In this document: one piece after another, positions 1 through 37,276 of the stretch
Numbering within the stretch: position 1 is the first letter of the stretch
Layout of the letters: the number at the start of each line of letters is the position of its first letter
NCBI GenBank assembly: GCA_938003855.1
Contig: CALKXD010000105.1
Span: forward strand, 1-37,276
Direction of reading: 5' to 3'
Source of the DNA: an uncultured Granulosicoccaceae bacterium
GTDB taxonomy: Bacteria > Pseudomonadota > Gammaproteobacteria > Granulosicoccales > Granulosicoccaceae
Length of the DNA: 37,276 bases
Made by a program: the position numbers and the translations under genes
Notes under the pieces: generated by a model
Told to the model about the DNA's origin: nothing
What the model saw: only the letters and a program-made list of their open reading frames with translations
Database searches by the model: none

Positions 1-141
1 CGCGAGGATCATTCAGGTGCGTGAGATTTTGCCTACCACATGTAGGCGCTTAGTTGTTCTTAAGTAACTACATGTGGTCGGCAAAAGATCGCGTGTCTGA
101 GTGGTACGCAGTAGCGCTTGTTTCTGGATGGGCACTAGCTA
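1..141 (+). repeat. Left arm of a 141-bp inverted repeat
   Basis: Bases 1-141 match the reverse complement of 37069-37209 at 138 of 141 positions by eye; the differences are at left positions 38, 70 and 90. Similarity stops abruptly after the CACTAGCTA at 133-141. The copy starts at the first base of the window, so it may continue further left. The right copy shows that this inner end (about 119-141) is a terminal inverted repeat of a small element. An open frame running from base 54 through this repeat into the GST gene is probably fortuitous, because the other copy carries the same frame with no gene behind it. Confidence 0.93.
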
Positions 142-212
142 GAACACTAATCTTACACCGGACGACCAGGTCCGGCTCAGCTGCCTGCCAGTCTGTCCCT
201 TGGAGACCCTCT

Positions 213-1025
213 ATGCCCGAAATTGAACCCAAAGATACCTCGCTCAAGTCATTGACCGGTGTGCATGTGTGGCACGCCCCGCTCTCCACTTGCTCGCAAC
301 GGGTGCGCATCGCCCTCGCAGAGACGGCAACAAGCTATCAGAGCCACCTGGTAAATCTGGAAAAAGATGAACACGCCTCGCAATCGTATCAGTCGATCCA
401 CCCGGACGGTCTGGTACCGGCTTTGGTCGATAACGGTCGCCTGATTATAGAATCCATTGACATCATCCAGCATATTGCAGGTGTCAGCTACAGCCCGGAT
501 ACAGACAGCGGCATCGACTTGCTCAAGCTGGCAGATGACGCACAGGCAGATCTCAAACTGCTGACATTTGAATTTTTATTTCGCAGCAAGCCAACGCCAC
601 CAGCAGAGTCAATCGATGCATTTCAGGCCAACCACCAGAATCAATGGCTCAGGCAGTTTCGCAACGACTTCATCCGGGGTTTTGGCAAAGACCGCATTGA
701 TGCCGCCGTGCAACGCACCGACAGCGGCTTCCAAACGCTTAATCAGCACTTGTCCGACGGGCGCGAGTACCTTGGCGGCAACACCTTCAGCGTCGCGGAT
801 ATTGCGTGGATGCCAAATGTGCACCGACTGCAGTTAATGGACTGGCCATTTGATCGCACACCGCATCTCAATAGCTGGTTCCAGCGTATGCAAAGCCGCC
901 CGAGTTACCGTGAAGCCCTGATGCAATGGCAACCGGACGAGCTTAAACGCAGCTTTGCGATCTACACCGGACTACGCCAGGCACAAGGCACTGATGTCCG
1001 TGCGTTTGGTCCGTTGAAATCCTGA
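213..1025 (+). CDS. Glutathione S-transferase family protein
   Basis: This is a 270-aa cytosolic GST-like protein predicted to conjugate or reduce substrates with glutathione. The thioredoxin-fold N-terminal domain (about residues 17-95) has the active-site region STCSQR at 25-30, with Ser/Cys candidates for the thiol-activating residue. It also has the cis-proline loop GLVPAL (Pro69) and the glutathione-binding ESIDIIQHI beginning at Glu80. An all-alpha C-terminal domain follows (about 125-250). The frame is open further upstream to base 54, but the ATG at 213 is preferred: it has GGAG eight bases upstream and leaves the repeat at 1-141 outside the gene. At 270 aa it is longer than the usual 200-230. 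It lies upstream of an acyl-CoA ligase on the same strand, so the two could be co-transcribed in aromatic or xenobiotic metabolism (inference). The substrate is unknown. Confidence 0.85.
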   Translation: MPEIEPKDTSLKSLTGVHVWHAPLSTCSQRVRIALAETATSYQSHLVNLEKDEHASQSYQSIHPDGLVPALVDNGRLIIESIDIIQHIAGVSYSPDTDSGIDLLKLADDAQADLKLLTFEFLFRSKPTPPAESIDAFQANHQNQWLRQFRNDFIRGFGKDRIDAAVQRTDSGFQTLNQHLSDGREYLGGNTFSVADIAWMPNVHRLQLMDWPFDRTPHLNSWFQRMQSRPSYREALMQWQPDELKRSFAIYTGLRQAQGTDVRAFGPLKS

Positions 1026-1161
1026 CCCGCCGGTTACCCGGTACGCCCAAACCAGAGACACCTGACCGAACGATTCGATGCTCCGTCGGTCCCTTTATGT
1101 TAGCTTGGGCCGGCTGCTGGCCACTAACCAGCTGTTTCACACGATCTTGACGGAAAAACCG

Positions 1162-2712
1162 ATGACGCACTACCAGAACCGCTACCCGGACATAGCAATC
1201 GCCAGTCAGAGCATCACGGAACGTGTCTTTGAAGGCTTGCAAAGCCGACTCGACGATGTCGTCCTGGTCGACGGTCCGTCCAACCAGAGCATGACGGCAG
1301 CTGCGTTTATTGATCAGGTAAAAAGACTGGCTGGCGGACTCACTGCCCGGGGGTTCGGCGAAGGCCATACTGTTGCACTGATGGCGCCGAACTCCCCGGA
1401 CTACTGTGTGGTATTCCATGCGGTCGCATGGGCGGGTGGCACCGTCACCACAATTAATCCAACCTATACGGCATCAGAGGTGAACCACCAGCTGATTGAC
1501 TCACAGGCAGAGCTGCTGATCACCGTACCGATGTTTCTTGATACCGCTCGCGAAGGTCTGCAGGGATCAACCGCCAGTGAGATCGTCATCATTGGCGACA
1601 GCGATGATGCCACTTCGCTTAGCACTATTTACGGCGACCCTATTGAGCAGCAGGTCACTGTTGACCTGGATCAACACAGCGTGGTGCTGCCGTATTCATC
1701 CGGGACAACCGGCTTGCCGAAAGGGGTTCGATTATCCCATCGCAACCTGGTCGTTAATGTTGACCAGACGCTGGTTGGTGCCGGGTTTAAAGCCGGTGAA
1801 ATGGCCGCGTCCTTTCTGCCGTTTTTCCATATCTACGGCATGAACGTACTGATGAACGTGCACCTCGCCGGCGGCGGCGGCCTGGTTACCATGCCACGCT
1901 TCGATCTTGAATTATTTTTAAAAATCAGCCAGGACTATAAATCCCGCCGCATGTGGATTGTGCCACCGGTTGCATTGGCGCTGGCCAAGCATCCGTTGGT
2001 CGACAACTTCGACCTCAGCAGCCTTGAGCAAGTGTTTTCAGGTGCAGCTCCCTTGGGGGCCGACCTCTCCGATGCCGTGTCCAGCCGGCTCGACTGCATC
2101 TGCCTGCAGGGTTATGGCATGACCGAACTGAGCCCGGTTTCACACGTCACCCCCGGTGAAGCACCGAAGTCAGGCTCCTCCGGTCTCGCACTGCCCAATA
2201 CCGATTGCCGCATCGTCGACCCGGAAAGCGGCGACGATCTGCCAGCGGGGCAGGAAGGCGAACTCTGGATAAAGGGACCGCAGGTAATGAAGGGCTATCT
2301 AAACAATGCTCAGGCAACAGAAGAAACCTTAACCAGTGATGGCTGGCTGAAAACCGGCGATATCTCGGTCATCGATGAAGAAGGCTATATGTTTGTAGTA
2401 GACCGCCTGAAAGAGCTGATCAAGTACAAAGGATTTCAGGTGGCCCCGGCCGAACTGGAAGCCACACTGGTAGCACATCCCGGTATCAAAGACGCTGCGG
2501 TGATAGGCATCCCTGACGCGGAAGCCGGAGAACTGCCAATGGCGTTTATCGTTGCCGCAGATCATGCCCCGTCCGAAGAGGACATCAAAGCCCACCTGAT
2601 GAAAACGCTTTCGTCCTATAAGCAGGTACATAAGATCGTTTTTGTCGATGATATACCTAAATCAGCGTCCGGAAAAATTCTGCGTCGCCTGCTTCGGGAG
2701 ACCATTGCCTGA
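1162..2712 (+). CDS. Acyl-CoA synthetase, 4-coumarate-CoA ligase-like
   Basis: This is a 516-aa ANL-superfamily adenylate-forming enzyme predicted to activate a carboxylic acid (aromatic or fatty) to its CoA thioester via an acyl-adenylate. The phosphate-binding loop SSGTTGLPKG is at about residues 179-188, followed by the A5 motif QGYGMTE and the hinge region GWLKTGD...VDRLKELIKYKG. The catalytic lysine motif PKSASGKILRR near the C-terminus places the lysine at about 505. All core motifs are intact, and the GELWIKG segment resembles the 4CL box II region. The ATG at 1162 was chosen because it has a GGA-type ribosome site and matches normal 4CL length; an in-frame ATG at 1078 would add 28 unlikely residues. 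The neighbouring GST and intradiol dioxygenase genes make an aromatic acid a reasonable but unproven substrate. Confidence 0.9.
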   Translation: MTHYQNRYPDIAIASQSITERVFEGLQSRLDDVVLVDGPSNQSMTAAAFIDQVKRLAGGLTARGFGEGHTVALMAPNSPDYCVVFHAVAWAGGTVTTINPTYTASEVNHQLIDSQAELLITVPMFLDTAREGLQGSTASEIVIIGDSDDATSLSTIYGDPIEQQVTVDLDQHSVVLPYSSGTTGLPKGVRLSHRNLVVNVDQTLVGAGFKAGEMAASFLPFFHIYGMNVLMNVHLAGGGGLVTMPRFDLELFLKISQDYKSRRMWIVPPVALALAKHPLVDNFDLSSLEQVFSGAAPLGADLSDAVSSRLDCICLQGYGMTELSPVSHVTPGEAPKSGSSGLALPNTDCRIVDPESGDDLPAGQEGELWIKGPQVMKGYLNNAQATEETLTSDGWLKTGDISVIDEEGYMFVVDRLKELIKYKGFQVAPAELEATLVAHPGIKDAAVIGIPDAEAGELPMAFIVAADHAPSEEDIKAHLMKTLSSYKQVHKIVFVDDIPKSASGKILRRLLRETIA

Positions 2713-3366
2713 TACACACCCGCCATGAAAACCCGCCAAACAGGGCCGGAAAAAAAACCGCCGATGCCCTATGCACCCTGTTTCCAGACCGCAGCGGAAA
2801 GCCGGCGGGTTTATGACAGAAAACATTTAGCCACTAACAATCAGTGCCCGCAGCGTTTTAGTGCGGCCCTCCGGTGTGTGATCGGCCCCAGCCGTCAAAG
2901 GCGGCGCATACTCGACCGTGGATTCCCGCTGACAGAAACCACAGAACGGAATCTATAATCAGAACAGCCGGCTCGCGACCTGGCCTGGCCAAACCCCCTC
3001 TTCAATACTACCGCACAACTTACACCAGACAGCGGCATATGCGCTGAACAAGGTCAACACCGCCGCCACTGATCTATACCAACGGCGGCGCATAGTCCAG
3101 CATCACAGGAGATCCCTCACGCCCGCCCATGCTAACGCCGGTGTAAAAAAAACACGCTATACACCTGATCCGCTACCCTGCATTGGAGATTATAAAAATA
3201 GAACGCCGTGGCAAATCTGTTGCTCTGATACAAAAGCATGCCCGGCAGATCTGTCGCCGCTTTACAGTTGACAGCAGTCCACAAAAACTGAACTTCAAGC
3301 AACCGGGAGAGTCGCTATACTCAAAGCTCTGCTATAACGGTAGACACTGCCACCGGGACCACTCCA
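2713..3366. other. Long intergenic stretch with two related short frames
   Basis: No convincing gene is seen in these 654 bases. The minus strand has two short frames that share a local motif. The frame at 2827-2952 has no good start, contains EYAPPLTAG and ends LRALIVSG. The frame at 3074-3130 starts with ATG, has 18 codons and ends DYAPPLV. At DNA level the shared core is GGCGGCGCATA on the plus strand at 2900-2910 and 3084-3094. They may be remnants of a duplicated gene or chance. A 9-bp inverted repeat, AAACCCGCC at 2729-2737 and GGCGGGTTT at 2804-2812, follows the acyl-CoA ligase stop, but its 66-base loop makes a terminator doubtful. Confidence 0.4.
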
Positions 3367-3918
3367 ATGGAAAGACGAAATTTCATCCGCCTGATTGCGG
3401 CTTCTTCACTGGCAACTACCACCAACGGCAACACCGCCGACCGGCCATTGACCGTCTCACAACAAGAAGGCCCCTACTATCCGGTACACCCTATCGCCTT
3501 GCAAAACAACCTGCTGATCAATGAAGATCACGGCGGCGATGAACTGCAATTGTCCGGCGCAGTGGTCAACCGTCAGGGCGCACCGATCGCAAACGCGCGG
3601 GTAGAAATCTGGCAGTGCGATGCCGCCGGCGTCTACCTTCATCCGGCGGAACCTCGAACCGAAACGTTTGATCGCAACTTCAGAGGCTCTGGCGCGACCA
3701 TCACCAGCGCCATGGGTCACTACCAGTTCCGCACCATACTACCGGTACCGTACAGCGGTCGGCCACCGCATATTCACACCAAAATATTTTTTGCCTCTCG
3801 AGAAATGCTTACCAGCCAGATCTACCTGAGCGACCACGACGGTCATCGCCGCTTAAAGATGGATCCGGTGGCGCGTGAAAATTCCGTCTACACCGCCACC
3901 TTTGATTTTGTTGTCTGA
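3367..3918 (+). CDS. Tat-exported intradiol ring-cleavage dioxygenase
   Basis: This 183-aa protein belongs to the protocatechuate 3,4-/catechol 1,2-dioxygenase fold, which uses non-heme Fe(III) to cleave catechols between the two hydroxyls. All four iron ligands expected from protocatechuate 3,4-dioxygenase are visible: Tyr90 in AGVYLHP, Tyr129 in LPVPYSG, and His135 and His137 in PPHIH. The GPYYPV segment typical of the family is at 35-40. The N-terminus MERRNFIRLIAASSLATTT contains a twin-arginine pattern (RRNFIRL) before a short hydrophobic stretch, so the protein is probably folded in the cytoplasm and exported. At 183 aa it is short, as expected for the stand-alone secreted subgroup. No partner subunit is present and the substrate is not evident. 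Confidence 0.86.
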   Translation: MERRNFIRLIAASSLATTTNGNTADRPLTVSQQEGPYYPVHPIALQNNLLINEDHGGDELQLSGAVVNRQGAPIANARVEIWQCDAAGVYLHPAEPRTETFDRNFRGSGATITSAMGHYQFRTILPVPYSGRPPHIHTKIFFASREMLTSQIYLSDHDGHRRLKMDPVARENSVYTATFDFVV

Positions 3919-3945
3919 CTGTCCGCGCGTGGCAACTGCCATGCA

Positions 3946-3977
3946 CCACTGACGACCGCAAGCGCTTACATCAGTGG
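3946..3977 (+). terminator. Possible stem-loop downstream of the dioxygenase gene
   Basis: CCACTGA at 3946-3952 pairs perfectly with TCAGTGG at 3971-3977 across an 18-base loop, starting 27 bases after the dioxygenase stop codon. No T-run follows, so factor-independent termination is uncertain. Confidence 0.3.
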
Positions 3978-4143
3978 CACGGTGCGCGTTACCCATGCTG
4001 CTGCCAGTAACTATTTTCATCCGTCTGCACCAACCTGTGTACCGACGGGGTGGAGGGTGTTGTACACTGACCCGCAGTGCGCGCCAAACCTGAAAAGCAC
4101 GCATCAACTGTTGCAACACCTTAATTCTCATTGAGAGGAAACT

Positions 4144-5733
4144 ATGAGTAGAAAATACAATCTGCTGGCCTGCGGACTACTAGGCATCGCATTCAGCGGT
4201 GGTGTCAGCGCACAGACGCTTGTCTATTGCTCTGAAGGATCACCCGACGGTTTCGATCCGGCGCTTTACACGTCAGGCACCACGTTTGACGCATCGTCTC
4301 GCCAGCTATACAACAAGCTGGTGGAATTCGAGCGCGGCACCACCACTATCGGGCCTGCCCTGGCTGAAAGCTGGAGTGTCTCTGACGACGGACTCGCCTA
4401 TACCTTTAATCTGCGTAAAGGCGTGAAATTTCACAGCACCGAGTACTTCACCCCGACACGCGATCTAAACGCAGACGACGTTGTTTTTTCTTTTGAGCGA
4501 CAAAGACTTGAAGACAACCCGTTTAACAAAGCATCAGGTGGCACCTGGGAATACTTTGGCGGCATGTCAATGCCGGATCTAATCAGCGCTGTTGAGAAAG
4601 TCGACGACCACACCGTCAAGTTTGTACTGAACCGGCCAGAAGCACCGATGATCGCCAACCTCGGTATGGACTTCGCCTCTATTCTGTCCAAAGAATACGC
4701 CGACCAGGTACTGGAAGCAGGCAACGTTGAAGCACTCAACCAGCAGCCGGTTGGTACCGGTCCGTTTAAATTTGTCGCCTATCAGAAAGATGCCGTTATT
4801 CGCTATGCTGCACACGACGACTACTGGGCCGGTAAAGCAGATATCGCGCAACTGGTGTTTGCGATCACACCGGATGCCTCGGTTCGCTATCAAAAGCTTA
4901 AAGCCGGTGAATGCCATGTAATGCCTTATCCCAACCCGGCCGACCTGGAAGCCATGGCAGCCGATGCTGACCTGCAACTGATGGAACAGGAAGGCCTGAA
5001 CGTCGGCTACCTGGCCTACAACACACGCGTTGCCCCTTACGACAATGTCGATGTGCGCAAGGCACTCAATATGTCTATCAACAAGCAGGCAATTCTTGAT
5101 GCGGTATTCCAGGGCTCAGGTAAAATCGCTAAAAATCCGATTCCACCTACCATCTGGTCTTACGACGAAACCACTGTTGATGACCCCTACGATCCCGAAA
5201 AAGCCAAAGAGATGCTGGCCGCTGCCGGCGTGAAAGACCTGAAAATGGACATCTGGGCGATGCCGGTACAGCGTCCTTATAATCCAAACGCCCGCCGCAT
5301 GGCGGAAGTTATGCAGGAAGATCTAAGCAAAGTTGGCGTCGAAGTAAATATTGTCAGCTACGACTGGGGCGAGTACCTGACCAAGTCAAAAGAGCTTGAC
5401 CGTCCGGGTGCTGTGCTACTGGGCTGGACCGGTGACAACGGCGACCCCGATAACTTTCTGGCGGTGCTGCTAGGCTGCGATGGCGTCGGTAAATCCAACC
5501 GCGCACAGTGGTGTCACAAGCCATTTGACGACATCATCCAGAAAGCCAAAGTTGTCTCCGACGTCGAAGAACGTACAGCGCTGTACAAGCAGGCTCAGCA
5601 GATCTTCAAAGAGCAGGCGCCCTGGGCGACTATCGCCCACTCTGTGGTTTACAAACCACTGCGCAAGGAAGTCGAAGGATTTAAAATTGATCCTTTCGGC
5701 GGCCATATCTTTTACGGTGTAAAAGTTAACTAG
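4144..5733 (+). CDS. dppA: Periplasmic dipeptide-binding protein DppA
   Basis: This 529-aa family 5 solute-binding protein delivers dipeptides to the DppBCDF importer encoded downstream. A Sec signal peptide covers residues 1-23 and cleavage is likely at VSA-Q. The mature start QTLVYCSEGSPDGFDP and later blocks such as LNADDVVFSF, MPYPNPADL, WAMPVQRPYNPNARRMAE and GWTGDNGDPDNF read very close to enterobacterial DppA as recalled. This makes it a likely orthologue rather than a generic peptide-binding protein. The ribosome site GAGAGGA lies five bases before the ATG. It is the first gene of the operon and is followed by a strong stem-loop at 5742-5764, the usual arrangement for making more binding protein than permease. 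Confidence 0.95.
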   Translation: MSRKYNLLACGLLGIAFSGGVSAQTLVYCSEGSPDGFDPALYTSGTTFDASSRQLYNKLVEFERGTTTIGPALAESWSVSDDGLAYTFNLRKGVKFHSTEYFTPTRDLNADDVVFSFERQRLEDNPFNKASGGTWEYFGGMSMPDLISAVEKVDDHTVKFVLNRPEAPMIANLGMDFASILSKEYADQVLEAGNVEALNQQPVGTGPFKFVAYQKDAVIRYAAHDDYWAGKADIAQLVFAITPDASVRYQKLKAGECHVMPYPNPADLEAMAADADLQLMEQEGLNVGYLAYNTRVAPYDNVDVRKALNMSINKQAILDAVFQGSGKIAKNPIPPTIWSYDETTVDDPYDPEKAKEMLAAAGVKDLKMDIWAMPVQRPYNPNARRMAEVMQEDLSKVGVEVNIVSYDWGEYLTKSKELDRPGAVLLGWTGDNGDPDNFLAVLLGCDGVGKSNRAQWCHKPFDDIIQKAKVVSDVEERTALYKQAQQIFKEQAPWATIAHSVVYKPLRKEVEGFKIDPFGGHIFYGVKVN

Positions 5734-5741
5734 CCGAGCAA

Positions 5742-5764
5742 GCCCCGGGGTATCGCCCCGGGGC
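5742..5764 (+). promoter_or_regulatory. Strong intercistronic stem-loop after dppA
   Basis: GCCCCGGGG (5742-5750) and CCCCGGGGC (5756-5764) form a perfect 9-bp GC-only stem closed by the pentaloop TATCG, nine bases after the dppA stop. No T-run follows and the operon continues. It more likely protects the dppA transcript or attenuates read-through than terminates fully. Confidence 0.7.
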
Positions 5765-5791
5765 CCCGTCATAGACCCCGAGTTTTTAACC

Positions 5792-6883
5792 ATGTCTGAT
5801 CGATTATCGCCATTGCGCGGCGTTGCGAAATCCCTTTCTCTGGACGCTGTCGTGCTGGTACCGGGCGCTAACTTCCAGCGCACCTTTGGCGCCAGCTTTC
5901 ATCAAAACGAACGACCACTGATGGTCGTGATACCGGCCACCGGCAGCCCGCTGGCGGTGGTACCAAATCTAGAAATGGGTTCGTTCGCCGCAATCGGGTT
6001 TGAGGGTGAGGTATTCGACTGGAAAGATCAGACCGGTTATCAAGCAGCATTTGATGCCCTGTTCAACCACACTCAACTCAGCAGAGTGGGTGTCGAGGGA
6101 CAATCGATGCGGGTGTTTGTTCACCACGCAATGAAACAAGCGCACGCATCACTCGATATCATAGACGCACAGCGTGAGATCGCCGCCCTGCGCCTGTGCA
6201 AAAACTCCGCAGAAATAGCATCACTACGCAAAGCCATTGCGGTATCTGAAAAAGCACTGGCAGAGACTATAGATCTGGTCAGGGTTGGCATGACCGAAAA
6301 ACAAATAGAATCCCTGCTGATTCAAAAAATGTTCGCCGCCGGTGCGGACGAGTTTTCGTTTGACCCTATCGTCGCCAGCGGCAGCAACTCGGCAAAGCCC
6401 CACGCCAGTGCCCGCGATGTAGCCGTTAAGGCAGGTGATGCCCTGCTGATTGACTTCGGGGCCAAAGTCGAAGGACTCTGCGCCGACATCACTCGCACCT
6501 TTTTTATCAAGCACTGTGATGATCGACAGCAGGCCATCTATGAAACTGTGCTCGACGCCAATCTGGCTGGCGCCGCGATTGTCAAACCCGGCGTCTCTGC
6601 ACATGAGATAGATGACACCACCACCCGGGTACTGGAAAACTCTGCACACGCAGACCGGATTCGTCACAAAACCGGCCATGGTCTCGGCCGTGATATTCAC
6701 GAAGACCCCTATATCATGCGCGGTAATACCGAACTCATGGAACCCGGCATGGTCTTCACTATAGAGCCAGGCTTATACCAACTCGATGACTTCGGGGTGC
6801 GCATCGAAGACGATATCCTCGTCACCGACTCAGGCGCTGAATCACTGACGTCATTCGACAAAACACTCACGCTGATCGCCTGA
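5792..6883 (+). CDS. M24 metallopeptidase (Xaa-Pro peptidase/creatinase fold)
   Basis: This 363-aa protein has the two-domain layout of aminopeptidase P, prolidase and creatinase: an N-terminal creatinase-like domain (about 1-135) and a pita-bread catalytic domain (about 140-363). All five dinuclear-metal ligands are present: Asp221 (LLIDFGA), Asp232 (CADITRTFF), His296 (KTGHGLG), Glu325 (FTIEPGLY) and Glu339 (VRIEDD). The second-shell histidine is His204 (KPHAS). It lacks a signal peptide and should be cytoplasmic. It lies between dppA and dppB, so it probably cleaves imported dipeptides such as Xaa-Pro; this is inferred from context. Creatinase-type activity cannot be excluded from motifs alone. 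Confidence 0.9.
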   Translation: MSDRLSPLRGVAKSLSLDAVVLVPGANFQRTFGASFHQNERPLMVVIPATGSPLAVVPNLEMGSFAAIGFEGEVFDWKDQTGYQAAFDALFNHTQLSRVGVEGQSMRVFVHHAMKQAHASLDIIDAQREIAALRLCKNSAEIASLRKAIAVSEKALAETIDLVRVGMTEKQIESLLIQKMFAAGADEFSFDPIVASGSNSAKPHASARDVAVKAGDALLIDFGAKVEGLCADITRTFFIKHCDDRQQAIYETVLDANLAGAAIVKPGVSAHEIDDTTTRVLENSAHADRIRHKTGHGLGRDIHEDPYIMRGNTELMEPGMVFTIEPGLYQLDDFGVRIEDDILVTDSGAESLTSFDKTLTLIA

Positions 6884-6926
6884 GGTCTCTATGTCCAGCC
6901 ATCGAATCACTATTACCGCCTAAGCC

Positions 6927-7934
6927 ATGATCAGCTTCCTGCTAAAACGCCTGGGAACCTTTATTCCCACGTTCATTGGCGTATCGATAATCACTTTCTT
7001 GTTTATCCGCATTCTGCCCGGAGACCCCATCATACTGATGGCCGGAGAGCGCGGCATGAGCGACGAGCGCTACGCAAAGCTGATGGCACAGTTCGGCTAC
7101 GACCAGCCACTGCTAACGCAATACTGGAACTACTTTACCGGCATCCTGCAGGGTGATTTAGGTATTTCCTTTAAAACCAAAAAACCGGTCTGGGACGAAT
7201 TCTTCGCGCTGTTTCCGGCAACCGTCGAATTATCACTGTGCGCCATGGTGTTCGCCATCGTACTCGGTCTACCGGCCGGCATCATCGCTGCAGTCAACCG
7301 TGGCAAGTGGCCTGATCAGGCCTTAATGTCCACCGCATTGATCGGCTACTCTATGCCAATTTTCTGGTGGGCACTGCTGCTGATTATATTTTTCTCGGGC
7401 ATGTTGGGCTGGACCCCCGTGTCCGGCCGCATTTCATTGCTGTATTATTTTCCGACCGATACCGGCTTTATGCTGATCGACAGTTTTCGCTCGGGGCAGA
7501 AAGGTGCGTTCACCTCTGCTGTGCAGCACCTGATTCTGCCAACCATTGTTCTAGGTACCATACCGCTGGCGGTCATCGCACGGCAAACGCGCTCTGCAAT
7601 GCTCGAAGTACTCAGTGAAGACTACGTCCGGACAGCACGCGCCAAAGGCCTGAGTCCATTTCGCATCAATGGCATCCACGCGCTGCGAAACGCGATGATA
7701 CCGGTGATCACCGTCATCGGTCTTTCCGTCGGCACCCTGATGGCCGGCGCTATATTGACCGAGACTATTTTCTCGTGGCCGGGTATCGGCAAGTGGATGA
7801 TTCAGGCCATAGAAAGTCGCGACTATCCATCAGTACAGGGCGGCTTAATGCTGATTGCGGTGATTATTATGGTGGTCAATCTGATTGTCGATCTACTGTA
7901 CGGATTGATCAACCCGAAGATCAGGCGCACTTGA
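6927..7934 (+). CDS. dppB: Dipeptide ABC transporter permease DppB
   Basis: This 335-aa inner-membrane permease is the first of the two membrane subunits of the Dpp importer. It opens with FLLKRLGTFIPTFIGVS and has six predicted membrane segments. The cytoplasmic EAA loop EDYVRTARAKGLSPFRI contacts an ATPase, and the GAILTETIFSWPGIGKW segment is characteristic of DppB/OppB. Length and sequence match the DppB family along the whole protein. It begins 43 bases after the peptidase gene and its stop is two bases before the dppC start, so the two permeases are co-translated. Confidence 0.94.
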   Translation: MISFLLKRLGTFIPTFIGVSIITFLFIRILPGDPIILMAGERGMSDERYAKLMAQFGYDQPLLTQYWNYFTGILQGDLGISFKTKKPVWDEFFALFPATVELSLCAMVFAIVLGLPAGIIAAVNRGKWPDQALMSTALIGYSMPIFWWALLLIIFFSGMLGWTPVSGRISLLYYFPTDTGFMLIDSFRSGQKGAFTSAVQHLILPTIVLGTIPLAVIARQTRSAMLEVLSEDYVRTARAKGLSPFRINGIHALRNAMIPVITVIGLSVGTLMAGAILTETIFSWPGIGKWMIQAIESRDYPSVQGGLMLIAVIIMVVNLIVDLLYGLINPKIRRT

Positions 7935-7936
7935 TC

Positions 7937-8848
7937 ATGACAACAGAAAACAACCCGGCACTCGATACTATCGCCGATGCTCCCCGGCCGGGCCGCCTGC
8001 GCGAATTCTGGCACTACTTTCGGGAGAACCGCGGTGCGGTCTTCGGCCTGTTTGTTTTTATGAGCTTTATCCTGGTGGCCATTCTCGCTGATATCATCGC
8101 CCCGCACTCGCCCACCGAGCAATTCCGCGACCACTTACTGCAGCCACCGTTCTGGCAGGAAGGCGGCAGCACTCAGTTTCTATTAGGTACTGATCCGGTC
8201 GGACGCGATATGCTGTCACGCTTGCTGCACGGCGCACGCTACTCGTTTTTTATCGGTCTGATCGTCGTCACGCTGGCCGTATCAGGCGGTGTATTAACCG
8301 GGTTGATCGCAGGCTTTGCCGGCGGCTGGGTAGACACCATGATCATGCGACTGATGGATGTCATCTTATCGTTTCCCAGTTTGTTACTGGCTCTGGTGAT
8401 GGTGGCAATCCTCGGGCCGTCACTGGTGAATGCCATGTTCGCGATCGCTATTGTGCTGCAACCACACTACGTAAGGCTGACGCGTGCATCAGTACTCGGT
8501 GAGCTCCCGAAGGACTACGTCACCTCGGCGCGGGTCGCTGGTGCCAGCACCTTTCGCCTGATGTTTATCACCGTGCTTCCCAACTGCCTGCCACCTATAA
8601 TTGTGCAGGCAGCGTTGTCGTTTTCGACCGCCATTCTAGACGCCGCTGCACTTGGCTTTCTCGGCCTGGGAGCGCAGCCACCCACCCCGGAATGGGGAAC
8701 CATGCTGTCAGAAGCACGCGAATTTATTCTGCGTGCCTGGTGGGTCGTTACCCTGCCCGGCATCGCAATTCTGGTAACTGTGCTGGCTATCAACCTGATG
8801 GGTGACGGGCTGCGCGACGCCCTCGACCCAAAACTCAAGCGCAGCTGA
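7937..8848 (+). CDS. dppC: Dipeptide ABC transporter permease DppC
   Basis: This 303-aa permease partner of DppB has an N-terminal cytoplasmic tail, a first membrane segment (about 40-60), and the periplasmic entry motif LLGTDPVGRDMLSRLLHGAR. The EAA loop KDYVTSARVAGASTFRL is followed by LGFLGLGAQPPTPEWG, a hallmark of DppC/OppC proteins. The ATG at 7937, two bases after the dppB stop, was chosen over an in-frame upstream ATG at 7775 that would run inside dppB. All elements of a functional subunit are present. Confidence 0.94.
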   Translation: MTTENNPALDTIADAPRPGRLREFWHYFRENRGAVFGLFVFMSFILVAILADIIAPHSPTEQFRDHLLQPPFWQEGGSTQFLLGTDPVGRDMLSRLLHGARYSFFIGLIVVTLAVSGGVLTGLIAGFAGGWVDTMIMRLMDVILSFPSLLLALVMVAILGPSLVNAMFAIAIVLQPHYVRLTRASVLGELPKDYVTSARVAGASTFRLMFITVLPNCLPPIIVQAALSFSTAILDAAALGFLGLGAQPPTPEWGTMLSEAREFILRAWWVVTLPGIAILVTVLAINLMGDGLRDALDPKLKRS

Positions 8849-8860
8849 GCGGATACAACG

Positions 8861-9847
8861 ATGCCATTGCTTGACGTTAAAAACCTCACCGTCGAATTCA
8901 CCACATCCGATGGCCAGTTCACAGCAGTCGACTCCCTCGATCTGAGCGTCGACGTCGGTGATGTACTGGCGATTGTCGGTGAATCAGGGTCCGGTAAATC
9001 GGTCTCGATGCTGGCGATGATGGGCTTGCTGCCGTGGACAGCCAAAGTCACCAGTGATGTGATGCGATTTAACAATACCGACATGCTGTCGATGACGGCG
9101 GCACAAAGACGCCACGTGGTCGGCCGCGAGTTGACAATGATCTTTCAGGAACCCATGTCAAGTCTCAACCCGTGCTTCACCATCGGCTTTCAACTCACCG
9201 AAGCGCTCGCCACACATTTGTCATTGTCGCGCCGGGAAAGACGCAAACGCGCTATCGAACTGCTGGAACAGGTCGGTCTGCCCGAACCCGAAAAACGCCT
9301 GCGCGCGTTCCCGCACCAGCTGTCGGGCGGAATGAACCAGCGCGTCATGATTGCGATGGCAATTGCCTGCAAGCCCAAACTACTGATTGCTGACGAGCCC
9401 ACCACCGCGCTCGATGTCACCATACAGGCACAGATTCTAGACCTGCTGCTGCAACTGCAGAAAGACACCGGCATGGCGCTGATCCTGATCACCCACGATA
9501 TGGGCGTTGTCGCTGAGACGGCACAGCGGGTCAGCGTGCAGTACGCCGGACAAAAAGTAGAAGAGCAACCGGTTGAGCCGCTGTTTGCAACACCACACCA
9601 TCCCTACACCGGAGCCTTGCTGGCAGCACTGCCGGAACGCGCCACCAGCCGCCTGCTGCCGACCATACCCGGCGTCGTCCCCGGTCAGTTTGATCGACCC
9701 GCCGGCTGTCTTTTTTCACCCCGCTGTGATCGAGCCGACAGTATTTGTCACAGCACACCGGCACCGGTAGCCGATGCCAATCTAGGGTTCGCGCGCTGCC
9801 ACTTCCCGATCCTGACCGGTCAGACTTCCGGCCAACACCATGACTGA
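8861..9847 (+). CDS. dppD: Dipeptide ABC transporter ATPase DppD
   Basis: This 328-aa ATPase has Walker A GESGSGKS at residues 40-47, the signature [15 protein letters not shown], Walker B LLIADEPTTALD and a switch histidine in LITHDMG. The C-terminal oligopeptide-transport extension (about 255-328) carries four cysteines in the pattern GCLF-x3-C-x6-C ... ARCHF. In DppD-type ATPases this region can hold an iron-sulfur cluster (family knowledge). It follows dppC by 12 bases and overlaps dppF by eight bases. Confidence 0.94.
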   Translation: MPLLDVKNLTVEFTTSDGQFTAVDSLDLSVDVGDVLAIVGESGSGKSVSMLAMMGLLPWTAKVTSDVMRFNNTDMLSMTAAQRRHVVGRELTMIFQEPMSSLNPCFTIGFQLTEALATHLSLSRRERRKRAIELLEQVGLPEPEKRLRAFPHQLSGGMNQRVMIAMAIACKPKLLIADEPTTALDVTIQAQILDLLLQLQKDTGMALILITHDMGVVAETAQRVSVQYAGQKVEEQPVEPLFATPHHPYTGALLAALPERATSRLLPTIPGVVPGQFDRPAGCLFSPRCDRADSICHSTPAPVADANLGFARCHFPILTGQTSGQHHD

Positions 9848-10835
9848 CTTGCACACTGCACTGATCACCGCCAACGCTATCAGCCGTGACTACACGGTAG
9901 GTGGCGGCATGCTGCGTACACCGTCGGTGGTACGCGCACTGAGCGAGGCCTCATTTGAATTGCACGCCGGCAAAACACTCGCGGTCGTCGGCGAATCCGG
10001 TTGCGGCAAGTCGACACTGGCTCGGGTTGTCACCCTGATCGAAACACCCACAGCCGGTGAATTTACTATCAATGGTCAAACCATCACCACGGATACCACT
10101 GAAGCAAGTGCCGAACTGCGTGCCTCTATACAGATAGTCTTTCAGGACCCCTACGGCTCACTCAACCCGCGTCACAAGGTCAGCCAGATTCTGCAGGAAC
10201 CGCTGGTTATAAATCGTCCTGATCTGTCCTCCCGACAACGCGATGATCGATCACGGGAGATGCTGTCACTGGTGGGGCTGCGACCGGAGCACCATGAACG
10301 CTACCCGCATATGTTTTCCGGTGGACAACGGCAGCGTATCGCCATTGCCAGAGCGTTGATGCTGGAACCCGGCATACTGGTCCTTGACGAGCCCGTATCA
10401 GCACTGGACCTGTCCATACAGTCGCAGATTCTGAATCTGCTGGTCGAACTGCAGGATCGACTCAATCTTGCCTATCTGTTTATTTCCCACGACCTCTCCG
10501 TGGTCAAACATATGGCTGACGATATCATGGTTATGTACCTTGGCCGCGTGGTCGAAGCCGGCAAAACCGATCAGGTTTTTCATCAACCAAGGCACCCTTA
10601 CACACGGGCACTGGTGTCGGCCACACCAGTGGCAGATCCAACATCCAGACAACAGCGGATTCATCTTGAAGGTGAACTACCCTCCCCTTTGTCGCCGCCG
10701 GCCGGCTGTGCATTTAACCCGCGATGCTGGAAAACCGCAGAGCAGTGTCGCACACAACGGCCCGAACTAGACAACCATGGCGGACGCCAGATTGCCTGTC
10801 ATTTTCCACTCGACGACAAAGACACCGCCGATTAG
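9840..10835 (+). CDS. dppF: Dipeptide ABC transporter ATPase DppF
   Basis: This 331-aa second ATPase of the Dpp importer has Walker A GESGCGKST at 51-59, signature FSGGQRQRIAIARAL, Walker B ILVLDEPVSALD and switch region FISHDLSVV. The C-terminal oligo_HPY-type extension again has cysteines (GCAFNPRC, EQCR, ACHF). Its ATG lies inside the last codons of dppD (eight-base overlap), which implies translational coupling and equal amounts of the two ATPases. It is the last gene of the plus-strand dpp operon; a convergent mscL follows 86 bases later. Confidence 0.94.
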   Translation: MTDLHTALITANAISRDYTVGGGMLRTPSVVRALSEASFELHAGKTLAVVGESGCGKSTLARVVTLIETPTAGEFTINGQTITTDTTEASAELRASIQIVFQDPYGSLNPRHKVSQILQEPLVINRPDLSSRQRDDRSREMLSLVGLRPEHHERYPHMFSGGQRQRIAIARALMLEPGILVLDEPVSALDLSIQSQILNLLVELQDRLNLAYLFISHDLSVVKHMADDIMVMYLGRVVEAGKTDQVFHQPRHPYTRALVSATPVADPTSRQQRIHLEGELPSPLSPPAGCAFNPRCWKTAEQCRTQRPELDNHGGRQIACHFPLDDKDTAD

Positions 10836-10921
10836 AGCCGACCTGCCGCACCACAATAACAAACCCCGGTCACACTCGCCGCGACAGCAGGCTACTGACG
10901 CGGGTTACTGTGGGGCAGAGC

Positions 10922-11347
10922 CTACTGACTCTGACGATGCTTTAGCAGGTCTCTGATTTCAGCAAGCAACTCAACCTGCGGATCCGCTTCTGCAGTGTCA
11001 CTCTGCTGCGCCTTGGCTTTGTTGATCAGCTTCACCACCATAAAGATTGCGGCTGCAACTATAAAAAAACTGATCAGTGTATTAACAAAGCTACCCCAGT
11101 TAATCGTTACTGCCCCGGCTGATTTGGCCGCCGCGAGCGAGGCATAAGGCGCTGCAGGCACACCATCTTTCAGTACCGTGAAGATCGCACTGAAATCAAC
11201 GCCGCCCAACAGCATGCCGATTGGCGGCATAATGATATCTTCAACCAGGCTCGCGACAATAGTCCCGAACGCGGCGCCGATGACAATACCCACAGCCATA
11301 TCGACCATATTACCGCCCAGGGCAAACTTCTTGAATTCTTCGAACAT
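10922..11347 (-). CDS. mscL: Large-conductance mechanosensitive channel MscL
   Basis: This 141-aa inner-membrane protein forms a homopentameric pore that releases solutes during hypo-osmotic shock. The N-terminal amphipathic helix FEEFKKFALGGN is followed by membrane helix 1 with the gate segment DMAVGIVIGAAFGTIVASLV and the conserved DIIMPPIGMLLGG. A periplasmic loop, membrane helix 2 (SFFIVAAAIFMVVKLI) and a charged C-terminal helix ending LLAEIRDLLKHRQSQ follow. The ATG at 11347 gives the usual family length and N-terminus; a GTG three codons upstream is also possible. It is a monocistronic housekeeping-type gene convergent with dppF. Confidence 0.96.
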   Translation of the reverse strand: MFEEFKKFALGGNMVDMAVGIVIGAAFGTIVASLVEDIIMPPIGMLLGGVDFSAIFTVLKDGVPAAPYASLAAAKSAGAVTINWGSFVNTLISFFIVAAAIFMVVKLINKAKAQQSDTAEADPQVELLAEIRDLLKHRQSQ

Positions 11348-11675
11348 CGTGAGCACACCGTTACGTCAATGAATTTGCATCATAACAAACATATCCGCTG
11401 GAAATCACACAGCACTGATAGTTCACATTCAGACAGCATTCACCGGATGCTGCACAGACTATATTGCAGACCCGCCGCTGAATGATCCTTTCGGGTAATA
11501 CCCTGATTACCCCGACTCGATAAACCAGCCACTAATACCATCAAGGCGAAAATGCCTTCATTGCCGGTACCCGGTTTTGCACCTGATGTTGCTTTCAGTA
11601 TCACGGTCCGTGGGTCTACACATGACGATAAAAACCGCCATAGCGACACTGATAAAGTCACGCTGGGGAATATGA
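11348..11675. other. Intergenic stretch upstream of mscL and the MFS remnant
   Basis: No supportable gene is seen. The mscL promoter must lie at the left end, but no clear -35/-10 pair was found. The right end may hold scrambled N-terminal sequence of the MFS remnant that starts at 11676, since its frame is closed by a TGA at 11673-11675. Confidence 0.4.
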
Positions 11676-12115
11676 CCGGTTCTTTTTATTGCCCGCACTG
11701 GACTAGGCTTTCAATTCCAGACCCTGGGATCAGTCTCAGGGCTGCTGGCTGATCCGACCGGCAGGCGCGACATCATTCTCTATGTGGGTCTGGCAGCAGC
11801 AGTAGCCGGTATGTTGTTGCTTACAGAGCCAGAGGCCGCCCTGCTGGCAGCACTGCTATGCGGACTAATCGGCGCAGCACCAGCCGGGGTTATCATGGCG
11901 CTCACCGCAAAATCAATGCCTGCCGCTGCACGCGCCTATGGCATCGGCGTATTTTGCACCGGTTATTTCATCGTAGTTACACCAGCACCGGTGATCGCCG
12001 GCTGGCTGTACGACACCACGTCGATCCCAGGGCGCCGATCTATTTCGCCGCAGCACTGTTCGGACTAACGACATTGTTCAACGGAGTGTTCCGGCAGGTT
12101 CAACAGCGTCGGTAA
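11676..12115 (+). pseudogene. MFS transporter remnant, C-terminal half, frameshifted
   Basis: The plus-strand frame from 11676 encodes hydrophobic segments typical of the C-terminal six helices of a major facilitator: ARTGLGFQFQTLGSVSGLLA, DPTGRRDIILYVGLAAAVAG, and AYGIGVFCTGYFIVV followed by APVIAGWLYD. Near 12027-12031 the sense shifts to another frame, which continues APIYFAAALFGLTTLFNGV and stops at 12113-12115; one extra base (or two missing) explains it. No N-terminal half or start codon is present upstream. A single sequencing error could create the frameshift but not the missing half. Substrate class is unknown. Confidence 0.65.
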
Positions 12116-12128
12116 CAGGCCATCAGAA

Positions 12129-12854
12129 TCACGCCAGTTTCAGTAACTCATCGGCCAGCTCGGTTGGCATATCTACCATGACATCATGACTTGAAGGCAT
12201 TTTAGTGACCGTCCAGCCCGGATCATTGGAATATTTGTCGGCAAAGTAGCGAAACGGGCTCGGCTCCCAGTTATCCGCAAGAATATAGACGCGCGTTACG
12301 TCGGGCGCTTTATCAGACAGCAACGCCGGCATCTCGAATGTCGCCAGCGATTGAGCAACACAGCGCCGCTCGACCCACGGGCGATTGGCTTCGAGAATGC
12401 CAAACATCTCAGCGGGTATCGGCTGCATCATGCCGCTGCTGCCTTCATGTGCAGAACCACGGAAGCCGTCGAGAAACTGCAGCGCCACCTCCGGTGGCAG
12501 AGCCAGTTCGAGCAAGCCATTCAGTGACTGACCATGCTCCGGCACAAAGGCATCCAGATAGACCAGCGCTTTTATTTTATCGCCGATGCGATCCGCCAGC
12601 TGCGTTATCACCATGCCGCCATAGGAATGACCGCAAAGAATGACATCATTTAATTCTTCCGCTTCAATGCAACCGGCCACATCGCGCACATGAGTTTCAA
12701 GGGTTATCGACTCACTGGCTAAATGGGCTTTTTCACCGACTCCGGTGTGAGTGGGTGTAAACACCTGATGACCGGCCTGCCGAAGCGCGTTGGCGGTATC
12801 ACGATAGCACCAGCCGCCATGCCATGCGCCGTGCACTAAGACAAAATTAGCCAT
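12129..12854 (-). CDS. Alpha/beta hydrolase, EstC/salicylate-esterase type
   Basis: This 241-aa cytosolic alpha/beta-hydrolase resembles the EstC/hydroxynitrile-lyase/methyl-salicylate-esterase group. It opens MANFVLVHGAWHGGWCY, where the HGAWHG loop helps form the oxyanion hole. The nucleophile Ser77 sits in GHSYGG. The distal histidine is His223 in PSSHDVM, and an acid candidate lies in ILADNWEPSPF. The protein is full length for this group and has no signal peptide. It is a single gene, divergent from the degenerate gene to its right and convergent with the MFS remnant. The natural ester or amide substrate cannot be read from sequence. Confidence 0.88.
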   Translation of the reverse strand: MANFVLVHGAWHGGWCYRDTANALRQAGHQVFTPTHTGVGEKAHLASESITLETHVRDVAGCIEAEELNDVILCGHSYGGMVITQLADRIGDKIKALVYLDAFVPEHGQSLNGLLELALPPEVALQFLDGFRGSAHEGSSGMMQPIPAEMFGILEANRPWVERRCVAQSLATFEMPALLSDKAPDVTRVYILADNWEPSPFRYFADKYSNDPGWTVTKMPSSHDVMVDMPTELADELLKLA

Positions 12855-12960
12855 GTACTTTCCTCCGATGATGCTGTTGCCAACGCCATTTCAGTATACG
12901 TTAGATCGCGATCAACACCAAACCACCGAGCCTCGACCACCTGCCAGCACACTACTGCTG

Positions 12961-13859
12961 CTATCTTTGCTGGTATTGATCCTGTCGATACAAGGTGCCG
13001 GCCGTTACCCCATGCAAGGGATCCTGTGTTTTTGTTGCAGATCGCCTGCGCTGCAGAGTTAGCAGATATTGCAGGCGCAGTAACGGGTCACCCGACGCAT
13101 CTGTGTCTTCAAGCTCGAGAATCCAGACCCGCAACCGGTAACTTAAACCATGTCGGATCGTCCCGGCCCCAGTATCCCTTGCGCTCTCAGCCTCCAGTCG
13201 GGCTCGACAATGCAAAGTGGTGGTTCTCGCTACCTTGAGATGCTGATTCGAATGTATTAACAGAGCTACCGGATCCAGCAGTTCCGAATACCGCTTCTCA
13301 TCCGGTTTGCCCGGCAGTCTCGCTGCCCCTTTACGCCGTACCGACGGTTCTGTGGACAACATTCCAGTCGGCATAGCCATTCGCGCTGACAGATAGGGAG
13401 GCCCCCGGTGTTTTTTCACATGGCCCGACGCATAGAACGGCCTGACCCGGGTCAATCCTCCGCTCCATCTGACTCTTAAGGGGTTATCCTTCTCTGGAGT
13501 CAGTAACGCGTAGTCACGCACAGAGGGCATCGATATCACAGCCTCGTCACTGCTCTGATTCGCCAACGGTAAAGGCCGCAAACGCCGCTCTAGCGCCAGC
13601 GACATTCTGCATACATTCCAATCCCCCGCATTCACCGGGAAGCACTGCATTGTTTCGGTAAAGCTATTTCGATAGACCTGCCCGTCAACCGGATTATCTC
13701 CGACACCGCAGTACAAGAGGCTCTGTCGGGTAGGTTCAATGCAGTTGGACCAATTACCTTGCAACAACCTCAAAGCGCCAAGCTGGCGGGCCTCAAGACT
13801 GCCTAGCTGATCCGGTTTACAGCGAACACTGCCGATAAGCCATGACGGAAGAATCGCAT
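12961..13859 (-). pseudogene. Degenerate or highly diverged relative of the 18943-20001 gene
   Basis: A 270-codon minus-strand frame (12961-13773) has no good start but stays open upstream to 13896. Three collinear blocks resemble the intact 352-aa protein at 18943-20001: LGALRLLQGNWSN versus LGALQLLTGVWQN; VYRNSFTETMQCFPVNAG versus YRVLANQYNETLVLKTADKG; and WILELEDTDASGDPLLRLQY versus WVMELEGESDNNGDPIVVMQ. The conserved C-terminal RWPHISLNT is missing. An ATG at 13859 in another frame gives 18 codons that, joined by a frameshift, would restore about the N-terminal length of the relative. It may be a decayed duplicate or a fast-diverging paralogue; the homology was found by eye only. Confidence 0.45.
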
Positions 13860-13958
13860 TTCTCCTGAAATCTGTATTAACGAATAAAGTCAGACTTTAA
13901 TGGTATTAACACTCCGTTAGTGCTTCGTTATTTCGGCAGAATTTCGCCCCCCGCATAT

Positions 13959-13987
13959 TGGTTATCGCGCCACTACACCGTTATATT
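13959..13987 (+). promoter_or_regulatory. Candidate sigma-70 promoter for the YcaO block
   Basis: TTGGTT (13959-13964) and TATATT (13982-13987) are separated by 17 bases, 93 bases before the ATG at 14081. In the leader between them and the gene, CAAGCA (14030-14035) can pair with TGCTTG (14042-14047). Confidence 0.4.
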
Positions 13988-14080
13988 ATTCTTCGACCTT
14001 CAGAGTTACCCAACAGAAGGCTCAGGGAGCAAGCACCTTTTTGCTTGTAATGCGATGTAACCATCACAGGATTGATACGC

Positions 14081-14455
14081 ATGACGATCAAATTCAAAGA
14101 CGGGCAAGTGGTAGACGGATTTGCTGAAATGGGAGAAGTCATTCTGGCACTGGCAGCAGCGTACAAAAGCAGCGGCGTACAACAGGACTCACTGCAAACC
14201 ACTGCGTCTGTTGTAATCAACGCTGCAAAGAAACTGAAATACGACGTTGAAGGAATAAACCCGAACGACGCATTGACGATTTTTTACTACCCGAAAAACG
14301 GCATGCACCTGATGCTGCCTGACATCGATGATCTAACCAGCCCGCTACCCGACCCCTATCCACTGCCGAGCTTTTATCGACCGGCAAAAATCATGGACGC
14401 CGGGCAATTCCGGCTGCACCGGATCGGTGAATATACATCGCAGAAATGCCTGTAA
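14081..14455 (+). CDS. Unknown 124-aa protein preceding YcaO
   Basis: I do not recognise this family. The 124-residue product has an ordered-looking N-terminal part (about 1-85), which includes the helix-like EMGEVILALAAAYKSS and the strand-like ALTIFYYPKNGMHLML. A proline-rich stretch, LPDPYPLPSFYRPAK, is followed by a polar tail ending EYTSQKCL with the only cysteine at the next-to-last position. No signal peptide or membrane segment is seen. The ATG at 14081 has AGG ten bases upstream; a TTG nine bases earlier is less likely. It sits 49 bases upstream of a YcaO enzyme on the same strand, so it could be the YcaO substrate or a partner protein. The tail is poor in Cys/Ser/Thr compared with typical azole precursors. 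Confidence 0.7.
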   Translation: MTIKFKDGQVVDGFAEMGEVILALAAAYKSSGVQQDSLQTTASVVINAAKKLKYDVEGINPNDALTIFYYPKNGMHLMLPDIDDLTSPLPDPYPLPSFYRPAKIMDAGQFRLHRIGEYTSQKCL

Positions 14456-14504
14456 GCCAACACCCGCGCAGGCGATATATTCTCAGTGTTGTCTATCCAC
14501 ACAG

Positions 14505-15770
14505 ATGACTGTGAGCCTTAGCTTTACAAAGCTCTGCGACTCTGCAAAATTCACCCGCGAAGTTGCGGGTCAAGACACTGGCAATCAGCACCAGCACGTT
14601 GCCGAGGTTGTTGTGCAGTTACAGACAACTGAGGGCTTCGATTGGTGCTGTGTTACGACGCCACCGGATGCCCCCGGCTTATCACTCAGTTATGGCACAC
14701 TGGGGTCAGGGACTGATCAGCAGGTCAGTTTCTCTGGTGTCGCTGACACCGTGCTTCAATCGCTGCGATCTGCCGCAGGCGAGGCCTGTGAATTCGCCGC
14801 GCTGTTCAACAATAAAAGCGCGGCCAGCGCCTCACAAGCAGCCGGGCTCGAAGCCGGGCTAAAGCCCCTCAAGAGCGGCTGGCTCGACGCGCTCCATGCA
14901 CAACGTCATGACCAACACCTGGTTATAGCCGAACACTTTTGCGATCAGCAACCACGCCTGCTGCCAGCCGCACTATGTTTTGCCGCTCCGTACTTCAATA
15001 CAAAACTCGACCGGCAGATATCACTTTCATCCGGAATGGGTTGCGGTATATCGCGGGGTAAAGCCGCCGCACACGGGTTATTTGAAATTATAGAACACGA
15101 CGCTGTCGTTGGCTGGTGGATCTCAGGACAAAAAGCGCGCTTTTTCGAGCCCGGTGAAATCAATCAAAGCTCCAGGTACCTACAGCTAATGCGGCAGGGC
15201 AACCCGGGGCGGCGGGAGACACACCTGCTGCAACTGCAGTCGGCGACAGAGTTTCCCGTGGCGGCGGCAGTATCGTTTGATCAACACGGTCAATGCTTCG
15301 CCTGCGGTACTGCTTGCCGGCCCGATATTATCGCTGCCGCCAACTCAGCCATCAGGGAAATGTGCCAGATGGAATTCGGACACCATGCCGTTCGAGCCAA
15401 GATACAGCAGCACGGTATAAACAGTCTGAGTGTGAATGATCACGCCCAACTTCATCGGGCACAGCTGATCACCCGGGATTTATTTTTACCACTCATCAAT
15501 ACCGTTAAAACCGGTGCGATTTCGCTACGTAAAAACCCGGGGGCAACACCACAGTCCGAGGCAACATCAGATAAACAGCTGAATAGCATCGCATCGAAAG
15601 TTGATGCCTATGTAGTTCGCTATCCAGACAGATCTGGACGAGCAACCGTATGCAAGGTAGTATCCCCTAGACTGAGACCGCTCGTAAAATCAGAGGATAG
15701 CAGCGCTTACAACAGCAACGCATCCTCTCCCGATAGCCCATCCCGCTTGTTCGAGGGGGTAATGCCTTGA
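14505..15770 (+). CDS. Stand-alone YcaO-domain protein
   Basis: This 421-aa protein is predicted to be an ATP-dependent YcaO enzyme. The family activates peptide-backbone amides to make azolines, thioamides or amidines. Three YcaO ATP/Mg regions are visible: SAAGEACEFAAL with Glu93 and Glu96; LSSGMGCGISRGKAAAHGLF, which runs into EIIEHDAVVGWW with Glu194 and Glu197; and ACRPDIIAAANSAIREMCQM with Glu285. The C-terminal core DAYVVRYPDRSGRATVCKVV resembles the family's final strands. A common ERDA is EHDA here, and no PxPxP C-terminus typical of azoline-forming members is present. No E1-like, TfuA or dehydrogenase partner is nearby. The ATG at 14505 is chosen for fit; an in-frame upstream start at 14427 would overlap the previous gene. 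Confidence 0.85.
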   Translation: MTVSLSFTKLCDSAKFTREVAGQDTGNQHQHVAEVVVQLQTTEGFDWCCVTTPPDAPGLSLSYGTLGSGTDQQVSFSGVADTVLQSLRSAAGEACEFAALFNNKSAASASQAAGLEAGLKPLKSGWLDALHAQRHDQHLVIAEHFCDQQPRLLPAALCFAAPYFNTKLDRQISLSSGMGCGISRGKAAAHGLFEIIEHDAVVGWWISGQKARFFEPGEINQSSRYLQLMRQGNPGRRETHLLQLQSATEFPVAAAVSFDQHGQCFACGTACRPDIIAAANSAIREMCQMEFGHHAVRAKIQQHGINSLSVNDHAQLHRAQLITRDLFLPLINTVKTGAISLRKNPGATPQSEATSDKQLNSIASKVDAYVVRYPDRSGRATVCKVVSPRLRPLVKSEDSSAYNSNASSPDSPSRLFEGVMP

Positions 15771-15832
15771 TGGGTCCTGCGTAGTTCCCTGGAGGCACTG
15801 GACAAAACGTTTACGTCCACTGTGACAGCCCC

Positions 15833-17818
15833 TTGAAACTGCAGATAACCGTTTTCGGACAATTCGAAGTCAGCTTTAACGACCAACGCGTACCGCTCAA
15901 GTCTAAAAAAGGCGAAGCGTTATTAGCCTATGTGGCTCTAAGCCCGCGCGGTGTTGTCCGGCGTGATTCGCTGAAAGCACTCTTATGGCGTGACTCCGAA
16001 GAAAAAAAAGCGCAAAACAATCTCCGGCAGGCGGTCTGGGCAATTGCAAAAGCTCTGGAAAAGGTTGGCTACAGCGGCTTCGAATCCAACCGCTCACAAA
16101 TAACACTTGATCTAGAATCAATTTCCGTTGATGCGGTCGAACTTCTCAATACCGTCGCCACTGGAAATCCAGATACCTTACTGATCACAAACCCGCACGT
16201 TTTTGATAGTGTCCTTGAGGGCTGTGAAGATATCAGTAATGAATTCGGCCAATGGCTGTCTTCCCTGTCAGCCCGTTTTCGAGCCAGTCTGCTCAGAGAA
16301 CTGGGCAACTCACTGCAAACCGAAACCCCTGACCAACACACGCTGCAAGCGGCCGCCGTATTACATGCACTAGAACCACTCAACGAAATAGCCTGTCAGG
16401 TGCTAATGCAGAGTAAAGCGGCTTCGGGAGACACAGCAGCAGCACTCACGGTTTACCAACACCTGTGCCGCGAAATGGATGAGCAACAGGGAATGGAGCC
16501 GTCAGAGAAAACCCAAGACCTGGCAGTTGCCATAAAAAACGGGACATTCAGCCCAAACAGACACGCAGCAGAAGGTCCACACACAGGCCTCGGCAACTCG
16601 GGCCGACCGTGCATCGTCCTGTCAGACATCGAGATCGCTGGCGCAAACGCCCAGCAATTACGCCTGATAAACGGATTTCGGCACGAGTTTCTTGCCTCAC
16701 TTATACAATTTAAAGAATGGCAGATCGTCGACGGCCGTCGTCACACGACAACGGCCACGACCGACACCAACGGCATTCCCCGATCATACTCACTCGAGAT
16801 GTCGGCAATCGCCATCGAACAGTCTTTGAGGATTATCCTCACTCTCAAAGAAACCAACACCGATAATTATATCTGGGGCGACAAGATCGAGGATCGTCTG
16901 GAGAACTACCTATCCAGCCAGGCAGATATCATCAGACGACTTGCAGCGGCGCTCAACATCCGGGTCTCCGCAGACCGGCTAGCGCTATTCGGCACACAGA
17001 AAATTCATCCACTTGACGCATTTGATCGCTGGTTGGTCGCCGAAGAGTTAATCCTAAGTATGGAACAGCCGGCCTGGCTGCGGGCGGAATACCTGCTCAC
17101 AGACTTAATCGCAGACTATGAGTCGTTCGCCAGAGCCCACAGCGCCCTGGCCCAGATGGAGAACTCCAGGCAATTGTCTTTTCCAGGAGCAATGAGCTCG
17201 GAGGATCGGCGGGAGATAGCACTGATTCACGCGCGACGATCAGTAGCACTTGACCCCAACGACAGTAGAAACCAGTTGTGCCTGGGCTGGGCAAGAGCGA
17301 TGGACGGACAATATGCCGGCGCTGAAGTAGCGTATTTAAAAGCACACCAGCTCAACGAAAACGACCCGTGGACGCTGATCTCTTCAGCAATGGGTCTGGC
17401 GTTTTGTGGAAATCAACAACAAGCCTCCCGTTTATCAAAAGAAGCCGCCTTGCTCACCACCGACCCATCCAATCTATATTGGTCCTTCCAGGCCGCTATT
17501 GCGTTCCTCGACAATGACATGGATGGCTGCATCCGCCTGTCCAAACTTTGCGACGAAGTAACCGCCGACGTGCTGGCATGGCATACCGCAGCACTGGCTT
17601 TATCCGGACACATCACAGCAGCCAGCACCCTGAACAAGCGTTTTGTTGAGGTCACCCGCGAGCTATGGCAACGGGACCCGAGACCAACAGATAAAAATAT
17701 CGCGCAGTGGCTGCTGACGAGTTTCCCGATAAGAGAACCGAAAAAGTGGCAAAGCCTGCGTGACGGATTAAAAATAGCGGGACTCGATGTGTCCGGTGTA
17801 CATCCACCGCTACAGTAA
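15833..17818 (+). CDS. SARP/BTAD-type transcriptional activator with TPR region
   Basis: This 661-aa regulator starts with an OmpR-like winged helix (about 1-95: LQITVFGQFEVSF, RRDSLKALLWRD, NNLRQAVWAI). A BTAD bacterial activation domain follows (about 100-235), ending near QGMEPSEKTQDLA. A middle region (about 255-390) resembles the TolB-N/FlgO-like module that often follows such domains, and the C-terminus (about 395-640) is alpha-helical TPR-like, including HARRSVALDPNDSRNQLCLG. The TTG start is the only sensible one: the domain begins at once and no ATG or GTG lies in frame upstream. It begins 62 bases after ycaO, so it probably belongs to the same transcription unit and controls it (inference). 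SARP-like regulators are best known from antibiotic clusters. Confidence 0.85.
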   Translation: MKLQITVFGQFEVSFNDQRVPLKSKKGEALLAYVALSPRGVVRRDSLKALLWRDSEEKKAQNNLRQAVWAIAKALEKVGYSGFESNRSQITLDLESISVDAVELLNTVATGNPDTLLITNPHVFDSVLEGCEDISNEFGQWLSSLSARFRASLLRELGNSLQTETPDQHTLQAAAVLHALEPLNEIACQVLMQSKAASGDTAAALTVYQHLCREMDEQQGMEPSEKTQDLAVAIKNGTFSPNRHAAEGPHTGLGNSGRPCIVLSDIEIAGANAQQLRLINGFRHEFLASLIQFKEWQIVDGRRHTTTATTDTNGIPRSYSLEMSAIAIEQSLRIILTLKETNTDNYIWGDKIEDRLENYLSSQADIIRRLAAALNIRVSADRLALFGTQKIHPLDAFDRWLVAEELILSMEQPAWLRAEYLLTDLIADYESFARAHSALAQMENSRQLSFPGAMSSEDRREIALIHARRSVALDPNDSRNQLCLGWARAMDGQYAGAEVAYLKAHQLNENDPWTLISSAMGLAFCGNQQQASRLSKEAALLTTDPSNLYWSFQAAIAFLDNDMDGCIRLSKLCDEVTADVLAWHTAALALSGHITAASTLNKRFVEVTRELWQRDPRPTDKNIAQWLLTSFPIREPKKWQSLRDGLKIAGLDVSGVHPPLQ

Positions 17819-18224
17819 GAGACCAGCCACGACCGCTACCGTCCGCTGCTAACGGTGACCAGGCGTCTCAATTAGGCCGGGAGCGGAGGTGTTATTTTCA
17901 TACCACCGGTTCAATCTGTCGCCTGCGCCACAGGCTCAGCGGTAAATATCACCATTTTTTCGCTTCGTTTGCACCTTCGGCTTCGCCCCCCGCAATTATA
18001 CTGCCCCAAACCCCAACAACACGCCCGAAATAGCACAAATGAGAAATGCCATACCTCACCAAGACCATTAACGGAGTAATAACGGCCAGTCACTATACTG
18101 ACAACCGTGGTTCAGGGAAGCACAAGGCACGACTATCCGGTACGCCGATATCACACAGGACGCGATAATACAGCACGCCACGCTTGTTCACGATCTGAAA
18201 GGCAAAAAGCCAGGGAACCCAAGC
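17819..18224. other. Intergenic region between the SARP and LuxR genes
   Basis: No gene is supported. On the minus strand CGAAG occurs three times with 6- and 12-base phasing (plus-strand CTTCG at 17963, 17975 and 17981), a possible direct-repeat binding site. A small stem GCCTG/CAGGC lies at 17921-17935. The promoter of the next gene should be in the right half but is not obvious. Confidence 0.35.
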
Positions 18225-18647
18225 ATGAACATCAGTCAAAGTCATCATATGAGCGCTACCAAAAAACAACTGCTCGATCAGTTGAACTTCATCACTAACA
18301 GGCTCACGACAGAGCAAGTAAAAACCCTGATCATGGAAGCTTCTACGCTGCTCTCAAGCCAAAGCACTTGCCGCCCGAAATCCGCACCGCTGCAAACGCT
18401 GAGCGCCCGGGAAGTGGAAGTCCTGGTTCTGGTAGCGAGTGGTTACAACCGCCGTAATATCGGTGTATCACTCGGTATAACGGCAAATACTGCAGCGCGG
18501 CACATCGCGAATATCTATACCAAGCTGGGGATCGGGTCGGTCGCTGAAGCAACCAGCTTCGCCTATGACAACAGGCTGATAGCAAGTAGCAGACACCCGA
18601 CAGCCATTGCCGGTAATGACATCGAGCCGGCAACCGCCGGCGCGTGA
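18225..18647 (+). CDS. Small LuxR/GerE-type HTH transcriptional regulator
   Basis: This 140-aa DNA-binding protein has a C-terminal LuxR-type helix-turn-helix at about residues 57-115: LSAREVEVLVLVASGYNRRN, GVSLGITANTAARHIANIYT, KLGIGS. The usual R-E-x-E-V-L pattern and the recognition helix with TVxxHxxNIxxKL-like spacing are recognisable. About 55 N-terminal residues form a helical region without a recognisable receiver or autoinducer domain, so it could be a stand-alone effector or need a partner. The ATG at 18225 has AGGGAA about eight bases upstream; a second ATG at 18249 is possible. It lies downstream of the SARP gene on the same strand and may regulate the YcaO block (inference). Confidence 0.83.
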   Translation: MNISQSHHMSATKKQLLDQLNFITNRLTTEQVKTLIMEASTLLSSQSTCRPKSAPLQTLSAREVEVLVLVASGYNRRNIGVSLGITANTAARHIANIYTKLGIGSVAEATSFAYDNRLIASSRHPTAIAGNDIEPATAGA

Positions 18648-18728
18648 AAAGCACCGCTCAACCCCTAAGAAAGTCTGAGGGTGTTCCTGTTGTAAGATAG
18701 ATACCGGCCGGTCATGGCAGCAGACAAT

Positions 18729-18759
18729 GGCCAGGGTGCCTGACTGCAGGCGCCTGGCC
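18729..18759. terminator. Strong stem-loop between convergent genes
   Basis: GGCCAGG (18729-18735) pairs with CCTGGCC (18753-18759), and inside it GCCTG pairs with CAGGC around an ACTG loop, with one bulged base. It lies between the convergent LuxR gene and the 18943-20001 gene, so it may act as a bidirectional terminator. Neither side has a clear T-run. Confidence 0.55.
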
Positions 18760-18942
18760 TCAACAGACTGCGCAGACGTCTTCGACGTAACCAGAGCAAT
18801 GTGACTCCACCATAAGAGACCCGTGGCAAAGTAACTCTGCGAATATATTTTATCGCAGCGTAAAGCCTCATTGTCTGACAGCCACCGAACAGTAATAAAT
18901 CAGTGACCGCCAGATAACACCAACGATACTACAGCTATCGGT

Positions 18943-20001
18943 TTATTCACCCAGGCCCCTCATCCACCGCATCGCCTCCTCACCGTCGGCCGGGTCTTTG
19001 GCGGTACGAACCATCGTATTAAGACTGATATGCGGCCATCGAATTCTTCCACCGCTGTTATCGAACATATCAAAAAAATCCAGCATGACTTCCTGCATAT
19101 ACTGCATCACTACTATAGGATCACCATTGTTATCTGATTCTCCCTCAAGCTCCATCACCCAGAACGTTGAACGCATCACTGCAGCATCTGCCTGCTCGAC
19201 AATAAACGGGGTATTGACGATACCGCCGGTCTCTATCTCTGTGCTGACCGAGAACTTCATACCGGTCTTTACATTGGTAGGAGTCGCCGCCTGAAGCAAT
19301 CCGTGAAGATTGCGCAGGTCCAGATTGTTCGGAAAAAATTCGTTAGCCGGCGCGACAAACTTCTGATACGGCGCCAGATAATTCTCCAGCGGGTCATCCA
19401 GCGGCACCTGCCCGGTAGCAGTCAAAAACGGAAACGGATTCACGTCCTCTATAACGACCGGATTTTTACCGTCTATATTTTCGGCAGTCCCGAGAGCGAG
19501 AACAGAATTTCCATGCGGGATCGTCCCCAGGCGTGCGATATCAGCACCACTTTTATGGTGGTTTAGAATCTGAAGCCACAAACCAGGTTCATGATGAATC
19601 GCTGCAACCTCCCCCTCCTTGGCCTTGCCGCTGACCGGGTTATCCTCTGACCGGAACTGCTTGATCAGCTGTTCATAATCAAGTGCGACGATGGTTTGAT
19701 CCAGATTGTCATCGGTCTCGCGTATCACACCCCGGTTAGGCACCCCCTTGTCAGCCGTCTTTAAAACCAGTGTTTCATTGTATTGATTGGCTAGCACGCG
19801 ATAGTCACGTCGATCACCACCGATTTCACTGCCATCACTAAACGGCAGCGCAATCATATTCCAGCCGCGCCCCGCAAATCGATCAGCGTTCTGCCACACC
19901 CCGGTAAGGAGCTGTAACGCACCAAGATCTGTAACGTCACTATTAGCGACACCAAAGTATCGCGAATTACCTATTCGCCTGGAGAGCGCATCTTTATCCA
20001 T
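18943..20001 (-). CDS. Conserved protein, possible nitrobindin-like heme-binding barrel
   Basis: This 352-aa protein has no signal peptide. The segment LGALQLLTGVWQNADRFAG (27-45) resembles the opening strand of nitrobindin/FABP-like beta-barrels (LxxLxGxWxG). Other conspicuous stretches are GWNMIALPF (47), DQTIVALDYEQLI (101), AAIHHEPGLWLQILNHHKSG (133), IARLGTIPHGNSVLALG (155), STFWVMELEG (278) and RIRWPHISLNTM (319). I recall proteins of this type annotated as heme-binding beta-barrel proteins, but heme binding is an inference. The ATG has GGAG seven bases upstream. A degenerate relative lies at 12961-13859, on the far side of the YcaO block. A 15-base palindrome lies 28 bases upstream of the start codon. 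Confidence 0.72.
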   Translation of the reverse strand: MDKDALSRRIGNSRYFGVANSDVTDLGALQLLTGVWQNADRFAGRGWNMIALPFSDGSEIGGDRRDYRVLANQYNETLVLKTADKGVPNRGVIRETDDNLDQTIVALDYEQLIKQFRSEDNPVSGKAKEGEVAAIHHEPGLWLQILNHHKSGADIARLGTIPHGNSVLALGTAENIDGKNPVVIEDVNPFPFLTATGQVPLDDPLENYLAPYQKFVAPANEFFPNNLDLRNLHGLLQAATPTNVKTGMKFSVSTEIETGGIVNTPFIVEQADAAVMRSTFWVMELEGESDNNGDPIVVMQYMQEVMLDFFDMFDNSGGRIRWPHISLNTMVRTAKDPADGEEAMRWMRGLGE

Positions 20002-20029
20002 CGTTCACTCCATGTTTTTAACAAAATTA

Positions 20030-20044
20030 CGCACTGCCAGTGCG
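20030..20044. promoter_or_regulatory. Operator-like palindrome upstream of the 352-aa protein gene
   Basis: CGCACTGCCAGTGCG is a perfect 6-bp inverted repeat with a 3-base centre, 28 bases upstream of the minus-strand start codon at 20001. This is a suitable position for an operator. The same arms occur at 20410-20429. Confidence 0.4.
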
Positions 20045-20409
20045 ATAGTGTTTACCCCTCCGGACAGCCACGCAATGATGTGACGCATGCGCTACTACCC
20101 AGGTACGACCACAGACTAGAGCTTTGCTCTGATAGACTCCATACCTCAATTGAGCCATGCACACAGCAACACAGCGCAGGTTTGTCAGACAATTCCACTG
20201 CAACCACTTATAGATGAATGAAAACAGAAAAAACGCAGATACCGGCAACACTGAATACCAACCCCGGACAGCCTCACACGCGCGACTGTTTAACACCAGA
20301 AAACAGCGGTGAGCGACTGAATCTGCACATAAAAAAGAAACAAACCACAGATCGCCGGCATCAGCACTGCAGGGCAGGCTATTTGGAGTAACTTATAGGA
20401 CTCTGCCAC
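20045..20409. other. Intergenic stretch between the hyu operon end and the 352-aa gene
   Basis: No supportable gene was found here. A 89-codon minus-strand frame ending at 20027 lacks a ribosome site and family features and was not called. The promoter of the minus-strand 352-aa gene should lie in the left part. Confidence 0.4.
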
Positions 20410-20429
20410 TCGCACTATAGACAGTGCGA
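20410..20429. terminator. Stem-loop at the end of the hyu operon
   Basis: TCGCACT (20410-20416) and AGTGCGA (20423-20429) form a perfect 7-bp stem with a 6-base loop, one base beyond the stop codon of the last gene of the minus-strand operon. No T-run follows, so it may stabilise the 3' end rather than terminate on its own. Confidence 0.45.
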
Positions 20430-20430
20430 A

Positions 20431-21993
20431 TCACGGCTTACTGACGTGACCGCCGCTGGCGGTTTCTATGACAACGCGATCGCCTGCATGCAGAACAACA
20501 CCGCTGGCAAAAGCATAGGATTGCTCACTGCCATCGGCGCTGTGCACACTCACGCCATTCACCCCGCCCGGTGGCGCGCCGGCACCTGACCAGACAGGGA
20601 CTCGTGTGCGCGTAAACCCGACCGACAGAATCGCCTTGCTCCGCACCTGATAAGTCAGAGACAGACCACGACCGCCACGAAACTCAACGGTATCGTCTGT
20701 CCGGTCGGACCCGGTCAGTGCTTTGTTAATGACCTCGATACCGTAGCGCGCTTCACAGATCTCGACCGGACAGTTGAAGGTATCGCCGTGGCTGGTAGAG
20801 TACATGGCATCCATTCCATCACGTGTTGCTGTAGCGCCCCAGCCTCCCATCTGCGGCTCCACCAGGGTAAAGCGTCGCCCCGTATCCGGATGGTGACCGG
20901 CGATAACCGTTCCGCAGATAGAGGCAAAATGCCCCATCGGTAAACGCTCCGGAAACGCACGTGCCAGACATTGCCACAATAGATCAAACAGTCTGATGCG
21001 CGTTTCAAAATAGTACCCTTGCGCGGCAATCTCATCCGCGTGAAAAACAGAACCCGCTTCTGTTGTCACCGTCAGCGGCTTGAAAGATCCGGCATTGGCG
21101 AATCGCTCTGGATCACACATCGCTTTAAATATCATTTGTGCGGCTATCACCGCACCGTCACGGCTGGTGTTGTACGGACCACTGCGCTGGCGCGGATTAC
21201 CGCTTAAGTCAACATGGAAACCGTTACTGTCAATCGTGATTGATGCACGCCACGTGACTCCGTCATCCTGCTCTTCCTCAATACAGTAAGTACCGGCAGG
21301 TACACCCGCTAGACCGGCACGGGCGCGAGCCTCGCCTCTGGCAAAGCTGTCTTCAATCGCGGCGCTGACCATAACGGGCTTGTGGTCCTGCAATAGACGT
21401 ATGATCAGTTCTTCTGCGCGCTTACTGGCAGCAAGTTGCGCCCACAGATCCCCTCTGACGTAATCCGGCTGCCTGGAGTTAATTTCTATAATATCGAACA
21501 CTGACTGGATCTTGCGGCCGCCATCAAACAACTTGATCGCCGGCAACCGCAGTCCTTCGGCAAAAATTTCGGTCACATCAGTTGCCATAGAACCGGGCAC
21601 CTTGCCGCCAACATCCGCCCAGTGAGCGATGGAGGCAGTCCAGGCATGGCAACACCCGTCAAAAAATACCGGCTTGGCGATGACGACATCGTTCAAATGG
21701 GTCACCCCGCCAAAATTCGGGTCGTTGGTGATATAGATATCACCGGCGCTGATTGAGTCACCATGTAGTTCGATAATGCGTTTGACGGCCTTGTCAAGCA
21801 CCCCCACAAAGGTGGGGATACCAGCCCCCGAACTGACCAGATTGCCGTCCGCATCGGTGACGCCGGTGCCAACGTCAAGCACTTCATAGATGATCGGGCT
21901 CATGGCGGTTTTTTTAAGAACCGCAAACATCTCTTCGGCAGCGGCATTCAAACCGGCCTGGATCACCGACAGCGTGAAGGGATCGTGACTCAC
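20431..21993 (-). CDS. hyuB: Hydantoinase B/oxoprolinase family protein, second copy
   Basis: This 520-aa protein is homologous over its length to HyuB, the beta subunit of ATP-dependent hydantoinases, oxoprolinases and related carboxylases. Family blocks are present: YITNDPNFGGVTHLNDVV, IAHWADVGGKVPGSMA, GPYNTSRDGAVIAAQMIF, GHFASICGTVIAG and FRGGRGLSLTYQV. It ends abruptly at ETASGGHVSKP, where its neighbour at 23110 continues GGGYGDP and about 25 more residues, so the conserved C-terminal tail is missing. The start is GTG with GGGAG upstream. It is the last gene of the operon, 10 bases after the M24 gene. It may form an alternative complex with the single HyuA, or be partly decayed. Confidence 0.88.
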   Translation of the reverse strand: MSHDPFTLSVIQAGLNAAAEEMFAVLKKTAMSPIIYEVLDVGTGVTDADGNLVSSGAGIPTFVGVLDKAVKRIIELHGDSISAGDIYITNDPNFGGVTHLNDVVIAKPVFFDGCCHAWTASIAHWADVGGKVPGSMATDVTEIFAEGLRLPAIKLFDGGRKIQSVFDIIEINSRQPDYVRGDLWAQLAASKRAEELIIRLLQDHKPVMVSAAIEDSFARGEARARAGLAGVPAGTYCIEEEQDDGVTWRASITIDSNGFHVDLSGNPRQRSGPYNTSRDGAVIAAQMIFKAMCDPERFANAGSFKPLTVTTEAGSVFHADEIAAQGYYFETRIRLFDLLWQCLARAFPERLPMGHFASICGTVIAGHHPDTGRRFTLVEPQMGGWGATATRDGMDAMYSTSHGDTFNCPVEICEARYGIEVINKALTGSDRTDDTVEFRGGRGLSLTYQVRSKAILSVGFTRTRVPVWSGAGAPPGGVNGVSVHSADGSEQSYAFASGVVLHAGDRVVIETASGGHVSKP

Positions 21994-22003
21994 CGGACTC
22001 CCT

Positions 22004-23098
22004 CTAGATAATGGTTAAATCGCGCGGTAAGCCCGATAGAATTTCAGGTCCGGAGTCGCGCAGAATGACAATATCTTCCAGCCGGATACCGAAACGACCG
22101 GGCAGATATATCCCGGGCTCAATTGAAAATACCATTCCGGCCTCGAGCACGGTTTCGGAGACAGAAGTCAGATACGGTTGCTCGTGTATCTCAACGCCCA
22201 TACCGTGCCCGGTACGATGCACAAAGTACTGACCATACCCGGCATCGGTAATCACTCCACGGGCAGCATCATCGACAACGTGCGCTTTCACACCCGGACG
22301 CGCCGCGGCCATTGCCGCCTGCACCGCCGCCTCAACGATAGCGTGGACTTCAACGTACCCCGGTGGCGCTTCACCAATCACCGCCATCCGGGTGATGTCA
22401 CTGGAATACCCACCGAGCGCGCCGCCGATATCCATCACCACCGCATCGCCCTGACGGAGTGTGCTGTGGCCGGTCTCATGGTGGGGGAAAGCACCGTTAC
22501 CACCCGCCCCGACAATAGTGAACAGTGGTTTCGCACCCAGCGCTGCAAATGACTCACGAATCGCCTGAGCGACATCGAGCTCGGTCATACCGGCTTGCAT
22601 CGCAGCCCAGCCTGCCTGCATGGATTGATCTGCGATCAATGCGTTTTCTTTCAGGCAGGTGTATTCATCCACGTCCTTTCGCATGCGCAGCGCACCGATA
22701 GTCGACGCACTGAATTGTCGACTGGCGTCGGGTAAGTTATCTTGCACCAGTGCCGCAAAGTCAGCACGCATGGTTTCATCCAGCGCAATACTGGACGCAC
22801 CGGCAACACCCAGCGCATCAAGCAATACCGCAAACGCAGACTGCGGCCCTTCGGCGTCAGACCATTCATAAAACGGCAGGTCCGTATGCTCACGTATCCC
22901 CTGCGCATTAAGCGCCGGCATCAGCATCGCGGCAGAGCCGGCGCTGACACAAAGCAGACAGGGCCGTTCGTCAGCGTGCGGATGAAAACCCAGCAGCCAG
23001 TGCATATGGGCTCCGGGCCCGACAGCCAGCAGATCCACACCGGCCCTCTCCATGCTGCTTCGCAGTTGCTGCAAGCGTGCTTCGGTTGCCTTAGCCAT
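22004..23098 (-). CDS. M24 metallopeptidase (Xaa-Pro peptidase/creatinase fold)
   Basis: This 364-aa two-domain M24 protein has an N-terminal creatinase-like domain (about 1-140) and a catalytic domain after it. Metal ligands are complete: Asp223 (VVMDIGG), Asp234 (SSDITRM), His298 (RTGHGMG), Glu327 (FSIEPGIY) and Glu341 (IRLEDI). A histidine pair at HHETGHS (206-212) corresponds to the substrate-side region. It lies between two hydantoinase B genes, 11 bases after one and 10 before the other. It therefore likely acts on the product of HyuAB ring opening, for example a dipeptide or N-carbamoyl/amide bond (inference). It differs clearly from the M24 gene of the dpp operon. Confidence 0.9.
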   Translation of the reverse strand: MAKATEARLQQLRSSMERAGVDLLAVGPGAHMHWLLGFHPHADERPCLLCVSAGSAAMLMPALNAQGIREHTDLPFYEWSDAEGPQSAFAVLLDALGVAGASSIALDETMRADFAALVQDNLPDASRQFSASTIGALRMRKDVDEYTCLKENALIADQSMQAGWAAMQAGMTELDVAQAIRESFAALGAKPLFTIVGAGGNGAFPHHETGHSTLRQGDAVVMDIGGALGGYSSDITRMAVIGEAPPGYVEVHAIVEAAVQAAMAAARPGVKAHVVDDAARGVITDAGYGQYFVHRTGHGMGVEIHEQPYLTSVSETVLEAGMVFSIEPGIYLPGRFGIRLEDIVILRDSGPEILSGLPRDLTII

Positions 23099-23109
23099 AG
23101 TTCGCTCTT

Positions 23110-24759
23110 CTAGTAGATTTCGGCCGCATCTTCGGCACTGATATAGCCGTTGCGGATATCATCAGCAACCGACTGGGGATCGCGGTGCGCGGGATCACCG
23201 TAACCGCCACCGCTAGCGGTGACAATCCGTATGACATCATCGGTATTTACCGACAACCCCGAGACAAACGAATAGCGCTGCTGAGTGCCATCTGTTTTTA
23301 ACACCTCGACATAATTCGATGAACCCTCAGCGCCATTCTGCAGTGCCCATGGCTTGATTTTCGAACGAGTATAACCCGCTGTCAAAAACCCATTGTCTGT
23401 GCGGATGCGGTACTCCAGCACCAGTCCGCGTCCGCCGGTGAATTTACCTTCACCGCCAGTCTGGGTGTTAAGTTCCATGCGGTCTACAAACAAGCCGTTA
23501 CGCGCCTCTGATATCTCGGCCGGTGTATTGTAGGTTTCGCCGTGGAAACCGGAAAAAATACAACCGTTGCCGTCACGCCCGTCCCAGGCACCCCAGCCAC
23601 CGATCTGCGGTTCAATAATCGTGTACTGCCGCCCCGTGTCGGGATGAATACCACCAATAAAGGTTCCGCAGATTGACGCAAAATGGCCAGCCGGCAAGCG
23701 CTCGGGTATGTGTGGTGCCAGACAGCGCCAGATCAAATCATAAACTCGCACTTCTGTCTCAAAATAAAAGCCAATCGCGGACGGCTCCTGCGCATGAAAA
23801 ACAGACCCCTCGCGGGTCAGTACTTTCAAGGGGCGGAACGAACCATCGTTGGCTGGTGTATCGGGATCAGTCAGCGACTTGAAAACCATTTGCGCACAAA
23901 CAATAGTACCGTCACGGCTGGTGTTGGTGGGGCCGGCATCCTGATCGGGGTTGTCTTGAAGGTCAACGATAAACTCATCATCGGTGATGCTGACCTTCAC
24001 ATTATAGAAGCGACCGTCGTCCTGCTCTTCGGTCAGCTCAAAGGTGCCCTTGGGTAGCTTTGCCAACTCGGCTTTGGCGGTCGCCTCACCAAACGCCATG
24101 AAGCTGTTCATTGCCTGAATGAAGGTAGCTTCACCATACTTTTGCGCCAGATCTTCAAGACGCCTGGCACCGATACGCACTGACGCAATCGCGGCCCATA
24201 CATCCCCGAGAAGAAAGTCCGGCATCCGCGAGTTAACGGTGATAATGTCCATCACTGCCTGCTCGGTGTTACCTTCGGAAATCAATTTTACCGCCGGCAA
24301 TCGCAAGCCTTCCTGAAATATCTCTGTGGCCTCACCCGACAGCGACCCCGGTGCCATCCCGCCAACATCGGAGTTGTGCGCAATATTGGCCGTCCAGGCA
24401 ATGAGTTGACCGTTGGCAAACACCGGCATCGCCAGCACCAGATCATTGAGGTGCGTTACACCACCATGGTAGGGATCATTGGTGATAAATACATCACCTG
24501 GGCGTATATCCCCGGGCTCACTGAATTTTTCCAGAAGCACCTGAACCGATTTATCCAGCACACCGATAAACGCCGGAATACCCGCGCCAGACGATGCTAT
24601 GCGCCCTTGTGCATCGGTAATGCCGGTACCCATATCCAGTACTTCGTAAATAATCGAGCTCATCGCGGTTTTGCGCATGGCCTCAAACATTTCATCGGCG
24701 GCGGCCTGCAGCGAGTTTTGGATAATCTCCAGGGTGATAGGATCATTGCTTTCAACCAT
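23110..24759 (-). CDS. hyuB: Hydantoinase B/oxoprolinase family protein
   Basis: This 549-aa full-length HyuB subunit is predicted to work with HyuA in ATP-dependent hydrolysis of a cyclic amide (hydantoin, oxoproline or lactam type) or a related carboxylation. Motifs in order are FITNDPYHGGVTHLNDLV, IAHNSDVGGMAPGSL, GPTNTSRDGTIVCAQMVF, GHFASICGTFIGG, EPQIGGWGAWDGRDGNG and GGEGKFTGGRGLVLEYRI. It has the conserved tail GGGYGDPAHRDPQSV and NGYISAEDAAEIY. The ATG has GGAGA six bases upstream. It starts 11 bases after hyuA and is followed by the M24 gene. Confidence 0.93.
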   Translation of the reverse strand: MVESNDPITLEIIQNSLQAAADEMFEAMRKTAMSSIIYEVLDMGTGITDAQGRIASSGAGIPAFIGVLDKSVQVLLEKFSEPGDIRPGDVFITNDPYHGGVTHLNDLVLAMPVFANGQLIAWTANIAHNSDVGGMAPGSLSGEATEIFQEGLRLPAVKLISEGNTEQAVMDIITVNSRMPDFLLGDVWAAIASVRIGARRLEDLAQKYGEATFIQAMNSFMAFGEATAKAELAKLPKGTFELTEEQDDGRFYNVKVSITDDEFIVDLQDNPDQDAGPTNTSRDGTIVCAQMVFKSLTDPDTPANDGSFRPLKVLTREGSVFHAQEPSAIGFYFETEVRVYDLIWRCLAPHIPERLPAGHFASICGTFIGGIHPDTGRQYTIIEPQIGGWGAWDGRDGNGCIFSGFHGETYNTPAEISEARNGLFVDRMELNTQTGGEGKFTGGRGLVLEYRIRTDNGFLTAGYTRSKIKPWALQNGAEGSSNYVEVLKTDGTQQRYSFVSGLSVNTDDVIRIVTASGGGYGDPAHRDPQSVADDIRNGYISAEDAAEIY

Positions 24760-24770
24760 CAGACTCTCCT

Positions 24771-26840
24771 TTATAGACTTATATGAATATTGCGATAGGC
24801 ATCGACTTCCACCGAATTACCCGGATGTATGACCGTGGTGGTGCCAGTATCTTCAATGATCGCAGGACCACTGAAACTCATACCCGGCTGTAGCATGCCA
24901 CCGTCGTAGATGGTCGCCACATGAACACCCTCCAGTGCGTAGTCCACCTTGCGCTGACCTTTTATCGCAACAGCAGCAGGACTATCAGACAATGGCTCAG
25001 GCGTCATTTCGAGTTTGCCCACCTCTGCCGTGGCCACCAAATGAATACCGACCAATTCGACCGGTGCGTTCAACCTATAGGTGAATTCGCGTTCATAGGT
25101 CTCATGAAAATTGTCGGCGATAGCATCCAGCGCCTCATCATGGATCACATCATCACTGAGCAATACCTCGGTGGTATGTTCCTGGTTTTGATAACGAAAC
25201 TTGCCGTAGCGGGTAAACGTCACCGCACCCGGGTCTATACCCTCAGCGCTGAAGGTCGCCAGCGCCTGTTGCTCGGTGTCACTGAAAACTTCTTCTATAA
25301 TGCCTCCCGCCCCCACACCGAGCTCTGCAAGCCTGGTAACGAAGAAGTCCCGCCTAAGGTCGGACATCATCATTCCCCAGGCCGAGAATACCGACGCGGC
25401 AGCCGGTACAACGACTTTTTTTACCTGCATCTCCTGACCAAGCGCCACAGCATGCATCGCACCACCACCGCCAAATGCAAGCAGGGTAAAGTCGCGGGTA
25501 TCAAAACCACGGCTCAGCGAAACCAGTTTCAGTGCATTGACCATATTGTTGTTGGCAATACGCACGATGCCTCTCGCTGCCTCATCGGCAGACACCCCCA
25601 GTGATTTGCCCAGTGCAGTCAATGCGTCGCCGGCCGCTCGCATATCAGCGGTCACTTCACCGCCGCAAAAATAGTGTTGATTGATACGTCCGAGCCAGAG
25701 GTTAGCATCGGTGGTAGTCGCCTGCGTGCCGTTTTTGCCGTAGGCCGCAGGCCCCGGCAAGGCACCTGCCGACTGCGGTCCGACATGCAGTTTTTTAAAT
25801 TCATCAACCCAGGCGATTGACCCGCCGCCGTTGCCGATCTCAACCAGGTCAACCACCGGTACCATGATCGGATAACCCGCCGACTTGCGCGAGCGTTCGA
25901 TCCAGTAGTCGGTCATAATTCGAACCTGACCATTTTCAATCAACGAGCACTTTGCCGTGGTGCCGCCGATATCAAGCGCCAGAATATTAGGCTCATCGAT
26001 CAGCTTGCCCAGTTCAGCTGCCCCCCAGAAGCCGGAGGCCGGGCCGCTTTCCACCATGGTAATCGGTGTCCGCGAGGTAGCGTCCAGTGAATCCACACCG
26101 CAATTCGATTGCATTATATAAGGACTGTGAGCAAACCCGCGCGAGTTAAGCCCGGCGTCCAGCTTGTGCAGATATTTTGCGGCGATTGGCTGTACGTAGG
26201 CCGACAGCACTGCGGTATTGCTGCGTTCGTACTCACGCCATTCACGGGTTATCTGATGTGACGATACCACCGCCACCTGCGGCCACAAGCGCTGCACTTC
26301 GGCCATCGCCTGCGCCTCATGCGTGGTGTTGGCATAAGAGTGCAGAAAGCTGATCGCAATCGCTTCTACCCCATCGGCTTTGAAGCGCTCCAGAATCGCC
26401 GGTAGGCCGGACAGATCAAGTGGCGTACGCTCCTCACCGGTGTATGTCATGCGACCGGGCAGTTCCGCACGCAAATAACGCGGCACAAACGGCTTTGGCT
26501 TAACATAGTGCAGATTAAAAAAATCGGGCCGGTTGCCACGCGCTATTTCAAGCGTATCGCGAAAGCCTTCGGTGGTCAGCAGCGCCACCTTGACGCCCTT
26601 GCGCTCGGTTAGTGCATTAATCACTACGGTTGTTCCGTGCACTAGAAAGTCGACTTCAGCGGCATCAATGCCGCCTTTGTCCAGAACATTCAACACGCCC
26701 TGTTCAAAATCAGGCGGGGTGGTGTCGGTTTTTGCCGTAATAATACGGGAGGTGCCGGTTTGCGTATCCGTCTCGAAGCAAACCAGATCGGTAAACGTGC
26801 CGCCAACATCTGTCGCGACCCGACGCATGATTTTATTCAA
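24771..26840 (-). CDS. hyuA: Hydantoinase A/oxoprolinase family protein
   Basis: This 689-aa HyuA subunit supplies the ATP-phosphorylating half of the hydantoinase/oxoprolinase complex. The acetate-kinase/actin-type phosphate loop is at the start (VATDVGGTFTDLV, about 8-20). A second glycine motif, LALDIGGTTAKCSLI, lies near 290. Later family blocks are EIGNGGGSIAWVD, HVGPQSAGALPGPAAYG and LLAFGGGGAMHAVALG. The start is a TTG that overlaps the stop of the GAF gene as TTGA, with AGAGG seven bases upstream. The in-frame ATG four codons later lacks a well-placed ribosome site. One HyuA is present for two HyuB genes. The substrate is not readable from sequence. Confidence 0.93.
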   Translation of the reverse strand: MNKIMRRVATDVGGTFTDLVCFETDTQTGTSRIITAKTDTTPPDFEQGVLNVLDKGGIDAAEVDFLVHGTTVVINALTERKGVKVALLTTEGFRDTLEIARGNRPDFFNLHYVKPKPFVPRYLRAELPGRMTYTGEERTPLDLSGLPAILERFKADGVEAIAISFLHSYANTTHEAQAMAEVQRLWPQVAVVSSHQITREWREYERSNTAVLSAYVQPIAAKYLHKLDAGLNSRGFAHSPYIMQSNCGVDSLDATSRTPITMVESGPASGFWGAAELGKLIDEPNILALDIGGTTAKCSLIENGQVRIMTDYWIERSRKSAGYPIMVPVVDLVEIGNGGGSIAWVDEFKKLHVGPQSAGALPGPAAYGKNGTQATTTDANLWLGRINQHYFCGGEVTADMRAAGDALTALGKSLGVSADEAARGIVRIANNNMVNALKLVSLSRGFDTRDFTLLAFGGGGAMHAVALGQEMQVKKVVVPAAASVFSAWGMMMSDLRRDFFVTRLAELGVGAGGIIEEVFSDTEQQALATFSAEGIDPGAVTFTRYGKFRYQNQEHTTEVLLSDDVIHDEALDAIADNFHETYEREFTYRLNAPVELVGIHLVATAEVGKLEMTPEPLSDSPAAVAIKGQRKVDYALEGVHVATIYDGGMLQPGMSFSGPAIIEDTGTTTVIHPGNSVEVDAYRNIHISL

Positions 26841-27331
26841 GTGATTTCCTCTGTGGTTCGAAGCTCTGCCGCCAACAGGAAGGCCAGTGCCCCCGGCAGC
26901 TTTAGCGATTCAGCGCTTGCCACGCGCTGTGGGGTGTAGTGACCCGCGTCATGCAGGCAGTTCAGTGTGCCGCGCACGCGCCCGGCAATAACCACCGGGA
27001 TATTCAGACAGCTCTCGCAGCCAAGTTGCTGAATCAGTTCATAGTCGGCAAACACCGCAGCGATTTCTTCGATGCTGTTGGCCACAAACATCTGCTGTCG
27101 CCGCTCAACGATTTCAGACCAGGCATTCTGCTGTATGGGTTTTTCACCTGACACGGGATACGCATCAGGCCTGTTCGAATAAGAACGCCAGGCAACACCG
27201 CGTGCGTGATCGAGCTCCATCAACGTAAACAGCTTTACCCCGACGGTATCGACGACCAAGCGCTCCAGTGCGCGGAACGTCGTCTGCGGCTGTGGTCCGC
27301 CGCTTGCCACGGCAATGGTCAATTCAGTCAT
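26837..27331 (-). CDS. GAF-domain protein
   Basis: This 164-aa protein is almost entirely one GAF domain: GVKLFTLMELDHARGVAWRS (about 31-50), AWSEIVERRQQMFVANSIEE (about 89-108), CESCLNIPVVIAGRVRGTLN (about 124-143) and a C-terminal helix ending EEIT. GAF domains bind small ligands. No output domain (HTH, kinase or cyclase) is attached. The gene is locked into the operon by an ATGA overlap with the upstream ATPase gene and a TTGA overlap with hyuA. A role in sensing or binding the pathway substrate is therefore plausible (inference); a catalytic role like that of free Met-sulfoxide reductases is also possible. Confidence 0.82.
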   Translation of the reverse strand: MTELTIAVASGGPQPQTTFRALERLVVDTVGVKLFTLMELDHARGVAWRSYSNRPDAYPVSGEKPIQQNAWSEIVERRQQMFVANSIEEIAAVFADYELIQQLGCESCLNIPVVIAGRVRGTLNCLHDAGHYTPQRVASAESLKLPGALAFLLAAELRTTEEIT

Positions 27332-28134
27332 TTACTACTCTCCTCCGCCAGCGTGTTACGCAGCTGCATTTCAGCCTCTGTCACCACGGGAACCGCAGCA
27401 ATTAAACTACGTGTATAACTATGCTGCGGGGCTTCAAATAAACGGCGCGTGTCGCTGCATTCGACCATCACTCCGGCATTAAATACGGCGACACGGTCGG
27501 CAATGTTGCGAACCACGGATAGATCGTGAGTAATGAACACATAAGTCAGTCCCTTGTCACGCCGCAGCCGGTCCAGCAGACGCAGGACTCTGGCCTGAAC
27601 CAGTACATCGAGAGCTGAGGTAGGCTCATCCAGCACCACCACCCGGGATTGACAGGCCAGTGCTCTGGCAATGGCTACTCGCTGCCGCTGCCCACCCGAC
27701 AGTGCGGAAGGCGAGCGCTTGCGAAACGCCGCTGGCAGACCGACCTCTTCCAGTGCAGCCTCCGTGATGCGCCAGCGCTCCGACGGTTTGCCAATGCCAT
27801 AGACATCAAGACCCAGTCGAACCGATGCGCCCACAGAGCGCCTGGGGTTCAGTGATGACAGCGGGTTTTGCTGCACCAGTTGTATGGCACGCCGATGAAC
27901 CAGTGTGCGCCTGGCTGGCAATTGCTGACCATCGAGGGTTATCTCACCCGAGGTTTGCGGGTAGACGCCAAGCAGCATATTCGCCAGTGTCGTTTTACCC
28001 GACCCGCTCTCACCGACAATAGCCAGACATTCTCCGGCCTGTACATCGAGACTGACATTATTAACCGCATGCACAAGGGATCGCTTCTTACCAAAAGTCT
28101 TGTGCAGGTTTCTGGTTGACAGCAAGGCAGTCAT
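27328..28134 (-). CDS. Peptide-type ABC transporter ATPase (DppF/OppF-like)
   Basis: This 268-aa ATPase has Walker A GESGSGKTTL from residue 41, Q-loop LVQQNPLSSLNPRRSV, signature LSGGQRQRVAIARAL, Walker B VVVLDEPTSALDV and switch VFITHDLSVV. It ends soon after HSYTRSLIAAVP with a short polar tail and lacks the cysteine-bearing C-terminal extension seen in the dppF product of this window. It pairs with the ATPase at 28131 to power the permeases at 28997-30869. ATGA overlaps on both sides indicate coupled translation. Confidence 0.92.
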   Translation of the reverse strand: MTALLSTRNLHKTFGKKRSLVHAVNNVSLDVQAGECLAIVGESGSGKTTLANMLLGVYPQTSGEITLDGQQLPARRTLVHRRAIQLVQQNPLSSLNPRRSVGASVRLGLDVYGIGKPSERWRITEAALEEVGLPAAFRKRSPSALSGGQRQRVAIARALACQSRVVVLDEPTSALDVLVQARVLRLLDRLRRDKGLTYVFITHDLSVVRNIADRVAVFNAGVMVECSDTRRLFEAPQHSYTRSLIAAVPVVTEAEMQLRNTLAEESSK

Positions 28135-29000
28135 AGCGCGCTGCCATGATTGACGCAGGGCTGTAGAAATTCGTCCGAAGTATCAGGGATATCGGCAATG
28201 CCGCCACCGGTTATACGCGGCACCGCAGCCATCAGTGCCCGTGTATAGGGATGACCGGGGTCGTTGAAAACCGCGGCGGTCGGCCCCTGTTCAACGATGC
28301 GCCCGCGATAGATCACATAGATTCGGTCAGCAAACTCGCGCACCACGCCGAGGTTATGCGAGATAAACAACATCGCAGTATTATGACTGGCCACCAGTTG
28401 ATTCATTAGATCAAGTGTTTGCGCCTGAACAGTCACATCAAGTGCGGTGCCGGGCTCATCGGCAATTAACAACGCCGGATTATTAGCCAGCGCCATGGCA
28501 ATCATCACACGCTGGTTCATGCCGCCGGACAGCTGAAACGGATAGGCTTGCAGCACTCGCTCCGGATCATTGATAGATACCGACTGTAACAACGCAGATG
28601 CTCTGGATAACGCCGCTGCCTCAGAGAGTGGCGCAGAACCTCGTCGCAGCACTTCGATAAACTGCACACCGACGGTAAATACCGGGTTAAGGGCCGAGGT
28701 TGGATCCTGAAAAATCATCGACATCCGGGTGCCACGCAAATCACGCCAGTGTTTAGTGCCGATACTGTTTAGATCGTGTTGCAGAAATCGTAACTCGCCA
28801 CGGATTGTGGCACCACGCACCTCCTGCAACAGCCCCAGAATAATCCGCGCGGTGACTGATTTTCCCGAGCCACTCTCGCCGACCAGTGCCACCCGCTCAG
28901 CGGGATTTATCGACAGTGAAATACCGTGCAGCACCTCGGTGTAACCGGTATAGCCTTTAAAGCCCAGATGCAGGTTTTCGATGGCGAGCACCGGTGTCAT
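28131..29000 (-). CDS. Peptide-type ABC transporter ATPase (DppD/OppD-like)
   Basis: This 289-aa ATPase has Walker [11 protein letters not shown] from residue 41, Q-loop [14 protein letters not shown], signature [15 protein letters not shown], Walker [17 protein letters not shown] and switch [11 protein letters not shown]. After [12 protein letters not shown] only about 28 residues follow, so the oligopeptide-type C-terminal extension with its cysteine cluster is nearly absent, unlike DppD at 8861-9847. Four-base overlaps join it to the neighbouring ATPase and permease genes. Confidence 0.92.
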
Positions 29001-29830
29001 TGCTCCGCTCCAAGTATTTCACGCAGGGCATCACCGATCAGGTTAAAGCCAAATACCGCAACCAGAATTGCCAACCCTGGAAATACCGTAAGCCACCAGC
29101 TGTCCGGCAGATAGCGCGCCCCTTCGGCCACCATAGAACCCAGATCAGGTGTAGGCGGCTGTACCCCCAAACCCAGAAACGACAGTGACGAGGCAATAAT
29201 AATCACAAAGCCCATATCCAGTGTCATCTTGGTGATCACCGCCGGCAGGCAGTTGGGCAGTATCTCGCGAAAGCAGATATGCCACTGGGACGCACCGATC
29301 ACCTCGGCGGCCAGCACATAGCCTTCTTCTCTTTCCGAGCGCGCCACGTTGTACACCAACCGCGCGTACCATGGCCACCACATAGCAGTGACGGCAAGCA
29401 TGGCGTTGAGCAGGGTCGGCTCAAGGACCCCCATCATGGCAATCGCCAACACCAGTGGCGGTATCGATAAAAACACATCGGTAAGACGCATCAGGACAAA
29501 TTCAGTTTTACCGCCACGATACCCGGCAAACAACCCGGCCAGCACACCGATAGGCACCGAGATCACCAGCACCACCACACCCAGCATCAGGGATATTCGA
29601 TAGGCATAGATTATCCGGCTGAACAGATCACGCCCGACCAGGTCAGTGCCCATCAGATTGCGATCGCTCGGTGCCTGATTGAAATAGACAAAATCAACGA
29701 CCGCACCTTTATGGTCCGGGAATGGCGCGATAAAATCTGCAAAGACCGCCAACACGATTACCATCAGTACCAGCAGCACCCCCAGCAATGACAGCGGGTT
29801 TCGCAATAGTATTATCAGTGTTCTTTTCAT
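28997..29830 (-). CDS. Peptide-type ABC transporter permease (DppC-like)
   Basis: This 277-aa inner-membrane permease has an N-terminal membrane segment (LLGVLLVLMVIVLAVFADFI), the entry motif MGTDLVGRDLFSRIIYAYR and multiple membrane helices. An EAA-type loop EEGYVLAAEVIGASQWHI and SLSFLGLGVQPPTPDLG, the hallmark of DppC/OppC subunits, follow. It lacks the longer N-terminal tail of DppC in the other operon. Its start codon lies 10 bases after the stop of the partner permease and it overlaps the ATPase gene downstream by four bases. Confidence 0.92.
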   Translation of the reverse strand: MKRTLIILLRNPLSLLGVLLVLMVIVLAVFADFIAPFPDHKGAVVDFVYFNQAPSDRNLMGTDLVGRDLFSRIIYAYRISLMLGVVVLVISVPIGVLAGLFAGYRGGKTEFVLMRLTDVFLSIPPLVLAIAMMGVLEPTLLNAMLAVTAMWWPWYARLVYNVARSEREEGYVLAAEVIGASQWHICFREILPNCLPAVITKMTLDMGFVIIIASSLSFLGLGVQPPTPDLGSMVAEGARYLPDSWWLTVFPGLAILVAVFGFNLIGDALREILGAEQ

Positions 29831-29840
29831 TTGGCTGCAG

Positions 29841-30869
29841 TCACGACGTTTGCCGCTGCGAGTGGCGGATGCGTGGGTTTAGAAAAGCAATCAACAGATC
29901 AACAATCAGATTCACCAGCAAAAATGTCGCAGAGATAATCAGCACCGTACCAATAATTGCGTTGAGGTCCTTGCGCAAGATAACCGCAACGCCATAACGT
30001 GACAGACCCGGCCAGGCAAACACGGCCTCGACCAGAAATGCATTACCAAGCATCGCGGCGAAATCGAGACCGATAATCGTCAACGAAGGGATCAGTGACG
30101 GCTTGAATGCAAAGCGGTTTGCAATACGGCGACCACTGAAACCGTAAGCCTGCGCCATTTCTATATAGGGTTTATCGTAGGTTTCAATCATGTTGGCACG
30201 GGTCAAACGCGCGGCCTGACCGATACCCGACAACGCCAGTGCAAACGCCGGTAGCACGATATGCCACAGCGCGTTGGAAAACGCTTGAAAGTTACCTGCC
30301 CAGAGGGTGTCGACCAATAAAAACCCGGTCACACGTTCAATAGTATAGGTGTCGGAAATTCTGCCGGCGATTGGAAACAGCGGCAGAAAAAATGCAAACA
30401 GCAGCATCAGTATGACGGCCCAGACAAAGCTCGGTGCCGATACCCCCAGCAGCGATACCAGCCGTATCACATGGTCGGCCAAACGACCGCGATAACGTGC
30501 GGACCACCGTCCCAGCGGCAGGCCGATACCGATCATCAACAGACCGGCGACAATCACCAGCTCCAGGGTTGCCGGCAGAAACTCGGCAATATCCAGGGTC
30601 ACCGGTCGATTGGTGTATAGCGACATGCCCAGATCACCACGGCTTAAGTCTTTTATAAAATGACCGTACTGCACGACTATAGACTCGTCGAGGTGCATCG
30701 ACGAGCGCAGCTTGGCAATTTGCTCGACGGTGGCGTTAGGGCCTAACGCAATACGTGCCGGGTCCCCCGGAATAATCCGCGCGATACCAAACACCAGCAT
30801 AGAAACCCCCACCAGCACAATCAGGGATATCCCCAGTCGCCGAAGCAGAAGTTGCACTACTGCAGACAT
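29841..30869 (-). CDS. Peptide-type ABC transporter permease (DppB-like)
   Basis: This 342-aa permease has an N-terminal LLLRRLGISLIVLVGVSMLV segment, the RIIPGDPARIALGPNAT motif and six predicted membrane helices. The EAA loop KPYIEMAQAYGFSGRRI is followed by GNAFLVEAVFAWPGLSRYG, typical of DppB/OppB. It is only moderately similar to DppB at 6927, so this is a second transporter rather than a recent duplication. It follows the binding-protein gene by 100 bases on the minus strand, leaving room for a processing site. Confidence 0.92.
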   Translation of the reverse strand: MSAVVQLLLRRLGISLIVLVGVSMLVFGIARIIPGDPARIALGPNATVEQIAKLRSSMHLDESIVVQYGHFIKDLSRGDLGMSLYTNRPVTLDIAEFLPATLELVIVAGLLMIGIGLPLGRWSARYRGRLADHVIRLVSLLGVSAPSFVWAVILMLLFAFFLPLFPIAGRISDTYTIERVTGFLLVDTLWAGNFQAFSNALWHIVLPAFALALSGIGQAARLTRANMIETYDKPYIEMAQAYGFSGRRIANRFAFKPSLIPSLTIIGLDFAAMLGNAFLVEAVFAWPGLSRYGVAVILRKDLNAIIGTVLIISATFLLVNLIVDLLIAFLNPRIRHSQRQTS

Positions 30870-30969
30870 AGCAGGCTCTCGATGAAAAGGGTGGTGCGAT
30901 TAAACAGGTTAACGGAGGCAGTACGATATACACCGCCGGGCAGAATCGCCCGGCGTCGTAGAGGTCTTA

Positions 30970-32550
30970 TTACTCGGTCATTTCCATCAGGCGAAACGAA
31001 AAGCCCAGACCATCAAGACCAAACGCTTTTGAGGCATCGGTCAGCGCCGGTGCTTTCACACGGTTGCTGGCGGCAAAAACTGACTGGCGATCAAAGCCGT
31101 AGATTGTCGCCGCAATTTCCATCAAGCGCGCATTGAGCTTGCTGTAGGCCGCAGCACGGTCTTCAGGTGATGCAGCAGAGCGACCTGCATCGAGCATTTC
31201 GTCAACAACTGAATCGTTGAGATGCTCAGGCGATTGCCAGGTGCCCGGTGTGGATGAGTGATACATGCCATAGAGCAGTGTGTCCGGGTCACCGGTTACC
31301 GCATTAACAAACAACTGACTTATGTGCGGAGTGTTTTCCGCTTTCGCCACCTGCTCGGCAAACAATGCCCAGGGCATTTTATTGATGTGAGACTTTATCC
31401 CGAGCGCTGTAAAGTTGGACTGCATCAATAAGGCAAAGCGTTCTTCCAGCGGAACCTCGGCAATCCACGAGACTTCGATATCCATTTCCGACGGATCATA
31501 TTTGCAGGCCGCCAGATACTCTTTTGCTTTGTCCATATCCTGAGCAAGAATCTGGTCCGCCGGATTAGAGCCATACATACCCACCGGAATCGCACCGGTG
31601 GCGGCACTGCCGGCAGAAATATCGTCAGAGATTGCGATCATTTTAATTGCTGTGCTGTAGTCAAACGCATGCGCCAGCGCCAAACGGCAGTTGGCATCGT
31701 CAAGCGGTGCTTTGGTGGTATTCATTTTAAAATAGAACGCACCGGTACCGGCTTCGGTAAACAATTGCGCGCCGTCTTTTGCCAGTGCACTCACAACCTC
31801 GGGGGGTAACCATTGTGATGCGATATCGTGCTCGCCTTTTGAGATCAACGCGCGAACGGTGGCCGCTTCCAGACCGTAGCGCAAACGCACAGTATCCGGT
31901 GCGGCATCGGCAACACTCAGGAAATAATCAGCGTTTTTGACCATCACTGTTTCTTCCTGCGGGTTGTGTGACTTAACACTGTAGGCCCCGGTACCCGCTG
32001 AGTTAGCCGACATAAAGGCGGTTCCCCAGTCTTTCATGTCGCCATCGCCTTCACCGAGGTTTTCCATCACAAGTTTTTTATCAACGATAGGCAGGCGCAC
32101 CAGTGAGGCAACGAACGGTGCATAGGGCGACTCAAGGTTAAAAGTAACGGTTAGGTCGTCAACTTTTTCGGCGCTCTCAACAACACCAAATAAATACGAC
32201 AAACCACTACCGAGTGCTTTCATTCTATCGAGAGAGAACACGACATCGTCAGCCGTCAGCGGGTTGCCGCTCTGGAACGTAACATCGTCGCGTAACTTGA
32301 ACGTGAAGCTATTGCCTTCACTCGACCAGCTTTCCGCCAGATGACCGGTATGACCGGGTCCGCCTTGAGCAGGCAGGATAAGCGTATCGTACACGTTAAA
32401 CATTAAAATGCTGTCGGCGTAGTCCGATGCTTTGGCAGGATCGAGCTCTCCAACAGCAACTTCATCAAGCCGCAACACCGTTTCGGCAACAGCGGTAACG
32501 GTTGTACTTGCGAACACAGCAGCGGCCAGTGCCGCCTTCCAGTATTTCAT
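30970..32550 (-). CDS. Family 5 extracellular solute-binding protein
   Basis: This 526-aa periplasmic binding protein serves the transporter encoded next to it. The signal peptide is residues 1-22 (MKYWKAALAAAVFASTTVTA, then VA) with cleavage before ETV. The family core LTADDVVFSLDRM and AGTGAYSVKSHNP is present, as is the late PDTLLYGMYHSSTPGTW. It diverges strongly from DppA at 4144 and lacks its dipeptide-specific blocks, so its ligand may not be a plain dipeptide. The neighbouring hydantoinase genes suggest a cyclic amide, lactam or modified peptide (inference). A GGAG site lies eight bases before the ATG. It follows the regulator gene by 49 bases. Confidence 0.93.
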   Translation of the reverse strand: MKYWKAALAAAVFASTTVTAVAETVLRLDEVAVGELDPAKASDYADSILMFNVYDTLILPAQGGPGHTGHLAESWSSEGNSFTFKLRDDVTFQSGNPLTADDVVFSLDRMKALGSGLSYLFGVVESAEKVDDLTVTFNLESPYAPFVASLVRLPIVDKKLVMENLGEGDGDMKDWGTAFMSANSAGTGAYSVKSHNPQEETVMVKNADYFLSVADAAPDTVRLRYGLEAATVRALISKGEHDIASQWLPPEVVSALAKDGAQLFTEAGTGAFYFKMNTTKAPLDDANCRLALAHAFDYSTAIKMIAISDDISAGSAATGAIPVGMYGSNPADQILAQDMDKAKEYLAACKYDPSEMDIEVSWIAEVPLEERFALLMQSNFTALGIKSHINKMPWALFAEQVAKAENTPHISQLFVNAVTGDPDTLLYGMYHSSTPGTWQSPEHLNDSVVDEMLDAGRSAASPEDRAAAYSKLNARLMEIAATIYGFDRQSVFAASNRVKAPALTDASKAFGLDGLGFSFRLMEMTE

Positions 32551-32599
32551 TCAAATCTCCGGGCAGGTTGTGATTGAATAGATTTTTAGTGAGTGTGCT

Positions 32600-33238
32600 T
32601 CATGGGTTAATGCCTTTGTGTATCGGGTCGGGCTCGCCCTCGCCAAACACATCCATCGTTCCACACCACAGGATCGACGACATTGCCGTGGTGTGATTCC
32701 AGGTTGAGTGGGTTTTTCGTGAGTCAAAATGAATCGAGTCGCCGCTTTTAAGCACTGAGCGAACCGACTCAATCTCCACCGTGATTTCACCGGCCAGCAC
32801 AAAAAACATCTCCTCGCCTTCATGACTGATCGGCTCCACGCGATGCCCCGGCGGTTCATGAACAATCACCGACCGCAGCGTACTACCGGGGAATCCGGCC
32901 GACAGACGCTCGTAGGAAATATCACCACCGACAATCTTATAGGACACCCGATCACGCTGGCGGGTTAGCTCATCACCACTTCCGGGTTGATCCAGAAAAT
33001 GGCTGATCGGCTTTTCCAGCACCCGTGCAATCGATACCAGAGAAGACAGCGAGGGCGAGGTTAATCCGCGCTCTACCTGCGAAATGAACCCAACGGATAA
33101 TCCGGCGGCGTCTGCCACATACTGCATGGTTAACGCCCGCTCCTTGCGGCAAGTCCGCAGTTGCCTGCCAAGACCGGCCGGGTCATTAGCCAGATTTTGC
33201 GCGGAGTCGGACTGTTTTTTTAGCATAGCTAAAATCAT
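32600..33238 (-). CDS. XRE-family regulator with C-terminal cupin domain
   Basis: This 212-aa transcription factor has an HTH_XRE domain at about residues 24-82 (LGRQLRTCRKERALTMQYVA, GLSVGFISQVERGLTSPSLS) and a cupin_2 sensor domain at about 115-195. The cupin has metal or ligand candidates His139, Glu142/Glu143 (EPISHEGEEMFFVL) and His176 (SRKTHSTWN). Regulators of this type usually control the adjacent catabolic operon and bind a substrate or metabolite in the cupin. It is the first gene of the minus-strand transporter-hyu operon. A perfect palindrome at 33218-33234 overlaps its first codons and a close copy lies at 33265-33281, so autoregulation is likely. Starts at 33238 and 33226 are both possible. 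Confidence 0.9.
   Translation of the reverse strand: MILAMLKKQSDSAQNLANDPAGLGRQLRTCRKERALTMQYVADAAGLSVGFISQVERGLTSPSLSSLVSIARVLEKPISHFLDQPGSGDELTRQRDRVSYKIVGGDISYERLSAGFPGSTLRSVIVHEPPGHRVEPISHEGEEMFFVLAGEITVEIESVRSVLKSGDSIHFDSRKTHSTWNHTTAMSSILWCGTMDVFGEGEPDPIHKGINP
33218..33234. promoter_or_regulatory. Perfect palindrome, candidate XRE-cupin operator 1
   Basis: TTTTAGCATAGCTAAAA has perfect 7-bp arms around ATA and overlaps the start region of the XRE-cupin gene. Its position suits autoregulation by roadblock or occlusion. Confidence 0.6.
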
Positions 33239-33264
33239 CCGCCAGGCAGGGGGCTCAAGTCAAG

Positions 33265-33281
33265 CTTTACCTATACTAAAA
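33265..33281. promoter_or_regulatory. Candidate XRE-cupin operator 2
   Basis: On the minus strand this reads TTTTAGTATAGGTAAAG and matches operator 1 at 14 of 17 positions, 47 bases away centre to centre. It lies upstream of the regulator start and within the region where the operon promoter should be; the TAGTAT inside it could serve as a -10 element. Confidence 0.5.
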
Positions 33282-33492
33282 TTTCATCATCGTCAGGGCC
33301 GCCCCATCGCGATTGAAGTGCCGGGACCTCATCCCCCTGCACTCACCAATCAGCCGTAACTGACAGCTGGTTGCACCGAGAGGCTAACCGCATTGACCAT
33401 TGCAGCTGCTTGCCTATCGTGTGGCAAAATCAACTAAGTATGGTTTAATCGCACCCTGACTACCGACCGTGGCAACAAGGAAGCTGTAGGGC

Positions 33493-36400
33493 GTGACTCG
33501 AGACATCGCCGACTGGCTCAGAGAAAATAATCTCGGGCACCTTACCCGGACTTTCACACAAAGCGATATCAGTGTTGATCTGCTGGCAGACCTCGACACC
33601 GGGGATCTGCGTGAACTAGGCCTGACCCTGGGGGACCGCAAGCGCTTCCAGCGCGCCATGAGTGCCAGCACGGCAACCACGCTACCGCCCGCGCCGGTCG
33701 CGCAAACGCCGGGCGCAGAGCGTCGTCAGCTGACGGTCATGTTTGTCGACCTGATCGGCTCAACCGCACTGACCGAAACGCTTGACCCGGAAGACATGAG
33801 TGATGTGGTCTCCGCTTTTCAGGCAACCGTGCAAAGCTGCATCAGCCGCCACGGCGGTTACATATCGCGCTATATGGGAGATGGTGTACTGGTGTATTTC
33901 GGCTGGCCGACGGCTAGCGAAGACGACGCCGTTCGAGCCACACGGGCAGCATTGTGCATCAACACTGATGTAAGCCACCTGCGGACACCCTCCGGTGAGC
34001 CGCTGGCCTGTCGCTGCGGTATCGCCACCGGTCTGGTGGTGGTCGGTGAATTAATTGGCACCGGCACAGCACAGGAACATGTCGTGGTCGGGGAAACACC
34101 CAATCTGGCCGCAAGACTGCAGGGACTGGCCGAACCCGATTGCACCGTAATCAGCGACAGCACCCGCCGACTGATTGGCAACCTGTTCGAATTACAACCG
34201 CTTGGCCTGCAGCGCCTGAAAGGCATCAAGGAAGAAACACCAGCGTATAGCGTGCTCAAAGCGCAGGCCGTTGAAAGCCGTTTCCACGCAGAGCATCAGG
34301 ACTCCGCATTGCCCATGATTGGCAGGGAGCAGCAGTTATCGCTGCTTACGCAGGGATGGCAACAGGCCTGTGACGGCCTGTATTCGCAGGTATTACTGCA
34401 GGGGGAAGCGGGCATCGGAAAATCCCGCTTGCTGCACGGTTTTCTGGAGTCATTAACTCTAGATCCACGCAGGCGTGTGATATTCCAGTGCGATGCACAG
34501 CACGGTGACACCGCACTCTACCCGGCTCGTCAGTTTTTCATGCGGGTCTCCGGCATCAGCAATGCAGATGACCAGAGCACACGAAAGCAGAAGTTACGCG
34601 CTACAGTGCGTCACCAGCCTATCGTCAGCCACGCAGAAAACACTGCCAGCACATTTGCATTGATCGCCGCTCTGATCGGAGTAGACACTGACGACGATGA
34701 CCTCAGTCACCTGACCGCAGAACAGACCCGCGCACTGACCCTGCAGGCAATCTGCAAGCTGGTCCAGCATCTGCCCACAGAGAATACCGATCAGTCGCCG
34801 GTTAAATCTGTAACCCCCCTGTTGTTTGTTCTGGAAGATTCGCATTGGGTAGACCCGACCACTCTAGAATTACTGAAAGTGATGGCGGCAGACGCTACAC
34901 CGGTATTTACACTGATCACGGCAAGGCCGGAGTTTCATTCACAAGCTTTACCTTTCGCGAGCCTTACTGTGATTGCCATCTCCCGCTTAAGCGAGCACGA
35001 CTGCAAACGCATCGTGGCCGCCGTGACGGGCAACACGCAATTGCCCGACGCCATCGTTAACGAAATCGTGCAAAAAACCGACGGTATACCGCTTTTTGCC
35101 GAAGAACTGACAAAAACGGTCATCGAGTCAAATACCGTACAGCTGACTCAGCAGGGATATATAGAAAACCCGGCCGCTGATGATTTTTTCATCCCCAGTT
35201 CATTGCACGACTCACTGATGGCAAGACTGGATCGACTGCAACCGGTGAGAGAAGTCGCACAAACGGCAGCCTGCCTGGGGCGGGAGTTTGCACTGGACCT
35301 GCTGTTGACGATCGTACCGATCAACCTGCAGCAATTAACGGCATCACTGCAGACACTGATTGACTCAGACCTGATTTTCAAACGCGACGATAATACTTAT
35401 TCCTTTAAGCATGCGCTGGTTCGCGATGCCGCCTACGAGAGCCTGCTCAAAAGTAAAAGACAGCATATTCACTTAACAATTGCAAAGATGCTGGAAGCTC
35501 ACTTCGACACACTGATCACCACGCAGCCCGACCTAGCCGCCTATCATCTGCAACTGGCTGTAAGCTACCCTCAAGCCACTGTCTACTGGCACCGCGCCAC
35601 AACACTGGCATTGCAGCGCGTTGCCAACCGCGAGGCTATCTCGCACGCAAGCCACGGGCTGGAATGCCTGCAACGGACCGGGGACAACACAGAGCCTGAC
35701 CGCCACTACGAGTTACTGTTTGCACGCGGCATGGGACACATGGCCGTGCATGGTTATGCAGCCGAGTCGGTATCAGCCAACTTCAATGCCGCGATGCAGA
35801 TAGCACAACAACTCGACGACACCGAACGCTACAGCCAGGCCGCGCGCGGTGTGGTTACCGCACACATCGTTTCAAGCCGGTTTAGCGAAGGGCTGGCTCT
35901 TGCAGACAGCATGCTGGCGACAGCACAAACACCCATGCAACGCTTTTATGCACTGCGCATGCTAGGCCAGATCTATTTATGGCAAGCGCGCTTCGAAGAC
36001 TCGCGTCACTGTTTCGAACAAGCCATCGCGCTCTATGACCCCGATGATAAATCCCCGCTGTCGCAATGGGACGACGGCGTACTGTGCATTGGCTTTCTGG
36101 GTATTACCCTGACTTGTATCGGTGAAACCGACCGTGGCGAAAAAATGCATCGGCAATCGGTACAGATGGCCACAACGCTTAACCAGCCGTTTTCGCATTG
36201 CCAGGCAATGGAGTCGTGGATCACCTCTATCCTGTTACGCGGCGACGATTTCAGCGCACCACTAGCCACCCTGATCAAACTCGCCGACACGCACCAGATG
36301 GTATTCTTTAAAGCCTGCGCACAGCTGTACCAGGGCATCGGCCTTATGCGCAGCGGCAAAACCAGCGCAGGCAACCAGACCACCGTGCAGGGCCTTGAAT

Positions 36401-36834
36401 TATACCGCGCCTGCCAATCACGACTCGGTGTGCCGAAATGGATAACGTATGTCGCTGAAGGCTATCAGCAGGTTGACCAGCACAGTAAAAGTATCGAACT
36501 CCTCGACGAAGCTGCCACCGCGATGGATCAGATGGGCAATGAATACTTCAGAGCCGAATGGTGGCGGGTACGTGCTGTAGCAGAAGTACATCTAGAAAAA
36601 AGCAAAGCGATTCCCGAGCAATCTTTCAAGCGATCCATACAGCTGTGTCAGTCACAGGGGGCAAAGTTGTTCGAGCTTACATCAACAATGGCACTGGCCA
36701 GGTTTTTAATGCAACAAGGCAAACCAGAAAAAGCCGGACACTGCCTCAGAGCAATTGTCAATTCCTTCACCGGCCAGCAGGACTTTGCCCACCTGACAAC
36801 AGCACGCCGGATGCTAAGCAATTTAGAGAGATAA
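33493..36834 (+). CDS. SAM-class III cyclase-ATPase-TPR signalling protein
   Basis: This 1113-aa multidomain protein has a sterile alpha motif domain at about residues 3-57 (DIADWLRENNLGHLTRTF, ELGLTLGDRKRF). A class III adenylate/guanylate cyclase domain follows at about 78-255. Metal aspartates Asp86 (FVDLIGST) and Asp130 (RYMGDG) and transition-state Asn204/Arg208 (NLAARLQ) are present, so catalysis looks possible. An AAA/NACHT-like ATPase starts near 275 (MIGREQQL) with Walker A GEAGIGKS (304-311) and Walker B region LLFVLEDSHWVD. The C-terminal half is helical TPR-like. The start is GTG with AAGGA upstream. It has no membrane segment, is divergent from the XRE-cupin gene, and its input signal is unknown. 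Confidence 0.92.
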   Translation: MTRDIADWLRENNLGHLTRTFTQSDISVDLLADLDTGDLRELGLTLGDRKRFQRAMSASTATTLPPAPVAQTPGAERRQLTVMFVDLIGSTALTETLDPEDMSDVVSAFQATVQSCISRHGGYISRYMGDGVLVYFGWPTASEDDAVRATRAALCINTDVSHLRTPSGEPLACRCGIATGLVVVGELIGTGTAQEHVVVGETPNLAARLQGLAEPDCTVISDSTRRLIGNLFELQPLGLQRLKGIKEETPAYSVLKAQAVESRFHAEHQDSALPMIGREQQLSLLTQGWQQACDGLYSQVLLQGEAGIGKSRLLHGFLESLTLDPRRRVIFQCDAQHGDTALYPARQFFMRVSGISNADDQSTRKQKLRATVRHQPIVSHAENTASTFALIAALIGVDTDDDDLSHLTAEQTRALTLQAICKLVQHLPTENTDQSPVKSVTPLLFVLEDSHWVDPTTLELLKVMAADATPVFTLITARPEFHSQALPFASLTVIAISRLSEHDCKRIVAAVTGNTQLPDAIVNEIVQKTDGIPLFAEELTKTVIESNTVQLTQQGYIENPAADDFFIPSSLHDSLMARLDRLQPVREVAQTAACLGREFALDLLLTIVPINLQQLTASLQTLIDSDLIFKRDDNTYSFKHALVRDAAYESLLKSKRQHIHLTIAKMLEAHFDTLITTQPDLAAYHLQLAVSYPQATVYWHRATTLALQRVANREAISHASHGLECLQRTGDNTEPDRHYELLFARGMGHMAVHGYAAESVSANFNAAMQIAQQLDDTERYSQAARGVVTAHIVSSRFSEGLALADSMLATAQTPMQRFYALRMLGQIYLWQARFEDSRHCFEQAIALYDPDDKSPLSQWDDGVLCIGFLGITLTCIGETDRGEKMHRQSVQMATTLNQPFSHCQAMESWITSILLRGDDFSAPLATLIKLADTHQMVFFKACAQLYQGIGLMRSGKTSAGNQTTVQGLELYRACQSRLGVPKWITYVAEGYQQVDQHSKSIELLDEAATAMDQMGNEYFRAEWWRVRAVAEVHLEKSKAIPEQSFKRSIQLCQSQGAKLFELTSTMALARFLMQQGKPEKAGHCLRAIVNSFTGQQDFAHLTTARRMLSNLER

Positions 36835-36925
36835 TGACGCTTTCAGACACAACGCAACGCCAAAGCTAACGGCAATCCAGTGTATAGGCATTGACTATAG
36901 ACAGATTACCCGCTACCAGGTGCGT

Positions 36926-36941
36926 AGCCGCTTAAGCGGCT
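36926..36941. terminator. Palindrome downstream of the cyclase gene
   Basis: AGCCGCTTAAGCGGCT is a perfect 16-base palindrome (6-bp stem with TTAA loop) 91 bases after the cyclase gene stop. It may be a terminator or a protein-binding site; no T-run follows. Confidence 0.35.
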
Positions 36942-37068
36942 GGCACATCCGGACCGTTGCCACTCAAGGCCGCCCGAAAACCTGCAACCGCGGTGTCACG
37001 GTTTGTATGATGCATCGACGTCAACCAGCGGCAACTCAACAGCACCAGCGCAAAACACCACAGACTAG

Positions 37069-37238
37069 TAGCTAGTGCCCATCCAGAAACAAGCGCTACT
37101 GCGTACCACTCAGACACGCAATCTTTTGCCGACCACATGGAGTTACTTAAGAACAACTAAGCGCCTACATGGGGTAGGCAAAATCTCACGCACCTGAATG
37201 ATCCTCGCGACACCCTGTTTCTGGATAGGCACTAGCTA
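37069..37238. mobile_element. MITE-like element with 23-bp terminal inverted repeats
   Basis: The segment begins TAGCTAGTGCCCATCCAGAA and ends with the reverse complement of that sequence (37216-37238), differing at one position over 23 bp. This gives a non-coding element of about 170 bp with terminal inverted repeats. Bases 37069-37209 are the inverted copy of window positions 1-141. No transposase is encoded, and any short target duplication could not be identified with certainty. The 74-codon minus-strand frame starting inside it is considered fortuitous. Confidence 0.7.
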
Positions 37239-37276
37239 GCAAGGCAGTTGCACTGACGGCTGCCATCTGTGCGCCC

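Follow-up and report, generated by a model that had tools for sequence, protein, structure and literature searches.

A small protein family with a conserved C-terminal cysteine as candidate substrate of an adjacent stand-alone YcaO enzyme in Granulosicoccaceae and Alphaproteobacteria

Based on the consistent linkage of a family of small proteins to a YcaO enzyme and the conservation of a single cysteine in its tail, we propose, with a probability of roughly 0.68, that P0001, encoded in a 37,276-nucleotide stretch of DNA from an uncultured Granulosicoccaceae bacterium (hereafter the window), is a ribosomally produced substrate with a folded leader, which is modified at its tail Cys by the adjacent stand-alone YcaO without TfuA. 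Members of this family, which we found in Alphaproteobacteria and Granulosicoccaceae by way of the neighboring YcaO gene, have an N-terminal folded domain that a Tyr/Pro hinge connects to a C-terminal tail of the form R-(I/V)-(G/A)-(D/E)-Y-x4-Cys-x. In P0001 the hinge is SPLPDPYPLPSFYRP and the C-terminus is FRLHRIGEYTSQKCL, a polar tail with a final Lys-Cys-Leu, in which the sole Cys of the protein (codon 14447-14449) is the penultimate residue; the translation thereby bears out an earlier note on this DNA, which had described an open reading frame with a proline-rich hinge, a short polar tail and a lone Cys-Leu end. The YcaO gene lies downstream on the same strand, and 49 bp separate the stop codon of P0001 from the ATG at which it probably begins, an in-frame GTG at 14427 being an alternative start (Table 1).

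Table 1. Features of the candidate YcaO operon and its surroundings, in window coordinates
Feature	Position	Strand	Evidence
Candidate YcaO substrate P0001, 124 aa + stop	14081..14455	+	Translation; leave-one-out profile rank; alignment A3
Hinge YPLPSFY, residues 93-99	14357..14377	+	Y93 and Y99 invariant, 39 members
C-terminal tail RIGEYTSQKCL, residues 114-124	14420..14452	+	R114, Y118 and C123 invariant, 39 members; tail composition, 54 members
Stand-alone YcaO (P0002), 421 aa from ATG 14505	14505..15770	+	PF02624 E 1.9e-28
BTAD/TPR transcriptional regulator, 661 aa from TTG	15833..17818	+	PF03704 E 4.3e-9; family profile E 2.6e-230
Small LuxR-type regulator	18225..18647	+	PF00196 E 1.4e-12

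Conventional searches with P0001 recovered no usable match in Pfam, NCBIfam or PHROGs, no usable homologue by plain search of genome_contigs and viral_contigs, and, in 192 related genomes, nothing apart from P0001 itself and three partial matches, all weak (E 3.4e-4 to 4.4e-3). Two family members found no match among plasmids, none of six proteins was matched by PADLOC, Rfam gave no match, promoter and terminator scans returned no more than in shuffled sequence, and the one match of PDB sequences to the profile of alignment A3 (E 0.11) was taken as chance. The YcaO proved to be the more informative entry point. At E 1e-6 it has a relative in one other of the 192 related genomes only (G040), in two copies, both followed by a BTAD regulator, and the convergent small gene at these copies ends in FRIGDYTISHCG or FRVGDYCSSQCA, resembling the window's RIGEYTSQKCL. 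In a scan of genome_contigs with the YcaO alignment, the tail R-[IVLM]-[GAS]-[DE]-Y-x4-C-x closes one open reading frame in 53 of the best 80 (of 344) loci; two of these are the G040 contigs again, and counting in the window and the two G040 loci yields 54 distinct loci, all of which carry both the YcaO and the BTAD regulator. Followed by a stop, the pattern occurs in 56 of the 21,741 stop-to-stop reading frames of the loci, all 56 being family members (54 distinct, as two loci are present twice), and in 0 of 434,820 shuffled frame ends. Relatives occur in the culturable genera Stappia, Bradyrhizobium, Mesorhizobium and Belnapia. Ten further loci of a Rhodobacter/Tabrizicola type (L065, L070, L084, L087-L089, L091, L093, L098 and L099) encode a relative that ends in LARYFMR(H/K/R)CR and sits between the BTAD regulator and the YcaO; its Cys is second from the end in all ten, and six of them had surfaced as low-scoring matches to a leader-only profile (E 0.16 to 7.6).

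The linkage of the family to the enzyme and the regulator is seen most clearly across the 88 distinct YcaO loci, a count that leaves out L073 and L095 (same contigs as L008 and L009) and the shorter copies L001, L005-L007 and L010-L017: a precursor-type protein is present in 64 of the 67 loci with an adjacent BTAD/TPR regulator (54 of the main and 10 of the Rhodobacter type) and in none of the 21 without one. The exceptions are L036 and L048, short contigs that end inside the regulator, and L102 from Albimonas, with YcaO, BTAD regulator, flanking DNA and no detectable precursor. A class-level YcaO search found seven other genomes, with loci lacking both precursor and BTAD regulator. Approached from the side of the small protein, a 39-member profile matched 6 of 398 Pseudomonadota genomes, among them the window's own, and 4 of 385 Alphaproteobacteria, with one genome common to both, and in all eight genomes other than the window's own, YcaO, BTAD regulator and a haem-peroxidase-like gene adjoin the protein. 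In one of these (L114, genome G680) the YcaO is in three short pieces, through either decay or sequencing error, with regulator, peroxidase and precursor intact; in another (L120) the contig breaks off within it. L117 and L118 probably repeat the records L043 and L069. The C-terminus is Cys-x in seven of the eight and Cys-Gly-Pro in L121.

Since the tail pattern was used to collect the 54 main members, the presence of the tail Cys in 54 of 54 is partly circular; the tests free of that pattern are the leader-only profile searches and the Rhodobacter-type relatives. In the same 385 Alphaproteobacteria the leader-only profile matched four genomes, namely three of the above eight and G954, missing that of L121, whose leader is divergent. 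The weak G954 frame (E 0.002; local leader-only score on its contig 3.5e-6) lacks such a tail, and no YcaO lies on the 4.7-kb contig that carries it; reading like a chance frame, it was rejected as a YcaO-free homologue. The same profile recognizes seven of eight newly fetched loci, all seven with Cys second from the end (two of the seven probably being L043 and L069 again), and every significant leader homologue that it found among the first loci has the Cys. Within the genomes sampled there is thus no convincing homologue lacking the YcaO or the tail. The earlier reading of P0001 as a YcaO substrate or partner is thus supported: neither homologues widespread without YcaO nor an unconserved tail was found, the equivalents of Y99, Y118 and C123 being invariant, and that of R114 nearly so, in a 46-member alignment that includes four Rhodobacter-type proteins. 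The Cys near the end is the only invariant nucleophile; the residue after the tail Tyr (Thr at position -6 in P0001) is Thr, Ser or Cys in 50 of 54 members and Ala or Val in 4, which agrees with the earlier expectation of few modifiable sites.

AlphaFold2 modelled P0001 with a mean pLDDT of 77.6 and its Bradyrhizobium relative in L031 with 92.4, the last six residues of the latter being lower (72). The confident L031 model, in which the last helix of a helical domain extends as far as residue 132 of 136 and the Cys is among the lower-confidence final residues, fits the earlier idea of a leader plus small core. In both models the predicted helix of the tail continues almost to the Cys; this does not resemble an open core and counts against the substrate reading. 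Fold searches of the PDB with both models gave no match at E 0.001 or Z 2, a result that does not by itself prove a different fold; none of the 39 members matched an NCBIfam or Pfam family below E 0.03, nor did any match the NHLP/Nif11 proteusin leader families of these collections at E 0.1.

The window's YcaO clears the PF02624 cut-off of 25.7 with 100.2 bits; in NCBIfam it matches the azoline SagD model best, at 75.6 bits, below the cut-off of 219, and it scores 22.6 bits, likewise below cut-off, with the McrA thioamidation model. Of the glutamate pairs and QxE motif, which we take to be ATP/Mg binders, E93, E194, E197, Q288 and E290 are kept in 50 of 50 family sequences and E96 in 49. In the YcaO tree 59 precursor-bearing rows group with nine in which no precursor was detected; contig ends truncate L028, L036, L048 and L081 but do not account for L030, L055, L059, L090 and L102, and the first four of the latter five share the tree group and lack precursor and BTAD regulator despite flanking DNA. 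The ten Rhodobacter-type enzymes form one supported group; long branches render the window's own place unsure. No TfuA-like frame was detected by phmmer in any precursor locus with the TfuA of the window's genome as query, which matched only L014/L021, L017/L024 and L022, none a precursor locus; that TfuA belongs to a separate YcaO-TfuA pair on contig C287 (L128 655-3296). The gene families common to many loci are the YcaO, the BTAD regulator, the precursor, the peroxidase and a protein of about 180 residues, the rest being overlapping antisense frames by coordinates; no C protein, azoline dehydrogenase, exporter or protease is among them. Compared with classical TOMM systems and their several Cys/Ser/Thr sites, there is one invariant site only, and an RRE or FMN dehydrogenase is not among the widely common families. 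The approximately 180-residue protein has no Pfam or NCBIfam match and lies on either side of the cluster in 20 of the 54 precursor loci (e.g. L056 14452-14997).

A relative of the animal haem peroxidases is encoded in 44 of the 54 main loci and in 9 of the 10 Rhodobacter-type loci. Q95, H99, R206 and H311 are invariant in all 21 aligned sequences and presumably correspond to the distal Gln/His, the catalytic Arg and the proximal His of the superfamily; of three tested against PF03098, L037 was above the cut-off (8.5e-8), L031 just below it (1.6e-5) and L056 gave no match. The gene is absent at the window and G040 loci and was not found in the G040 genome, which is 82% complete. The best match in the window's own genome, on contig C133 (L127 1099-2742), was rejected as a partner, being unlinked to the YcaO and split over successive frames by stops, and an FMP-type haem-binding protein near the window's operon (18943-20001, minus strand; NF040572 E 5.3e-73) was rejected as a stand-in as it has no relative in any other locus searched. 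The Mesorhizobium loci L069, L074 and L079 carry a second haem-peroxidase relative upstream of the YcaO. The LuxR-type regulator, 407 bp beyond the BTAD/TPR regulator, has counterparts near both G040 loci (phmmer E 8.8e-19 in L008 and 4.4e-13 in L009) and no phmmer match in the other loci searched; it is linked to the system only in the window's family of bacteria.

In light of the above, we posit that the N-terminal ~100 residues of P0001 act as a folded leader or docking domain, which the Tyr/Pro hinge would join to the short C-terminal tail, and that the YcaO would activate a backbone amide of this tail with ATP. Given that the protein family travels with the YcaO and that its tail has one conserved Cys, the YcaO very probably modifies this protein. 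That the tail Cys is the site is probable to a lesser degree, and we would put at about even odds that the product is what appears the likeliest one, a single five-membered thiazoline ring formed from Cys123 and the preceding residue. On weaker grounds, the peroxidase of most relatives would probably oxidize the product further, at the ring or the conserved tail Tyr, and the BTAD regulator, as a fixed partner, would probably control, or respond to, the modified protein. As the window and G040 loci are without a peroxidase gene, a ring formed there would stay as made.

The reality of the P0001 frame itself needs to be established against chance, as it has no Pfam, NCBIfam or PHROGs family and no direct homologue by plain search, and its leader alone is not recognized by the leader-only profile (E 0.57). 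Nevertheless, a family profile trained without the window places P0001 first of its 735 open reading frames (E 1.4e-6; next best 0.38) and does so again when both G040 proteins are also withheld (E 2.5e-5; next best 0.087); together with the match in the tail and the same YcaO and BTAD neighbors as in distant taxa, this makes a fortuitous resemblance of an unrelated or non-coding frame very improbable. The frame is real, and its membership of the family rests on its whole length and neighbors, not on the leader alone. A role as partner instead of substrate, wherein P0001 would be an adaptor or a sulfur or redox carrier using its terminal Cys while the YcaO modifies something else, is unlikely, though a good deal less so than chance: a lone Cys close to a mobile C-terminus would befit a thiol carrier, a folded domain is predicted, and no exporter or protease is among the gene families found in many loci. 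Against this, ThiS-type sulfur carriers have a Gly-Gly terminus, and no other small protein family presents itself as a substrate candidate across the loci, save the approximately 180-residue protein in 20 of 54.

A somewhat stronger contender, still well behind, is that the YcaO thioamidates a backbone amide of the tail, for example beside the invariant Tyr or Arg, with the Cys holding sulfur or a metal or playing another role. R114 and Y118 match the Cys in conservation, and a TfuA is present elsewhere in the window's genome; moreover, the thioamidation of a folded ribosomal protein by the Escherichia coli YcaO, in a bacterium without TfuA, described in PMC13063428, speaks for this alternative. 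It is countered by the lack of a TfuA-like frame in any precursor locus, by the pairing of the genome's own TfuA with a YcaO of its own, and by the enzyme being nearer the SagD than the McrA model, both scores being below cut-off. With the Cys the only invariant nucleophile and TfuA missing, we consider a thiazoline more likely than a thioamide.

Among the closest known systems are azoline-bearing YcaO RiPPs with nitrile-hydratase-like leaders, for example MprE/MprC, which likewise combine a folded leader, a C-terminal core and a YcaO modifier, and in an engineered core of which a single Cys suffices (PMC12455567). They differ in having two to six azolines against one site here and an FMN oxidase in place of the BTAD regulator and haem peroxidase; furthermore, the 39 members have no sequence match to NCBIfam or Pfam families and the two models no fold match in the PDB. 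The E. coli YcaO with its substrate uL16 and the streptamidine family similarly employ a YcaO without C protein or TfuA (PMC13063428, PMC8442711 and PMC4603692), and uL16 illustrates that folded proteins can serve as substrates (PMC13063428). In contrast to the former, a dedicated candidate substrate gene adjoins the YcaO here; streptamidine belongs to different bacteria and a different peptide family; and the present system differs from both in its dedicated BTAD regulator and, in most relatives, its haem peroxidase. The thioamidated YcaO-TfuA RiPPs also place a small gene-encoded candidate substrate beside the YcaO, including in Bradyrhizobium, for which PMC8120280 deals with TfuA clusters; the precursor loci here have no TfuA-like frame. 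In the literature searched, most subscription journals being outside its scope, we found no description of this YcaO/BTAD/precursor system and no YcaO paired with an animal-type haem peroxidase; queries combining YcaO, SARP and Alphaproteobacteria, RiPP and animal heme peroxidase, or Granulosicoccus and YcaO returned nothing there, and the only match for YcaO, peroxidase and precursor peptide, judging by its abstract, concerns Brevibacillus genomes.

As no exporter or protease is among the widely common gene families, the modified protein may stay whole in the cell. We offer, as a tentative and rather doubtful extension, the idea that Proteobacteria might have a novel type of YcaO system, in which a stand-alone YcaO, mostly together with an animal-type haem peroxidase, might modify a small folded protein at its C-terminal Cys (or Tyr), this protein being kept whole as a redox or signaling cofactor protein and read by a dedicated BTAD/TPR regulator. 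The targets of YcaO enzymes outside classical clusters are called an open question in passages of PMC4603692 and PMC13063428. Here an enzyme, a candidate substrate and a likely site come together, and relatives in culturable genera make the reading testable; the cooperation of a YcaO with an animal-type haem peroxidase, if true, would add a pairing absent from the literature searched.
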